NCBI RefSeq assembly: GCF_022808715.1 | Contig: NZ_JAKZKX010000020.1 | Span: 7,760 to 71,759, forward strand | From: Fundidesulfovibrio agrisoli | Lineage (GTDB): Bacteria; Desulfobacterota; Desulfovibrionia; Desulfovibrionales; Desulfovibrionaceae | Reading direction: 5' to 3' | DNA length: 64,000 bases | Shown: piece after piece, positions 1 to 64,000 of the stretch | Layout: the number at the start of each line of letters is the position of its first letter | Position numbering within the stretch: the stretch's first letter is position 1 | Made by a program: the position numbers and the translations under genes | The notes under the pieces: generated by a model | What the model was told of the DNA's origin: nothing | Seen by the model: only the letters and a program-made list of their open reading frames with translations | Database searches by the model: none

Positions 1-90
1 GCTCCAGGCGTGGCCTCTCCAGGGCCGAACTGTCCGCTGTATTTGAAGAACATCAGCCAGTTCGGCCCTGGGGAGGCCACGCCTGGACCC
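1..90. repeat. Long hairpin repeat with conserved loop, copy 1
   Basis: Positions 3-32 and 58-87 are inverted repeats matching at 29 of 30 positions, around a 25-nt loop. The loop core GCTGTATTTGAAGAACATC (37-55) occurs once more in the window, at 118-136 past 41000 (41118-41136), inside a second hairpin. The outer stem start (TCCAG-CGTGGCCTC) is shared between the two copies, but the inner stem sequences differ while remaining self-complementary. That pattern suggests selection on base pairing, as in a structured RNA or a mobile palindromic repeat. The window begins at this element, so its left neighbour is unknown. Confidence 0.75.
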
Positions 91-156
91 GCTACTGCTC
101 ACCGGGTACATTGGAAGGATCTTTCAGGCCCGCTTTCGCAAAATCGACGATAAAAG

Positions 157-190
157 AGCCCCCGGGTACATACTGCCCGGGGGCTTTTTC
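157..190 (+). terminator. Rho-independent terminator
   Basis: A 10-bp perfect GC-rich stem (AGCCCCCGGG at 157-166 with CCCGGGGGCT at 176-185) is followed by a T run at 185-189. An A-rich stretch (AAAAGA, 152-157) precedes it, so it may work in both directions. It presumably ends a plus-strand transcript from left of the window. Confidence 0.8.
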
Positions 191-234
191 TGTGGCGGAT
201 CAACTGGTGGGCGCGGAGGCGCCAGGCATGAGGC

Positions 235-272
235 GCCTCCGGCGGCCAAAGGACTTCGCCCTTTGGAATCCC
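235..272 (+). repeat. GCCTCCGGCGGC 3'-end hairpin element, copy A
   Basis: The block GCCTCCGGCGGC is followed by a short hairpin with a TTCG loop (CAAAGGAC-TTCG-CCCTTTGG) and then AATCCC. Four further copies occur at 37169, 50856, 51237 (minus) and 54532 (minus). The stem sequence changes between copies while pairing is kept. This copy lies downstream of a terminator, at the presumed 3' side of a gene outside the window. Confidence 0.7.
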
Positions 273-386
273 TTATAGGGTCGGCTGGTGTCTGGATGCC
301 GCGTGTGACTTGAGGCGGCTCAGTCGAATCCGTGAGTGGGCATTGGAAAGGGAGACGGGGAGGGAACGGGGCCGGGTCTTCGGTCC

Positions 387-422
387 GCCGGGGCTCCCTC
401 CCTGCTGGGCGGGAGCCCCGGC
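387..422 (-). terminator. GC-rich hairpin downstream of the 963-460 gene
   Basis: A 12-bp perfect inverted repeat (GCCGGGGCTCCC at 387-398, GGGAGCCCCGGC at 411-422) lies about 40 bp past the stop codon of the minus-strand gene. No T run follows on the minus strand, so it may be a weak terminator or an mRNA-stabilising stem. Confidence 0.45.
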
Positions 423-459
423 GTTCGCCGGCGAATGTCAGGGCTGGGGCGAGCCGCGA

Positions 460-963
460 TTACAGGTAATCGCCCCGGTTGAACTTGATCTGCTCCGTCG
501 CGGCCATGACTTCCAGTTCATTGACCATGGAGGAGAGTTGCGGGCTCTGCCCGTCCAGCCCGGGATGCTCGTCCTTGAGCTTTTTCACGCCGGTCTGGAT
601 GTTTTCAAGGGTGCCGTAGGCCTGGCGAAGCTGGTTTGCACCGCCGTCCGCCAGTTGTCCGGCATATTTTTCCCATTGGCTCAACAAGCTGTTCACGTTG
701 TCCATCACCGCCTGCCTGTCGCTTGCGGCCGAAACGGCCGTGGTGGGCGAAGTCCCCTGGACGGCCGCCTGGGCGGCCACGGCCTGGGCCAGCCCGGCAG
801 CGCCAGACATCAGCGGAGCGACGGCCGACGCCGTCTGGGAGGCATCCGCACCGCCCACCTCGCGGGCCAGTATCTCCCCGAAACTGACTCCCGTGGCGCC
901 GGCGGCCTTCTGGACCTTGCCCGTCTGTTGTACAGGCGTGATCTGGTCTGTTTGGATCTTCAT
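460..963 (-). CDS. Hypothetical protein, flagellar-type composition
   Basis: About 167 residues, rich in Ala, Gln, Ser and Thr in the middle. The N-terminus (MKIQTDQITPVQQ then SFGEILA) resembles the start of hook-length-control or other flagellar-associated proteins, and the C-terminus has MAATEQIKFNRGDYL. There is no signal peptide or membrane segment. I chose the ATG at 963 because GAGGAG sits 9 nt upstream; the ATG at 972 directly abuts that Shine-Dalgarno. The gene stands alone, divergent from uspA. A flagellar role is inference from sequence style only; I do not recognise a defined family. It is an ORF of typical local codon use (GC-rich third positions), so coding status is likely. Confidence 0.6.
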   Translation of the reverse strand: MKIQTDQITPVQQTGKVQKAAGATGVSFGEILAREVGGADASQTASAVAPLMSGAAGLAQAVAAQAAVQGTSPTTAVSAASDRQAVMDNVNSLLSQWEKYAGQLADGGANQLRQAYGTLENIQTGVKKLKDEHPGLDGQSPQLSSMVNELEVMAATEQIKFNRGDYL

Positions 964-1232
964 AGGCTGCATCTCCTCGCCCTGACATGTTCCCTGCCAG
1001 GCTTAAGCAAAGCCCTTGCCAAATCGATGAACATGTAAGGCGCTGAAATCGTTGATGCTGGCCGGAGGCGGGAGGGAATTTTTTGCCTCCCTGCGCATTC
1101 CGCAGCCGGGCGCGGCGGCCCGGCCCGAACCTGGGGCCAGAACATCCCTAGTACACGGGAAAACCCTTGTCTATCGCAGGCCTGCTTGGCTACACTGGCC
1201 GGACCGGAAATTTTGCAACAATGGAGGCGGCC

Positions 1233-1691
1233 ATGGCCGAATTCAAGAAGATCCTGTGCGCTGTGGACTTTTCCGATCAGAGCCCCAAACTGGCCGACTA
1301 CGCCAAGACCCTGGCCCGCTGCACGGGCGCGAAACTGCTGTGCGTGTACGTCGCGCCTTCCCTGTCGCAATACGTGGGCTTCCATGTGCCGCCCAGCTCC
1401 ATCGAGTCCTTCGTGGGCGAGATCGTGGCCGGAGCCGACACCAGCATGGAGGCCTATCTCAAGGCCCACTTCGCGGGCGCGGACGCCAGCGGCAAGGTGC
1501 TGGTGGGCTACCCCGCCGAGGAGATCCTCAACCTGGCCGAGGACGAAAAGGTGGACCTCATCATCATGGGCACCCACGGGCGCACCGGCATCGACCGCAT
1601 CCTCTTCGGCTCCGTGGCCGAGAAGATCGTCAAGAGCTCCAAGTGCCCCGTGCTGACTATCCGCCCCGAACCCCAGGCCGACGAGGATTGA
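1233..1691 (+). CDS. Universal stress protein, UspA family
   Basis: 152-residue single-domain Usp protein, predicted cytoplasmic. Residues 3-12 form the first beta strand with the acidic D of the nucleotide site (KILCAVDFS). The C-terminal half carries the ATP-binding signature G-x2-G-x9-G-S (IIMGTHGRTG followed by LFGSVAEKIV), so this should be an ATP-binding Usp. The ATG at 1233 has GGAGG five to six bases upstream; an upstream ATG at 1221 has no ribosome site. The stop codon overlaps the hisC start by one base, suggesting translational coupling and one operon with hisC and cmk. Its stress or redox partner cannot be read from the sequence. Confidence 0.88.
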   Translation: MAEFKKILCAVDFSDQSPKLADYAKTLARCTGAKLLCVYVAPSLSQYVGFHVPPSSIESFVGEIVAGADTSMEAYLKAHFAGADASGKVLVGYPAEEILNLAEDEKVDLIIMGTHGRTGIDRILFGSVAEKIVKSSKCPVLTIRPEPQADED

Positions 1692-2812
1692 TGGTTTTTC
1701 CTATGGACCCCAAAGACACGCTGCGCCCCGAGGTGCTGGAGTTCACTCCGTACTCCCCGGGGCTTTCCATCGACGAAATCAAGGAGCGCTACAAGCTGGC
1801 CAGCGTCATCAAGCTGGCCAGCAACGAGAACCCCCTGGGGGCCTCCCCGCTGGTGCAGCGGGTGCTCACGCGCCGCTCCGAGGTGGTGTTCCGCTACCCG
1901 CAGTCAGGCAACCCCAGGCTGGTCAAGGCCATCGCCGGGCACCACGGGGTGCCCGTGGAGTGCGTGGTGCCGGGCAACGGCTCCGACGAGATCATCGACC
2001 TGCTGCTACGCGTGAAGGCCCGCCCGGGCGTGGACAACGTGGTGGCCTTCCAGCCCTGCTTCAGCATCTACCGCCTGCAGGCCAAGCTCTGCGGCGTTGA
2101 GATGCGCCAGGCCCCCCTGGCGCAGGACTTCCGCTTCCCGTTCGAATCCATGCTGGAGCTCTGCGACGAGAACACGGCCCTGGTGTTCCTCACCAACCCG
2201 GACAACCCCTCCGGGCACGCGGTCAAGGCCGCCGAGATCGCCTACCTGGCCAAGGCCATGCCGCCGCGCGCCCTGCTGGTGGTGGACGAGGCCTACGTGG
2301 AGTTCGCCGAGCCCGAGCAGGAATACTCCGTGATGAACCGCCTGGAGAGCCTGCCCAACGTGGTGGTGCTGCGCACCTTCTCCAAGCTGTACGGCCTGGC
2401 CGGGCTGCGCCTGGGCTTCGGCGTGATGCCCGCCTGGCTGGCCGACCTGGTCATGCGCGTGCGCCTGCCCTTCAGCGTGAACCTGCTGGCCGAGGCCGCG
2501 GGCATGGCCGCCCTGGAGGACACGCACTTCCGCGTGGCCACCCTGGAGACCGTGCGCAAGGGCCGGGCCTGGCTCACGGGCGAGCTTGAGCGCCTGGGCT
2601 GCACGGTGCAGCCATCCCAGGCCAACTTCCTGCTGTTCACCCCGCCCACCGAGGCCAAGGCCCTGTTCGAGGCGCTGCTGGCGCGCGGCATCATCATCCG
2701 GCCCCTGGCCAGCTACGGCCTGCCGGAGTGCCTGCGCGTGAGCATCGGCAGCGAGCCCGAGAACCGCGCCTTCATCCAGGCCATGTCCGAGATCATGGGC
2801 ATCCATGACTGA
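1691..2812 (+). CDS. hisC: Histidinol-phosphate aminotransferase
   Basis: 373-residue fold-type I PLP enzyme of the HisC family. It converts imidazole-acetol phosphate and glutamate to histidinol phosphate in histidine biosynthesis. Visible motifs are SNENPLG near 44, GNGSDEIID near 96 (cofactor phosphate region), TNPDNPSG near 168, DEAYVEF near 199 and RTFSKLYGLAGLRLG near 228, with Lys232 as the PLP lysine. Length is normal for the family. The start at 1691 has GAGG four bases upstream and overlaps the uspA stop; ATG at 1703 is an alternative without a good ribosome site. The gene overlaps cmk by 8 bp. Some HisC paralogues act on aromatic amino acids, so specificity is inferred. Confidence 0.92.
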   Translation: MVFPMDPKDTLRPEVLEFTPYSPGLSIDEIKERYKLASVIKLASNENPLGASPLVQRVLTRRSEVVFRYPQSGNPRLVKAIAGHHGVPVECVVPGNGSDEIIDLLLRVKARPGVDNVVAFQPCFSIYRLQAKLCGVEMRQAPLAQDFRFPFESMLELCDENTALVFLTNPDNPSGHAVKAAEIAYLAKAMPPRALLVVDEAYVEFAEPEQEYSVMNRLESLPNVVVLRTFSKLYGLAGLRLGFGVMPAWLADLVMRVRLPFSVNLLAEAAGMAALEDTHFRVATLETVRKGRAWLTGELERLGCTVQPSQANFLLFTPPTEAKALFEALLARGIIIRPLASYGLPECLRVSIGSEPENRAFIQAMSEIMGIHD

Positions 2813-3464
2813 GCCCTCCATCATCACGTTGGACGGCCCCGCCGGGGTGGGAAAGACCACCCTGGCGCGGATGCTGGCCCAGGCCCTGGGCGTGGCCTAC
2901 CTGGACACCGGGGCCATGTTCCGGGCCACGGCGCTGCGCCTGGGCGATGGCGGGTGGGACCTGCCCCCCGATGAGCTGGAAAAGCGGCTGGACGGTCTGG
3001 AGTTCGGCCTGACGGGCGTGGGTTCGGGCTCCGTGCTGTTGTGCAACGGCGAACCCGTGGGTGATGAAGTGCGCACCGAGCAGGCGGGCGTCTGGGCCTC
3101 CAGGGTGGCGGCCCGGCCCGAGGTGCGCGAGTTCCAGAAGAAGGCCCAGCGGGCCATCGGGGCCAGCGTCTCCCTGGTGGTCGAAGGGCGGGACATGGGC
3201 AGCGTGGTCTTCCCCGCCGCCGCCCGCAAGATATTCCTGGACGCGGACCCGCGCGTGCGCGCCCAGCGCCGGGCGGAGCAGTTGAAGGCCATGGGCCAGC
3301 CCGCCGACTTGGCCGCCATCGAGGCCTCCATCAGGGAGCGCGACGAGCGCGACCGCAACCGCCCCATCGCGCCCCTGGCCCCCGCCAAGGACGCCGTCAT
3401 CGTGGACACCTCGCGCCTGAGCCTGGAGCAGGTGTTCGCGCGCCTCGTGGAGCTTACGGGCTAG
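2805..3464 (+). CDS. cmk: Cytidylate kinase
   Basis: 219-residue P-loop nucleoside monophosphate kinase that phosphorylates CMP and dCMP with ATP. The Walker A motif GPAGVGKT spans residues 11-18. The CMP-binding segment DTGAMFRATAL follows near 36, and VVEGRDMGSVVFP near 125 is typical of the family. The lid region carries RDERDRNR. It is slightly short of the E. coli enzyme (227) but intact. It is the last gene of the uspA-hisC-cmk operon and overlaps hisC by 8 bp. Its 3' end overlaps the convergent hydrolase gene by 4 bp around a CTAG. Confidence 0.93.
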   Translation: MTEPSIITLDGPAGVGKTTLARMLAQALGVAYLDTGAMFRATALRLGDGGWDLPPDELEKRLDGLEFGLTGVGSGSVLLCNGEPVGDEVRTEQAGVWASRVAARPEVREFQKKAQRAIGASVSLVVEGRDMGSVVFPAAARKIFLDADPRVRAQRRAEQLKAMGQPADLAAIEASIRERDERDRNRPIAPLAPAKDAVIVDTSRLSLEQVFARLVELTG

Positions 3465-4258
3465 AGCCCGTTGATCTCCAGAAATCTCTCCAACATCGCG
3501 TTGACCTGGGCGGGCACTTCCAGCGTGAGGAAGTGCCCCGAGCCCACCGCCTGGCCGTGCATCAACTGGGGGCACAGCTCCGCCAGTTGCGCCGTGTCGG
3601 TTCTCGGGCGCGACGAGGACACGTAGAGCATGGGTGCCCGGCAGGCCCGCGCCGCGGCCGCGCCGTCGGCTATGCGCCACTGCTCGAACAGGGCCACGAT
3701 CACGTGCTGGGGGGTGCGCAGCATGCGCTCCAGGATGGCTTGCTTGCGTTGCGGATCGTCCACGGGGTCGAAGGCGGCCTCGAAGTAGCGCAGGAAGTAG
3801 CCCTGCCAGGCAGTGGAGCGCAGCCCGTCCAGCAGGGAGTGGATGCGGCTTGGCCTGCCCGGGGGCGAGAGCACGGTGGAGTCCAGGCAGGCCACCCCGG
3901 CCACCAGCTCCGGGTGGTGGTGGGCCAGCTCCAGCACCACCACGCCGCCCATGCTGTGCCCCACGGCCGTCACGGCGCGGCCCTCCATGCCTTCGAGCCC
4001 GTTCAGCATTTCCGCCAGGTCCTCGGCCAGCTCCGCGAAGGCGTAGCCCTCCTGGGGGGCGTCGCTCTCGCCGTGGCCGCGCAGGTCCGGCGCGATGACC
4101 CGGCGCGTCTTCTGGAAATGCTCGATCTGGGGGGTGAGGAAGGTGTGGTCGCAGCTGTTGCCGTGGACGAAGAGCAGCGGCGGCAGGACGCCTTCCGCGC
4201 CGCTGTCGTAGACGTTGAGCGCCGTGCCGTCCCGGAGGGTGACGCGTGTATAGGCCAT
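3461..4258 (-). CDS. Alpha/beta hydrolase
   Basis: 265-residue alpha/beta-hydrolase fold protein, predicted cytoplasmic. The oxyanion-hole motif LLFVHGNSCDH is near residue 29, the nucleophile elbow GHSMGG places the catalytic serine at 102, and GSGHFLTLE near the C-terminus supplies the histidine. The substrate cannot be predicted; related proteins include esterases and C-C bond hydrolases. I chose ATG 4258 (MAYTRV); an upstream in-frame ATG at 4294 would add twelve residues lacking similarity to the fold. It lies 33 bp downstream of the histidine kinase on the same strand and may be cotranscribed. It overlaps cmk tail to tail. Confidence 0.85.
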   Translation of the reverse strand: MAYTRVTLRDGTALNVYDSGAEGVLPPLLFVHGNSCDHTFLTPQIEHFQKTRRVIAPDLRGHGESDAPQEGYAFAELAEDLAEMLNGLEGMEGRAVTAVGHSMGGVVVLELAHHHPELVAGVACLDSTVLSPPGRPSRIHSLLDGLRSTAWQGYFLRYFEAAFDPVDDPQRKQAILERMLRTPQHVIVALFEQWRIADGAAAARACRAPMLYVSSSRPRTDTAQLAELCPQLMHGQAVGSGHFLTLEVPAQVNAMLERFLEINGL

Positions 4259-4290
4259 GGTGCCGGGTGTACCCCCTGAAAGGGGACGGA

Positions 4291-6054
4291 TCAAGCGCCG
4301 GGCTGTACTATGGGGAGGCGGAGGTTGAACACCGCTCCCCGCGTGGAGTCGACCGTAAGCTGCCCGCGCAGTTGCTCGGTCAGCAAGGTGACGATCTGCA
4401 GGCCCATGGTGTGGGCTCCCGCAATGTCGAACCCCGGGGGCAGGCCGGGGCCGTCGTCGCCCACTGTCACTTCCAGGCAGCCGTCCTCCTGGCGCAGGCT
4501 CACCCGCACCTCGCCCGCGGCCCTGTCCTTGAGCCCGTGCTTGATGGCGTTGGTGACCAGCTCGTTCATGATGAGCCCGAAGGGGATGGCCTTGTCCAGG
4601 CCCAGGGAGACGGCCGGCAGGTCCAGGTTCAGGGTCACGTCCCTGCCGCCCTTGTAGGTGGTCACCAGCCTGGGCACGAACTGCTCCAGGTAGGCCTTGA
4701 GGTCTATCTCGCCGAAGTCGCGCGAATGGTAGAGCTGCTCGTGGATCAGGGCCATGGAGGCGATGCGGCTTCTGGCCTCGAGCAGGGCCGCCTTGGCCTC
4801 GGGGTTGCTCATGCCCTGCTTCTGGATGCTGAGCAGGCTGGAGATGATCTGGAGGTTGTTCTTCACCCTGTGGTGGATCTCGCGCAGGAGGATGTCCTTC
4901 TCCTTGAGGGAGGCGGCAATGCTGCCTTCAATCTTTTTCCTCTCGGTGATGTCCCTGGCCACGCTGATGTAGGCGATCTGGACGCCCATGTTGAAGCAGG
5001 CTACGCGCATCTCCAACGGAAGCAACCCGCCGTCCTTGCGGCGATGCGCCGTTTCAAAGGCGGCCACCTTGCCGACTTCGATGCGGTCCCTCAATTGCCG
5101 GATCGCCTCCGGGGTGTTGTGGTTGGTGTCCAGATTGTGGACGTGCAGTTCCAGCAGTTCGTTGCGGGAGTAGCCGGTCTGCCGCAAGGCTTCGTTGTTG
5201 ACCCCCAAAATGCGCCCTTCCATGTCCGTGAGATAGATTGCGTCGCCTGCGTTCTCGAACACGGTGCGGAAGAGCTCCTCGCTCTCGCGCGTTTTCTTTT
5301 CCGAAGCCCGCAGCGCCATTTCAGCGAGGTTGCGCTGTTGTTCGTGCCGCAACAGCAGCGTGAACATGGTCAGGATGAGCCCCGCCCCGGCCAGGAATAT
5401 CACGCTGTAGCGGACGCCCGTGCCCTTCGCCGTGCGTGCAAGCGACTCCGCGTATTTGTCCATGGGCACGGTCACGCTGATGCCGCCGCGTATCTCGCCC
5501 AACTTGTAGCCCTGCTTGGCGTGGCATTTCAGGCAGGGCTCCTCCGTGAGCATGGGGCGCATGAAGCGCATGACCTCGCGGCCATCCTCAACCGCGATTT
5601 CGTGGTACTCACCGACGCCCCGTTTGAAGGACTCCAGCGCCGTGGTCTCCCAGGGCGAAGGGGCGTTCGCGGGCCGGATGGGCTCCAGGCTGGTGATGTG
5701 GGCCTTGAGCCCGGCGTCCTCGAGCATGACGCCGTGCACCATGCGCGTCATGTAGGCGGGGTTGATCAGGGTGAGTTTCTTTCCGGAGTCTGTGACGATG
5801 TCCCTGTCCGGCACGTCGAGGTAGGGGTTGGGCCGCAGGGTTTCGGTGATTTCCGCGTAGAGGCCGCCCATGCGCGCGGCCCAGCGCCGGTAGGTGACGT
5901 CCTTCTCGTAGGCGATGCGGGCCTCGACCAATGCCTGCTCCAGGGCGGATTCATGGTCGTTGCTCAGGGCCATGTAGTACAGGTAATACGTGAAGCCCGA
6001 CCATAACCCGAGGACGACCAGAAACAGCAGGATCAGCTTACGGAGTATGTTCAC
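4291..6054 (-). CDS. Heme-type (Tll0287/DUF3365) PAS sensor histidine kinase
   Basis: 587-residue membrane sensor kinase. An N-terminal membrane helix (5-28) precedes a periplasmic domain with CLKCH at 174-178, the single c-type heme motif typical of Tll0287-like (DUF3365) domains. A second helix follows at 215-236. A PAS domain spans about 255-375 (FRTVFENAGDAIYLTD, ending DITERKK). The dimerisation domain is HisKA_2 type (REIHHRVKNNLQIISSLL near 391-408), then HATPase_c with NELVTNAIKHG and DDGPGLP. HisKA_2 kinases usually act with stand-alone response regulators; none is adjacent here. The GTG start has GGGGGA upstream. The chemoreceptor at 38036 has the same kind of sensor domain. Heme attachment and a redox or gas signal are inferred. 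Confidence 0.9.
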   Translation of the reverse strand: MNILRKLILLFLVVLGLWSGFTYYLYYMALSNDHESALEQALVEARIAYEKDVTYRRWAARMGGLYAEITETLRPNPYLDVPDRDIVTDSGKKLTLINPAYMTRMVHGVMLEDAGLKAHITSLEPIRPANAPSPWETTALESFKRGVGEYHEIAVEDGREVMRFMRPMLTEEPCLKCHAKQGYKLGEIRGGISVTVPMDKYAESLARTAKGTGVRYSVIFLAGAGLILTMFTLLLRHEQQRNLAEMALRASEKKTRESEELFRTVFENAGDAIYLTDMEGRILGVNNEALRQTGYSRNELLELHVHNLDTNHNTPEAIRQLRDRIEVGKVAAFETAHRRKDGGLLPLEMRVACFNMGVQIAYISVARDITERKKIEGSIAASLKEKDILLREIHHRVKNNLQIISSLLSIQKQGMSNPEAKAALLEARSRIASMALIHEQLYHSRDFGEIDLKAYLEQFVPRLVTTYKGGRDVTLNLDLPAVSLGLDKAIPFGLIMNELVTNAIKHGLKDRAAGEVRVSLRQEDGCLEVTVGDDGPGLPPGFDIAGAHTMGLQIVTLLTEQLRGQLTVDSTRGAVFNLRLPIVQPGA

Positions 6055-6686
6055 CGCGGGTCCCCCGATTCAAGGCGCAAGGAAGCGAGGGGTGGGAAAG
6101 CTCCCGTGGCGAGGACCGCCACAGGTTCGGTTGGGAAGAGGGCTGAGGCCGGCCGGGCTGCGTTCATCCGGTAAACCATAGTTACAGACCTGCAAGATGC
6201 AGTTGATTCGCATGCCCCAGGCCAAGCGGACATGCTTAAATTCCGCTGATTAAAAAATGTCACATGCAAGATGGGGAGTCAATCGGATAAGCGCCAGCCC
6301 TGATGCCCTCCTGGCCAATGGGTTGGCTGCACGATCGGCGTGCGCGCAACATGCCGCAAAGGAAGAAGAAAAAAATAGCAGACGCGATGCGTCCGGGATC
6401 ACGGCGGATTTCCGCAACGCTTCCGTAACGGGGCTTGGGCGCAGGGTTTTATTTTGTTGCGGGATGATGCGGCTGGGGTATGAGGGAATCAATGCCGAAG
6501 GCGGTCTTCGGCAGGCGTCGGAACGGCAACGGAGGGTAGAGGTCGTTAATTCCAGGCACCATAACGGGCGAGTGAGCGCCCCAGCGAGGATTCGTCGAAG
6601 CGCGCCCTAGCCCCCCGATACACTGCGGGGGCCCTGCCGGGAAACGGCAAGCGCAACAAGGCGGATCCTCTTTTTTTAGTGCCGCC
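6055..6686. other. Intergenic region, no supported gene
   Basis: About 630 bp with lower GC in its middle than the flanks. Open frames here (for example 6257-6610 plus and 6250-6492 minus) lack family resemblance and convincing ribosome sites. On the minus strand TTGACT (complement of 6272-6277), 17 bp and CATTTT could be a sigma70 promoter for the kinase at 6054. A hairpin GCCCCC/GGGGGC near 6610-6635 and a second at TGCCG-GGAAA-CGGCA (6635-6650) lie past the stop of the exonuclease gene but have no T tract. I see no tRNA or recognised riboswitch. Confidence 0.4.
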
Positions 6687-7343
6687 CTATTCTTCCTTGG
6701 CGGCTTTCCTGGCGGCCTTGGCGCGAGCGGCGGCCTCTTTTTTCTTGAGCATCGGGCGGATGGCCTCCATGGCCAGGTACAGCTCCCTGCTGACCCAGGC
6801 GTCCGTGGCCGCGTAGCAGACCTGCGCCGGGCTCAGGCAACTGGCCTCCCAGTTGGTCAGCCGCGCCTTCTTGGAGACGCGCACGCCGAGCAGCCCCGCC
6901 GCCAGGTTGCGCAGCCCCGTCACGGGCCAGCCGAATTTCTTGGCCCACTCCCCCACGTCCTCGAAGCGCCTCGGCGTCACCGGGCCCAGCTTGCCCAGGG
7001 CGTTGATGTCGTCGCGCACGGCCACCCCGGCCTTGACCACCGCCTCGTCCCCCAGAACCGCCGTCAGTTCGGCCCAGGCCGCGAAGGCCCCGGGACGCAC
7101 CAGCACCACCAGTTCGGCCCCGGCCAACTGCACCAGGGAGGGCAGGTAATTGACCCCGCGCTTGAAGGTGGGCCGTGTTTCGGTGTCGAAGCCCAGCACG
7201 GCCTCGCCGCCCAGCCGCTCCAGGGCGCGCAGGGCCTCGTCCGGTGTCTGGGCGATGACGACCTCGCCCTCGTAGCGCGCCTGGGGCAGGGCGGCCAGTT
7301 CTTCGGGCAGCATGGCCCGGGGTGGTTCAAAGGGGGTGTTCAT
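6687..7343 (-). CDS. DEDDy 3'-5' exonuclease, RNase D-like
   Basis: 218-residue stand-alone DEDD exonuclease domain. Exo I is FDTETRP near residue 52 (Asp and Glu metal ligands), Exo II lies around KAGVAVRDDINAL near 105, and Exo III is the Y-x3-D of CYAATDAW near 178. This is the DNA_pol_A_exo1/RNase D family without an HRDC domain, so 3' processing of RNA or DNA by a two-metal mechanism is expected. The C-terminus is a Lys/Ala-rich tail (about 195-218). The ATG follows the AlgX-like gene stop by four bases and has GGAG about 11 bases upstream, so it is the last gene of the acetylation operon, probably by position rather than function. Confidence 0.88.
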   Translation of the reverse strand: MNTPFEPPRAMLPEELAALPQARYEGEVVIAQTPDEALRALERLGGEAVLGFDTETRPTFKRGVNYLPSLVQLAGAELVVLVRPGAFAAWAELTAVLGDEAVVKAGVAVRDDINALGKLGPVTPRRFEDVGEWAKKFGWPVTGLRNLAAGLLGVRVSKKARLTNWEASCLSPAQVCYAATDAWVSRELYLAMEAIRPMLKKKEAAARAKAARKAAKEE

Positions 7344-7347
7344 GGCG

Positions 7348-8535
7348 TCACTGCTCCATGGGCAGAGCGGAAGGAGGGGGTGGTTGGGTGAAATAACGCT
7401 CCACGAACTCGTCGATGACGATGTCGGGCTTCTCGTCCAGGATGATCTGGGGCTTGAAGCCGCGCACGTGCACCGCGTCCGTGGGGAAGGGCCAGACGAA
7501 CACCATGCGTGAGAAGTGTTCGGCCAGGAAGGGGATGATCTCGTGCACGAAGGAGTCGCGCAGGACCACGGTCCTGGGCAGGGAGGCGTCCTCGTTCTCG
7601 TAGATGGAGAGCGGCTGGAACTCGTTGAGCCCGGCCTCGCGGCCGGTGGTCTCCCGGGCCTTGCGGGGCAGCAGGGGCTCCATGGTCACGACGTTCTCCG
7701 TGTAGATGTCGCTCATGGCGATCATGCCCGCCAGGCCGCCCTTCAGGCCGGGCCGTTCGCCCACGGCGTAGTCCGAAAGGGGCGCTGGCTTGAGGCCGGG
7801 GAAGTACTTTTTGAGCGCTTCCGCGATCTGCCGGTAGGCGAAGAAGGCGCCGAAGGGCGTCCAATGGCTGTCCGTGCGGTAGTAGGCCGTGCCGTTGGCC
7901 CGGGCTTCGCGCAGGGCGGGCCGCAGGTCCACCACGTCGATGCCCGCCTTGGTCAGGGCCTCGACCATCTGATCCATCTTGTTGGTCTGGCGGGCCTTGG
8001 TGAAGCGTTGGGGCACGTAGTCGGGGTAGATACTCACCTTGTTGGGGGCCACCACCACCATGTAGCGGATGCCAAGCCCGGCCAGCCAGTCGCGGCGGGT
8101 GCGGTAGATGTGCACCCAGGTGTCGAGCTGTTGCGGGGTCAGAGGGGCGGTCACGCGCCAATCGTTGATGACGTTGAGCTGCGGGTTTTCCTGGGCCAGG
8201 TAGAGCCAGTCGTCGTTGCCGGCCAGCACCGGGTCCCACGGCATGGAGGATTTGAGCAACCGCACGTCCAGCAGATGCTCCCAGCGCACCAGCACCCGGC
8301 GCAGGCCGAAGTTGCGGTCCAGCCAGTTGCGCCGCAGCTTGTAGATCACCTGGGCCATGGTGGGGAAGTCCATTCTGATGCTGGGCATGGGGTTGGGGTC
8401 GCTCTCCTGCAGGGGCACCACGGGGTTGATCTTGAGGATGTTGGCCGTGACAGGCACGAGGATGGCCCCAATGAACACGATGGAGACCATCAGGGCGACG
8501 ACCTTGCTCGCCAGGCGGTTGGCTGCGTTGTCCAT
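7348..8535 (-). CDS. AlgX/AlgJ-like SGNH O-acetyltransferase
   Basis: 395-residue protein of the AlgX/AlgJ/DHHW family, which transfers acetyl groups onto exopolysaccharide in the periplasm. An N-terminal hydrophobic segment (about 12-32) acts as signal anchor. The catalytic Asp-His pair is in TDSHWTPFG near 235, and the serine nucleophile is in VVLRDSFVHE near 335. It begins two bases after the stop of the MBOAT gene, matching the usual AlgI-AlgJ/X pairing where the MBOAT protein exports acetyl groups. The open frame on this strand extends far upstream through the MBOAT region only because stops are rare at this GC content; the real start is MDNAANRLASKV. Confidence 0.88.
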   Translation of the reverse strand: MDNAANRLASKVVALMVSIVFIGAILVPVTANILKINPVVPLQESDPNPMPSIRMDFPTMAQVIYKLRRNWLDRNFGLRRVLVRWEHLLDVRLLKSSMPWDPVLAGNDDWLYLAQENPQLNVINDWRVTAPLTPQQLDTWVHIYRTRRDWLAGLGIRYMVVVAPNKVSIYPDYVPQRFTKARQTNKMDQMVEALTKAGIDVVDLRPALREARANGTAYYRTDSHWTPFGAFFAYRQIAEALKKYFPGLKPAPLSDYAVGERPGLKGGLAGMIAMSDIYTENVVTMEPLLPRKARETTGREAGLNEFQPLSIYENEDASLPRTVVLRDSFVHEIIPFLAEHFSRMVFVWPFPTDAVHVRGFKPQIILDEKPDIVIDEFVERYFTQPPPPSALPMEQ

Positions 8536-8537
8536 GC

Positions 8538-9992
8538 TCAGAACTGGAAGTAGATGAACGGGTTGTGGGTTCCGCTGGCCAGCGCCATGCAGGAGAGCAG
8601 CAGGATCGCGGGCATGGCCACCAGTCCGGTGAGGGCGTCGACGAAGGGGCCGTAGAGGAAGCTGCCCGTGCGCTCGAGCATGCGCGCGCGCCAGGCCGCC
8701 AGCCAGGGGATCACCGGGGCGGAGCCGACCACGGCCAGCACCAGCACGATGCCCACCTTGGGGTTCATGAACAGGCCGGGGTGCCACTCCATGCCGGTGC
8801 CGGTGCCCATGCCGGCCATGGCCTTGAGGAAGGCCGTGGCCTGGCCCAGGTTCTCCGCCCGGAAGAACACCCAGCCCACCATGACCACCAGCAGGGTGTA
8901 GGCGTGGGCCAGGGGGCTCCAGGCCTTGTCCATCCAGGCCCCGAAGCGGGTGCGCTCCAGGCCCAGGAAGAAGCCGTGGAACAGGCCCCAGATGATGAAG
9001 CTCCAGCTGGCCCCGTGCCAGAGCCCGCACAGGAAGAAGACAAGCACCAGGTTGAAGGTCACGCGGGCGTTGGAGCAGCGGTTGCCGCCCAGCGGAATGT
9101 AGAGGTAGTCGCGGTACCAGGTGGAGAGCGAGATGTGCCAGCGCCGCCAGAACTCGCGGATGTTGCGGGAGATGTAGGGGTAGTTGAAGTTCTCCAGGAA
9201 CTTGAAGCCGAACATGTGCGCCAGACCGATGGCCATGTCGGAGTAGCCGGAGAAGTCGAAGTAGATCTGCAAAGTGTAGTAGAGCACCCCCAGCCAGGCC
9301 ACGGAGGTGGTCAGCTGGTCGGTGGGCACGGCGAAGATCTTGTCGGCGGGCAGGGCCACCACGTTGGCGATGAGCACCTTCTTGCCCAGGCCGGTGACGA
9401 AGCGCCGCACGCCGTAGGCGAAGCGCTCCACGGTGACGGTGCGCCCGGAGAGCTGGCCAGCGATGTCCTTGTAGCGGACGATGGGGCCGGCCACCAGCTG
9501 CGGGAACAGGGCGATGTAGAGCGCGAGCTGGCTCAGCGAGGCGTTGGGCGGGGTCTGCCTGCGGTAGATGTCCATCAGGTAGGAGATGCAGTGGAATGTG
9601 AAGAAGGAGACGCCGATGGGCAGGTGCACCTTGCCCACGTCGATGGGGTGCATGCCGAGCGGCGACACCACGAAATGATTGAGGTTGTCGACGATGAAGT
9701 TGGTGTATTTGAAGATGACCAGCAGCGTGATGTTGAAGGCGATGGCCAGCCCGATCTGGAGCTTGGCCGAGGAGGTCCGGTGGGCGTTGTGCACCCAGAG
9801 CCCGAACCAGAAGTTGGCCAGGATGGAGACGGCCATGACGATGGTGTAGGCCCCCTCGCCCCAGGCGTAGAAAACGAAACTGGCCGCCAGCAGCAGGGTG
9901 TTGCGGATCTTGAGCGTGGATGCGCCGACATAGTACAGCAGCAGCACCAGTGGCAGAAAATAGAATAGAAAAGATGCGGAACTGAAGACCAT
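8538..9992 (-). CDS. MBOAT family O-acyltransferase (AlgI-like)
   Basis: 484-residue polytopic membrane protein of the AlgI/DltB branch of MBOAT acyltransferases. Diagnostic segments are QLVAGPIVRYKDI near 148, DFSGYSDMAIGLA near 247, the FWRRWHISLSTWYRDYLY signature near 290 with the conserved histidine, and GLWHGASWSFIIWG near 330 with the second, catalytic histidine. It should move acetyl groups across the membrane to the AlgX-like partner encoded next. The ATG at 9992 has AGGA five bases upstream. The leader and first about 30 codons are duplicated at 11905-12074, where the copy has decayed. The promoter is annotated separately. Confidence 0.92.
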   Translation of the reverse strand: MVFSSASFLFYFLPLVLLLYYVGASTLKIRNTLLLAASFVFYAWGEGAYTIVMAVSILANFWFGLWVHNAHRTSSAKLQIGLAIAFNITLLVIFKYTNFIVDNLNHFVVSPLGMHPIDVGKVHLPIGVSFFTFHCISYLMDIYRRQTPPNASLSQLALYIALFPQLVAGPIVRYKDIAGQLSGRTVTVERFAYGVRRFVTGLGKKVLIANVVALPADKIFAVPTDQLTTSVAWLGVLYYTLQIYFDFSGYSDMAIGLAHMFGFKFLENFNYPYISRNIREFWRRWHISLSTWYRDYLYIPLGGNRCSNARVTFNLVLVFFLCGLWHGASWSFIIWGLFHGFFLGLERTRFGAWMDKAWSPLAHAYTLLVVMVGWVFFRAENLGQATAFLKAMAGMGTGTGMEWHPGLFMNPKVGIVLVLAVVGSAPVIPWLAAWRARMLERTGSFLYGPFVDALTGLVAMPAILLLSCMALASGTHNPFIYFQF

Positions 9993-10080
9993 GCGATCCT
10001 GCGGTGTATGGACGATTTGGTGCTTGCCCGAAGGGTGGTTGCCCCTTACCCGATGGAGCCGCTTTTGACAACTCCCGCCC
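9898..10080 (-). repeat. MBOAT 5' end and leader, intact copy of a direct repeat
   Basis: About 180 bp covering the first 30 codons of the MBOAT gene and its leader recur at 11905-12074 in the same orientation. The leader half is the better conserved part (long identical runs such as GATGGAGCCGCTTTTGACAA), while the coding half has diverged strongly in the second copy. Confidence 0.7.
10043..10071 (-). promoter_or_regulatory. Predicted sigma70 promoter of the MBOAT operon
   Basis: On the minus strand TTGTCA (10066-10071) is followed after exactly 17 bp by TAAGGG (10043-10048), about 50 bp ahead of the MBOAT start codon. The same TTGTCA-17-TAAGCG arrangement is kept in the duplicated leader at 12038-12066, which supports it as a functional element. 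The -10 hexamer is weak. Confidence 0.5.
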
Positions 10081-10144
10081 CTGGAAGCCCCGCGGGCGTC
10101 TGTCCGGCGTATCCCGGTGCGGTCGGGCCAGGCGGCCTTCCGCC

Positions 10145-11830
10145 TCAGCGCCCGGCGGGTTGCGACCGGAAGAAGATGTCCGCCCCGTGGTGGAAGAGCT
10201 GGGCGCTGCCGGAAAGGGTCACCCGTACCTCCAGCGCGTCGCCCGCGTCGTTTGGCGGCACGAACCCGTAGCGTTCGCCCACCGGCATCCATTCTCCGGT
10301 GTCGTACTGTGCGGTCTCCGAGATTTTGCGCCACTGCCCGCCCAGCTTGGCCTCCACCAGGACGACGCCTTTGTTGGAGAACAGGCGCGGATGGTAATAG
10401 ACGGGGCCCTTCCAGCCGTCGAGGCGCAACACTCCCCGCATGACGCCGGCCTTGGCCGGGTCCTGGGGGGCGATCTTGCACCAGCCTTGCGGGGCCAGGC
10501 TCTCCTCGGTCGAGGCCAGGTTCCGCATCTCGACCTCCGCGATCTCCAGGGGCAGGGCGGGCGGCTTGGCGAAATCGCGCCCGGCGTAATATTCGCCCCA
10601 CCCGGCATAATAGGACAGGGCCGCGTCCATCGACTCTTTGGAGGGGACTGGGCACATGCCTAGGCGGTCCCGCATGAAACCGGAATCGCGCAGCTTCTCG
10701 AAGACCTCTCTGGCGAGCAGGTAATTGAGCAGCTGCGAGTAATGCGTTTCGTCAAGGAACAGGCGGAAAGCCTCCGGATGGCGTTCCGTCAGGGCGTCCA
10801 CCCAGGGCTGCATGTCCACGAACATGGCGCCGCTGGCGCTTGCGGCGCTGCGCAAAACGGAGCGCGTGTATTCCCGCCCGAACTTGAACAGGGGCACGTT
10901 GACAGGGTAGGGGATCCTGTCCGCCTCCTTGGCGGCGGAGGCGTCCGGCCTGACGATCCAGCCATAGTTGACGACCACCACGGGGGTGCCCCGGCTTTGG
11001 CGCTCGCGGATGAAGGCCGCGACGTTCTCAGCAAAACCGAAGGCCTTCATCTTGTGCTCCATGGCGTCGGCGGTGAACCATGACTCCACGGCCAGGCGCG
11101 CTTCCCGGAGCATGGCCGCGCGGCCGAGCAGGTCGAAAAGATCCTTCGGCCCCGACCTGGGTTGCCAGGCCGGCCATTTCCCGGAGCCGCCTTCGTCCGG
11201 CTCAGGGGTGTCCATGGCTACGAGCCTCGTGAGCACGCCGCGCTGCCGCACCGCCTCGTCCACGTTGCTGATCGACGCCGCGGTCAGGACGTCGGTGACG
11301 CCGTCCATCACCACGTAGAGGTCTGGCGACAGCTCCTCCAGCTCCGTATTGGCGCGGATGCGCGTATGCCAGCTGTTGTAGCCCACCACGCCCGCGTTGA
11401 TGACCTCCGCCTGCACGGGGCAGCCTTTCAGGGCCAGGTCGAACATCTGTTGCAGCAGCGCCGGGTAGGAGGTCTTGGGTCCGCTGTAGCCGTAGGTGGT
11501 GGAGTTGCCCACGCAAACGATTCTGACGGTGTCCGGCTTTTTTCGGGCCTCGACGGTGCGGCCGGCGTAGGCCCTCACGTCCCCCTGGGCCTCGGGGAGG
11601 CGGGTCTCGAGCCTGTAGCCCAGTTGCGGGTCGGGCATGCAGGTCACCCTGAACGCCTGCGGATCGAACGCGGGGGGCTTGGCCCCGGGCGCGCCGTGGG
11701 GGGCCTCACCCTGCGCGTGCAGCAGGGCGAAGACCTCCAGCCCCAGGCAGGAGCCGATGAAGGCCAGGAAGATGGCCACACTCATACAGGCGACAGCCCT
11801 TTCCGCCCGGTGGTTGGTCATGCTGCCCAT
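10145..11830 (-). CDS. Membrane-anchored SGNH/GDSL hydrolase
   Basis: 561-residue protein with one N-terminal membrane anchor (about 14-36) and an SGNH hydrolase domain. Block I is IVCVGNSTTYGYSGP near 105 (serine in GNST replacing GDS), block II is NAGVVGYNSW near 145, and block V is DETHYSQLLNYLL near 365 with the Asp-His pair. The C-terminal 190 residues form an additional beta-rich region of unknown type. Position upstream of the MBOAT and AlgX-like genes suggests deacetylation or acetyl transfer on the same glycan. Neither ATG 11830 nor ATG 11821 has a clear ribosome site; translation may be coupled to the 56-codon relic frame (11818-11988) that overlaps the start. Confidence 0.82.
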   Translation of the reverse strand: MGSMTNHRAERAVACMSVAIFLAFIGSCLGLEVFALLHAQGEAPHGAPGAKPPAFDPQAFRVTCMPDPQLGYRLETRLPEAQGDVRAYAGRTVEARKKPDTVRIVCVGNSTTYGYSGPKTSYPALLQQMFDLALKGCPVQAEVINAGVVGYNSWHTRIRANTELEELSPDLYVVMDGVTDVLTAASISNVDEAVRQRGVLTRLVAMDTPEPDEGGSGKWPAWQPRSGPKDLFDLLGRAAMLREARLAVESWFTADAMEHKMKAFGFAENVAAFIRERQSRGTPVVVVNYGWIVRPDASAAKEADRIPYPVNVPLFKFGREYTRSVLRSAASASGAMFVDMQPWVDALTERHPEAFRLFLDETHYSQLLNYLLAREVFEKLRDSGFMRDRLGMCPVPSKESMDAALSYYAGWGEYYAGRDFAKPPALPLEIAEVEMRNLASTEESLAPQGWCKIAPQDPAKAGVMRGVLRLDGWKGPVYYHPRLFSNKGVVLVEAKLGGQWRKISETAQYDTGEWMPVGERYGFVPPNDAGDALEVRVTLSGSAQLFHHGADIFFRSQPAGR

Positions 11831-11988
11831 GTGCGGCGCCGCATCGGGACGGAGTCATGGAGCGGGCCGCAGGCCGGCGCCGTGCCGAGGTTTGGCGGAG
11901 TGTTGCGAATCATGAACGGGGACGGGCCGGAACAGCAATGGAGCACCGGTGGGTGGGCATGATAGGAAGCTGAGGGGCTGAAAGCCAT
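11818..11988 (-). pseudogene. Decayed 5' fragment of an MBOAT gene
   Basis: A 56-codon open frame starting MAFSPSASY has a leader nearly identical to that of the MBOAT gene at 9992 (MVFSSASFLF). At DNA level 11905-11988 aligns with 9898-9992, including GTGTTGCG-ATC and the region encoding IRNT in both. The hydrophobic segment is destroyed and the frame ends at 11818, 13 bp inside the following SGNH hydrolase gene. It looks like what remains after recombination or deletion removed a second MBOAT copy. It could still be translated and couple ribosomes to the hydrolase start. Confidence 0.6.
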
Positions 11989-12037
11989 GCGATCCTGCGC
12001 TGTCTGGACGATTTGTAGCTTGCCCGGAGGACGGTAG

Positions 12038-12066
12038 CGCTTATCCGATGGAGCCGCTTTTGACAA
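12038..12066 (-). promoter_or_regulatory. Predicted sigma70 promoter, duplicated copy
   Basis: TTGTCA (complement of 12061-12066), 17 bp and TAAGCG (complement of 12038-12043) lie ahead of the MBOAT relic and the SGNH hydrolase gene. Spacing is identical to the copy at 10043-10071. It would drive the hydrolase gene, and is back to back with the plus-strand gene at 12109. Confidence 0.48.
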
Positions 12067-12108
12067 CTCCCGCTCCGGGAGGCTAGCAACCGGGCCAAAG
12101 GAGCATCC

Positions 12109-13608
12109 ATGCACAAAGACTTGCCACGCGTCGCCGTTGCCTGCCCCCCTTCGGGGGTCGGAGCCTGGCAAACGGCCGCCCTGGCCGCCCTGGGTCAGTC
12201 CGGCGTCCCCGTGACCCTGCCCGAAGCCGGGGCCTGCCCGCCGTGGCTGCCCGCGCCCTGGGGCCTGTTCCTGGGCCGGGAGAAGGCCGCCCCCGTGGCG
12301 GGCGGCCTCGTGGCCCCCGGCGCTTCCGGCGCGGAGCTGCTGCTGGCCCCGCCGGGCCTGCGCGCGGGTGCGGAGCTTGCCGCCCTGCTGCCGTTGGGCC
12401 TCCTTGAGGTGGAGGCCTTCCACCCCGCCCTGGCGCGCGACGGCGCGCTGGAAGGCCGCGTGCTCTGGCGGAGGGCCACCGCCCCGGGCAGGCTGGAGAC
12501 GCGCCTGGCCGCCAGCGTGGCCACCTGCATGGAAGGCCCCCTGCCCGGCGGCTGGGCCGCCAACCACCTGGCCAAGCTCTCCCGCGCGCCCGCCGGAATC
12601 CTGGCGCGCATGGGCGCGGACCCTGAGGCTTTCTGGAACGCCTGCCCGCCGTGCGAACCCCTGCCGCCCTTCAGGCCCTCGGGCCTGAGCTGGCTCCGCT
12701 TCGCCGCCGATCTGGCCCGCTGGGGCCTGACCCGCGCCTGGCAGGATCTGCTGCACCGCCGCCAGTGGTTTCTGGCCGTGCGCCCGGGCGGGGGCGACCC
12801 GCTTGCTCCGGGGTTCGCCGCGCGGCGCTTCGCGCCCCTGTACCCGCCCAAGGGCACGGGCTGGGCCGACCCGCTGTTCTTTAGCCGGGGCGGGCGGAGC
12901 TGGCTGTTCATCGAGGAGATTCCGCCCTCGGGCCGGGGCGTCATCAGCGTGATGGATTTCGACGGCAAGAATTTCGGCCCGCCCAGGCGCGTGCTGGAGG
13001 AGCCGTTCCACCTCTCCTACCCCAACGTGTTCGAGCACGGCGGCGAGGCCTACATGCTGCCCGAGACCTCCCAGGCCGGGCAGGTGCGGCTGTACCGCGC
13101 CACGGATTTCCCCGGGGGCTGGGTGCTGGACAGGGTGCTGCTCGACGGCCTGCGCGCCGTGGACGCCACCCTGGTGGAGCATGGCGGGGCCTGGTGGCTG
13201 CTGGCCAACGTGCGCGGGGAGCGCGGCTCCTCCTGGGACGAGCTGCACGTGTTCAAGGGGCCGTCGCCCCTGGGGCCGTTCACGCCGCACAGGCTGAACC
13301 CCGTGGTCTCGGATGTGCGCAGGGCCAGGCCCGCGGGCCGCATCGCGCGCCTGGGCGGGCGGCTGGTGCGCTACGGGCAGGACTGCTCGGGCTGGTACGG
13401 CCGGGCCCTGGCCGTGACGGAGATCACCCGCCTGGACGACGACGGCTACGAGGAGAGGCCCCTGGCCCGCCTGGAGCCCGGGCTCATCGAGGGAGGCAGC
13501 TTCTGCCTCCATACTTTTGACGCTCTGGCGGGAGGCTCACTGGCCGGTGACGCCCAGGCCGGGCTTGAGGTCGTCGACGGGCAGCGCCGCGTTCTTCTTT
13601 GGCGCTGA
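12109..13608 (+). CDS. Beta-propeller transferase-like protein (GINT1-N/formyltransferase-like)
   Basis: 499 residues. The C-terminal about 270 residues (WADPLFF near 258, LFIEEI, DFDGKNFGPPR, PFHLSYPNVFEHGG, AYMLPETSQAG, DATLVEHGG, GPFTPHRLNPV) match the five-bladed beta-propeller seen in glucosamine inositolphosphorylceramide transferase-like and GH43-like proteins that bacteria use in surface glycan synthesis. The N-terminal about 220 residues look like a diverged formyltransferase-type domain without obvious catalytic residues. The start has AAAGGAG seven bases upstream. It is divergent from the acetylation operon and probably modifies the same polysaccharide. The last 72 bp overlap the convergent gene at 13537. 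The reaction is not known to me. Confidence 0.72.
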   Translation: MHKDLPRVAVACPPSGVGAWQTAALAALGQSGVPVTLPEAGACPPWLPAPWGLFLGREKAAPVAGGLVAPGASGAELLLAPPGLRAGAELAALLPLGLLEVEAFHPALARDGALEGRVLWRRATAPGRLETRLAASVATCMEGPLPGGWAANHLAKLSRAPAGILARMGADPEAFWNACPPCEPLPPFRPSGLSWLRFAADLARWGLTRAWQDLLHRRQWFLAVRPGGGDPLAPGFAARRFAPLYPPKGTGWADPLFFSRGGRSWLFIEEIPPSGRGVISVMDFDGKNFGPPRRVLEEPFHLSYPNVFEHGGEAYMLPETSQAGQVRLYRATDFPGGWVLDRVLLDGLRAVDATLVEHGGAWWLLANVRGERGSSWDELHVFKGPSPLGPFTPHRLNPVVSDVRRARPAGRIARLGGRLVRYGQDCSGWYGRALAVTEITRLDDDGYEERPLARLEPGLIEGGSFCLHTFDALAGGSLAGDAQAGLEVVDGQRRVLLWR

Positions 13609-13962
13609 GGCGTCCGGCGGCGGGGGCGGCCCGTAGGACACGATGGAGACCAGCTCGCAGACCACGCCGCGCTTGGTGCCGCGCACGTCCGTGACCATGA
13701 ACTTCACGGCCTGCCCCTCTTCGAGGGCGGCCTTGGTGGCTTCGCCCTGCAAGGGCAGGGGCACGTTCACGGCCACGGTCTGGTCTTCGGAATCCACGGC
13801 GTAGCCCAGCACCGCGCCGTTCTTTTCCGAAACTGAATTGATGACCCCCTCCAGCGGCGAGGGCTTCAGCGGGTCCGTCTTGCCGAAGGTGATGAGCAGC
13901 GCCAGGGCTATGGCGCAGGCAAGGGCGAAATATTTGGCCGAACGCAACTCGGCGTACTGCAT
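13537..13962 (-). CDS. Hypothetical membrane-anchored protein
   Basis: 141 residues with an N-terminal membrane helix (about 10-27), a small beta-rich domain (30-112; VINSVSEKNGAVLGYAVD, VNVPLPLQGEA, VKFMVTDVRGTKRGVV) and a Pro/Ala/Lys-rich tail. GGAGGAG lies close to the ATG. The beta segment resembles a cold-shock or OB-like strand pattern but I cannot assign a family. The 3' end overlaps the 3' end of the propeller gene by 72 bp, tail to tail. It stands alone otherwise, divergent from the gene at 14029. Confidence 0.65.
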   Translation of the reverse strand: MQYAELRSAKYFALACAIALALLITFGKTDPLKPSPLEGVINSVSEKNGAVLGYAVDSEDQTVAVNVPLPLQGEATKAALEEGQAVKFMVTDVRGTKRGVVCELVSIVSYGPPPPPDASAPKKNAALPVDDLKPGLGVTGQ

Positions 13963-14028
13963 GACTCCTCCATGTTGGACAATCTGGCCTGTTCCTTGCT
14001 AAGAATTATAATAGGCAAGGAGGCCGTC

Positions 14029-14352
14029 ATGACCACGAAATCTCATCTTTCAGCCGCACCGGCCATGCCGGCGCCGTGGGGCGCCGCCCGCCTGCACCCG
14101 CTGGACATGGAGGACGTGGCCCTCTCCAGGGAGGCGCTGCGGGTTCTCGGCGACACGGCCAGGAAACTGCTGGTCCGGGCAGGGGCCGAAGAAACCTCGA
14201 TGGCCCGGATAATCAAGGCGTTCTGCGCCAAGGCGTTCTGGAACGAGAGCGACGGGGCTCTGCTGCTCTGCGGCGAGCTGGATGGCAGGATGGTCTGCCT
14301 GCCGGTGCCCGCCGGGCACTGGGAGGTGGCCGTGAGCGGCCCGGCGCATTGA
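14029..14352 (+). CDS. Hypothetical cytoplasmic protein
   Basis: 107 residues with no membrane segment, no signal and no motif I know. The central part (DMEDVALSREALRVLGDTARKLLVRAG) is helical, followed by DGALLLCGELDGRMVCLPVP, which looks like a beta hairpin. The chosen ATG has AAGGAGG six bases upstream; an in-frame ATG at 13972 has no ribosome site. A perfect -10 hexamer TATAAT is at 14007-14012, only about 17 bp before the start codon, so the mRNA leader would be very short; a matching -35 is not clear. Single-gene transcript, divergent from 13962 and convergent with mazG. Confidence 0.6.
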   Translation: MTTKSHLSAAPAMPAPWGAARLHPLDMEDVALSREALRVLGDTARKLLVRAGAEETSMARIIKAFCAKAFWNESDGALLLCGELDGRMVCLPVPAGHWEVAVSGPAH

Positions 14353-14472
14353 GCGCGCCGCATCAGTCTGAGCTGGGCGGTGGCGAACGCCTGGCGCGTC
14401 CCGCCCGGGGGCAATATAATGCCGCTCCCGGCGGGAGGAAGGGCCTCCGCCTGATACGGCGCGGGCGAACGC

Positions 14473-15255
14473 CTATTTCTCGCGCTTCTTGACCTCGTCC
14501 CAGAGGGCGTCCCAATCAGCCAGCCGGAAGTCCGCAGTGTTCAGGCCGCGCTCGGCGGCCAGGGCCTCCATGGCCTCGAAACGGGCCAGGAAGCGGGCGT
14601 TGGCGCCCTCCAGGGCGGAGTTGGCCTTCACGCCCAGCCTGCGCCCGTACTCCACCACGCAGAAAAGATAATCCCCGAATTCGGCCTCCACCCGCTCCTG
14701 GTCGCCTGAGGCCACGGCCTCCTGCAGCTCCTGCCACTCGCGGCCCATCTGGGCGGCCTGGGCGGCGTCGTCCTCCCAGGTGAAGCGGTGGCGCGCGGCC
14801 TTGGAGCCCAGGCGGTAGGCCTTGAGCAGCGGGGGCAGGCCCCTGGGCAGGGAGGCGAAGATACCCTCCTTGTTGTCCTTCTCCTGGCGCTTGATGCGCT
14901 CCCAGTTGCGCAGCAGCTCCTCCTGGTTCTCCACGTTCAGCCCCTCGAACACGTGGGGGTGGCGGCGGATCATCTTGGCCGCGATGGCGTCGATGGAGTC
15001 GGCCAGGGTGAAGGAGCCCTTCTCCTCGTAGAGCGCACCCAGGAAGCAGAGCAGGAAGAGCACGTCGCCCAGCTCCTCCATGGCGCCGTGCTCGTCACCC
15101 GCGCGGATGGCCTCCACCAGCTCGTGGGCCTCCTCGATGACGTAGTCGCAGAGGCTCTCGGGGGTCTGTTTGCGGTCCCAGGGGCAGCCCTCGGGGCCGA
15201 GCAGCGTGGAAACGACCTGGCGCAGCTTGGCCAGGGAGTCGCCTGTATTGGGCAT
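14473..15255 (-). CDS. mazG: Nucleoside triphosphate pyrophosphohydrolase MazG
   Basis: 260 residues with two MazG domains as in the E. coli protein. The N-terminal domain carries the metal-binding series EEAHELVEAI near 41 and EELGDVLFLL near 60; the C-terminal domain has a second set (VEAEFGDYLFCVVEYGRR near 191). It hydrolyses NTPs to NMP and pyrophosphate, removing aberrant nucleotides. CPWDRKQTPESL near 24 is the usual family start. It is eleven bases downstream of cvpA on the same strand, so the two are cotranscribed. Confidence 0.93.
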   Translation of the reverse strand: MPNTGDSLAKLRQVVSTLLGPEGCPWDRKQTPESLCDYVIEEAHELVEAIRAGDEHGAMEELGDVLFLLCFLGALYEEKGSFTLADSIDAIAAKMIRRHPHVFEGLNVENQEELLRNWERIKRQEKDNKEGIFASLPRGLPPLLKAYRLGSKAARHRFTWEDDAAQAAQMGREWQELQEAVASGDQERVEAEFGDYLFCVVEYGRRLGVKANSALEGANARFLARFEAMEALAAERGLNTADFRLADWDALWDEVKKREK

Positions 15256-15266
15256 GGGGGACGTCC

Positions 15267-15875
15267 TTATGTGGTGCTTTTCTTCTGCCCGTGCGGCTTG
15301 GCGGGCGTGGGCGCGGGAGCGGGCGCCGGAGCGGGCGGAGACGCCGGGGGCTCCACCACCTTCTTCTGGGGCGTCACCGGCGGGGGCGTCAGGCTCTTGA
15401 GCTTCTGCTTCCAGTCCGGCGGGATGTATTCCGAGATGAAGCCGTCGACCTTCTCCAGCACCGGCACCAGCTTGGAGCTGGCCATGAAATCGGGCCGGGG
15501 CAGGAGCGCCGTCCAGACCCAGAGCACCACCGCCGTGAGCAGCACGCCCTTGGCCAGGCCGAAGAAGCCGCCGAAGAACTTGTTGGCCCAGTCGATGAGC
15601 GTGAGCTTCATCAGCCCCGTGATGCCCACCACGATCAGCGAGCAGGCGATCATGGTGCCCACGAAGATGATGATGAACGCGGCCGGGCCCGCGAAGGCCG
15701 GGTTGGAGACCATGGGCGCGATGTGCGGCGAGAGCTGCGGCGAATAGGCCACGGCCAGCTTGAAGCCGAAGACCAGCGCCAGGATGGAGGCGGCCTCCTT
15801 GACGAGGCCCCGCAGGTACCCCCGGAAAAAGAAGAAGCCCCAGATGATGAGCAGGGCGAGATCGACGATGTTCAC
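15267..15875 (-). CDS. cvpA: CvpA family membrane protein
   Basis: 202 residues with four predicted membrane helices in the first 125 residues (DLALLIIWGFFFFRGYLRG at the start, then FIIIFVGTMIACSLIVVGI and GVLLTAVVLWVW), typical of CvpA/colicin V production proteins. The C-terminal 60 residues are a Pro/Ala-rich, probably cytoplasmic tail (PAPAPAPAPTPAKP) that is longer than in the E. coli protein. The family is linked to envelope homeostasis; the molecular function is unresolved. It precedes mazG in the same transcript. Confidence 0.85.
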   Translation of the reverse strand: MNIVDLALLIIWGFFFFRGYLRGLVKEAASILALVFGFKLAVAYSPQLSPHIAPMVSNPAFAGPAAFIIIFVGTMIACSLIVVGITGLMKLTLIDWANKFFGGFFGLAKGVLLTAVVLWVWTALLPRPDFMASSKLVPVLEKVDGFISEYIPPDWKQKLKSLTPPPVTPQKKVVEPPASPPAPAPAPAPTPAKPHGQKKSTT

Positions 15876-15916
15876 GCCGAGGGCGTATCAGGTTTTTTCG
15901 CGGGAGGCAAAAGGGG

Positions 15917-16384
15917 CTACAGCGCCCCCTCGAGCTCCAGCAGCCACTTTTTCATCTCGAGCCCCGGTCCGAAGCCGCCAAGCCCGCCGCCGGAGGCCAG
16001 CACCCGGTGGCAGGGGTAGATCAGGGGCCAGCGGTTGCTGGCCATCACCTGCCCCACGGCCCGCGCCGCGCCCGGGCTGCCGCAGATGGCCGCCAGCCCG
16101 CCGTAGCTTACCACCTGCCCGGCGGGCACGCGCACAAGCTCCTCCAGCACGCGGCGCTTGAAGCGCGGCATGCCCTCCAGCTCGATGGGCAGCTCGGGCC
16201 AGTCCACACGCTCCCCGGCCACGTAACGGTCCAGCGCCTTGGCCAGCTCGCGTCCCATCTCCGTGACCAGGCGGGGCGCGTCCCCGGGGGCGGACCAGGA
16301 GAGCGACATGTTCCGCAACGTGCCGTCGCTCCAGGCCAGATCCAGGCGAAGAGGGGCGGATACGAGCGTTTCGGTGAGGATCAT
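15917..16384 (-). CDS. ogt: Methylated-DNA--protein-cysteine methyltransferase
   Basis: 155-residue DNA repair protein that removes O6-methylguanine by suicide transfer to Cys125, in the motif YPCHRV (family consensus PCHRV). The helix-turn-helix part (VPAGQVVSYGGLA near 86, then AARAVGQVMASNRWP) inserts into DNA. The N-terminal domain is short, as usual in stand-alone Ogt. ATG 16384 has AAGGAG eight bases upstream and overlaps the stop of the upstream secreted-protein gene by four bases, so the earlier in-frame start at 16492 is rejected. Confidence 0.93.
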   Translation of the reverse strand: MILTETLVSAPLRLDLAWSDGTLRNMSLSWSAPGDAPRLVTEMGRELAKALDRYVAGERVDWPELPIELEGMPRFKRRVLEELVRVPAGQVVSYGGLAAICGSPGAARAVGQVMASNRWPLIYPCHRVLASGGGLGGFGPGLEMKKWLLELEGAL

Positions 16385-17040
16385 TGCGCGTTCTCCTTCT
16401 TGTAGGCCGCCTGGGGCGACAGGGCGAGGCTCAGGGCCGCCTGGTGCAGGGCCTCCTCGTAGATGGGGCGCTGATCCTCGGTGATGTACCAAGTCAGGCG
16501 CAGGAAGCCGTCCGAGGTGAGCCAGGTGTACGTTGCGCTGATGACCTGGCGGCCCAGGGCGCGGTTGAAACCGGCCTCCTTATAATAGTGCATGCGCCTG
16601 GTGGGGAAGTGTTCTTTTTCCAGAAAGGCCGTCCCCGGGGGGGCGGCGTCCTCCCGGTCGCGTTCGACCAGCACGTGGTCCATGAACAGCTCCTGGGGAG
16701 TGCGCTTCCTGCCCGTTTCCCGGGTGATGAGCATGAAGGGCGTGACGAACCATGTGTCGGCCTTCTTCTGGAACCCGGCGTGGGTCCGGCGGAACGCGGC
16801 CAGCTCCTCGTGGGGCACCGGGGCCTGCTTGCCGGGGTGCTCGAACAGGAACAGCTCCAGGGGCGGGATGCGCACGAAGTCCGCCGGGAGGTTCAGGGAG
16901 TAGGAGCCGTCGTCTGCCGAGGCCAGCGGTTCGGCGGCGCGGGCCGGATGGGAGGCCGCGAGCAGCGCCAGCAGAGCCAGCTGGGCCAGAAAGGCCGGAA
17001 GCGCCAGGGCCGGAAGAAGGTGGGCGGTGGGCCGGGTCAT
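16381..17040 (-). CDS. Secreted hypothetical protein
   Basis: 219 residues with a clear Sec signal peptide (helix 9-29, likely cleavage after ARA at about 36). The mature part begins ADDGSYSLNLPADFVRIPP and contains LTWYITEDQRPIYEEALHQ near the C-terminus, a layout like periplasmic proteins that describe a polypeptide with a mixed alpha/beta fold; I do not recognise the family. Start and stop overlap its neighbours by four bases on each side (radical SAM gene upstream, ogt downstream), so it belongs to that operon. Confidence 0.72.
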   Translation of the reverse strand: MTRPTAHLLPALALPAFLAQLALLALLAASHPARAAEPLASADDGSYSLNLPADFVRIPPLELFLFEHPGKQAPVPHEELAAFRRTHAGFQKKADTWFVTPFMLITRETGRKRTPQELFMDHVLVERDREDAAPPGTAFLEKEHFPTRRMHYYKEAGFNRALGRQVISATYTWLTSDGFLRLTWYITEDQRPIYEEALHQAALSLALSPQAAYKKENAQ

Positions 17041-17975
17041 ATTCGCTCCGTTCGGTTCATGCCCTGGCGCACGCCGCGCACGCGCAGGACCTCCGCGATG
17101 GTGTTGTGCAGCCGTCTCCTGGCCCCGGCCCAGGCCGGGGCCACCAGCTCGCCGTGGGCCGGGTCCGCGTGCAGGCGGTGCACCACGATCTCCGGGCGCA
17201 GCCGGGCCAGGGCGCGGGCCACGAAGTCGGCGTACTCCTCCAGTTCGGGCAGGGGGGCTTCCCCTTCCAGGTGCATCCGGGCCAGCTCCGTGCCCTTGGC
17301 GGCGTAGACGTTGTGGAACTTGACGCCCGCCACGGGCAGGGCGTTCACGAAGTCCACGCTGGCGTCCCAGTCCGCGCGCGCCTCGCCGGGAAGCCCGGCC
17401 ATGAGGTGCGCCGTGACCTTGAGCCCGGCCCCGGCGGCCATGCGCACCGCTGCAGCGAAACAGGCCGCGTCGTGCCCCCGGCGGATGCGGGCAAGTGTTG
17501 CCGGGTTGGACGACTGCAAACCCAGTTCCAGCCAGAACTCCTCCACGGGGAGGGCGGCCAGCAGGGCGGTCTTTTCCTCGTCCAGGCTGTCGGGGCGGGT
17601 GGCCAGGCAGAGCCCGGCCATGTCCGGCAGGGCGGCCAGTTCGTCCAGCACGGCGGCCAGGCGTTCAGCCGGACCGTGGGTGTTGGAGAAAGCCTGGAGG
17701 TAGCCCACCAGGGCGAGATCCTGGCCCCAGCGGGCGCGCAGGCGCTGGCTCCAGTAGGCCCACTGGGCGCCGAGGGGCATGCGGCTGCCGAGCCCGGTGC
17801 CCGACCCCCTGGCGTTGCAGAAGATGCAGCCCCCCGCGGCCAGGGTGCCGTCGCGGTTGGGGCAGCCGAAACCGGCGTCGAGCGGAACCTTGCGGGCGGC
17901 CCTGCCGAAGAGCGCGCGCCAACGGGCGGAAACCGCGTTGTACGGCCGGGCCTTCTGGGGTGAAACGTGGTCCAT
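17037..17975 (-). CDS. TIGR01212-type radical SAM protein (YhcC-like)
   Basis: 312 residues. The iron-sulfur cluster cysteines are in GFGCPNRDG near 36 and GGCIFCN near 48, giving the C-x11-C-x2-C spacing of this subgroup rather than the usual CxxxCxxC. NAVSARWRALFG at the N-terminus, LQAFSNTHG, ATRPDS, LELGLQSSN and HLMAGLPGE are family signatures. The reaction of the YhcC group is not established. It heads a tightly packed operon with the secreted unknown, ogt and possibly more. The ribosome site before ATG 17975 is weak. Confidence 0.87.
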   Translation of the reverse strand: MDHVSPQKARPYNAVSARWRALFGRAARKVPLDAGFGCPNRDGTLAAGGCIFCNARGSGTGLGSRMPLGAQWAYWSQRLRARWGQDLALVGYLQAFSNTHGPAERLAAVLDELAALPDMAGLCLATRPDSLDEEKTALLAALPVEEFWLELGLQSSNPATLARIRRGHDAACFAAAVRMAAGAGLKVTAHLMAGLPGEARADWDASVDFVNALPVAGVKFHNVYAAKGTELARMHLEGEAPLPELEEYADFVARALARLRPEIVVHRLHADPAHGELVAPAWAGARRRLHNTIAEVLRVRGVRQGMNRTERI

Positions 17976-18012
17976 CAGAGTAAAATCCCGTTGACATCAC
18001 GGCTCGAATTGA

Positions 18013-20196
<2,184 letters not shown>

Positions 20197-20200
<4 letters not shown>

Positions 20201-20667
20201 CCGGCCGGCGCGCGGCTTTCTGGACGGTGTTCACCCTGGCGGGCATGTGGCTGCAAAGCTTTCTTCCGGGCGTGGACTTCCTCGCCCCGGGACTTATCCT
20301 GAGCCTCCAGGAGGAGAAGCTCCGAACCACCGTCATCCTTGGCGTGATCTGGCTGTTCATCCAGGAGGGCACAGGCTCGCTGGCCTTCGGCACCGTGGTG
20401 CTCTGGTACGCGCTGCTGGTGGGCCTGTTCTTCTTCGGGCACTGGCTCTTCGAGGCCAGGAATTTCTTGTTCATGATGATCCTCGGGGCCTGCCTCGGGG
20501 TGCTGCACTTCGGACTGATGGACGTGATGACCCAGCTGCAGGACTGGCGCGCCGCGCCGGGCCGGGTGCTGGTGGAGTCCATCGTGCAGGCCGTGGTCTT
20601 CCCCGTCGAGTGGGGACTGATTTACATCATCCACAACCACCTGCCCCAAAATGGCCAAAACATATGA
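20197..20667 (+). CDS. mreD: Rod shape-determining membrane protein MreD
   Basis: 156-residue polytopic membrane protein with about five hydrophobic segments (FWTVFTLAGMWLQSFLPG, TTVILGVIWLFIQEG, WYALLVGLFFFGHWLF, LFMMILGACLGVLHFGLM and the C-terminal FPVEWGLIYIIH). MreD sequences are poorly conserved; the assignment rests on membrane topology, length and location between mreC and mrdA. Its ATG overlaps the mreC stop by four bases and its 3' end overlaps mrdA by 17 bp. Confidence 0.82.
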
Positions 20668-22498
20668 GCCCGAATCCGGGCAGCAAGCCCCGCGCGGCGG
20701 CCTGATACTGCTCCAGGTCCTGATCCTGGGGCTGTTCTGCCTGTTCGTGGTCCGCCTGTGGTATCTGCAGATCCACAAGGGCGAACACTTCGCCGACCTG
20801 GCCCGCGAGAACCAGATGCGCCAGGCCTCCATCATTGCGGCCCGCGGCATGATCCTGGACCGCAACGGCAAGCCCCTGGCCATCAACGAGCCATCCTTCG
20901 CCCTGGGCCTGATCCGCGAGGACTGCCCCGACGTGCAGGGCACCCTGCAGAAGGTGGCGGAGTGGACCGGGCTCGACTACCAGGCCCTGCTGGACACCTA
21001 CATCCGCGGCAAGAAGCGCTCCAAGCCCTTCGAGCCGTTGGTGCTCATCTCCAACCTGTCCTACGAGCTGCTGGCCAAAATCGAGGCCAACGCCGTGTCC
21101 TGGCCGGGGCTCGAGATCCTCACCCGCCACAAGCGCTACTACCCCAACGGGGATCTGCTGGCGCACGTGATGGGCTACGTGGCCGAAGCCAACGAAGAGG
21201 AGTTGGAGAAGGACTCCCGCCTGGCCCTGGGCGACCACGTGGGCAAGCAAGGCCTGGAGCTCACCCTTGAGCAGCGCCTGCGCGGCGAGAAGGGCCTCAA
21301 GCAGATCGAGGTGGACGCCTACGGCCGCGAGCACGACCAGCAGGTCCTGCTGGAGCCGCGCGCGGGCAACAGCCTGTCGCTCTCCATCGATATCGACCTG
21401 CAGGCCTACGCCACCAAGCAGCTGGAAGGGCAGGCGGGCTCCATCGTGGTCCTTGAGCCCAACACCGGCAAGGTGCTGGCCCTGGTGAGCCAGCCCACCT
21501 ACGACAACAACCTCTTCGTGCTGGGCATCCCTCCCAAGAAGTGGAAGGAGCTGCGCGACGACCCCATGCACCCCATCCAGAACCGGGTGTCGCAGTCGGT
21601 GTACCCGCCGGGCTCCACCTTCAAGCTGCTCATGGCGGCCTGCGCGCTCTCCGAGGGCATCGTCAAGCCCACGGACACGGTGTTCTGCTCCGGCTCCTAC
21701 CGCGTGGGCGACCACGACTTCCACTGCTGGAAGAAGGGCGGCCACGGCAGCGTGGACATGCGCTCCGCCCTTGTGCACTCCTGCGACGTCTACTTCTACC
21801 AGTTGGGCGAGAAGCTGGGCATCGACCGCATCAACCGCTTCGCCCTGCAGGCGGGGTTCGGCGCGCCCACCGGCATCGACCTGCCCCACGAGCGCTCCGG
21901 CCTGATCCCCTCCACGGCCTGGAAGAAGCGCCGCTACGGCGAGAACTGGACCCGCGGCGAAACGCTCAACTGCTCCATCGGCCAGGGCTACGTGCAGGTC
22001 TCCCCCCTGCAGTTGGCCAAGTTCTACGCTTCGCTGATAAACGGCGGCAAGGTCATCCGGCCGAGCCTGGTGCTCACCGACCCCGTGGACGTGCAGAGCC
22101 AGCTCCCCCTCTCCGAGAAGGACCGCGACTTCCTGATGAAGGCCATGGTGGAGACGGTCAACTCCGGCACGGGCCAGAAGATCAAGCGCGCCGACGCCAT
22201 GATGGGCGCCAAGACGGGCACGGCCCAGGTGGTCAAGCTCATCAACGCCGACATCCGGGCCAAGACCAAGGACACCCCCTACAAGTACCGCGACCACGCC
22301 TGGATCGCCACCTGGGGCATCAAGGACAACAAGAGCTACGTGGTGATCTGCATGCTCGAGCACGGCGGCCACGGCGGCGAGGACGCGGGCCCCCTGGTGC
22401 GCAACGTCTACGACTACCTCTTCGGCCCGTCCAAGCCGCTGCCCCCCGCCCCCAAGGGCGAGGCGGCCCAGGCCCAAACCCAGGGACGCCAGGACTAG
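20651..22498 (+). CDS. mrdA: Penicillin-binding protein 2 (class B transpeptidase)
   Basis: 615-residue elongasome transpeptidase that cross-links peptidoglycan. One membrane anchor (about 17-38), a pedestal domain (RGMILDRNGKPLAINE near 65) and a transpeptidase domain follow. Active-site motifs are S322-T-F-K, S377-C-D (SxN variant) and K521-T-G-T. The tail is Pro/Ala/Gln-rich. The start overlaps mreD by 17 bp and the stop is three bases before rodA, its SEDS glycosyltransferase partner. Confidence 0.95.
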   Translation: MAKTYEPESGQQAPRGGLILLQVLILGLFCLFVVRLWYLQIHKGEHFADLARENQMRQASIIAARGMILDRNGKPLAINEPSFALGLIREDCPDVQGTLQKVAEWTGLDYQALLDTYIRGKKRSKPFEPLVLISNLSYELLAKIEANAVSWPGLEILTRHKRYYPNGDLLAHVMGYVAEANEEELEKDSRLALGDHVGKQGLELTLEQRLRGEKGLKQIEVDAYGREHDQQVLLEPRAGNSLSLSIDIDLQAYATKQLEGQAGSIVVLEPNTGKVLALVSQPTYDNNLFVLGIPPKKWKELRDDPMHPIQNRVSQSVYPPGSTFKLLMAACALSEGIVKPTDTVFCSGSYRVGDHDFHCWKKGGHGSVDMRSALVHSCDVYFYQLGEKLGIDRINRFALQAGFGAPTGIDLPHERSGLIPSTAWKKRRYGENWTRGETLNCSIGQGYVQVSPLQLAKFYASLINGGKVIRPSLVLTDPVDVQSQLPLSEKDRDFLMKAMVETVNSGTGQKIKRADAMMGAKTGTAQVVKLINADIRAKTKDTPYKYRDHAWIATWGIKDNKSYVVICMLEHGGHGGEDAGPLVRNVYDYLFGPSKPLPPAPKGEAAQAQTQGRQD

Positions 22499-22501
22499 CG
22501 C

Positions 22502-23617
22502 ATGACCCCGGTCGACCGCAGGCTCTTCACCCACATCAACTGGCCGCTGCTGCTCGTGCTGGGCTGCCTTTTCGGCATCGGCGTGCTCAACCTCTATTCG
22601 GCCAGCGGCTTCCGCATGGGCGACGGGGTCTCGCTCAACCCCTACTACCAGAAGCAGTGCATCTGGGGCGTGGCCGGCTTCATCTGCATGGTGGCCCTGA
22701 CCTTCTTCGACTACCGTTACCTCAAGCACATAGCCTGGCCGTTGCTGGCCGTGACCATCGTGCTCCTGGCGCTTGTTCCGGTTATGGGCAAGACCGTCTA
22801 CGGGGCCAAACGCTGGCTTGATTTCGGCCTGTTCAGCTTCCAGCCAAGCGAGTTCGCCAAGTTCGCCACGCTGCTGGTGGGCGCGCTGATGCTCTCCAAG
22901 GATTCCGGCAGGTTGGGATGGCTGGGGTTGTTCGGGGTGCTGGCTGCGGCCTTGCCTCCGGCAGCCATGGTCATCGTCCAGCCGGACCTGGGTTCGGGCC
23001 TGAACATCCTGCTGCTGCTCTGCGGCATGATCCTCTACCGGGGCCTGGCCGGGCGTGTGTTCAAGGTGCTGCTGCTGGTGGTGCCCATAGTCATCCCCTG
23101 CGGCTGGTTCTTCCTCAAGCCCTATCAAAAGCTAAGAATTCTTACCTTGTTCAATCCTGAACGAGACCCGCTGGGCTCGGGCTACCACATCATCCAGTCC
23201 CAGATAGCCATCGGCTCCGGGCAGATGTGGGGCAAGGGCTTCCTGGAGGGGACCCAGAGCCAGCTCCGCTTCCTGCCGGAGAAGCACACTGACTTCGCCG
23301 TGGCGGTCTTCGCGGAGGAGTGGGGCTTCGTGGGCGGCGTCGTTCTGGTGGCCCTGTTCTGCATCTTCCTGTACATGCTGGCCTGCACCGCCCGCGATGC
23401 AAAGGACCGTTTCGGCTCCTTTCTGGCGGCCGGGGTCTTCTTCTATTTCTTCTGGCAAATCCTCATCAACATGGGTATGGTTCTAGGAATCATGCCGGTT
23501 GTGGGAATCCCCCTGCCGTTCATCAGCTACGGGGGCAGCGCGACTATCGTCAACTTCTGCCTGATCGGCATCGCACTCAACGTATCCATGCGCCGCTTCG
23601 TCTTCAAAAAGACCTGA
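22502..23617 (+). CDS. rodA: SEDS peptidoglycan glycosyltransferase RodA
   Basis: 371-residue membrane protein with about ten helices. It polymerises lipid II into glycan strands for side-wall growth together with PBP2. Family motifs include GAKRWLDFGLFSFQPSEFAK near 100, VIVQPDLGSGLNILLLL near 158 (contains the catalytic Asp), LGSGYHIIQSQIAIGSG near 222, LPEKHTDFAVAVFAEEWG near 255 and GIPLPFISYGGSATIVN near 335. The ATG follows the mrdA stop by three bases with weak AGGA upstream. Confidence 0.95.
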   Translation: MTPVDRRLFTHINWPLLLVLGCLFGIGVLNLYSASGFRMGDGVSLNPYYQKQCIWGVAGFICMVALTFFDYRYLKHIAWPLLAVTIVLLALVPVMGKTVYGAKRWLDFGLFSFQPSEFAKFATLLVGALMLSKDSGRLGWLGLFGVLAAALPPAAMVIVQPDLGSGLNILLLLCGMILYRGLAGRVFKVLLLVVPIVIPCGWFFLKPYQKLRILTLFNPERDPLGSGYHIIQSQIAIGSGQMWGKGFLEGTQSQLRFLPEKHTDFAVAVFAEEWGFVGGVVLVALFCIFLYMLACTARDAKDRFGSFLAAGVFFYFFWQILINMGMVLGIMPVVGIPLPFISYGGSATIVNFCLIGIALNVSMRRFVFKKT

Positions 23618-23645
23618 CGCGCCCCAGAATCACCGGAGGTTCGCC

Positions 23646-23993
23646 TTGGCCAAGGACGAGATCAACGCCTTTTTGGGAGTGGGAACCACCTACCGCGGAC
23701 GGCTGGATTTCACCGGCTCGGTGCGGGTGGACGGCATATTCGAGGGGGAGGTCGAGTCCGAGGGCACCCTGGTGGTGGGCCGCGAAGCCCAGGTCGCCGG
23801 GGCCGTGCGCGTGGGCGAGTTGATCCTTGGCGGCTCCCTCGAAGGCGAGGTCCAGGCTTCCAAGCGCGCCGTTCTCCACAAATCCGCCCGTTTCAAGGGC
23901 ACGCTGACCGCTCCGAGCCTCTCCGTGGAGGAGGGCGCCATCATCGATGGACAGGTTTGCATGTGCTCCGCCGTTGAAGCGAAGCCCGAGTAG
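23646..23993 (+). CDS. Bactofilin (polymerising cytoskeletal protein)
   Basis: 115-residue bactofilin (DUF583) beta-helix protein. The core repeats are visible: GRLDFTGSVRVDGIFEGEVESEGTLVVG split over 18-45, then QVAGAVRVGELILGGSLEGEV and DGQVC at the end. Bactofilins form nucleotide-free filaments and often position cell-wall enzymes, which fits its place behind rodA. The start is TTG at 23646 with GGAGG six bases upstream; no ATG is available. Short tails on both sides of the core are usual. Confidence 0.9.
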   Translation: MAKDEINAFLGVGTTYRGRLDFTGSVRVDGIFEGEVESEGTLVVGREAQVAGAVRVGELILGGSLEGEVQASKRAVLHKSARFKGTLTAPSLSVEEGAIIDGQVCMCSAVEAKPE

Positions 23994-24031
23994 TTTCGCT
24001 GTCCAATCTCGTGAATTTTTGAACAATCAGG

Positions 24032-24124
24032 CTGTAAACGGCCTGTTTCCGTGGTTTTACAGACCCTTTTCCAAAAAGCCCCTGGACACCATACCTGAAA
24101 TCAGGTAGGGAGCCCCCTGGGCTT
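24032..24124 (+). promoter_or_regulatory. Structured leader ahead of the ATP synthase operon
   Basis: Two nested or consecutive stems lie in the 160-bp gap before atpF'. The first pairs CTGTAAA (24032-24038) with TTTACAG (24056-24062) and has an inner CGG/CCG. The second pairs AAGCCC (24076-24081) with GGGCTT (24119-24124) and encloses a perfect ACCTGA-AA-TCAGGT hairpin (24093-24106). The first could end the mre transcript, although no T tract follows; the second could be an mRNA leader or protein site. Function is inferred. Confidence 0.4.
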
Positions 24125-24154
24125 GAAACAAAATTCACAATTAGGGGGCGGTTG

Positions 24155-24586
24155 ATGAACATAATGAATCTCGACGGGTGGTTCTTTGTCCAGCTTGCGA
24201 ACTTCCTTATTCTTCTGGTGGTGCTGAACGCCGTTCTCATCGCCCCCGTCCGCCGGATGCTCAAAGTCCGCGCGGAGAAAATCGCCGCCCAGACTTCTGA
24301 AATCGAAGGGTTCACGTCCTCCGCCGAGGACAAGATCAAGAACTACGAGGCCGCCCTCGAGTCCGCCCGCCGCGAGGCCGCCGCTGTGCGCACCGGTCTG
24401 CGCGCCGACGGGCAGGCGCAGGAGAAGGTCATCCTGGAGGCCGCCGGCGCCGAAGCCGGCGAGACCGTCAAGGCCGCCCGCGCCAAGGTTTCCTCCGAGT
24501 CCAAGGCTGCTTTCGACACCATGCTGGCAGGGGTGGCCGGCATGGCTGAGAAGGCCGCTTCCAAGATTTTGGGCAAGTCCCTGTAA
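24155..24586 (+). CDS. atpF': ATP synthase F0 subunit b'
   Basis: 143 residues: a single N-terminal membrane helix (WFFVQLANFLILLVVLNAVL, about 8-27) and a long charged helix rich in Ala, Glu and Lys, as in peripheral stalk b-type subunits. It is shorter than the following b subunit and lacks a signal-like extension, matching the b' partner of heterodimeric stalks in deltaproteobacteria. GGGGG lies six to ten bases before ATG 24155. The a and c subunit genes are not in the window; in Desulfovibrio-type genomes they are in a separate locus. Confidence 0.85.
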   Translation: MNIMNLDGWFFVQLANFLILLVVLNAVLIAPVRRMLKVRAEKIAAQTSEIEGFTSSAEDKIKNYEAALESARREAAAVRTGLRADGQAQEKVILEAAGAEAGETVKAARAKVSSESKAAFDTMLAGVAGMAEKAASKILGKSL

Positions 24587-24620
24587 CCGGCAGCCCCAAG
24601 CGATCTCAAGGAGGTTGGCA

Positions 24621-25187
24621 TTGAACAAGGCACGGATAGTATTCTTCACCTTGGCGGTGTGTCTCTTGACCGCCGCATGTGCTTGGGCGTCGTCTGAAGG
24701 GCACGATGCGCCCAACTGGAAAAACCTGATCCTGCGTACCATCAACTTCGCGCTGTTCGTGGGCATCATCTGGTACGCGGCGGGCAAGAAGATCGCCAAC
24801 ACCTTCACCGGCCGCAAGCTCTCCATCGAGAACCAGCTGGCCGACCTCGAAGAGCGCAAGGACTCCTCCCAGAAGCGTCTGGCGGAAGTCGAACGCTCCA
24901 TCGCCAACCTTGAGTCCGAGAAGGCCCAGATCCTCGAGGACTACCGCGCGCAGGGCGAAAGCCTCAAGGCCGCCATCGTGGCCGCCGCCGAGGATCAGGC
25001 CGCCCGCATCAAGGCCCAGGCTTTGATCACCGCCGAGCAGGAAGCAAAAATGGCCATGAACGCTCTGCGCGTCGAAATGGCCGACAAGATCATCGAGGCC
25101 GCCCAGGACCTTCTGGCCAAGAAGCTCACGGCCAAGGCCCAGGACAAGCTTGTTGACGACGCTTTAGGCAAGGTGGTGCTCAATTGA
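24621..25187 (+). CDS. atpF: ATP synthase F0 subunit b with N-terminal signal-like extension
   Basis: 188 residues. A hydrophobic N-terminus (about 5-23, ending TAACAWASSEG) looks like a signal peptide with a cysteine near a lipobox-like position and precedes the usual membrane helix (TINFALFVGIIWYAAG near 40-56) and the long stalk helix. Such an extra N-terminal segment is common in b subunits of this lineage. The start is TTG 24621, chosen because AAGGAGG is six bases upstream; TTG 24615 abuts that site. It forms the stator stalk with b'. Confidence 0.85.
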   Translation: MNKARIVFFTLAVCLLTAACAWASSEGHDAPNWKNLILRTINFALFVGIIWYAAGKKIANTFTGRKLSIENQLADLEERKDSSQKRLAEVERSIANLESEKAQILEDYRAQGESLKAAIVAAAEDQAARIKAQALITAEQEAKMAMNALRVEMADKIIEAAQDLLAKKLTAKAQDKLVDDALGKVVLN

Positions 25188-25729
25188 CCGGTAACATCGT
25201 AGCGCGCAGGTACGCCAAGGCGTTGTTCGCCCTTGGCGTCAAGGAAAAGGCCGCCGAAACCTTCGGCAAGGACCTCGAGGGGCTGGCGGGCGCCATGAAA
25301 GCCTCCCCCGAGCTTCTGAAACTCTTTAGCAGCCCGAGCTTCAACGTCCAGGAGAAGAAGTCCGTTCTCAAGGAAGTGGTCGCCAAGTTGAAAATGGCTC
25401 CGCTGTCCGTGAATTTCCTGTCGGTCCTGGCCGACAAGGGACGCCTGGACTGCCTCCCCGACATCCAGAAGACTTTTGCCGAGCTTCTGGACGAAACCAC
25501 CGGGGTGGTGCGCGGCAAGCTGACCACCGCAATGGAGCTTCAGGCCAAGCGGCAGCAAGACATCAAGTCCAAGCTGGAGGAGAAATCCGGCAAGAAGCTG
25601 GTTCTCGAATTCGCTGTGGACCCCGCCATCCTCGGCGGCATCGTCTTGCAGGTGGGGGATAAGGTCCTGGACGCTAGCCTTCGGGCCCAGTTGCAGCTGC
25701 TGAAAGAACAAATCAAGAGGGGTGAGTAG
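25184..25729 (+). CDS. atpH: ATP synthase F1 subunit delta
   Basis: 181-residue stator protein joining the b stalk to the alpha3beta3 head. The N-terminal helical domain begins [15 protein letters not shown], and the C-terminal signature [26 protein letters not shown] is typical. Start is TTG overlapping the atpF stop (TTGA), so translation is coupled. The stop precedes atpA by four bases. Confidence 0.93.
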
Positions 25730-25733
25730 GGCC

Positions 25734-27248
<1,515 letters not shown>

Positions 27249-27266
27249 GTCAGGGGAGCACAACAC

Positions 27267-29565
<2,299 letters not shown>

Positions 29566-29571
29566 TAAGCC

Positions 29572-30000
29572 ATGGCCAAAGAACTCCGCCTTGAAATCGT
29601 CACGCCGGACCGCTTGGTCGTGTCCTCCGACGTCGAGTACGTCGGCGCTCCCGGTGTGCTCGGCGAGTTCGGCGTGCTGGCCGGCCACGTACCCTTCCTT
29701 TCCGCCCTGGGCATCGGCAACCTGCACTACAACGTAGACGGCAAGACCTTCTATGTCTTCGTTGCTGGCGGTTTCGCCGAGGTCAGCGGGAACAAGGTTA
29801 CTGTCCTGGCCGAAGTGGCCGAAAAGGCCGAGGAGATCGACGTTGAACGCGCCCGCCGCGCTGAAGAGCGTGCGCGGACCCGCAAAGTCAAACAACAGGA
29901 AGCCATCGACGACGCCCGCGTCAACGCTGCTCTGCAGCGCGCGCTGGCGAGGATGAGCTGCCGCACCGCGGCCCAGACCGCGGGCACCTGCTCGCGCTAG
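29572..30000 (+). CDS. atpC: ATP synthase F1 subunit epsilon
   Basis: 142 residues. The N-terminal beta-sandwich is clear ([56 protein letters not shown]) and a two-helix C-terminal domain follows ([14 protein letters not shown]). It couples the rotor to the c ring and can inhibit hydrolysis. It is the last gene of the ATP synthase operon and is followed by a strong terminator. Confidence 0.95.
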
Positions 30001-30051
30001 CTTCCATGTCCCCCCGCCCGGCGACGGGTTGAGGGAACTGCAAGACGATGA

Positions 30052-30082
30052 AGGCAGGCTGGTTCTCCAGCCTGCCTTTTTC
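30052..30082 (+). terminator. Rho-independent terminator of the atp operon
   Basis: AGGCAGGCTGG (30052-30062) and CCAGCCTGCCT (30067-30077) form an 11-bp perfect stem with a 4-nt loop, followed by TTTTT. It lies about 50 bp after the atpC stop. Confidence 0.92.
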
Positions 30083-30163
30083 GTTGGCGGACTCTGGCCG
30101 GGCTTGAATCCTGGCACGGGCTGTGACACACCACGCCTACATCACGAGAACGCGAGGAACACG

Positions 30164-31525
30164 ATGACCCCAACAGTTGGAGCCCTGGTGCTGGCCGCGG
30201 GAAAGGGCACCCGCATGTACTCGGAGGAGCCCAAGGTGTTGCGCACCCTGCTGGGCGAGCACATGCTGGGCTACGTCCTGGACAGCCTCAAGCCGGGTTT
30301 CGATGACCGAATTCACGTCGTGGTCGGCTTCCGCGCCGAATCGGTCCGCAAGGCTTTCCCACAGCTGGAGGGGCGCTTCGTGCTGCAGGAGCGGCAGCTC
30401 GGCACGGGCCACGCCCTGCAATGCGCCTGGAACGACATCACCGCCGCCGGGTATGAATACGTCCTGGTGGTCAACGGCGACGTGCCCCTTGCCACCAGCG
30501 AAGACCTGGACGGCTTCGTGGCCAGGGCCTGCGCCGACCAGGCCGACGTGGCCTTCCTGACCATCCAGCTCTCAGTCGCCGGGGCCTACGGGCGGGTGGT
30601 GCGTCACGCCTCCGGCCATGCGGCCATCGTTGAAGCCAAGGACTACGACGAGGCCGTGCACGGCCCCGCCACCGGGGAGATCAACGCGGGCGTCTACCTG
30701 CTGCGCGTGGCCACGGTTGAGCACGTGCTGTTCTCGCTCTCCAACGCCAACCGCAGCGGCGAATTCTACATCACCGACCTGGCCGAACTGGTGGCCAAGA
30801 ACGGGGGCAAGGTCCAGGCCGTTTGCCGGGGCCGCGACGCCAATCTGCTGGGCATCAACAACGCCCGCGAGCTGATCGAGGCCGAGGAGGCCCTGCGCAG
30901 GCGCATCGTCGATAGCTGGCTGGACAGGGGCGTGGTCATCCGCCAGCCCGGCAGCGTGCGCATAGGCCCCCATGTGACCCTGGCCCCAGGCTGCGAGATC
31001 TGCGGGCCGTGCGACCTCCTGGGCGATACGGTTGTGCAGGCCGGGGCCGTGGTGGAGCCGCACTGCTTCGTGAAGAACAGCCGCGTCGGGCCTCGCTGCG
31101 TGCTGCGCGCCTTCTCCCACGCGGAATCCGCCCAGATGGACCAGGACAGCCAGGCCGGGCCGTACGCGCGCCTTCGCCCCGGGGCCGTGCTGCGCGAGGA
31201 TTCGCGCGTGGGCAACTTCGTGGAGATGAAGAAGGCGGAGCTTGGCGCTGGAGCCAAGGCCAGCCACCTCACCTACCTGGGCGACGCCGAGATCGGCCCA
31301 GGGGTCAACGTGGGCGCTGGCACCATCACCTGCAACTACGACGGCAAGAACAAATTCAAGACCGTGGTCAAGGCGGGCGCATTCATCGGCAGCAACACCG
31401 CGCTGGTGGCCCCGGTGACTGTCGGCGAGAACGCCCTTGTGGGCGCGGGATCAGTGATTACTATGGATGTGCCGGACGGCGGGCTCGCGCTGGCGCGGGG
31501 CCGCCAGGTGAACAAGCAGCGTTAA
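30164..31525 (+). CDS. glmU: Bifunctional UDP-GlcNAc pyrophosphorylase / GlcN-1-P acetyltransferase
   Basis: 453 residues. The N-terminal uridylyltransferase domain has LVLAAGKGTRMYSEEPKVL near 8-26 and VVNGDVPL near 100. The C-terminal left-handed beta-helix acetyltransferase domain runs from about 250 (VRIGPHVTLAPGCEI, VGNFVEMKKAELG, THLGD-like YLGDAEIGPGVNVGAGTITCNYDGK split near 375, GAFIGSNTALVAPV). It supplies UDP-GlcNAc for peptidoglycan and LPS. GAGGA lies five bases before ATG 30164; the open frame reaches further upstream across the terminator but lacks similarity there. Confidence 0.95.
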   Translation: MTPTVGALVLAAGKGTRMYSEEPKVLRTLLGEHMLGYVLDSLKPGFDDRIHVVVGFRAESVRKAFPQLEGRFVLQERQLGTGHALQCAWNDITAAGYEYVLVVNGDVPLATSEDLDGFVARACADQADVAFLTIQLSVAGAYGRVVRHASGHAAIVEAKDYDEAVHGPATGEINAGVYLLRVATVEHVLFSLSNANRSGEFYITDLAELVAKNGGKVQAVCRGRDANLLGINNARELIEAEEALRRRIVDSWLDRGVVIRQPGSVRIGPHVTLAPGCEICGPCDLLGDTVVQAGAVVEPHCFVKNSRVGPRCVLRAFSHAESAQMDQDSQAGPYARLRPGAVLREDSRVGNFVEMKKAELGAGAKASHLTYLGDAEIGPGVNVGAGTITCNYDGKNKFKTVVKAGAFIGSNTALVAPVTVGENALVGAGSVITMDVPDGGLALARGRQVNKQR

Positions 31526-31567
31526 GCCTGGCTTGATTTCGCCTGTCAAACCGGATAGGAGTCGGGC

Positions 31568-31777
31568 ATGGACATCATCGACACCTTAGAAGAGCGCATC
31601 GCGCAACTGGTGAGCCGCCTCAAAGCTCTCGAAGAAGAAAACAGGGAGCTCAAGGCCGCGATGGAAAGGGATAATGCCTCGATGAAAGAGGCCCTGGACC
31701 AGGAACGCCAGAAGAAGGACGCGGTGTTGTCCCGGGTGGATCAGCTGCTCAGGAAGTTGCAAGAGGAGCCGATCTGA
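31568..31777 (+). CDS. zapB: ZapB-like coiled-coil cell division protein
   Basis: 69 residues, almost entirely heptad coiled coil (LEERIAQLVSRLKALEEEN, then REKLKA-type charged repeats and VDQLLRKLQEE). This composition and the position directly before zapA match ZapB or a ZapB-like FtsZ-ring factor. GGAG sits about eight bases before the ATG. Coiled-coil similarity alone is weak, so the name rests on context. Confidence 0.72.
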   Translation: MDIIDTLEERIAQLVSRLKALEEENRELKAAMERDNASMKEALDQERQKKDAVLSRVDQLLRKLQEEPI

Positions 31778-31788
31778 GTTGAAACCCG

Positions 31789-32070
31789 ATGCCTAGTTAC
31801 AGCAAGGTTGTCATTGGTCTTGAACTTTCCTTCAAGACCGACGCGGAGCCGGAACGCGTTGAACAAGCCAAGATGTTGGTTGAAGATCGCTTCAGGTTGC
31901 TCAATCCGGCCAATAAGAACCTGAGCAAGGAAAAACTGCTGACGTTTGTGGCCTTGGGCCTGGCGGACGATTTGATCATGGCCAACCAGAAGCTTGCAGA
32001 GATGGAAGAGAAGCTCGACAAGATTCTGAACAGGATAAAAGTGCCGGACCTGAAACAACCGGCTTCGTAA
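31789..32070 (+). CDS. zapA: Cell division protein ZapA
   Basis: 93 residues of the ZapA family, which cross-links FtsZ filaments. The N-terminal beta strand with LELSFKTDAEPERVEQAKMLVEDR is followed by the long dimerisation helix (TFVALGLADDLIMANQKL, MEEKLDKILNRI). The gene is directly followed by 6S RNA, the same order as zapA-ssrS in many proteobacteria, which supports the call. Confidence 0.88.
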   Translation: MPSYSKVVIGLELSFKTDAEPERVEQAKMLVEDRFRLLNPANKNLSKEKLLTFVALGLADDLIMANQKLAEMEEKLDKILNRIKVPDLKQPAS

Positions 32071-32077
32071 TTGATAT

Positions 32078-32255
32078 TTCCCTGGAGTGTGCGTGATCGT
32101 TGATGGGTTTTTGAGCCGATACTCACAAAACGGGTGACGCTCCGAGGCTGCCTGTGCGCAGACCCGCAACGCGGGGAGCCTGATGGCAGCGCAGTGTCGC
32201 CCACCTTGCTCAGCAAGGTTCATAACCCCTCTTCGACACGGCTCTCCGGGGCTTC
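32078..32255 (+). ncRNA. ssrS: 6S RNA
   Basis: Begins eight bases after the zapA stop. The segment TGAGCCGATA (near 32112) is identical to the E. coli 6S RNA element, followed by a GACGCTCCGAGG segment matching the GGCGCTCCGCGG region and by CACCTTG...CAAGGTTCA near 32196-32222, matching CACCTTGAACCAAGGGTTCA. The ends pair (CCCTGGAG at 32080 with CTCCGGGG at 32244-32251), closing the long hairpin with the central bubble that mimics an open promoter. 6S RNA binds the sigma70 holoenzyme and represses transcription in slow growth. Exact ends are estimates. Confidence 0.88.
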
Positions 32256-32422
32256 GGCCACACCGCCGTTTCCGAACGGCGTATTCGTCCCCCCTCCGCC
32301 TCGCCCCTCCTCAGTAAACTGAGGTCCATAGCGTTCAGCGCACTCTCGCACCCCTGAGGGCGCGCCCGGTTTGGGCGCGCACTATCGGACCACGGTCCGT
32401 GACACAATAAAGGAGTCATTCT
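32256..32422 (+). other. Hairpin-rich spacer between 6S RNA and rny
   Basis: Three perfect inverted repeats follow each other: CGCCGTT-TCCG-AACGGCG (about 32264-32281), CCTCAG-TAAA-CTGAGG (about 32309-32324) and GCGCGCCC-GGTTT-GGGCGCGC (about 32360-32380), then a short GGACCACGGTCC palindrome. None has a strong T tract. They may end the 6S transcript, protect it, or form the 5' leader of rny mRNA. RNase Y often controls its own mRNA, but no such data are visible here. Confidence 0.45.
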
Positions 32423-33982
32423 ATGGACTTCAGCGTACTCCTCATCGGAGTGGGCGGTTTGGCCGCAGGTGCGGCAGGCGGTTGGCTGCTCAACCGCATG
32501 ATCACCACGAAAACTTTCGCCGAGGCCAAAACCCTTGCCGAGCGCATCCTTGAGGAGGCCCGCAAGGAGGCCCAGGCGCACAAGAAGGAGATCATCCTCC
32601 AGACCCAGGACGATCTCTACAAGCAGAAGCTCGAGCACGAGCGCGAGGTGAAGGAGCGCGAAAGCCAGATCCTGCGCAAGGAGTCCTCCCTGCAGGAGAA
32701 GCTGGACAAGCTCGAATCCAAGCTTGAGAAGGCCACCCAGAAGGAGTCGGACCTGCTCTCCCAGGAGAAGCGCCTGACCCAGCAGGAGAAGACCCTGGAG
32801 GAGAAAGAGGCCCGCCTCGAAGAGGGCGTCCAGGAGCAGGAGCGCAAGCTCCAGGAAATTTCCGGCATGACCGCCGAGGAGGCCCGCAAGGTCCTCATGG
32901 CCGACATGGAAAGCCGCACCCGCCACGAGGCGGCTCGGATGATCCGCCAGATCGAGACCGAAGCCAAGGAAGAGGCCGGCAAGAAGAGCAAGGAGATCCT
33001 GGCTCTGGCCATCCAGCGCTACGCCGGCGACTATGTCTCGGAGCAGACCGTCACCGCCGTGGCCCTGCCCAGCGAGGAGATGAAGGGCCGCATCATCGGC
33101 CGCGAGGGCCGGAACATCCGCGCCCTCGAAGCCGCCACCGGGGTCGACCTCATCATCGACGACACCCCCGAGACGGTCATCCTCTCGGCCTTCTCCCCCA
33201 TCCGCCGCCAGATCGCCAAGATGGCCCTGGAGCGCCTGATCACCGACGGGCGCATCCACCCCGCGCGCATCGAGGACATCGTCAAGAAGTGCGAGCAGGA
33301 GTTCGACGTCAAGCTGCGCGAGCTGGGCGAGCAGGCCACCTTCGACGTGGGCGTGCACGGCATCCACCCCGAGATCGTCAAGCTCCTGGGCCAGCTGCAC
33401 TACCGCACCAGCTACTCCCAGAACGTGCTCCAGCACTCGCTGGAGGTGGCCTCCCTCTGCGGGATCATGGCCTCCGAGCTGGGCCTGGACGTCAAGAAGG
33501 CCAAGCGCGCCGGGCTGCTGCACGACATCGGCAAGGCCGTGGACCACGAGATCGAAGGCCCCCACGCCGTCATCGGCTACGACCTGGCCAAGAAGTTCGG
33601 CGAATCCAAGGACATCACCCACGCCATCCAGGCCCACCACGAGGACGTGCCCCCCAAGACGGTGTACGCCATCCTGGTGCAGGCCTCGGACAGCCTCTCC
33701 GGCGCCCGCCCCGGCGCGCGCAAGGAGCTGCTCTCCAGCTACGTGAAGCGCCTGGAGGACCTGGAGAACATCGCCACCGACTTCGAGGGCGTCTCCAAGG
33801 CCTACGCCATCCAGGCCGGCCGCGAGATCCGCGTGGTGGTGGACTCCGACGCCGTGGACGACGACAAGACGCACCTGATCTGCAAGGACATCGCCAAGAA
33901 GATCGAGGACAACCTGACCTACCCGGGCCAGATCCGCGTCACGGTCATCCGCGAGCGCCGCGCGGTGGGCTTCGCGAAATAG
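32423..33982 (+). CDS. rny: Ribonuclease Y
   Basis: 519-residue membrane-anchored endoribonuclease. An N-terminal membrane helix (about 5-22) precedes a long coiled coil to about 200, a KH domain (MKGRIIGREGRNIRALEAATG near 211) and an HD domain (SLEVASLCGIMASELG, LLHDIGKAVDHEIEGPH near 365). It starts mRNA decay. AAAGGAG is seven to eight bases before the ATG. Directly followed by ymdB, a conserved pair in many bacteria. Confidence 0.96.
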   Translation: MDFSVLLIGVGGLAAGAAGGWLLNRMITTKTFAEAKTLAERILEEARKEAQAHKKEIILQTQDDLYKQKLEHEREVKERESQILRKESSLQEKLDKLESKLEKATQKESDLLSQEKRLTQQEKTLEEKEARLEEGVQEQERKLQEISGMTAEEARKVLMADMESRTRHEAARMIRQIETEAKEEAGKKSKEILALAIQRYAGDYVSEQTVTAVALPSEEMKGRIIGREGRNIRALEAATGVDLIIDDTPETVILSAFSPIRRQIAKMALERLITDGRIHPARIEDIVKKCEQEFDVKLRELGEQATFDVGVHGIHPEIVKLLGQLHYRTSYSQNVLQHSLEVASLCGIMASELGLDVKKAKRAGLLHDIGKAVDHEIEGPHAVIGYDLAKKFGESKDITHAIQAHHEDVPPKTVYAILVQASDSLSGARPGARKELLSSYVKRLEDLENIATDFEGVSKAYAIQAGREIRVVVDSDAVDDDKTHLICKDIAKKIEDNLTYPGQIRVTVIRERRAVGFAK

Positions 33983-33998
33983 CCTCTCATCAAGGGAC

Positions 33999-34032
33999 GC
34001 GCCCGGAGCCGTTACGGCTCCGGGCGCCTTGT
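33999..34032 (+). terminator. Hairpin after rny
   Basis: GCGCCCGGAGCC (33999-34010) and GGCTCCGGGCGC (34016-34027) form a perfect 12-bp stem with a 5-nt loop, followed by CTTGTTTA. The T tract is interrupted, so termination may be partial, allowing read-through into ymdB. Confidence 0.7.
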
Positions 34033-34095
34033 TTACGCCCGCGCGGGGCCATGCCCCCCCGGGCCCCCCGGCCACCATCAACCGCACCCGGACCA

Positions 34096-34872
34096 ATGAA
34101 GCTGCTCTTCCTCGGCGACATCGTCGGCCGCTCCGGGCGCAAGGCCCTGTCCGACAGCGCGGCGCGCCTGCGCCGCACCCTGGAGCTGGACGCGCTTCTG
34201 GCCAACGCCGAGAACGCCTCCGGGGGCATCGGCCTCAATTCCAAGGCCGCCAAAGAGCTGCTCGCTCTGCCCGTGGAGGCCCTCACCAGCGGCAACCACA
34301 TCTGGAAGCACAAGGACATCTACAACTTTTTCGGCGAGACCGATCGCCTGCTGCGCCCGGCCAACTACCCGGAAGGCGCTCCCGGCAACGGCCTGGGCGT
34401 ATTTCACACGGCCTCGGGCGTGCCCTTCGCGGTGCTCAACCTGCTGGGCCGCACCTACATGGAGGCCGTGGACTGCCCCTTCGCCCGCGCCGAGGCCCTG
34501 CTGGCGACCCTGCCGCAGGACGTGAAGGTGCGCGTTGTGGACTTCCACGCCGAGGCCACCTCCGAAAAGAAGGCCATGGGCTACCATCTGGACGGTCGCG
34601 TCAGCGCCGTGCTCGGCACCCACACCCACGTGCAGACCAACGACCCGCGCGTCCTCCCCGGGGGCACGGCCTACTTGACCGACGTGGGCATGTGCGGGCC
34701 CATGGACTCCATCATCGGCATGGAGGCGCGTGGCATCGTGGGCCGCTTCATGAACCGCCTGCCCGTGCGCTTCGAGGTGGCCAAGGGCCCCGCACGCCTG
34801 GAAGGCGCACTCTGCGACATCGATCACACCACGGGCCGCGCCCTTTCCGTGCGGCCCTGGCAAGGAGAATAG
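34096..34872 (+). CDS. ymdB: TIGR00282-family metallophosphoesterase (YmdB-like)
   Basis: 258-residue calcineurin-like phosphoesterase of the YmdB/DR1281 group. Metal ligands lie in FLGDIVGRSGR near 5, NAENASGG near 37, SGNHIWKHKDI near 66 and FHAEATSEKKAMGYHLDG near 150, with GTHTHVQTNDPRVLPGG near 174. B. subtilis YmdB hydrolyses 2',3'-cyclic nucleotides and influences RNase Y, consistent with its position after rny. No convincing Shine-Dalgarno precedes ATG 34096, but the sequence aligns from there. Confidence 0.9.
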   Translation: MKLLFLGDIVGRSGRKALSDSAARLRRTLELDALLANAENASGGIGLNSKAAKELLALPVEALTSGNHIWKHKDIYNFFGETDRLLRPANYPEGAPGNGLGVFHTASGVPFAVLNLLGRTYMEAVDCPFARAEALLATLPQDVKVRVVDFHAEATSEKKAMGYHLDGRVSAVLGTHTHVQTNDPRVLPGGTAYLTDVGMCGPMDSIIGMEARGIVGRFMNRLPVRFEVAKGPARLEGALCDIDHTTGRALSVRPWQGE

Positions 34873-34873
34873 C

Positions 34874-36142
34874 GTGAACATTTTCGACGATCTGTCCTGG
34901 CGCGGCCTCGTGCACCAGACCTCCGGCGCGGACGAGCTGCGCGAGCACCTTTCCGCCCCCGGGCGCTCCATGTACTGCGGGTTCGACCCCACGGCCAGCA
35001 GCCTGCACATCGGCAACATGGTGCCCCTGCTGGCGCTGATGCGCTTCGGGCTGGCCGGGCACAAGCCCATCGCCCTGCTTGGCGGCGCCACGGGCCTCAT
35101 CGGCGATCCCAGCGGCAAGGACAAGGAGCGCCAGCTCACCTCGGCCGATCAGGTGGCGGCCCAGGCCGAGCGCATCAAGGCCCAGATCCTGAAGCTGTTC
35201 GAGGACAACAACGCCTCCATCGACGTGGTCAACAACCTGGACTGGACCAGCAAGCTCTCCGCCATCGACCTGCTGCGCGACGTGGGCAAGCACTTCACGG
35301 TCAACTACATGCTGGCCAAGGACTCGGTGAAGGGCCGCATCGACCGCGAGGAGTCCGGCATCTCCTACACCGAATTCAGCTACATGATCCTGCAGGCCTA
35401 CGACTTCTACCACCTGCGCCAGGCCAGCGGCACCACCCTGCAGATCGGCGGCGGCGACCAGTTCGGCAACATCACCGCCGGGCTCGAGCTCATCCGGCGC
35501 AAGGGCGGGCAGGACGCCTACGCCATGACCTTCCCGCTCATCACCACGGCCTCCGGGGCCAAGTTCGGCAAGAGCGAGAAGGGGGCCATCTACCTCGACC
35601 CCGGCATGACCAGCCCCTACGCCTTCTTCCAGTACTGGATGAACGCCGACGACCGCGACGTTGTGCCCTACCTCAAGTATTTCACCTTCCTCCCCCGGGA
35701 GGAGATCGAGGCCCTGGCCCAGGCCGTGGCCGAGCGCCCGCACCTGCGCGAGGCCCAGCGCACCCTGGCCCACGTGATGACCACCATGGTCCACGGCAAG
35801 GACGAGGCCGACAGCGTGGTCAAGACCAGCGAATTCCTCTTCGGCAAGGGCGGCCTGGAGGGCGTGGCCCTGGGCACGCTCAAGGCCGCGCTGGAGTCCG
35901 CCCCGGGCAAGGCCTACGCCTCCAAGGAGGCCATCCCCGACCTGGTGACCCTGCTCACGGAGCTTGGGCTGTGCGCCTCCAAGTCCCAGGCCAGGAAGGA
36001 TCTCGCCGCCGGGGCCGTGTACGTGGGCAACGCCAAGGTGGCCGAGGGCTACGCCTTCCCCGCCGAGGACTTCATCGGCGGCGAACTGCTGCTGGTGCGC
36101 AAGGGCAAGAAGAACTACGGCGTCGTGCGCCTGGGCGAGTAG
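34874..36142 (+). CDS. tyrS: Tyrosyl-tRNA synthetase
   Basis: 422-residue class I aminoacyl-tRNA synthetase. The HIGH motif appears as HIGN near 51 and the KMSKS motif as KFGKS near 233; GFDPTASSLHIGNMVPL and GGGDQFGNITAGLELIRR are typical TyrRS segments. A C-terminal S4 RNA-binding domain (ASKSQARKDLAAGAVYVG) begins near 375. Start is GTG with AAGGAG seven bases upstream, one base after the ymdB stop. Confidence 0.96.
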   Translation: MNIFDDLSWRGLVHQTSGADELREHLSAPGRSMYCGFDPTASSLHIGNMVPLLALMRFGLAGHKPIALLGGATGLIGDPSGKDKERQLTSADQVAAQAERIKAQILKLFEDNNASIDVVNNLDWTSKLSAIDLLRDVGKHFTVNYMLAKDSVKGRIDREESGISYTEFSYMILQAYDFYHLRQASGTTLQIGGGDQFGNITAGLELIRRKGGQDAYAMTFPLITTASGAKFGKSEKGAIYLDPGMTSPYAFFQYWMNADDRDVVPYLKYFTFLPREEIEALAQAVAERPHLREAQRTLAHVMTTMVHGKDEADSVVKTSEFLFGKGGLEGVALGTLKAALESAPGKAYASKEAIPDLVTLLTELGLCASKSQARKDLAAGAVYVGNAKVAEGYAFPAEDFIGGELLLVRKGKKNYGVVRLGE

Positions 36143-36146
36143 GCCG

Positions 36147-37052
36147 ATGACCGCGCTCAAACGCTTCGCCGCCGCGCTGCCCGGCCTGGACACGGTGCTC
36201 GCCCGGGCCAAGGTCTACGCCGGGCTGGTCAAGATCGAGCACTCGGTGTTCGCGCTGCCCTTCGCCTACGTGGGCCTGTTCCTGGCCAAGCGCGGCTGGC
36301 CGGGCCTCAAGCCCTTCCTGCTGCTCACCGTGGCCATGGTGGCGGTGCGCTCCTGGGCCATGGGCGTGAACCGCCTGCTGGACCTGCGCTACGACCGCCA
36401 CAACCCCCGCACCCAGGGGCGCGAGCTGGTGCGCGGGGCGCTTGGCGTCACCGAGGGCTGGGCGTTCGTGTGCGCCTGCGCGGCCGTGTTCGTGGCCGCC
36501 TGCTGGGGCATGAACCCCCTGTGCCTGGCCCTGGCCCCGTTTGCGCTGATCTGGTCGGGGTTCTACAGCTTCACCAAGCGCTTCACCTGGATGTGCCACC
36601 TGGTGCTGGGCTCCGTGCTGGGCCTGGCACCCATGGCCGGGTGGCTGGCCGTGACCCCGCAGTTCAGCCTGCCCATGGCCCTGTTCGGGCTGGGCGTGAG
36701 CTGCTGGGTGGCCGGGTTCGACGTGCTCTATTCCTGCCAGGATGTGGATTTCGACCGCAAGCACGGCCTGTGGTCCATGCCCGCCCGCTTCGGCGTGGGC
36801 AACGCCCTGAGCATGGCCGGGCTGCTGCACGGCAACGCGGTGCTGCTCTTCGCCCTGGCGGGCTGGGGCGCGGCCCTGGGCTGGGGCTACTTCGGGTTCC
36901 TGCTGGCCACGGGCGCGCTGCTCTGGGTGGAGCACAGGCTCATCTCGGAGAACGACCTGAGCCGCATCGACATGGCCTTCTTCACCATCAACGGCGTGGT
37001 GGCCGCCTCGCTGTTCGTGGGGGTGCTGGTGGACCTGTTTGTGCTGGGCTAG
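36147..37052 (+). CDS. UbiA family polyprenyltransferase (MqnP-like)
   Basis: 301-residue membrane protein with about eight helices. Both Asp-rich motifs for prenyl diphosphate binding are present: NRLLDLRYDRHNPRT near 82 and YSCQDVDFDRKHG near 200. It prenylates an aromatic ring. In Desulfovibrionales, which make menaquinone by the futalosine route, this subgroup is usually the MqnP enzyme acting on 1,4-dihydroxy-6-naphthoate; that specificity is inferred. ATG lies five bases after the tyrS stop. It ends the long plus-strand block and is followed by a 3'-end hairpin element. Confidence 0.9.
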   Translation: MTALKRFAAALPGLDTVLARAKVYAGLVKIEHSVFALPFAYVGLFLAKRGWPGLKPFLLLTVAMVAVRSWAMGVNRLLDLRYDRHNPRTQGRELVRGALGVTEGWAFVCACAAVFVAACWGMNPLCLALAPFALIWSGFYSFTKRFTWMCHLVLGSVLGLAPMAGWLAVTPQFSLPMALFGLGVSCWVAGFDVLYSCQDVDFDRKHGLWSMPARFGVGNALSMAGLLHGNAVLLFALAGWGAALGWGYFGFLLATGALLWVEHRLISENDLSRIDMAFFTINGVVAASLFVGVLVDLFVLG

Positions 37053-37168
37053 CCCGCCGAACGCAAGGCTGTCGGGCACGACGCGAAGCGGAATGGGATC
37101 GCAAAGAGAGGAACTCCCTTTGCCCGCCGGAGGCGATCTCTTCCGTTTCCGATTGATGGTGTGCTGAG

Positions 37169-37208
37169 GCCTCCGGCGGCCAAAGGGCCTTCGGCCCTCT
37201 GGACTCCC
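37169..37208 (+). repeat. GCCTCCGGCGGC 3'-end hairpin element, copy B
   Basis: GCCTCCGGCGGC, a hairpin CAAAGGGCC-TTCG-GCCCTCTGG, and ACTCCC, 117 bp after the UbiA-family gene and in its orientation. It is the copy closest to the apparent consensus. Confidence 0.72.
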
Positions 37209-37265
37209 TTCCGGCTTCGCGTTCAGATCGGGAATTATTTGGGGCGCGAGCGTCGAGGCGTGCGC

Positions 37266-37308
37266 GAAAAATTGAAGGCGGGGGAGGCTGATGCAGCCTC
37301 CCCCGCCT
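37266..37308 (-). terminator. Terminator for the 37335-37963 gene
   Basis: AGGCGGGGGAGGCT and AGCCTCCCCCGCCT form a perfect 14-bp stem around GATGC (37276-37308). On the minus strand it is followed by TTCAATTTTT, so it should end minus-strand transcripts, 27 bp past the stop codon. Confidence 0.88.
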
Positions 37309-37334
37309 GAATTATTCGAGGCCGGGGCGAAGGG

Positions 37335-37963
37335 CTAACGGTTCCCCTCGTTCTTGGTGTGCTCCAAAATGTCGTCGTAGCGGTGGGATTTGCCTTCGTG
37401 CGCGCCGGGGCGCAGGTCGTAGCGGGTGAGCACCCCGTGCTCGTCGTCGAAGTGGTCCAGGTGCCCGGAGTCGCCGGGGCGCATGAGCTGCGCCGCGAGC
37501 TCCAGGAAGGGCTCCACGTCGATGTAGAAGCCCTGGAACTCGATCTCCAGGGTGTGGCCGTCCACGCTGGCGGCGTCGTCGGGCAGCGTTGCCGCGAGAC
37601 GCACGACGCCGTCGGGCTCGCCGAGGCGTACCTGGCCGAATACCCGGACGTCGGGCCGGTTCAGGCTCAATGCGAGGTACCGGGCGAGGCGGCGGAGAGT
37701 CCCGGCCCTTCGTCCGTGATGAGCCGCTTGGCCACGTCCAGGTCGTAGAGCAGCATGGGGTCCGCGTTGCGGCCGCGGCGCTTGTACTCCTCGGCGGCCA
37801 GCTCGATCTCCTCGTAGGGGATCCAGCCGTGGCGCTCCCAGACTTCGGGGTAGTCGGCGTTGTACATGCGGAACTCCACGGAGCCGAAGCTCTCGCGGAC
37901 GTACATGTGGATGCGGTGGTTCTGCGGGGCCGGATAGTAGAAGATGCCGCGTTCGTCTTTCAT
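37335..37963 (-). pseudogene. Frameshifted conserved hypothetical protein
   Basis: The first part (MKDERGIFYYPAPQNHR start, then YVRESFGSVEFRMYNADYP and DLDVAKRLITDEG) is read until a stop at 37667. A second frame, shifted by minus one, continues from about 37700 as RLARYLALSLN, VRVFGQVRLGEP and EFQGFYIDVEPFLELAAQLM down to 37335. The halves join smoothly into one protein of about 208 residues if one base is restored in the G/C runs near 37700-37716. The second frame has no good start of its own. This may be a real loss, a sequencing error or, less likely, programmed slippage. Function is unknown to me. A terminator follows. Confidence 0.6.
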
Positions 37964-37984
37964 GGGCCGTTCCATAAAAGCAAA

Positions 37985-38020
37985 GGCGGCCCGGACGCAA
38001 GCCCGGGCCGCCGTGTTTTT
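37985..38020. terminator. Hairpin terminator after the chemoreceptor gene
   Basis: GGCGGCCCGG (37985-37994) pairs with CCGGGCCGCC (38003-38012). T-rich sequence follows on both sides (GTGTTTTT on plus, TTTGCTTTT on minus). It lies just past the stop of the chemoreceptor gene on the minus strand. Confidence 0.82.
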
Positions 38021-38035
38021 CGCGTTGACGCGCGC

Positions 38036-39823
38036 CTAGTGCTGGATGGCGTCGATGAGCTTCTGGAGCTTCTGGGCCAGCACCGCCAGGTCGGCCACGG
38101 CCCGGGCCGAGTGGCCCATGCCGTCCGTGGTCTCGGAGGTGACGCGGCGAATGTCGTCCACGGCGCGGTTGATCTCCTCGCTGGCGGCGGACTGCTCCTC
38201 GGCGGCGGTGGCGATGGAGCGCACCTGGTCCGAGGTGTGGTTGACCAGCTCCACGATGTGGCGCAGGGCCTCGCCGGACTGCTTGGCCAGGCCGGTGGCC
38301 AGGTCGATGGACTCGCCGGCCGCCTCCACGCTCTTGATGTTCTCTCTCGCCCCGGTCTGGATGGCTCCGATGACCTCGCCCACCTCCTTGGTGGCGTTCA
38401 TGGTCTTCTCGGCCAGCTTGCGCACTTCGTCGGCCACGACCGCGAAGCCGCGCCCCGCGTCGCCCGCGCGGGCGGCCTCGATGGCGGCGTTGAGGGCCAG
38501 GAGGTTGGTCTGGTCTGCGATGTCGGAGATCACGTCCAGGATGCGGCTGATGTCCTCGGTCTGCTTGCCCAGGGCGGCCATCTGCTGCTTGAGCTTCTGG
38601 GCGTTGTCGCTGACCTCCTGGAAGGAGGACATGGACTTGGCCACGATGGCCTCGCCGCTGCGGGCCTCGGTGCGGGCCTGCTCGGCGGCCTCGGCCGCGG
38701 CGGAGGAGTTGCGGGCCACCTCCAGCACGGTGGCGTTCATCTCCTCCATGGAGGTGGCGGTCTCCTCGGTGCGCTGGTTCTGGATCTCCGCGCCCTTGTT
38801 GACCTCCTCCACCTGGGCGGAGAGCGCCTCGGAGGCCAGGGCCACCTGCCGGGCGATCTCGGAGGATTCCTGGGCCACGGTGGACATGGTGGCGAGCAGC
38901 CCGGTGACCTTGGCCTCCTGGGCCTGGGCCTCCTGCATGGCCTGCTCGGCGTTCTTCTTCTGCCGCTCCGCTTCGGCGGTCTTGTTCACGGCCTCGTCCA
39001 TCTTCTCGTGCAGCCGGCCCACCATGGAGGAGAGGGCGTTCTTGAGGGTGAGCAGTTCGGCGGTGAACGCGCCCTTGGGCTGCGCGTTCAGGTCGCCCCC
39101 GGCCACGGTCTCGGCGAACTCCTGGATGTGCGTCAGGGGGCGTAGGATGCCGCTGCTCACCAGCCACCAGGCCACGGCCACCACGGCGCCAAGCAGCAGC
39201 AGGGTGATGACGCCGGTGTACACGGCCGCCTGCATGGTCTGCTTGTGGCTGCGTTCCAGGGAGGAGATGATCTCGAACGCGCCGTGAACCTCGCCGGCCT
39301 TCCAGCCTTCCTTCACGCCGCCCAGGGGGTCCTTCTCGCCCTTGGTGTCGCCGTGGCAGTAGAGGCACTCCTGGGTCAGGCGAATGGGCCGGAAGTAGCG
39401 GATCTTGTCGGGCTCCCTGACCACATATTCATCAAGTTTCCTGGATTCGAGCTCGGCCAGGATCTTGCGCTCCTGCTCGGTGGGCTCGTTCCTGGGGTTG
39501 CGCGGAGAGACTTTTGGCACCCGGAACTGGTAGCCCAGCTTGGAGGCGTTCTCCTGCGCCATGGTGATGGCCGTTATGACGGGCACGGCTTCGAGCAAAC
39601 GATCTTTGGGAAGCTGATCCAGAGGCATTATAATTCCGCGCTCAAGTTTGCGCGACATCTCCGTGCGCCCGGCCTCGGCCATATAGACTATGCCTCGTGC
39701 CTCCTGCAGGATGGCCTGTTCGGACGACTCGGAGATGGAGAGCATCTCCTGGACGAACATGGCGGCTGCGAGGACCAGGGGGCCGACAATGGCCGTGAGC
39801 AGGATTTTCCACTTGATGCTCAT
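38036..39823 (-). CDS. Methyl-accepting chemotaxis protein with heme-type (DUF3365) sensor domain
   Basis: 595-residue chemoreceptor. An N-terminal helix (7-27), a periplasmic domain with CLYCH at 153-157 (c-type heme motif, Tll0287-like/DUF3365), a second helix (about 188-212, [15 protein letters not shown]), a HAMP domain ([18 protein letters not shown] near 218) and a long coiled-coil signalling domain with the conserved tip [18 protein letters not shown] and [24 protein letters not shown] is upstream of ATG 39823; the earlier in-frame ATG is unlikely. The same sensor type is on the kinase at 4291. Ligand (redox or gas) is inferred. Confidence 0.92.
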
Positions 39824-39903
39824 GAATAACACTCCGTGTGAAGAGAGTTCATACCCTGAATACGGCCGGGTTGAAAAAATGGTGAGAGAAAAAGAAGGGT
39901 TCG

Positions 39904-41031
39904 TCAAGTTGCCGATTTGAAATATGCGGCCACGGCGGCATCGGCGGAGTCACCCCAGCGGAACTGCGCGGCCTGCTCCAGCCCGCGCAGGCGCATCGCT
40001 TCGCAGAGCTCGCGTTCGTGGGCGAGGCGCCGCATGGCCTGGGCCATTTCGCCGGGGTCGGAGGGGTTTTTCAGGTACAGGCAGGCCTCGCCGCCCACCT
40101 CGGGCAGGCTGGCGGCGTCGGCGGTTATCACGGGGCAGCCGCAGGCCATGGCCTCAAGCACGGGCAGGCCGAAGCCCTCGTACATGCTGGGGTACACCAG
40201 GGCCAGCGCGTCGGAGTAGAGCCCGGGCAGGGCCTCGTCCGGCACGTAGCCCAGTTCGATCACCCGGCCGCGCCCGGCGGCGTCGGACGCCCAGCCGCTC
40301 CAGCCGGCCAGCACCAGGGGGATGTCCAGGCCGCTTTGCGCCAGGGCCTTGGGGATCACCTGCGGGTTCTTGCGCGGATCGTTGGTGCCCAGGAAGAAGA
40401 AGTACCTCTCGCCCGGGGCCAGGCCGGGAACGCTTGATTCGCCGGAGCGGGGGCGGAAGAACTCCGGGTCTACGGCGTTGTAGGTGATGTCCACCATGTC
40501 CTCCGGGATGCCCAGCACATCGCGCATCTCGCGCCGGGTGAAGCGGGACACGGCCAGATAGCGGGAGACGCGCATCAGGCGGCGGCGGAAGAACAGGTTG
40601 GAGAACAGCACGCGCTCCCGGGGGTGGTGCTGCGGGTAGCGGATGAGGGAGAGGTCGTGCACGGTGAACACGGTCTTCACCCCACGGGGGGCCAGGAAGG
40701 GGAAGAAGGCGGCCTCGTGGTAGACGTCGAAGCCCTTGGCCGCGTTGTAGAAGGCCCATTCGCGCCGGGCGTGCACGGCCAGGCGCGCGGCCAGGGCGGC
40801 GGCCGGGGGCAGGCTCCACAGGAGTTTCGTCAGACGGGAGCGCCCGGCCACGCTGGCCGCCGGGGCGGGCATGGAGGGCAGCACGCGCCGCCCGTCGAAA
40901 TAGGAGAGAGAGACCTCGGAGCCGTGGCGGCTCTCGATGTGCGCGCAGAGGCAGCGCAGGTAGCGCCCGATGCCGGTGTTGACCCCGGTCAGGGGCACCG
41001 CGTTGACGATGACTTTGAGCTTGCGGGCCAC
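39904..41031 (-). CDS. Family 4 glycosyltransferase
   Basis: 375-residue GT-B glycosyltransferase. N-terminal domain has [17 protein letters not shown] near 7-23. The C-terminal nucleotide-sugar domain has [18 protein letters not shown] near 220, [22 protein letters not shown] near 295 with the E-x7-E motif, and [12 protein letters not shown]. Start is GTG 41031 with AAGGAG four bases upstream; the longer open frame would run through the hairpin repeat. No signal or helix, so it acts at the cytoplasmic membrane face. Sugar and acceptor are unknown. It lies in the surface polysaccharide cluster, downstream of a second GT4 gene on the same strand. Confidence 0.9.
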
Positions 41032-41083
41032 GGGGGCTCCTTGATGGTGCTTGATGCGGCCGGAGGCTCTCCCGTTTGTCCCG

Positions 41084-41171
41084 GCTCCAGCCGTGGCCTC
41101 CGCGCCGCCGAAACGCCGCTGTATTTGAAGAACATCGCCGCTTCGGCGGCGCGGAGGCCACGGCTGGACCC
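41084..41171. repeat. Long hairpin repeat with conserved loop, copy 2
   Basis: Positions 41086-41112 and 41142-41168 form a perfect 27-bp stem. The loop contains the 19-nt core GCTGTATTTGAAGAACATC (41118-41136) that is identical to copy 1 at 37-55. Outer stem sequences (TCCAG, CGTGGCCTC) and the trailing GGACCC are shared too, but the inner stem differs at several paired positions. It lies between two minus-strand glycosyltransferase genes, upstream of the GTG start at 41031. Confidence 0.8.
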
Positions 41172-41234
41172 AGCGCGGTTCACCGCGTCTGAAACGGGGC
41201 AAACATACAAGGCTTCATCCGGCAAATATCCCTG

Positions 41235-42332
41235 TCAGCGCGTGACGTCCGCGATCACCGTGGCCATCTTCTCCCGGAAGGCGGCCTCGTCGAACAGCTT
41301 CGCGCGCTCCTCGCAGGCCTGGCGCATGGAGAGGGCCAGCTCCGGGGTCATCTGGGCCACGGCCCGGGCAACGTCTTCCGCGCTGGGGTTGGCCCGCAGC
41401 AGGATGCCGGTGCGGCCTTCCCGCACGGTCTCCAGCAGGCCGCCCTCGGCCACGCCGATCACGGGCTTGCCCGCGGCCATGGACTCCACCGGGGAGATGC
41501 CGAAGTCCTCGTCGCGGGGGATGTAGATGGTGGCAAGACAGGTCCCGGTCAGGCGGCGCAGCTCCGCGGGGCTGACCCAGCCGCGCACCTCGATGTTTAC
41601 GGCCTCGGCGCACATGGCCCGCACCTTCTCCAGTTCGCTGCCGCCCGAGACGATGACGAGGCGCTTCTCCGGCATGCCGAGGAAGGCCTCGGCGATGACC
41701 TCCACCCGCTTGAGCCGGTCCACCCGGGCGGTGGAGAGGTAGAAATCCTCCTGGGCGATCCAGGGGAAGTCGGCCGTGCGCACCGGCGGCGGCACCACCA
41801 CGGAGTCCAACTGGAGGAAGCTCCCCAGCCGGTGGGCCACGTTCTGGGAGTTGGCCACGATCACGTCCATGGCCCGGGCGGCCTTGGCGTAGGCCCGCTC
41901 GAAGGCCCAGAGGAAGGCCGCGTAGGCCTGGCGCTTGAGCGGCTGCTTGCCGCGCAGGTAGAAGTCGCGCTGGTCGTAGAGGATGCGCGGGGGCGTGTGG
42001 CAGTAGAGGATCTTCTTGCCCGCGATGCGCTTGTACGCCAGCGGGGCCAGGGAGCCGCTGAACAGGGAGTAGGGCGGCGCGCTGGCGGGAAATTCGGCGA
42101 AGGTGCGCCAGAAGCACGCCGTCTCGGACCAGCGGGCCAGGTCGGGAAAGCGTTCCCGGGCGCGCATGTCCATGGGCGGGCGGTCCTTGAAGAAGCCCTC
42201 GGGGAAGGCCTGGGCGTTGAACTGCGCGGTCCAGAGGATGCCGCCGGTCAGTTCGGCCAGGCACTGGGCGACCTTCTCCCCCCCGCCGGGGAAGGCGAAG
42301 GCGTCGTGCAAAATGAGGGGGCTGTGGCGCAT
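41235..42332 (-). CDS. Family 4 glycosyltransferase
   Basis: 365-residue GT-B enzyme. The N-terminus starts LILHDAFAFPGGGEKVAQCL, with the glycine-rich donor loop near 15. Other marks are YCHTPPRILYDQRDFYL near 105, NSQNVAHRL near 158, STARVDRLKRVEVIAEAFLG near 195 and EDFGISPVESMAAGKPVIG near 270 (E-x7-E). ATG 42332 (MRHSPLIL) is chosen by alignment; the ribosome site is weak. It is divergent from the radical SAM gene at 42445, with a palindrome in the shared promoter region. Confidence 0.88.
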   Translation of the reverse strand: MRHSPLILHDAFAFPGGGEKVAQCLAELTGGILWTAQFNAQAFPEGFFKDRPPMDMRARERFPDLARWSETACFWRTFAEFPASAPPYSLFSGSLAPLAYKRIAGKKILYCHTPPRILYDQRDFYLRGKQPLKRQAYAAFLWAFERAYAKAARAMDVIVANSQNVAHRLGSFLQLDSVVVPPPVRTADFPWIAQEDFYLSTARVDRLKRVEVIAEAFLGMPEKRLVIVSGGSELEKVRAMCAEAVNIEVRGWVSPAELRRLTGTCLATIYIPRDEDFGISPVESMAAGKPVIGVAEGGLLETVREGRTGILLRANPSAEDVARAVAQMTPELALSMRQACEERAKLFDEAAFREKMATVIADVTR

Positions 42333-42380
42333 TGGCGTTCGCGTTTTTTTGGGATAGAAGCGGCTGGCTGTTGTGCATAT

Positions 42381-42399
42381 CCAGGGCTGTGAGCCCTGG
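42381..42399. promoter_or_regulatory. Palindrome in a divergent promoter region
   Basis: CCAGGGCT-GTG-AGCCCTGG is a perfect 8-bp inverted repeat with a 3-bp spacer, placed between the divergent genes starting at 42332 and 42445. It could be an operator or an mRNA stem in the 5' leader of the glycosyltransferase. No matching site is seen elsewhere in the window. Confidence 0.4.
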
Positions 42400-42444
42400 C
42401 AACCCAAATCATTCCAACATCAACCCATCCCGTAAATATACCAT

Positions 42445-43926
42445 ATGAATGTTCTCGTGGCCAACCTGGCCGGCGTCAAGGTGGAAGCCGACGGATCGGT
42501 GAAACACTTCATCAAGGCGGGCTCGCGCTGGCCCATGACCATCGGCAAGTCCCGCTCGGTGGACTACTATCCCTTCCCCTTCTGGCTGGCCTACACCCTG
42601 GCCGTGCTCAAGCGCGACACCAAGGCCGACGCCCGGGGCCTGGACGGCGTCGTGCTGGACCTCACCGGCGACGAGCTGCTGAAGGAGATCGTGGCCCGCA
42701 AGCCCGGCCTGCTGGTGGTGGAGCTGGCCTCCCTCACCCTGGCGGACGACCTGGCCTTCCTGACCCAGGTCAAGGCCGCCACGGGCTGCAAGGTGGTGGT
42801 CTGCGGCAACTACGCCACCGTGACCCACAAGGAGCTGCTGGCCGAAAACGACTGCCTCGATTTCGCCGTGCGCGGCGAATACGAGCTGGCCGTGCGCGAC
42901 CTGGTGCTGGCGCTCATGGACGGCGGCGACGTCTCCGGCGTGCTGGGCCTGGCCTGGAAGGGCCCCGAAGGCGTGGTGGTCAACGAGGCCCGCCCCCTGC
43001 TGGCCGACCTGGACGAGCTGCCCTTCCCGGACCGCGACGATTTCCCGGCCACCATCTACCCCGACTTCACGCTCTACAGCCCCTGCATCAACATCCTCTC
43101 CAGCCGGGGCTGCCCCTGCGGCTGCGTCTACTGCCAGGAGAGGCACGTGATGTACGCCTCCCCCAAGTACCGCGCCCGCTCGGCCAAATCCGTGGTGGAC
43201 GAGATGCAGTACTGCCAGGAGCGCTTCGGGGCGCGCCAGTTCTACTTCGACGACCAGAGCTTCGTGGTGCGCAAGCCCCACGTGATGGAAATCTGCGAGG
43301 AGATCACCCGACGGGGCCTCAAGGTGCCCTGGACCGTCATGGGCGACGCCATGTTCGTGGACCGCGAGATGCTCGCGGCCATGGCCAAGGCCGGGTGCAT
43401 CGGCATGAAGTTCGGCGTGGAGTCGGCCGAGCAGTCCATCCTGAAGACCATCGGCAAGCCCCTGGACCTGGAGAAGGCCAAGCAGGTGGCCAAATGGTGC
43501 AAGGAGCTGGGCATCCGCACCCACGCCACCTTCTGCCTGGGCCTGCCCGGCGAGACCGAGGAGACCATCCGCAAGTCCATGGCCTACATGGAGGAGATCG
43601 AGGTGGATACGGCCCAGGTCTCCAAGGCGGTGCCGTATCCGGGCACGCCCATGTACAAGTGGGCGCAGGAGAACGGCTACCTCACCACCACGGACCTCTC
43701 CCGCTTCGACGGCATGGGCTCCTCCATCATCAGCTACCCCGGCCTCTCCGCCGAGGACATCGACCGCTGGTACGCGGAGTTCTCCCGCCGGGTGGCGCGC
43801 AAGAAGGTGCTCAAGTACCTCCTTGAGCCCGGCCAGAGCTTCTCCATCATGGCCGAGATGGTCCGGCGCAAGGGCCTGGCGAGCCTGCTCAAGTCCCTCT
43901 ACACCTTCGTGAGGCGGGCCTTCTGA
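42445..43926 (+). CDS. B12-binding-type radical SAM protein
   Basis: 493 residues. The N-terminal Rossmann-like domain (about 1-165; VVLDLTGDELLKEIVARKPGLLVVE split near 70-95) resembles cobalamin-binding modules, although a DxHxxG cobalamin ligand is not evident. The radical SAM domain has GCPCGCVYCQ near 221 (CxxxCxxC), DDQSFVVRKPHVMEIC near 272 and KFGVESAEQSILKTIGKPL near 325. Such enzymes act in hopanoid, tetrapyrrole, methylthio and polysaccharide modification. Its stop overlaps the start of the WecA-like gene by one base, so it likely serves the glycan pathway; the reaction is unknown. Confidence 0.85.
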   Translation: MNVLVANLAGVKVEADGSVKHFIKAGSRWPMTIGKSRSVDYYPFPFWLAYTLAVLKRDTKADARGLDGVVLDLTGDELLKEIVARKPGLLVVELASLTLADDLAFLTQVKAATGCKVVVCGNYATVTHKELLAENDCLDFAVRGEYELAVRDLVLALMDGGDVSGVLGLAWKGPEGVVVNEARPLLADLDELPFPDRDDFPATIYPDFTLYSPCINILSSRGCPCGCVYCQERHVMYASPKYRARSAKSVVDEMQYCQERFGARQFYFDDQSFVVRKPHVMEICEEITRRGLKVPWTVMGDAMFVDREMLAAMAKAGCIGMKFGVESAEQSILKTIGKPLDLEKAKQVAKWCKELGIRTHATFCLGLPGETEETIRKSMAYMEEIEVDTAQVSKAVPYPGTPMYKWAQENGYLTTTDLSRFDGMGSSIISYPGLSAEDIDRWYAEFSRRVARKKVLKYLLEPGQSFSIMAEMVRRKGLASLLKSLYTFVRRAF

Positions 43927-45479
43927 TGCTGCGCTGGATCGCCGGGGTTTTCGCCGTGGGCCTGGCCACGGCGCTCCTGGCCACCCCGCTGGCGGCCCGC
44001 TTCGGGCGCGCCTTCGGCTTCATGGACGCCCCCCAGGGCCGCAAGGTGCACACCCAGCCCATCCCGCGCTGCGGCGGGCTGGCCCTGGTGCTCTCCTTCT
44101 TCGCGGCGGTGGCCCTGGCCGCCTTCGCGGATTTCCACGGCACGGGCAGGCTCATCCCGCGCGGCCAGATGCTGGCCGTGTACGCGGGCGGGCTGTTCAT
44201 CTTCCTGGTGGGCTTCGTGGACGACCGCAGGCCCCTGCCCGCCAAGCTCAAGTTCCTGGCCCAGATCGCGGCGGCCAGCATCTGCTTCTTCGGCGGGGTG
44301 CGCATCGAGTCCTTCAGCATGGGGGAGATGTTCTCCCTGCACCTGAACCAGGACGTGCTCTCCTACGGGCTCACGGTGTTCTGGTTCGTGCTGTTCATCA
44401 ACGCCATCAACTTGATCGACGGCCTGGACGGCCTGGCCGCGGGCGTGGCCTTCTTCGTCTGCGCGGTGCAGGTGGTGCTGGCCACCATGCGCGCGGACCC
44501 CTTGCCCGCCATGCTCTTCGCGGCCCTGGGCGGCGGGGCGCTGGGCTTTCTGCGCTACAACTTCAACCCGGCCACCATCTTCCTGGGCGACGGAGGCAGC
44601 TACTTCCTGGGCTACATGGTGGCGGCGCTCTCCATTCTGTCCTCCTCCAAGTCGCAGGTGGGCGCCACCATCCTCATGCCCATCCTGGCCTTCGGCGTGC
44701 CCCTCTTGGACACCCTGACCTCGCCCCTGCGCCGCTTCGTGCGCGGCAAGAAGATGTTCGAGCCGGACCGCCAGCACGTGCACCACAACCTGATCGCCAA
44801 GGGCTGGTCCCAGCGCAAGGCCGTGGTCTTCCTCTACGGGGTCACGGCCTTCCTGGCCGTGATGGCCGTGCTCATCGTGAACATGCGCGACGTGCCCGCT
44901 GGCCTGTTCATCCTGCTGCTCGGCGGGGCGCTGATCCTGTTCGTGCGCAAGGCCGGGTACTTCAGCTATTTCGCGGTGGACAAGGTCTTCGGCTGGATTC
45001 GCGACATCTCCGACGTGGCCGGGGTCAGCCAGGGGCGGCGCACCTTCCTGAACATGCAGATCGAGATTTCCCAGGCCCCGGACCTGCCCACCATGTGGGA
45101 GAACGTCTGCGAGGCCCTGGAGCAGCTCGGGTTCGACCTGGGCGAGATGATGCTCACACAGGAGGCGGCCCCCAAGACCGGGATGGCCCCCCTGGCCCCG
45201 CACGACATGGCCGGGAGCGCCTGCGGCCCGGTCTCCTGCCCGAGGGTGTTCGAGTGGCAGCGCGCCGACCTGGACCGCGACAAGCGCGAATTCCTCACCG
45301 AGCGGTCGCTGCTCAAGGTGGAGCTGCCGCTCATCAGCAAGGGCGGCGCGGCCATGGGCGTGCTCTGGCTGGTGAAGAACCTCACCGACGACACCCAGTC
45401 CGACTACACCCTGCGCCGCGTGGAGCAGCTTCGGCGCACCGTGGTCTCCACCCTGGAGCGGCTCTCCGCCCCCCGCTGA
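43926..45479 (+). CDS. WecA/MraY-like phosphoglycosyl transferase with C-terminal extra domain
   Basis: 517 residues. The first about 340 form a polytopic UDP-HexNAc:polyprenol-phosphate transferase: VDDRRPLPAKLKF near 98, NAINLIDGLDGLAAGVAF near 158, FLGDGGSYFLGY near 219 and RQHVHHNLIAKG near 280 (HxHH motif). It starts lipid-linked glycan synthesis. The last about 150 residues (from NMQIEISQAPDLPTMWENV) are a soluble alpha/beta region resembling a GAF-like domain, absent from the usual 340-360-residue enzymes. The start shares TGATG with the radical SAM gene and the stop overlaps the next glycosyltransferase. Confidence 0.9.
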   Translation: MLRWIAGVFAVGLATALLATPLAARFGRAFGFMDAPQGRKVHTQPIPRCGGLALVLSFFAAVALAAFADFHGTGRLIPRGQMLAVYAGGLFIFLVGFVDDRRPLPAKLKFLAQIAAASICFFGGVRIESFSMGEMFSLHLNQDVLSYGLTVFWFVLFINAINLIDGLDGLAAGVAFFVCAVQVVLATMRADPLPAMLFAALGGGALGFLRYNFNPATIFLGDGGSYFLGYMVAALSILSSSKSQVGATILMPILAFGVPLLDTLTSPLRRFVRGKKMFEPDRQHVHHNLIAKGWSQRKAVVFLYGVTAFLAVMAVLIVNMRDVPAGLFILLLGGALILFVRKAGYFSYFAVDKVFGWIRDISDVAGVSQGRRTFLNMQIEISQAPDLPTMWENVCEALEQLGFDLGEMMLTQEAAPKTGMAPLAPHDMAGSACGPVSCPRVFEWQRADLDRDKREFLTERSLLKVELPLISKGGAAMGVLWLVKNLTDDTQSDYTLRRVEQLRRTVVSTLERLSAPR

Positions 45480-46618
45480 TGCGCGTCCTGCACCTGGGTA
45501 AATATTATCCGCCTGTGGAAGGCGGGATCGAGACGGTCACCAGCCAGCTGGCCCGGGGGCTCACCGCCCTGGGCGCGCGCAGCGACGTGCTCTGCGCCCA
45601 GCCCCGGGGGGACATGCCCGAGCTCCGCGAGGAGTTGGAGGGCCACACCGTGTACCGCGCGGCCACGCCCCTGGTGGCGGCCTCCACGCCCGTCTCGCGG
45701 CGCTACGTGCGCCTGCTGGCCGAACTGGCCCCGGCCTACGACGTGCTGCACCTGCACTGCCCCAACCCCCTGGCCGCCCTGGCCCTGCGCCTGGTCAACC
45801 CGCGCGCCAAGGTGGTGGTGCACTGGCACAGCGACGTGATACGCCAGAAATACTTCAATAAGATATACAGGCTTATGCTGGGCGACTGGCTGGCCCGCCG
45901 CGCCGATGCGGTGATCGGGGCCACCCGCGCCCACATCGAGGATTCGGAGTACGCAAAAGCCTTCGCCCCCAGGGCCCACATCATCCCCTTCTGCATGGAG
46001 GCCGGGCCCTTCGCGCCCGAATTGCTGGATAAGGCCGCCCTGGCCCGCCTGCGGGCGCGCTTCCCGGGCCGCAAGGCCGTGTTCGCCCTGGGGCGGCTCA
46101 TCTCCTACAAGGGGTTCGAGCACCTGGTGGACGCCGCCGCGTTGCTGCCGCCCGAGTGGGTGGCGCTCATCGGCGGCACAGGGCCGCTCAAGAGGGAGCT
46201 GGAGGCGCGCATTCAGGCCAAGGGGCTGGAGGGCCGGGCCGTGCTGCTGGGCCGTGTGGAGCAAGAGGAGCTGTCGGCGCACTTCGCCTTCAGCCGCGTG
46301 TTCTGCCTGCCCTCGGTGACGCGCGCCGAGATGTTCGGCATGGTCCAGTTGGAGGCCATGGCTTGCAGCAGGCCCGTGGTCTCCACGCGGATCGCCGGGT
46401 CGGGCGTGCCCCTGGTGAATGAGCACGGGGTCACGGGGCTGACCGTGCCGCCCGGGGATGCCGGGGCGCTGGCGCGGGCCATCCTGGAGATCGACGCGGA
46501 CGAGGCGCGCTGGCAGGCAATGGGAGCTGCCGGGCTGGAGGCCGTGCGCACGAGGTTCGCGCCGGAGGCGATGTTCGAGGCTGTTTTGGGAGTGTACAGG
46601 GAGATTTGCGGCGGGTAG
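45479..46618 (+). CDS. Family 4 glycosyltransferase
   Basis: 379-residue GT-B enzyme starting MRVLHLGKYYPPVEGGIETV, the standard GT4 opening. LHLHCPNPLAALAL near 92 and HWHSDVIRQKYF near 118 follow; the C-terminal domain has FALGRLISYKGFEHLVDAA near 205, EMFGMVQLEAMACSRPVVST near 285 (E-x7-E) and GVTGLTVPPGD. Its ATG overlaps the WecA-like stop, so the three genes form one operon, with this enzyme probably adding the second sugar to the lipid carrier. Specificity is not readable. Confidence 0.92.
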   Translation: MRVLHLGKYYPPVEGGIETVTSQLARGLTALGARSDVLCAQPRGDMPELREELEGHTVYRAATPLVAASTPVSRRYVRLLAELAPAYDVLHLHCPNPLAALALRLVNPRAKVVVHWHSDVIRQKYFNKIYRLMLGDWLARRADAVIGATRAHIEDSEYAKAFAPRAHIIPFCMEAGPFAPELLDKAALARLRARFPGRKAVFALGRLISYKGFEHLVDAAALLPPEWVALIGGTGPLKRELEARIQAKGLEGRAVLLGRVEQEELSAHFAFSRVFCLPSVTRAEMFGMVQLEAMACSRPVVSTRIAGSGVPLVNEHGVTGLTVPPGDAGALARAILEIDADEARWQAMGAAGLEAVRTRFAPEAMFEAVLGVYREICGG

Positions 46619-46708
46619 GCGTGCCGTCAGATTATCGAGGTCGCATCGAACGAAAACCGGCACTGTTAGTATTCATCGAACACCATGTCCGCGCAATGGG
46701 AGTCTCTG

Positions 46709-47197
46709 ATGAAAACGAGTTGCCTCATCTGCTTGGCGGTTCTGCTCTTCATCTTTTCGCATGATGTCTTCCCCGTGCATGCTTCTGGACAGTATTGCGG
46801 CTACGAAGCAGATGCCCAGTTTCTCGCCGATAATTTCAGCAAATTATACAGTGAAGATTACAGCGGATTCTGGCTGATATTTAATCGCGTGGCAAAAGAG
46901 GCTGTAGCGTGTACAAATGCTGAAGATACTGCAGGTTTTCTTGTGCTGGCAAAACAGGTCGAGGGGAATGCTGAAGTAACGGAAGCATTCATGCACGTGA
47001 TGGAGGAGGGGATATTTGAGAAAAATGCAGAGTGTCTCGTAAATGCTTTAACCATGGTTGACGCGCATTCTGCTCGAGTTATCCTCGATGATTTGAAGAA
47101 TCCAATGTATATTGATGAGTCATTCGTGCGAAATAAGATGCAAGGAATGTCAGTTGATGGCAAGCGAGCGGAGTTGGTGCGTGAATATTTCAAATGA
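46709..47197 (+). CDS. AT-rich secreted hypothetical protein
   Basis: 162 residues. A signal peptide (MKTSCLICLAVLLFIFSHD, cleavage likely near VHA-SG at 25) leads to an all-helical looking mature domain (DAQFLADNFSKLYSEDYSGF, AKEAVACTNAEDTAGFLVLA, AFMHVMEEGIFEKNAECLVN, MYIDESFVRNKM). Three cysteines of the mature part could form a disulfide. Codon use is strikingly AT-rich (TTT, AAA, AAT, GAT frequent) compared with all neighbours, pointing to recent acquisition. GGGAG precedes ATG 46709. I do not know the family. It could be an immunity or inhibitor-type protein, but nothing shows that directly. Confidence 0.7.
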   Translation: MKTSCLICLAVLLFIFSHDVFPVHASGQYCGYEADAQFLADNFSKLYSEDYSGFWLIFNRVAKEAVACTNAEDTAGFLVLAKQVEGNAEVTEAFMHVMEEGIFEKNAECLVNALTMVDAHSARVILDDLKNPMYIDESFVRNKMQGMSVDGKRAELVREYFK

Positions 47198-47323
47198 AAA
47201 ACACAGAGTATAATGCACAGTAATGACAAGTTGCGCTGGGACGGCAGCCATGCTGATACTATAATCAGATTTCGCCATGCGTAACAGTGTAGTTGATGAT
47301 GCGATCAGAACGCCAAGCACGAG

Positions 47324-48748
47324 TTACTGCAACAACTTCAGCCCGTGCTCCTTGAGCAGCGCATACAGCCTCGACCGCGACAATCCCGAAATAGTCACCG
47401 CCTCGGCCGGGCTTCCGCCCGCCCGCATCAGCAACTGTTCAAGATAAAGCCTGTCCATGGCCTGGCGGTACACCTTGAGGCTGGGCAGCGCGCTTGTCGG
47501 CCCCAGGTCGAACGGCGGGCCGTCCCCAAGCGCGCCGTGTCCATCCCCTCCGGCCCCTCCTGCCTCTCTCTCCCTCACCTGGCCTCTTGCCACCTGGACC
47601 CTGATGTGCACCGGCAGGTGCACGGGGTGCAGCTCCGGCTCCTCCAGGGCCAGGGCCACCATGCCCTCCATCACGTTCTGCAGCTCGCGGATGTTGCCGG
47701 GCCAGCTGTACGCGGCCAGGGCCGCGCTGACCGCCACGCTGAGCCTCTTCGCGGGCACGCCGTGGCGCGAGCAGGAGAGGCCCAGGAAGTGCTTGGCGAA
47801 GGCGGCCACGTCCTCGGGGTGCTCGCGCAGGGGCGGCAGGTTGATGGCGATGCCCCGCAGCCGGAAGAGCAGGTCCTCCCGGAAATTGCCTTCCCCGGCC
47901 ATGCGGTCCAGGTCGCGGTGGGTGGCGGCCACCAGCCGGAAGTCGCAGGGCCGCTCGCTGCGCCCGCCCACAGGGCGGACCTTTCGCTCCTGCAGGGTGC
48001 GCAGGAAGGTCTTCTGCACCACGGCGGGCAGCTCGCCCACTTCGTCCAGGAACAACGTGCCTCCGTGGGCCTGGAGGATCAGGCCCTCACGTGGCTGGTC
48101 CGCCCCGGTGTAGGCCCCGCGCTCGTTGCCGAAGAGCAGGCTCTCCGCGATGGTGGCGGGCAGGGCGGCGCAGTCCACGGCCACGAAGGGCCCCTGGCTG
48201 CGCCTGGAGTTGGAGTGGATGGCGCGGGCGAACAGCTCCTTGCCGGTGCCGGTCTCGCCGGTGAGCAGCACGTTGGCGTCGCTGCGGGCGGCCAGGGCGG
48301 CCTTGTCCAGACAGGCGGCGCGGTCCGGGTGCCCGCCGGAGATGCCGGCCCAGACGAAGCCCTTCACCGGGGGGCCGGGGCGGGCGTCGCGGTAGGCCAA
48401 GGCGGAGAGCAGGGGGCCGGTCATGGAGCGCAGGGTGGGGGGCTTCTCGATGTAGTCCCACGCACCCTTGCGCATGGCGGCTTCGGCTCCGTCCGGGTCG
48501 CCCCAGCCGGTGATGACGATCACCTCGGGCCTGCTGGGCGAGCCGTGCAGTTCGCCGATGGCCTCCAGCCCGTTGCCGTCGGGCAGGCGCACGTCGAGCA
48601 TGATTACGTCGAAGTCGCCCTCGCGGGCCATGGCCAGGCCCTGGGCCAGGCTGGCCGCCATGGAGGGCTCGTGCCCCAGGCGCTCCACCACGCGGGTCAG
48701 GGCCTCGCGGATGGGCTCGTCGTCGTCGATGATGAGTATCTTGCCCAC
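47324..48748 (-). CDS. Sigma54-dependent response regulator (NtrC family)
   Basis: 474 residues. Receiver domain with phospho-acceptor Asp52 (VIMLDVRLPDGNG). AAA+ domain with Walker A GETGTGKELFARAIH near 164, the sigma54-contact loop as ERGAYTGAD (GAYTGA instead of GAFTGA), Walker B GGTLFLDEVGELP near 230 and the arginine fingers FREDLLFRLRGIAI near 285. A longer than usual Gly-rich linker (about 385-420) leads to a Fis-type helix-turn-helix (SPAEAVTISGLSRSRLYALL). No sensor kinase is adjacent. It follows marR by eight bases on the same strand, so it is probably in the CDF-marR operon. Targets would have -24/-12 promoters. Confidence 0.92.
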   Translation of the reverse strand: MGKILIIDDDEPIREALTRVVERLGHEPSMAASLAQGLAMAREGDFDVIMLDVRLPDGNGLEAIGELHGSPSRPEVIVITGWGDPDGAEAAMRKGAWDYIEKPPTLRSMTGPLLSALAYRDARPGPPVKGFVWAGISGGHPDRAACLDKAALAARSDANVLLTGETGTGKELFARAIHSNSRRSQGPFVAVDCAALPATIAESLLFGNERGAYTGADQPREGLILQAHGGTLFLDEVGELPAVVQKTFLRTLQERKVRPVGGRSERPCDFRLVAATHRDLDRMAGEGNFREDLLFRLRGIAINLPPLREHPEDVAAFAKHFLGLSCSRHGVPAKRLSVAVSAALAAYSWPGNIRELQNVMEGMVALALEEPELHPVHLPVHIRVQVARGQVREREAGGAGGDGHGALGDGPPFDLGPTSALPSLKVYRQAMDRLYLEQLLMRAGGSPAEAVTISGLSRSRLYALLKEHGLKLLQ

Positions 48749-48756
48749 TGGTACGC

Positions 48757-49173
48757 CTAGAAAGCCTGGTTCATGGTGCGCAGGATGGCGCGCAAGGATT
48801 GGGCCTGCTCCTCGCTCAGGGAGGCGCAGAGCTCCTGCGTGAGGCGCAGGTGCATGGCGTGGTGGGCTTCGAAGATGGCCTGGCCCTTGGGGGTCAGGGC
48901 CACCAGCACGGAGCGGCGGTCCGTCTCGTGGGGCACGCGCGAGACCAAGCCGCGCTTCTCCAGCCGGTCCACCGTGACGGTGAGCGTGCCGGTGGTCAGC
49001 CCCATCTTGGCGGCCAGCTCCTTCATGCGCAGGCTCGGCTGCTGGCCCAAAATCTCCAGGGTGTGCATCTGGGGCAGCGTCAGCGAGCTGCCCCGGACCA
49101 CGGCATGCTCCCAGGAGGAGAGCTTCTCGTAGAATTCGATGATCAGCGCCGAGAGCGATTCGAGGTCGGACAT
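48757..49173 (-). CDS. MarR family transcriptional regulator
   Basis: 138-residue winged helix-turn-helix regulator. LTLPQMHTLEILGQQPSLRMKELA (near 31-54) and the recognition part MGLTTGTLTVTVDRLEKRGLV (near 57-77) are followed by the wing RVPHETDRRSVLVALT. Such dimers bind palindromes and respond to small ligands, metals or oxidants. It lies between the CDF exporter and the sigma54 regulator on one transcript. The cluster of TTGA/TCAA half-sites upstream of the CDF gene is the natural candidate operator. Confidence 0.9.
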   Translation of the reverse strand: MSDLESLSALIIEFYEKLSSWEHAVVRGSSLTLPQMHTLEILGQQPSLRMKELAAKMGLTTGTLTVTVDRLEKRGLVSRVPHETDRRSVLVALTPKGQAIFEAHHAMHLRLTQELCASLSEEQAQSLRAILRTMNQAF

Positions 49174-49214
49174 GCGCTGATTCTAGCCAAGCCTTCCCCG
49201 CTTGGCAATCAACC

Positions 49215-50147
49215 TCAGGCTTCCATGGGGCACGGGCAGGGGTGGACCTCCACGGTCACGATGTCCAGGCCTTCGATGCCCGCGAGCAGGCGCTTGTAGT
49301 GCTCGGGCGGGCGTGGTGATTCGTCCTCCACGGTGATGACCGAGGCCAGCTGGTGGTGGCTGACGCGCCAGAGCTTGATGTCGCGCACGCGGGAGCCTTC
49401 CTCCTGCTCCAGCCGGGCGCGCATCACCGCGGGCAGCTCCGGGTCGGGCACGCGGTCCAGCAGCACGCGCGAGCACTCCTGTATCAGGCGCAGCGACCAG
49501 CGCCCGATCACCAGCGCGCCGATGAGGCCGCCCAGCGGGTCCAGCCAGTGGAGGCCCAGGTGCTTGGCCCCCAGGAGCGCGCCGATGGCGAAGAGCGAGG
49601 TCAGGGCGTCGGCCAGCAGGTGCAGGTAGGCGGCGCGGATGTTGTGGTCGTGGGCGTTGGCGTGGGCGTGCCCGTGCAGGAACAAGGCGCACACGGCGTT
49701 GACCCCCAGGCCGATCACCGCCACCACCAGGGCCGGGCCGAAGTCGATGGGAACTGGGGAGAACAATCTCGCGGCGGACTCCCAGGCCAGGTAGGCCGTC
49801 ACGCAGGCCATGAGCACCGCGCTGGCGAAGCCCGCCAGGGAGTTGATCTTGCCCGCGCCGAAGGCGTAGGCCCCGTTGTGCGCGTTGCGCCGGGCGAAGG
49901 CGTAGGCGAAGAGCGCGATGCCCAGGGCGAAGGCGTCGCTGGCCATGTGCAGGCCGTCGGCGAACAGGGCCATGGAGCCAGAAATCAGGCCGTAGACGAC
50001 CTCGGCGGCCATGCCCGCGGCGTTGAGGCCGAAGGCCAGCCAGGTCAGGCGCTCGGCGCGGGCGTCCTGCTCGTGGGCGCGGGAATGGCCGCAACAGTGC
50101 CCGTGGCCATGGTCGTGAGGGTGGTCATGGGTATGGGAGTGGTGCAT
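49215..50147 (-). CDS. Cation diffusion facilitator, DmeF-like
   Basis: 310-residue metal/proton antiporter of the CDF family. The N-terminus is a His-rich loop (HHSHTHDHPHDHGHGH then CCGH) that binds metal. Six helices follow, with the metal-site motifs FADGLHMASDAFALG near 63 (HxxxD) and HLLADALTSLFAIG near 177. The C-terminal cytoplasmic domain (from about 235) ends EVHPCPCPMEA. The His-rich start suggests Co/Ni/Zn export; DmeF is the best-known relative. It heads the operon with marR and the sigma54 regulator and faces tpx. Confidence 0.92.
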   Translation of the reverse strand: MHHSHTHDHPHDHGHGHCCGHSRAHEQDARAERLTWLAFGLNAAGMAAEVVYGLISGSMALFADGLHMASDAFALGIALFAYAFARRNAHNGAYAFGAGKINSLAGFASAVLMACVTAYLAWESAARLFSPVPIDFGPALVVAVIGLGVNAVCALFLHGHAHANAHDHNIRAAYLHLLADALTSLFAIGALLGAKHLGLHWLDPLGGLIGALVIGRWSLRLIQECSRVLLDRVPDPELPAVMRARLEQEEGSRVRDIKLWRVSHHQLASVITVEDESPRPPEHYKRLLAGIEGLDIVTVEVHPCPCPMEA

Positions 50148-50160
50148 GGGAACGCCTTTT

Positions 50161-50225
50161 ATTTTGAATCGTGAGTAACTTGATAATCAAATAAACCGCG
50201 ATGTTTTGAATGTCAAACATTTTGA
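50161..50225. promoter_or_regulatory. TTGA/TCAA operator cluster between CDF operon and tpx
   Basis: TTGA-TAA-TCAA (50180-50190) and TTGA-ATG-TCAA (50206-50216) are inverted repeats with the same 3-bp spacer. TTTGA at 50205-50209, TCAAA at 50213-50217 and TTTGA at 50221-50225 follow at 8-bp steps, and a further TTTGA lies at 50163-50167. A longer frame ATGTTT-8-AAACAT (50201-50220) is also perfect. The AT-rich 65 bp lie in front of both divergent transcripts. Binding by the local MarR is inferred. Confidence 0.55.
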
Positions 50226-50310
50226 GTGGAGGAAGTTTCCGAAAGGCGGTGACGTTGGAGGGGATTTGCGCTATCGGTCTGGCGACACCCCTTCATCAAG
50301 GAGATCAGCA

Positions 50311-50826
<516 letters not shown>

Positions 50827-50855
50827 CGGGGCGAGGAGGGAGGCAGGATGAAGAT

Positions 50856-50894
50856 GCCTCCGGCGGCTTAAAGAACTTCGTTCCTTAAGAATCC
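50856..50894 (+). repeat. GCCTCCGGCGGC 3'-end hairpin element, copy C
   Basis: GCCTCCGGCGGC and a hairpin CTTAAAGAAC-TTCG-TTCCTTAAG, then AATCC, 30 bp after the tpx stop and in its orientation. The stem is AT-rich, unlike the other copies, yet the paired positions are largely complementary and the TTCG loop is kept. Confidence 0.68.
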
Positions 50895-50901
50895 TGTATA
50901 G

Positions 50902-50950
50902 AAAAATTGCCGCGTGCGCCCTGTCGGGCCGCACGCGGCAATTTTTGTTT
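50902..50950. terminator. Bidirectional terminator after tpx
   Basis: AAAAATTGCCGCGTGCG (50902-50918) and CGCACGCGGCAATTTTT (50930-50946) form a perfect 17-bp stem with A/T runs at both outer ends, the hallmark of a terminator working in both directions between convergent genes. Confidence 0.92.
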
Positions 50951-51049
50951 GTGGCGGGGGATTGGCTCCAGCTTGGTCATCGCCATGCTGTGGGTGCTGA
51001 TGCCGGGTTTGATACGTGCGCGGTGGAAAGTTGGAGCTGCCCTGCGCGT

Positions 51050-51129
51050 CCCGGTCCGTCCCGATCGGTTCCGACCCGGCCCGACCCGGCCCGATCCGGC
51101 CCAGTCCGGTCCGTCCCGGCGGTTCCGGG
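51050..51129. repeat. Tandem decamer repeat
   Basis: Eight consecutive 10-bp units of the form CCCGACCCGG with one to four changes each fill 51050-51129 (for example TCCGACCCGG, CCCGACCCGG, CCCGATCCGG, CCCAGTCCGG). No coding frame is supported across it. It is in the convergent space between tpx and the M48 gene. Confidence 0.75.
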
Positions 51130-51236
51130 AGTTTCGCAGGCGCTCGCCCTGGGTCAGGCAAGGTATCAGGTGGAATCCCGTTTCGCCCCGGTAAAACCGC
51201 GCCCGCGCCGGCATGTATTGCCGCCGCGATATTGCG

Positions 51237-51272
51237 GGGGCCAGGGGGATCATCCCCCTGGCCGCCGGAGGC
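51237..51272 (-). repeat. GCCTCCGGCGGC 3'-end hairpin element, copy E
   Basis: On the minus strand GCCTCCGGCGGC is followed by the perfect hairpin CCAGGGGGAT-GATCCCCCTGG. It lies 60 bp past the stop of the M48 peptidase gene and in its orientation. The loop is GATGATC-like rather than TTCG. Confidence 0.68.
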
Positions 51273-51332
51273 TTCATCCATTCGGCCCAGCCGCCCCGCG
51301 GCTTTGCCGGAGCGCCAGGCCAAACGTTCGGT

Positions 51333-52175
51333 TCAGGGTGCGGCCGGGGCCTCGGGAGGCGAGCTTGCCGCCGGATCGGGTGCGGGGGCCGTGGCCTGCG
51401 CGCCCGGCGCGTGGGTGCGGGCGGTCTCCACGTATGCCTGGATGGCTTCCAGGCGCTTGGTGTCGGTGGGGTGGGTGCTCAGTTTTTCGGACTTCTTGCC
51501 CAGCCGGTCGGCGTTCTTGTCCACCAGTTTCCGCCAGACCTCCACGGCCTGGGCGGGGTCGTACCCGGCCTTGGCCATGAGGACCATGCCCAGGGTGTCG
51601 GCCTCGTACTCGTTCTCCCGGCTGGAGGGCAGCAGCAGCCCCACCGAGGCCAGGGCGGAGAGGCCGTCCGCGTTGCCTTGCGCCGCGGCTCCGTTTCCGG
51701 CAGCCATAGCCGAGCCCAGGCTGATGGCGATGACGTCGGTGACGGCCTTCTTGCTGAGCAGCTTGGCCGTGTGCCGCGCGATGGCGTGCCCGGCCTCGTG
51801 CCCGATGATGGCGGCCAACTGATCGTCGGTCTCGCAGGCGTTCGCCACGCCGGAGTAGATAACGATGATCCCGCCGGGGAAGCAGAAGGCCTGGAACTGC
51901 CCATTCTCCACGCAGTGGAACTGCCAGTTGGCGTCGGGCACGCCAGCCTGTTCGGCGATGGCCTTGCCGATGCGCTTGATCCTTCTGGCCACGTCGCGAT
52001 CCCGGCAGGTGCGCACGGTGGAGAGGTAACGCTGGGAGGCCCCCTTGCCCATGGCCAGCTCGTCCTCCCGGGAGACGAGGTTCAACTGCGATTTCTGGCT
52101 ATAGGGCGTTGTCTGGCAGGCGCAGAGCAGCAAGCTGACCATGAACAGCGTGAGGAAACGGATGGGCGTAAGCAT
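51333..52175 (-). CDS. M48 family metallopeptidase, lipoprotein
   Basis: 280-residue periplasmic zinc peptidase of the BepA/LoiP/Oma1 group. The signal peptide ends in a lipobox-like LLCAC with Cys20. The zinc motif HEAGH is at 126-130, and the third ligand is in ENEYEADTLG near 205. The C-terminal tail is Pro/Ala-rich. These proteases degrade misfolded outer-membrane proteins. The start (MLTPIRFL, 52175) is set by the signal peptide; the ribosome site is weak. Single gene, followed by a hairpin element. Confidence 0.9.
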   Translation of the reverse strand: MLTPIRFLTLFMVSLLLCACQTTPYSQKSQLNLVSREDELAMGKGASQRYLSTVRTCRDRDVARRIKRIGKAIAEQAGVPDANWQFHCVENGQFQAFCFPGGIIVIYSGVANACETDDQLAAIIGHEAGHAIARHTAKLLSKKAVTDVIAISLGSAMAAGNGAAAQGNADGLSALASVGLLLPSSRENEYEADTLGMVLMAKAGYDPAQAVEVWRKLVDKNADRLGKKSEKLSTHPTDTKRLEAIQAYVETARTHAPGAQATAPAPDPAASSPPEAPAAP

Positions 52176-52337
52176 TGTGCATGGTATGTATAGCGACTGG
52201 CGAATAATGTCGAGCGTGCGAATTCGTGTCATGCAATTCTTGATGTATTTCCCGGCGGGGAGGAGGCGTTGAGCCCCGATGGGTCACGACATGGCTGATA
52301 GCCTTGGCTGGAGGGGGCTCCGAGTGTACGTGGGGGT

Positions 52338-52381
52338 TTACCTAGGTGAGACATGCTTGACATGACGGCGGAATCGCCTCA
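52338..52381 (+). promoter_or_regulatory. Promoter region with palindromes before the CI-like repressor
   Basis: TTGACA (52357-52362) is a consensus -35 hexamer about 55 bp before the repressor start; a matching -10 is weak (CATAGG at 17 bp). The palindrome ACCTAGGT (52340-52347) lies upstream and GGCG-GAAT-CGCC lies between the hexamers. Either could be the repressor's own operator. Function is inferred. Confidence 0.4.
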
Positions 52382-52414
52382 TAGGGTACGGAAAACTCAG
52401 CCGCCGGGAGCATC

Positions 52415-53134
52415 ATGAAAAGAGCCATACCCCAGCCGCCGGTCAAGGGCTTTTCCGCCGAAGCCGTTCTCGCCAGGATCATGTCCGCCACGGGGATCAA
52501 ATCCCAGTCGGAGCTGGCGCGGGTGCTGGGCATCGGCCGCCAGGCCGTGACCGACGCCAAAAAACGCTCGCACATCCCGGCGGACTGGTACCTCTACCTT
52601 TGCCGGAAATACGGCCTGAACCCCCAATGGCTGGAGTCGGGCATGGGGGCCATGTACATCGCCGGGCAGGACTCCGGGCCGGACTTCCGGGGCAGCAGGA
52701 ACTCCGGGGCCCACTCCGAGGAGTTCTCCTACGTGCCCAAGGTGCGCGCCCGCCTCTCCGCCGGGGGCGGCAGCCTGGTGGTGGACGAGGCCATCGAGAC
52801 CTACTACGCCTTTCGCCACGCCTGGCTCAAGCGCAAGGGCCAGATAAGCCAGATGCGCCTGATGCGCGTCTCCGGCGACTCCATGGAGCCCACCCTGCGC
52901 GACGAGGACGTGGTGCTCATCGACCTCTCCCAGACCGAAATCTACACCGGGAAGATCTACGCCGTGGGCATCGACGAGGAGATCGTGGTCAAACGGCTGG
53001 ACAAGAAGCCCGGGCAGCTCGTGCTGGTCAGCGACAACAGGCAGTTCTACCCTCCGCTGGAGGTCACCCTCACCGAGGACGCCAACGTGCGCGTGCTGGG
53101 CAGGGTGATCTGGATGGCGCGGGAGGTGCTCTAG
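52415..53134 (+). CDS. CI/LexA-like repressor with S24 peptidase domain
   Basis: 239 residues. The N-terminal CI-type helix-turn-helix (about 14-75; SQSELARVLGIGRQAVTDAKK) is joined to a LexA/CI S24 domain. The catalytic serine is Ser156 in RVSGDSMEPTL and the lysine is Lys193 in IVVKRLD. A possible Ala-Gly autocleavage bond is at 83-84 (YIAGQD). This suggests RecA-linked or stress-triggered self-cleavage. No phage genes are nearby, so it is probably a chromosomal regulator of this lineage, perhaps of itself and the neighbours. Confidence 0.88.
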   Translation: MKRAIPQPPVKGFSAEAVLARIMSATGIKSQSELARVLGIGRQAVTDAKKRSHIPADWYLYLCRKYGLNPQWLESGMGAMYIAGQDSGPDFRGSRNSGAHSEEFSYVPKVRARLSAGGGSLVVDEAIETYYAFRHAWLKRKGQISQMRLMRVSGDSMEPTLRDEDVVLIDLSQTEIYTGKIYAVGIDEEIVVKRLDKKPGQLVLVSDNRQFYPPLEVTLTEDANVRVLGRVIWMAREVL

Positions 53135-53188
53135 TGCCCGTGAGCCGAGGCGGCCGACCGGCAGCCATTCGCCCGGAGGCGCGGGGCC

Positions 53189-54511
53189 GTGCGTCACGCC
53201 GCGTCTGAGCCTCGCCGCCGGGATTCCGGCGCGTTTTCTTCCCTGCGGCGGGCCCTCGCCGCTCTGGCCGTGTCGGCCATGATCCTCGCCATGACCATGT
53301 TTCCGTCGGGAGGCATCGCCCGCTCGGCGCAGCAGGCCGGGCAGGACCCCGCCAAGCCCGCCGCCACGGTGCTCTTTAGCGGCGATTTCACCACCGGAAA
53401 GCCGGGGGCTGAGATCGCCGGGGCTCCCGGGGTGCGCTTCGGCATCGAGTTCAAGCTGGAGGATACGGAGCCCCGCGTGCTCACGGTGCGGCTCACGCGG
53501 CCCGCGCCCGAGGGCGCGCCCGGGGAGGACGTCTGGCTGCTGGCCGCGGGGCCGGGCCAGCCCGTGCAGGCGGCCTGGGAGTTCGCCTACGGCTGGGAGG
53601 TGGCCCCGGGCCGGTGGGAGATGAAGGTTTTCGCCGACGACGTGGAGTTGGCCTCCTCGCGCTTCCAGGTCGTGCAGGCCCCGGAGCCGGTCAAGGCCGC
53701 GCCTGAATCCGCCACCGCACCCGGCCCCGCCAAGGACAAGAAGAACGGCGGCGCCGACAAGGCGGCCGGGAAAAAGGGCGGCAAGAAGGACGCGGCGAAG
53801 CAAGAGCCTGCCAAACCGGACGCGGCCAGGCAGGATACGCCGAAGACCGGGCCGGAGAAGCCCGCCCAGGCGGGCTCGGCCCCGAAGCAGCTATCCAAGG
53901 CGGATCCGGCGATCCCGGCGGCACCGTTGGCCGTTCCGGCCCCTGAGCGCCAGGCCCCGAAACAGCCACCCAATGCGGAGCCCGCGATCCCTGCAACGCA
54001 GCAGGCCGCCCCGGAGCCCGCGCGCCCGCCCCTGAAAGATCCTTCCAAAGCGGAGCCCGCGCAGCCCGCATCGGCGCAACCCAGGCCGGAGCCGGAACGT
54101 CCGGCCCAGAAGCAGCCGCCCAAGGCGCCAGCGCCCAAGCCGGAAACGGCCAAACCGGAGACATCGAAACAGGAGCCCGCCCGGCAGGAGGCGGCCAAGC
54201 CCGACCCCGCCCGCAGCGGCAAGGCAACCGGCCTTGCGGCGGACAGGCGCGTCTACGCCCTGATCGCCGGGAGCTTCTCGGAGCAGGCCCGGGCCATGTG
54301 GATGGCGGTGCTGGTCAGGGAGCAGGGGGTGAAGGCCTGCGTGCGGCCCTGGGAGAAGGACGGCAGGCGGTTGTGGCAGCTTGTGGCGGGCTGGCGCAAC
54401 AGCCCGGACGAGGCCCAGGCGGCCAAGGCCGAGCTCGCGGTCAAGCTGGGCGACATCATCATCGTGCCCATGAGCGCGGGAGAGTTGGAGAAGGGCTTGC
54501 AGTGCCACTGA
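53189..54511 (+). CDS. SPOR domain protein with DUF3859-like domain
   Basis: 440 residues. A signal anchor (about 20-46) is followed by a beta-rich domain similar to DUF3859 (about 60-165; FSGDFTTGKPGAEI, GVRFGIEFKLED, GRWEMKVFADDVELASSRFQVV), a 190-residue linker made of Ala/Pro/Lys/Glu repeats (APKQPP, AKPET, EPAR types), and a C-terminal SPOR domain (RVYALIAGSFSEQARAMW near 360, LWQLVAGWRNSPDEAQAAKAEL). SPOR domains bind denuded glycan strands at division sites. Start is GTG with GGAGG nine bases upstream. The linker would let the SPOR domain reach peptidoglycan from the inner membrane. Confidence 0.85.
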   Translation: MRHAASEPRRRDSGAFSSLRRALAALAVSAMILAMTMFPSGGIARSAQQAGQDPAKPAATVLFSGDFTTGKPGAEIAGAPGVRFGIEFKLEDTEPRVLTVRLTRPAPEGAPGEDVWLLAAGPGQPVQAAWEFAYGWEVAPGRWEMKVFADDVELASSRFQVVQAPEPVKAAPESATAPGPAKDKKNGGADKAAGKKGGKKDAAKQEPAKPDAARQDTPKTGPEKPAQAGSAPKQLSKADPAIPAAPLAVPAPERQAPKQPPNAEPAIPATQQAAPEPARPPLKDPSKAEPAQPASAQPRPEPERPAQKQPPKAPAPKPETAKPETSKQEPARQEAAKPDPARSGKATGLAADRRVYALIAGSFSEQARAMWMAVLVREQGVKACVRPWEKDGRRLWQLVAGWRNSPDEAQAAKAELAVKLGDIIIVPMSAGELEKGLQCH

Positions 54512-54898
54512 GGGGTGCGGGCCGCCAATAAGGGAGTCCAGAGGGGCGGAGCCCCTTCGGCCGCCGGAGGCCTCCACGACCCCGACATGCGGGCGCCCTG
54601 ATCGCGGCTGCGGGTTCGCACCCTGTGCGCCTGGCTTTGGCGGGCTCAGGGCCGGACGGACGCTCCAGCCCGTGCCCGGGTCGAAGAACCTCGCCGCCTC
54701 GCCTGAAAAGCATCGCCAAGCCCGTTTGGGAATGCCCGGCCGAATGACGGGCACAATCCACGGCATTCTTCGCCGCCTTCGCTCGCGCAGCCCGGAATCT
54801 TCTCCCGTGCGCATCACCAGCCGCACGGATTTCACGCGCTGCGGGCCTGCTACCCGAGATATCCCCAAGCCGCAGGGGCAAGGCCTCAACCGGCGGCG
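54512..54898. other. Convergent intergenic region
   Basis: Besides the hairpin element at 54532-54571 I see no supported gene. Open frames in this stretch (for example 54672-54902 plus) have no ribosome site or family resemblance. No terminator with a T tract is visible for either of the two convergent genes, so the hairpin element may do that job. Confidence 0.4.
54532..54571 (-). repeat. GCCTCCGGCGGC 3'-end hairpin element, copy D
   Basis: On the minus strand GCCTCCGGCGGC is followed by the hairpin CCGAAGGGGC-TCCG-CCCCTCTGG and ACTCCC. It is oriented with the lytic transglycosylase gene, 328 bp past its stop codon, and also lies 21 bp after the SPOR gene. Confidence 0.7.
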
Positions 54899-55813
54899 CT
54901 AGCTCCCCTGCCTGCTCTGGCGAAGCTTCTCGGCCACGGTCATCACGGCCAGGGAGTACAGGTCGGAGTGGTTGTAGGCGTAGATGACGGTGCGCTGTCC
55001 GTCGTAGCCCAGGCCGGGCTTCCAGCCGTGGGCCACAAGGTAGTTGGCCACGCTGGGGATGGCGTCCTGGGGGCGGAAGAGGTCCACCTTGCCGTCGCCG
55101 TCGCCGTCCACCCCGTACTTGAGAACGTTGGTGGGCATGAACTGGCAGATGCCGATGGCCCCGTAGATGGAGCCGGGCACGTCCAGCGGGTTCACGCCCG
55201 AGGCCTGGGTGTGCAGGATGAGCGCCTTGAGCTCCTGGTAGGCCCACTCGGCCCTGTCCCGGGCGCTGGCGTTGGCGTAGTCGGCGCGCTCCTGGCTGGA
55301 GCCCACGGACCTCAGGTAGGGGCGAATGGACTCCAGGGAGTTGCTGGCGGCCATGCTGGCCAGCACCTGGAGGGCCTTGTCCTTGCCGAGGTATGTGCCC
55401 AGTTTGGTCTCCACCAGAAGCAGGGCGATGATGACGTCGCGCGGCACGCCGTAGCGGGCCTCGGCCTTTTCCAGCGAGGCCTGGTTGGCCGTGGCGTAGT
55501 CGTTGGCCCAGGCCAGCACCCAGGGCCGCAGGTAGTAGCCGTAGCTGCTCTGCTGGAGGGTCTTCTTGCTGGGGGGCGGCTGGGGCTCGAACTGCTTGCG
55601 GACCATGCGGTCCACCTTGTGGGCCATGATCGAGGGGTCGAAGACCATCTCGGGGGAGGCGAACCAGGCGTCCAGCCCGGCGCGGGGGATGCCTTCGCGG
55701 GCCAGACGGTCCTCCAAGGGCAGCCAGACGGCCTCCTGGGCCGGAGCCAGGCGCGGCGCGGCGAGAAAACACAGGGCAAGCAAAAGCGTCCGGGTGACGC
55801 AGCGGATGCTCAT
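54899..55813 (-). CDS. Lytic murein transglycosylase, MltB-like
   Basis: 304 residues with a signal peptide (about 6-26, LLLALCFLAAPRLAPA-QEA). The SLT_2/MltB-type domain has IIALLLVETKLGTYLGK near 140 with the catalytic Glu, SIYGAIGICQFMPTNVLKYGVD near 215 and DAIPSVANYLVAHGWKPG near 250, then YAYNHSDLYSLAVM. It cleaves peptidoglycan between MurNAc and GlcNAc, forming 1,6-anhydroMurNAc. There is no C-terminal binding domain. It is next to the SPOR and NlpC/P60 genes, giving a small cell-wall remodelling group. ATG 55813 is preferred to the longer frame because it begins the signal peptide. Confidence 0.9.
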   Translation of the reverse strand: MSIRCVTRTLLLALCFLAAPRLAPAQEAVWLPLEDRLAREGIPRAGLDAWFASPEMVFDPSIMAHKVDRMVRKQFEPQPPPSKKTLQQSSYGYYLRPWVLAWANDYATANQASLEKAEARYGVPRDVIIALLLVETKLGTYLGKDKALQVLASMAASNSLESIRPYLRSVGSSQERADYANASARDRAEWAYQELKALILHTQASGVNPLDVPGSIYGAIGICQFMPTNVLKYGVDGDGDGKVDLFRPQDAIPSVANYLVAHGWKPGLGYDGQRTVIYAYNHSDLYSLAVMTVAEKLRQSRQGS

Positions 55814-55951
55814 GGGCGGATTATGTCCCAGGCCGGGGCGGCTGTCCATCGGCGCGGGGGCCGAAAAGCCTGCCGGCGCATTGCAGTTTGGTCATGCTGT
55901 GCGGCGGGTTGTCCCTTGCGGGGTGGGGCTTGCGGCACTATACCAGCGGCC

Positions 55952-56443
55952 ATGAAGCCCGGTCGCCGCACGTGGTTGCCTCTTTCGCTGCTGGTTATGC
56001 TGCTGGCCCTGGCCGGATGCGGCGAGACGGTCCCCGTGGTGCCGGACAAGCCCGCGCGGCCCAAGGTCCCCGTGACCCAGACCGCGCGCGAGCAGGTCGG
56101 CGTGCCCTACCGCAGCGGCGGGGACAACCCGCGCACCGGCTTCGACTGTTCCGGCCTGGTGCAGTGGTGCTACGGCGTGCACGGCTACTCCCTGCCCCGG
56201 CGCACCGAGGACCAGCTCCGGGTGGGCCGCCCCGTGGAGCGGGAGGACCTGCAGCCGGGCGACCTGCTCTTCTTCAACGTCACGCGCAAGCGCTGGGGCC
56301 TGCACGTCGGAGTGTACACGGGGCGCGGGCTCTTCATCCACAGCCCCACGCCCGGGGCCAAGGTGCGGGAGGAGAGCCTCTACGAGCGCTACTGGATGCG
56401 CACCTACATCGGGGCGCGCCGCATCCTGCCGGATCAGAGGTAG
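55952..56443 (+). CDS. NlpC/P60 family lipoprotein peptidase
   Basis: 163 residues. A lipoprotein signal ends LALAG-Cys23. The NlpC/P60 domain follows (44-160): catalytic Cys66 in GFDCSGLVQW, His118 in GLHVGVYTG and the third polar residue His130 in FIHSPT. Such enzymes cut gamma-D-Glu-mDAP bonds in peptidoglycan stems. It is divergent from the MltB-like gene and convergent with the selenoprotein gene, whose stop lies 13 bp beyond its own stop. Confidence 0.92.
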   Translation: MKPGRRTWLPLSLLVMLLALAGCGETVPVVPDKPARPKVPVTQTAREQVGVPYRSGGDNPRTGFDCSGLVQWCYGVHGYSLPRRTEDQLRVGRPVEREDLQPGDLLFFNVTRKRWGLHVGVYTGRGLFIHSPTPGAKVREESLYERYWMRTYIGARRILPDQR

Positions 56444-56456
56444 GCCCCCGGTCCGA

Positions 56457-56663
56457 TCACAGCCTGTCCATGGGGAAGCGGGCGTAGAACTCCTCCCAGT
56501 CGTCATCGATCATATCCTTGAAATCCGTCAGGGGAAACGCTTTGCCGCAGGACCTGCAGCGGACGGCGGCCTGCGTTCAGAGCTTGCAGGGCGTGAGCCT
56601 GCCGCCGCAGGCGGGGCAGACTGGCAGCTTTGGGCCGCGGGAGCCGGAAAAGAAGAAAACCAT
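56457..56663 (-). CDS. Small zinc-ribbon-like selenoprotein with CxxC, CxxU and CxxC
   Basis: Reading from ATG 56663 (GGAGG eight bases upstream) gives MVFFFSGSRGPKLP, CPAC at 16-19, CKLU at 26-29 with TGA as codon 29 (56577-56579), CRSC at 36-39, and a coherent acidic C-terminus DMIDDDWEEFYARFPM up to codon 68 and a TGA stop. Protein quality on both sides of the TGA is equal and both cysteine pairs needed for a ribbon lie on opposite sides. A hairpin like the fdhF SECIS apex follows at the right distance. I recall a Desulfovibrio family called dual CXXC motif small (seleno)protein that fits. If TGA is not read as Sec the product is only 28 residues. Role: probably a thiol/selenol redox or metal-binding protein. 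Confidence 0.72.
56545..56562 (-). promoter_or_regulatory. Candidate bacterial SECIS element
   Basis: Fourteen to thirty-one bases after the TGA, the minus strand reads CCGC-TGCAGGTCCT-GCGG. The apex GCAGGTC with a preceding unpaired T mirrors the E. coli fdhF SECIS apex (TTGCAGGTCTGC), which SelB recognises through GGUC and a bulged U. The distance from TGA to GGTC is 22 nt compared with 18 in fdhF. Confidence 0.58.
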
Positions 56664-56803
56664 GCGCGGGGCCTCCGCCCGGCGGGGCCGCGTGTTCGGG
56701 CCGTTGCCGCCTGGCGAGGAGTAGGTAGTCAATTGCCGGGAAAAAGGCTAGGGTTCCCGCGCGGCGGCCAAGTCCCAAAGGCCGCGCCGAAAGGGGACCG
56801 CGC

Positions 56804-57025
56804 ATGCGCCAGGAATGGGGCTTCACCTGCCCGCCGAGCGAAGACGCCAGGCTTCCCCTGCTGGACAAGGTCCATGACCTCATCCTGCAGGACATAGCCA
56901 TGACCCGGGGCAGCCGCATGGGGACATTCCCCGAGCGGCAGGCGGCCCTGGGCCTGCGCCCTTCGCCGAAGTTGCAACGCCCCCCCGAAGTCAACGTGGG
57001 CAAGCTCATGGATATCGGATCGTAG
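56804..57025 (+). CDS. Small hypothetical protein upstream of proB
   Basis: 73 residues without membrane segment or known motif. The sequence begins MRQEWGFTCPPSEDARLP and contains LDKVHDLILQDIAMTRG, ending with VNVGKLMDIGS. It has AAAGGGG upstream of the ATG and its stop lies six bases before the proB start, so if translated it belongs to the proB transcript. Coding potential rests on codon pattern and operon position only. Confidence 0.55.
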   Translation: MRQEWGFTCPPSEDARLPLLDKVHDLILQDIAMTRGSRMGTFPERQAALGLRPSPKLQRPPEVNVGKLMDIGS

Positions 57026-57031
57026 GAAGCA

Positions 57032-58174
57032 ATGAACGACTGGAAAAGCAGCAAGATGGAGGCCTTGAAAAAGGCCAGGCGCGTTGTGGTCAAGGCCGGG
57101 AGCGCAGTGCTCACCACCGGCATGGGCGTGGACATGGGCGTGGTGCAGAGCCTGGCCAAGGATATGGCCGAGCTGCACCGCCAGGGCAAGGACATCCTGC
57201 TGGTCACCAGCGGAGCGGTTGCCGCCGGGCGCGGCGTGATCCGCCAGGCCGCCCTGGACGAGCTGCCCGACAGGCAGGCCGCCTCGGCCGTGGGCCAGAG
57301 CCGCCTGATGCACGCCTACGACGAGGCCTTCGGCGCCCACGGCATCGTCTCCGCGCAGCTGCTGGTCACCCGGGACGACCTGGAGGGCAGGGAGCGCTAC
57401 CTCAACGTGCGCAACACCCTGCGCACCCTCTGGGGCTGGCGCTGCATCCCCGTGGTCAACGAGAACGACACCGTGGCCGTGCAGGAACTGGTCTACGGCG
57501 ACAACGACTGCCTCTCCTCCCTGCTGGTGGGCGTGGTGGAGGCCGACCTCTTCGTGAACCTGACCTCGGCCAAGGGCGTGTTCTCGCAGAACCCGGCCGA
57601 GAATCCGAGCGCGGTCTGCCACAGCTGCCTGGACGGCATCGGCTCCCTGGACCTCGAGAACATGTGCAAGGGCAAGACCGTGAGCGGCACCGGGGGCATG
57701 CACTCCAAGCTGCTGGCGGCCAAGCGCGTGGCCCAGTTGGGCGTGCCCACGCTCATCGTCTCCGGGCGCGAGACCGACCGCCTGAGCCGCGTCTTCGCCG
57801 GGGAGGATCTGGGAACCTGGATCCCCGCCGAGGCGCGCCCCATCTCCAAGCGCAAATACTGGCTGGCCTACACCTCGGAGCCGCGCGGCAGCCTGTGGAT
57901 CGACCAGGGCGCGGCCCAGGCCCTGCGCCAGGGCGGCAAGAGCCTGCTGCCCGCGGGCATCGTGCGCGTGGAGGGCGACTTCGAGAAGGGTTCCTCCGTG
58001 CGCATCCTGGACTTCCAGGGCCAGACCGTGGGCGTGGGGCTGGTGAACTACGACAGCGAGGAGCTCAAGAAGATCATGGGGCTCAAGTCCGGCAAGATAG
58101 AGCAGGTGCTGGGCACAGCCCCCTACCAGGAGGCCGTGCACCGCGACAACATGGTGCTGGACGCGGCGCTGTAA
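57032..58174 (+). CDS. proB: Glutamate 5-kinase
   Basis: 380 residues. The amino acid kinase domain (about 12-265) has VVVKAGSAVLTT near 18, LLVTSGAVAAGRGV near 56, NENDTVAVQELVYGDND near 143 and GTGGMHSKLLAAKRVAQLG near 215. A C-terminal PUA domain follows (SLLPAGIVRVEGDFEKGSSV near 310). It phosphorylates glutamate in the first step of proline synthesis. The start MNDWKSSKMEAL has GGAAG eight bases upstream; a second ATG lies at codon 9. The gene ends at a clear terminator. Confidence 0.95.
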   Translation: MNDWKSSKMEALKKARRVVVKAGSAVLTTGMGVDMGVVQSLAKDMAELHRQGKDILLVTSGAVAAGRGVIRQAALDELPDRQAASAVGQSRLMHAYDEAFGAHGIVSAQLLVTRDDLEGRERYLNVRNTLRTLWGWRCIPVVNENDTVAVQELVYGDNDCLSSLLVGVVEADLFVNLTSAKGVFSQNPAENPSAVCHSCLDGIGSLDLENMCKGKTVSGTGGMHSKLLAAKRVAQLGVPTLIVSGRETDRLSRVFAGEDLGTWIPAEARPISKRKYWLAYTSEPRGSLWIDQGAAQALRQGGKSLLPAGIVRVEGDFEKGSSVRILDFQGQTVGVGLVNYDSEELKKIMGLKSGKIEQVLGTAPYQEAVHRDNMVLDAAL

Positions 58175-58205
58175 TTCCCCCGCGCGCTTTACCCTCTCCA
58201 TTTCG

Positions 58206-58231
58206 GGGCGTGGCTTGTCCACGCCCTTTTT
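58206..58231 (+). terminator. Rho-independent terminator after proB
   Basis: GGGCGTGG (58206-58213) and CCACGCCC (58219-58226) form an 8-bp perfect stem with a 5-nt loop, followed by TTTTT, 32 bp after the proB stop. Confidence 0.92.
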
Positions 58232-58279
58232 AATTTTAACGCCCGCGCCCGCCGCCCATGCGGAAGGCCTTCCGGGGCT

Positions 58280-59487
58280 CTAGCCCCCGGCCTGCGCCAG
58301 GGACTCCTTGCAATGCTCCCGCCAGAACGGAAGGCGCTCCTCAAGACCGAGCCTGGCGATGTAGTCCTTGTCGATGGGATGTTCGGCGAACTCGGGGCTC
58401 AGGCGCACCAGGTCATGCTGCATGGCGTTGGCGGCGTGCACGGCGGTGACGGGGCCGAACTCCGCCAGGCTGCATCGCGCGGGCTCATGGTGGAAGGCGA
58501 CTGCCTCGATGACGTTGTCGGCGATGCCCCACAGGCCGAGCAGGTAGGCTCCGGCCTGGGCATGGGTGGTGGAGAGGCAGCGCTGCTCCGCTTCGCAGAT
58601 GGAGGCGTTGTCCTCCCGGGAGAGGTCGACGGTTTGCCTGTAGCGCAGAGGCAGGTACTGGGCCAGCACGAACTTGCCCAGGTCGTGCAGCAGGCCGGCG
58701 ATGAAGCAGTCGTCCTGGATGGCGGGGGTCTGGTCCTCCAGGACGGCGATGAGCCGGGCCAGGCGGGCGGTCTGCAGGCAGTGGTCCCAGAGGGCGTCGA
58801 AGCGGAAATTCGGGAATTTCGCCGTGTCGAAGGTCTTGAGGAGCTGCACCCCCAGCACCAGGCCCTTGATGGTCTCGGTGCCGAGCAGGGTGACGGCCTG
58901 GGCCACGCTGCTCACGCGCATCCTCGGCGAGAAGAACGACGAGTTCACCAGCTTCAGCACGTCGGCGCTGAGGGCGATGTCCTTGCCGATGATGGTGGCC
59001 AGGGCTTCCGTCCCGGAGGAGTCCTTGTCCAGTTCCTCCAGAAGGGAGCTGTAGACCTCGGGCAGCGCCGGGAGGGTGTCGATGCCCCCGATGATGGTGC
59101 GGATTTCCTTCGAGAGCACCATTTCCCTCATGCTGCAGCCGCGCTCGATCACGGCGGCCAGCTGTTCCGCCGTGACCGGCTTGGTCAGGAACTGGTGCGA
59201 GACGGGCACGGCCCGCATGATGGATTTGCGGTCGGAATCCCCGGAGAGGATCACGCGCATGACCCAGGGATGCCTGGTGCGCACATGGGAGAGGAGCTGC
59301 TGACCGTCCATGCCGGGCATGCGCATGTCCGCCACCACCACGTCGAACGGCGCGCTGTCCAGCATGGCCAGGGCCTTGTCGCCCGAGTCCACGAAGGCCA
59401 TCTCCCAGCCGCCCCTGTACGACCAGAGCATCCGCCCAAGGGATTTGAGCACTTGCGGATCGTCGTCCACGAACATGATTCTTCTTT

Positions 59488-59491
<4 letters not shown>
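58280..59491 (-). CDS. HDOD-domain response regulator
   Basis: 403 residues. Receiver domain (1-125) with Asp55 in VVVADMRMPGMDG and the conserved Lys in FLTKPV near 104; an HDOD domain follows (about 140-345) with TLPALPEVYSSLLEEL near 142, GTETIKGLVLGV near 215, and GLLHDLGKFVLAQYLP and AVAFHHEPA segments of an HD-like fold. HDOD response regulators act as signalling outputs linked to c-di-GMP or chemotaxis but catalysis is unproven. Start is GTG 59491 with GGAGG seven to eight bases upstream; it overlaps the upstream kinase stop by four bases, so kinase and regulator are a pair. Confidence 0.9.
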
Positions 59492-61854
<2,363 letters not shown>

Positions 61855-61878
61855 GGCGCCTCCGGGGCGTGCGGGGGC

Positions 61879-63933
61879 TCAACCTCCCCATGATTGCTCG
61901 AACTCCCTCTGAACCCCGTGGATCAGTTGGGCCACGTCCAGGATCAGGGCGATGGAGCCGTCGCCGTTGATCGTGGCCCCGGAGATGCCCGGCACGCGCC
62001 CCAGGTAGCGGCCCAGGTTCTTGATGACGGTCTGCTGCTGGCCCACCACGTCGTCCACGGCGATGCCGGTGCGCCCGTTCTCGTGCCGGGTGACCACGAC
62101 CTGCTCCACGGCGGGGAGCCCCCCCGGGAGATTGAAGGCCTCGCGCAGGCGCACATAGGGAACGATCTCGCCGCGCAGGCTGATGGTCCTGCCCCTGTCC
62201 CGCGGGTCGGCCGCCAGCTCCACGCACTCCTCCACCACGGCCAAAGGGAGGATGTAGAATTCCCCGCCCGCGCGCACCTGGAGCCCGTCGATGATGGCCA
62301 GGGTCAGGGGCAGCTGGATGGTGATGGTGGTGCCGCTGCCCGGCGGGCTTTCAATTTCCAGCTTGCCGCGCAGGGATTCGATGGCCCGCTTCACCACGTC
62401 CATGCCCACGCCGCGCCCCGACACGCTGGTGACCTGCTGCGCCGTGGAGAAGCCCGGGGCGAAGATGAGCTGGAAGCACTCCTGGTCGCTCAGGCGAGCT
62501 TCGGGCGCGACGAGGCCCCTCTCCTCGGCTTTCTGGCGGATGCGCTCCACGCTCAGGCCCCGGCCGTCGTCCTCGATGCGGATGAACACCGTGCCCCCGG
62601 CCTGCCGGGCGCAGAGCCGGATGCGGCCGCGCGCGGGCTTGCCCGCCGCCAGGCGCTCCCCGGCGGGTTCGATGCCGTGGTCGATGGAGTTGCGCAGCAG
62701 GTGCACCAGGGGGTCGCCGAGCTGCTCGATCACGGTTTTGTCCAGCTCGGTCTCGCCGCCCTCGGCCTCCAGGTCGATCTCCTTGCCCAGCTCGGCGGAG
62801 AGGTCGCGCACCAGCCGGCGGAAGCGGCTGAAAGTTGTGCCGATGGGCAGCATGCGGATGCCCAGGGTGTTGTCGCGCAGTTCGCCGACCAGGCGTTCGA
62901 TCTCCTCGGCCACGCCGGTGAGTTCGGAGTCGGCCTGCCCGGCCGCCAGTTGGGTCAGCCGGGCCTGGGCGATGACCAGCTCGCCCACCAGGTTCACCAG
63001 GTTGTCCAGCTTGGCGGCCTCCACGCGCAGGCTCTGCGCTGGCTCCCTGGGCTTGGCCGCCGGGGGGGCCGGGGGTGCCGGAGGGGCTGGCGACGGAGCG
63101 GCCGCGGGGGGCGGGACGGCGGGCTGGGGCGGGGCTTCCGGAGCAGGCCCCTCAAGGCCGACGGTGTCTCGCGCGCCGCTGTCTGCCCCATCGGGAGGCG
63201 AGACATCGGAGGCTTCCCGCCGCCGGTCCTGGAGCTCCTCCACGCTGGCGTCCGAGGCGTTGTTCAGGAACAGGAACACGTCCTTCACGGCGTCCGGACC
63301 CTGGTCCGTGCTCAGGGCTGCTTCCCAGCGCAGGTGGCAGTCGGCGGGGTCCAGATCCTCCAGGGGCGGCACGGCGGAGACGTCGGCCCGCACCTCAAGT
63401 GGGCCGAGGGCCTCAAGCTCCTCCAGGAGCGAGGCCGGCTCGGAGTGGCGCAGGTGCCCCGGGTCCGAGGGGGCCAGCAGGATGCGGTAGGCGCGCGTTC
63501 CCTGGGCGGGTTCGGGCTGCGAAGCTCCGGCCTGATGTTGCGCAGCCGTGGCGGGTGTGGCTTGCGGCAGGCCCGCCTCGAAGGCGGCCATGGCCTCCAG
63601 GAGCTCGGGGCCGGGGCCCATGTCGGCGCCCGATTCGGCCACGGGCTCCAGCCGGTCCTTCACGGCGAAGGTCAGGTCCAGCAGGGGCCTCGAAGCCTGG
63701 ACCAGGCCCAGGCGGACCCGGTCCCACTGGGATTCGATGGCGTGGAGTATCGCCACGGACGCCGAGAGCCCGAACATGTCGCAGGCGCCCTTGAGGGAGT
63801 GCAAGGCCCGAAAGACCCGGTTGACGGCCTCGGCGCTGGCCGGGTCCAGGTCCAGCAGGGCGGCGTCCAGCTCCTGGAGCAGTTCGCGCGCTTCCTCCCG
63901 GAAGAGGTCGTTGGGCGAGGGCTGGGCGGTCAA
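61879..63933 (-). CDS. cheA: Chemotaxis histidine kinase CheA
   Basis: 684 residues. HPt domain with phosphorylated His45 in RALHSLKGACDMFG; a long Pro/Ala-rich linker with no clear P2 domain; dimerisation domain (LDNLVNLVGELVIAQARL near 310); HATPase with HLLRNSIDHGIEP near 395, DDGRGLSVERIRQKA, GFSTAQQVTSVSGRGVGMDVV; and a C-terminal CheW-like domain (YILPLAVVEECVEL near 560, GIAVDDVVGQQQTVIKNLG). The TTG start at 63933 has GGAGG six bases upstream; GTG 63954 lacks a ribosome site. It precedes the CHASE kinase by 24 bp. The lack of P2 suggests a non-classical CheA serving another output than the flagellar motor. Confidence 0.9.
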   Translation of the reverse strand: MTAQPSPNDLFREEARELLQELDAALLDLDPASAEAVNRVFRALHSLKGACDMFGLSASVAILHAIESQWDRVRLGLVQASRPLLDLTFAVKDRLEPVAESGADMGPGPELLEAMAAFEAGLPQATPATAAQHQAGASQPEPAQGTRAYRILLAPSDPGHLRHSEPASLLEELEALGPLEVRADVSAVPPLEDLDPADCHLRWEAALSTDQGPDAVKDVFLFLNNASDASVEELQDRRREASDVSPPDGADSGARDTVGLEGPAPEAPPQPAVPPPAAAPSPAPPAPPAPPAAKPREPAQSLRVEAAKLDNLVNLVGELVIAQARLTQLAAGQADSELTGVAEEIERLVGELRDNTLGIRMLPIGTTFSRFRRLVRDLSAELGKEIDLEAEGGETELDKTVIEQLGDPLVHLLRNSIDHGIEPAGERLAAGKPARGRIRLCARQAGGTVFIRIEDDGRGLSVERIRQKAEERGLVAPEARLSDQECFQLIFAPGFSTAQQVTSVSGRGVGMDVVKRAIESLRGKLEIESPPGSGTTITIQLPLTLAIIDGLQVRAGGEFYILPLAVVEECVELAADPRDRGRTISLRGEIVPYVRLREAFNLPGGLPAVEQVVVTRHENGRTGIAVDDVVGQQQTVIKNLGRYLGRVPGISGATINGDGSIALILDVAQLIHGVQREFEQSWGG

Positions 63934-64000
63934 GCGGCGCCTCCATCCCCGCACAGCGGGCAGGCGCCGGGCGGACAGAAAGGAGCGGTTGCGGCGGGGA

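Follow-up and report, generated by a model that had tools for sequence, protein, structure and literature searches.

The window, a stretch of 64,000 nucleotides from Fundidesulfovibrio agrisoli, contains the start of an MBOAT gene twice, once leading into the intact gene and once, decayed, in front of a gene for an SGNH hydrolase. How the second copy came to stand there, and what it may do, is the question addressed here. The intact MBOAT O-acyltransferase gene (8538..9992, minus strand; PF03062, E 1.2e-28) ends in the C-terminus IYFQF and matches DltB chains in the PDB and the NCBIfam DltB family (E 1.7e-46; 159 bits, below the cut-off of 375). Three other MBOAT genes in the genome are paralogues of 38-45% at other places. 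The MBOAT gene is adjoined, in relatives too, by its partner, an AlgX-like SGNH gene (7348..8535, minus strand; PF16822, E 6.3e-31), and its divergent neighbour in four relatives is a GINT1-like gene (PF24793), located here at 12109..13608 on the plus strand.

Repeat search, alignment and synteny define copy A (9898..10088, minus strand), which spans the leader and codons 1-31 of the intact MBOAT gene; alignment and synteny define copy B (11900..12083, minus strand), composed of the leader adjoining the GINT1-like gene and a decayed MBOAT start. The two copies are alignable end to end with a local score of 154, against 30 for the best of 200 shuffles, which confirms the repeat of leader, including TTGTCA-17-TAAG, and first MBOAT codons described in the initial annotation and places the similarity of copy B to the intact gene start above chance. 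The limits proposed there are extended, towards GINT1 in copy A and on both sides in copy B. Repeat search returns two blocks, 72 nt at 81% identity (spacing 1996) and 44 nt at 91% (spacing 1995); the substitution count depends on the alignment, with 45 when fewer gaps are allowed and 34-35 otherwise. Querying the draft genome (52 contigs) with copy A recovers copy A itself (E 1.7e-106) and copy B (2e-29) and no third copy, the next best of 33 matches covering ~30 bases at E 0.0086. A mobile repeat or regulon site was rejected, as A and B are the sole long matches in the genome and the strict promoter core described below is restricted to the locus.

Comparison with the four same-genus genomes that carry the locus (G001-G004) reveals the arrangement lacking the insert. 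Each has the AlgX-like/MBOAT pair, a single leader and the divergent GINT1-like gene, with one MBOAT gene and no SGNH gene at the locus in the 18 kb read; the second full MBOAT gene that the initial annotation would have sought in relatives is absent from this place. Window positions 6368-10088 and 11900-21276 match G003 with an overlap of 191 bp, the mark of a flanking duplication: one 191-bp stretch in G003 corresponds to both copies. Copy A differs from it at 12 of 191 positions, and 184 bp of the 191-bp target remain in copy B. Between the copies lies an insert of 1811 bp (10089..11899, minus strand), not found at the syntenic place in G001-G004.

The SGNH/GDSL hydrolase-like gene (10145..11830, minus strand; PF13472, E 3.7e-11, above cut-off) is the sole gene recognised within the insert, seven other insert frames having no Pfam match at E 0.01. 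The gene is esterase-like and encodes 561 residues with an N-terminal hydrophobic stretch; its longest frame begins with the ATG at 11830, with an alternative possible start at 11821. A purine-rich stretch lies upstream of a later in-frame ATG. Ser110, Gly147, Asp360 and His363, assigned by reading of the letters to the SGNH blocks I (Ser), II (Gly) and V (Asp/His), are invariant in a five-sequence alignment, in which block III reads GVTD in the window (Thr179 at the Asn position) versus GxND in all four aligned homologues. The predicted structure is weak (mean pLDDT 62), and its PDB matches, to the acetylated-mannan esterase CEX, carbohydrate-binding modules and also unrelated proteins, offer only a hint. 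Within the genus, its best relatives share 42% identity and occupy other loci. At E 1e-60, the gene is found in 5 of 288 family genomes, its own included, and in 1 of 395 genomes of the phylum sample, its own; plasmid records hold no match to it, and these searches returned no donor. Of three other SGNH homologue loci searched for direct repeats, L050 and L051 have none, whereas L049 carries two pairs of 24-27 nt (71-78%), of which one flanks the gene. A transposon insertion is not supported: the 80-bp insert ends show no terminal inverted repeat above chance (P 0.65), no transposase Pfam match was found, and the duplication, at 191 bp, is not short. The 56 bp between the SGNH gene and copy A match the beginning of the GINT1 region a little better than expected by chance (P 0.03), a likeness that the proposed insertion does not predict.

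Pattern search of the leader identifies a core, GTTGTCAAA-N13-GGTAAG, at 10045..10072 (minus strand) in copy A and at 12040..12067 (minus strand) in copy B, the first 23 letters being identical through CCATCGG and followed by ATAAG in B versus GTAAG in A. Of 33 genomes, 5 have the strict core, only at the MBOAT-GINT1 locus: the window genome has it twice and each of G001-G004 once. Within the family, the core pattern occurs in 18 of 288 genomes, with one match each, 16 of them at MBOAT. Comparison of upstream regions in 21 of the 24 genomes having an MBOAT homologue at E 1e-170 places the core before MBOAT in three genera. Because two of these have no GINT1 in the flank examined, the core is probably the MBOAT promoter. 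The possibility that the leader likeness reflects a transcription factor site, which the initial annotation had named as contrary evidence, is not borne out, the core not being spread over the genome. A structured RNA leader was likewise rejected, with fold z-scores of 0.40 (A) and 0.80 (B) and no Rfam match in the leader; the one Rfam match, below gathering score, lies inside MBOAT.

On the opposite strand, a candidate GINT1 promoter, TTGACA-18-TAGC (12060..12087, plus strand), is whole in copy B. Copy A retains TTGACA (10065-10070) and ends at 10088, immediately before TAGC. Counted by eye, TAGC follows TTGACA at a spacing of 17-18 in G001-G004 and copy B; a consensus scan for sigma-70 passes no promoter and does not call this candidate. 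The better conservation of the leader claimed earlier holds for the promoter part, which carries 2 of 43 B-only changes against 29 of 139 elsewhere (p 0.011), a contrast that weakens when all A-B differences are counted (p 0.076). It is not in itself proof that copy B drives SGNH, because B also holds the candidate GINT1 promoter, and GINT1 alone could explain the better-kept part. Read from the sequence, copy B most likely drives SGNH as well as GINT1.

The decayed start in copy B heads a frame of 56 codons (11818..11988, minus strand) with its start codon at 11988-11986, composed of 89 bases (about 29 codons including the start codon) of decayed MBOAT start followed by insert sequence. Its TGA (11820-11818) reaches 13 bp into the longest SGNH frame, as the initial annotation had noted and the frame listing (ATG at 11830) bears out, and overlaps an internal SGNH ATG (11821-11819) as ATGA. 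The frame has no Pfam match and is present in none of the four relatives, which have no copy B, so its conservation in relatives as a short gene, the outcome that would have spoken against a relic, is not observed. The frame needs no selection to stay open, since decay simulated with the set of gaps seen here leaves it open at P 0.63; neither the open frame nor the loss of hydrophobicity (P 0.15) was retained as evidence. Copy B keeps 15 letters from the likely ribosome site through the start codon, pointing at SGNH. This stretch could be spared by chance. We regard it as unlikely that the relic is translated as a new short leader frame handing ribosomes to SGNH via ATGA, such that the two-way promoter was doubled and a complete, conserved expression platform gained in one step.

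We consider it likely that an SGNH-bearing piece was inserted between MBOAT and GINT1, duplicating the leader together with 31 codons of MBOAT, and that copy B most probably drives both GINT1 and SGNH. The ancestor would have had a single leader (122 bp in G003) that served MBOAT on its left as well as the GINT1-like gene on its right. Entry of the piece into the leader region would leave the 191-bp target on either side: copy A before the intact MBOAT gene, severed from the GINT1 -10 region, and copy B before GINT1 with its candidate promoter whole. The MBOAT start in copy B, separated from the rest of its gene, would then decay, while the MBOAT-type core, likely ribosome site and start codon would point at SGNH, so that copy B most likely drives both genes. 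The piece may have entered, for example, through homologous joining at one end only, or on a circle that shared the leader and became integrated. Non-homologous end joining is not supported, as no Ku gene (PF02735) is found in the window genome (G000) or six genus mates and only 1 of 13 genomes searched has one. Import of a tract next to or within GINT1 was rejected, the first 165 GINT1 residues being less alike than the rest in 10 of 10 genome pairs.

The untranslated part of copy B differs by 18-20% from copy A and G003 and by 51-59% from G001, G002 and G004, placing the duplication after the split from these three genomes. Whether it also postdates the split from G003 bears on a reading that is possible though doubtful, and compatible with the core of the insertion history: SGNH and the repeats would have been present in the common ancestor with G003, which then lost the gene by recombination between the repeats. 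The unconstrained part of copy B is highly diverged, and if the duplication postdates the G000/G003 split, changes in the decayed part outnumber those to be expected at the neutral rate per lineage (P 4e-8 to 6e-4, depending on the rate; P 0.02 to 0.19 when only the untranslated part is counted). This excess agrees with an insertion of greater age that G003 later lost precisely. The intergenic rate derives from four longer segments, segments of 4-25 aligned bases having been dropped, with 6055-6686 aligned over only 319 bases. Against this older date stand the additional loss it requires, the GGC shared by A and B versus CCG in G003, and a tree that mildly favours A with B (91%; AU p of the alternatives 0.05), although removal of three adjacent columns reduces this grouping to 53% and leaves the topology undecided.

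Also compatible with insertion is a somewhat improbable reading in which copy B owes its retention solely to promoting GINT1, with SGNH unexpressed from B or using its own signals in the insert. The candidate GINT1 -35/-10 pair, whole in B, and the purine-rich stretch ahead of a later SGNH ATG are consistent with it; the core, however, is kept in B, and elsewhere where GINT1 is not found, and the ribosome site through the start codon is preserved, chance sparing being possible. Very improbable is the history first proposed, in which the acetylation cassette was duplicated in tandem and the second full MBOAT gene then deleted, its start being left before SGNH. Duplication and decay of one MBOAT start stand, and the start is in register in copy B; yet G001-G004 have a single MBOAT gene and no SGNH gene at the place, the two SGNH flanks within the insert contain no later MBOAT sequence above chance (P 0.32 and 0.42 versus the rest of MBOAT; 0.83 versus the next stretch), and the arrival of SGNH would still be needed separately. 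These points leave insertion with flanking duplication as the preferred reading.

In Campbell insertion-duplication, a single crossover with circular DNA yields a repeat-insert-repeat arrangement whose repeat length equals the shared homology. The SGNH locus has this form; unlike in Campbell integration, no vector or phage part is recognised in the insert, and the donor circle is hypothetical. For Vibrio cholerae type VI effector modules, homology-facilitated illegitimate recombination is the mode of gene insertion proposed in an excerpt of PMC5361080. As in the modules described in that excerpt (PMC5361080), a new gene is joined at a conserved 5' region with remnants of the old arrangement alongside; there the old effector is displaced, whereas here MBOAT is whole, the leader is doubled and the mechanism is only a candidate.

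The change at this locus is an ordinary kind of genome rearrangement. AlgI with AlgX or AlgJ forms an MBOAT-SGNH O-acetyltransferase pair. PatA/PatB is another, according to an excerpt of PMC12148441. Like AlgI-AlgX/AlgJ and, as far as that excerpt describes it, PatA/PatB (PMC12148441), the locus combines an MBOAT protein bearing an aromatic, Tyr-containing C-terminal tail, as read from the letters, with an adjoining AlgX-type SGNH protein; unlike in these pairs, a third protein is present, the inserted SGNH, which belongs to the Lipase_GDSL_2 type and is not the AlgX-type partner. The locus provides a before-and-after case of gene arrival in a divergent promoter with neither neighbour cut off: through the duplication each old gene keeps its own promoter, and the newcomer may gain one. 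It also cautions that a decayed gene start ahead of another gene does not necessarily record the loss of a whole gene. The probable MBOAT promoter core, with its fixed gap in three genera and, in the family-wide pattern search, at most one match per genome, could lead to a regulator that controls the acetylation of surface polymers.

The locus is composed of leftward genes for an AlgX-like SGNH protein (PF16822), then the O-acyltransferase MBOAT (8538-9992, PF03062) and an inserted SGNH/GDSL hydrolase-like protein (10145-11830, PF13472), and a rightward GINT1-like gene (12109-13608, PF24793). The MBOAT C-terminus, IYFQF, agrees with the Tyr-bearing C-terminal hexapeptide described for MBOAT-SGNH pairs (PMC12148441), the letter fit being our own reading of passages that give no letters. 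Residues 1-165 of the GINT1-like protein (12109-12600) are less conserved than the remainder in all 10 genome pairs compared.

Two copies of the leader and first MBOAT codons, copy A (9898-10088) and copy B (11900-12083), flank the insert. Depending on gap cost, the two differ by 34-35 substitutions plus five or six short gaps; an alternative alignment with fewer gaps has 45 substitutions. Their alignment score of 154, where 200 shuffles reached at most 30, is far above chance and confirms the repeat reported in the initial annotation; no third copy turned up when the entire draft genome was searched. This MBOAT is present in four of six same-genus genomes (G001-G004, 78-96% identity), with only remote MBOAT genes in G005 and G006, the latter 66% complete. 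Each of the four carries AlgX-MBOAT, one leader and the divergent GINT1-like gene, in synteny that extends further to the left and right, whereas the 18 kb read from each contains no SGNH match; the strict core of the leader occurs once per genome. The left (6368-10088) and right (11900-21276) window blocks overlap in G003 (L040, 8617-8807) by 191 bp, single there and double in the window. Comparison with G003 and the MBOAT sequence reveals that both junctions are sharp: copy A departs from G003 at 10088, just before TAGCAA, past which copy B and G003 continue together into GINT1, and copy B departs from the MBOAT sequence at 11900.

We read the locus as an insertion that doubled a divergent leader shared by MBOAT and GINT1: copy B is the leader on the GINT1 side, and its MBOAT start has decayed. 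The initial annotation had proposed a duplicated tandem cassette and deletion of a second MBOAT gene; its observation stands, and its account of events is partly contradicted by the single-leader relatives with no SGNH match. SGNH is the only gene recognised in the insert, whose ends show no inverted repeat beyond chance level, and no Ku was found in the window genome. The repeat-insert-repeat product would be obtainable by single crossover with a circle or by the one-sided homologous joining proposed for Vibrio cholerae effector modules (PMC5361080). Between SGNH and copy A lie 56 bp that resemble the GINT1-region start slightly more than expected by chance (P 0.03, one of several comparisons), a likeness on which we do not build.

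No close SGNH relative exists within the genus; the best matches, at 42% (G002; L049, 7372-9150) and 41% (G004; L050, 7382-8968), occupy unrelated loci. Their third-position G+C (0.55 and 0.52) is far below that of neighbouring frames (0.76-0.92), which suggests separate gene acquisitions. The window SGNH gene, at 0.88, fits its neighbours (0.82-0.95). Its protein retains Ser, Asp and His and has GVTD as block III instead of the GxND of all four homologues, so the oxyanion Asn is absent.

The untranslated part of copy B differs by 18-20% from copy A and G003 and by 51-59% from G001, G002 and G004, placing the duplication, on these distances, after the split from those three. Copy A pairs with copy B at 91% in the tree, 76% on the leader alone and 53% minus three adjacent columns. 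The unconstrained part of copy B carries more changes than per-lineage rates (fourfold sites 0.092, corrected 0.105; intergenic sequence 0.062) permit if the duplication postdates the G003 split. Changes private to copy B relative to copy A and G003 affect 2/43 promoter positions versus 29/139 others (Fisher p 0.011), the contrast weakening over all A-B differences (4/43 versus 31/139, p 0.076); such a contrast is compatible with selective constraint on the promoter part, acting through GINT1, SGNH or both. The leftward 56-codon relic frame (11818-11988) is as initially described, open with its hydrophobic reading lost. Its openness needs no selection, since it persists in 63% of simulated decay runs with the observed gaps (45% with a shuffled spacer), and the lost hydrophobicity lies inside the simulated range (P 0.15).

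Upstream regions were compared for 21 of the 24 genomes with this MBOAT: the window genome, G001-G004 and 16 from other genera. All 21 contain GTTGTCAAA, 80-138 bp ahead of the gene, and 18 have GTAAG at the same spacing from it (10045-10072 in the window; L062-L081 and L058). The core pattern occurs once each in 18 of 288 family genomes, at MBOAT by position in 16; the other two sites (G227, L091; G233, L092; another genus) have a 12-bp gap, one base shorter, and no adjoining MBOAT. Copy B escapes the pattern because of its ATAAG. No GINT1-like gene is found in the flanks of the 16 other-genus loci (roughly 1.5 kb each, but 4.4 kb for L058 and less for three truncated by contig ends); the core is therefore most probably that of MBOAT. 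TTGACA-17/18-TAGC, its spacing counted by eye, precedes GINT1 in G001-G004 and copy B and is absent from copy A; the candidate -35 boxes of the MBOAT and GINT1 sides overlap, one on each strand. Because no site passes a sigma-70 consensus scan, both promoters stay candidates. Copy B probably also serves the inserted SGNH gene as its promoter. GTTGTCAAA, constant before MBOAT and mostly accompanied by GTAAG at a fixed gap, with the core pattern near-absent elsewhere in the family genomes, is a candidate for a promoter or operator dedicated to the acetylation genes.
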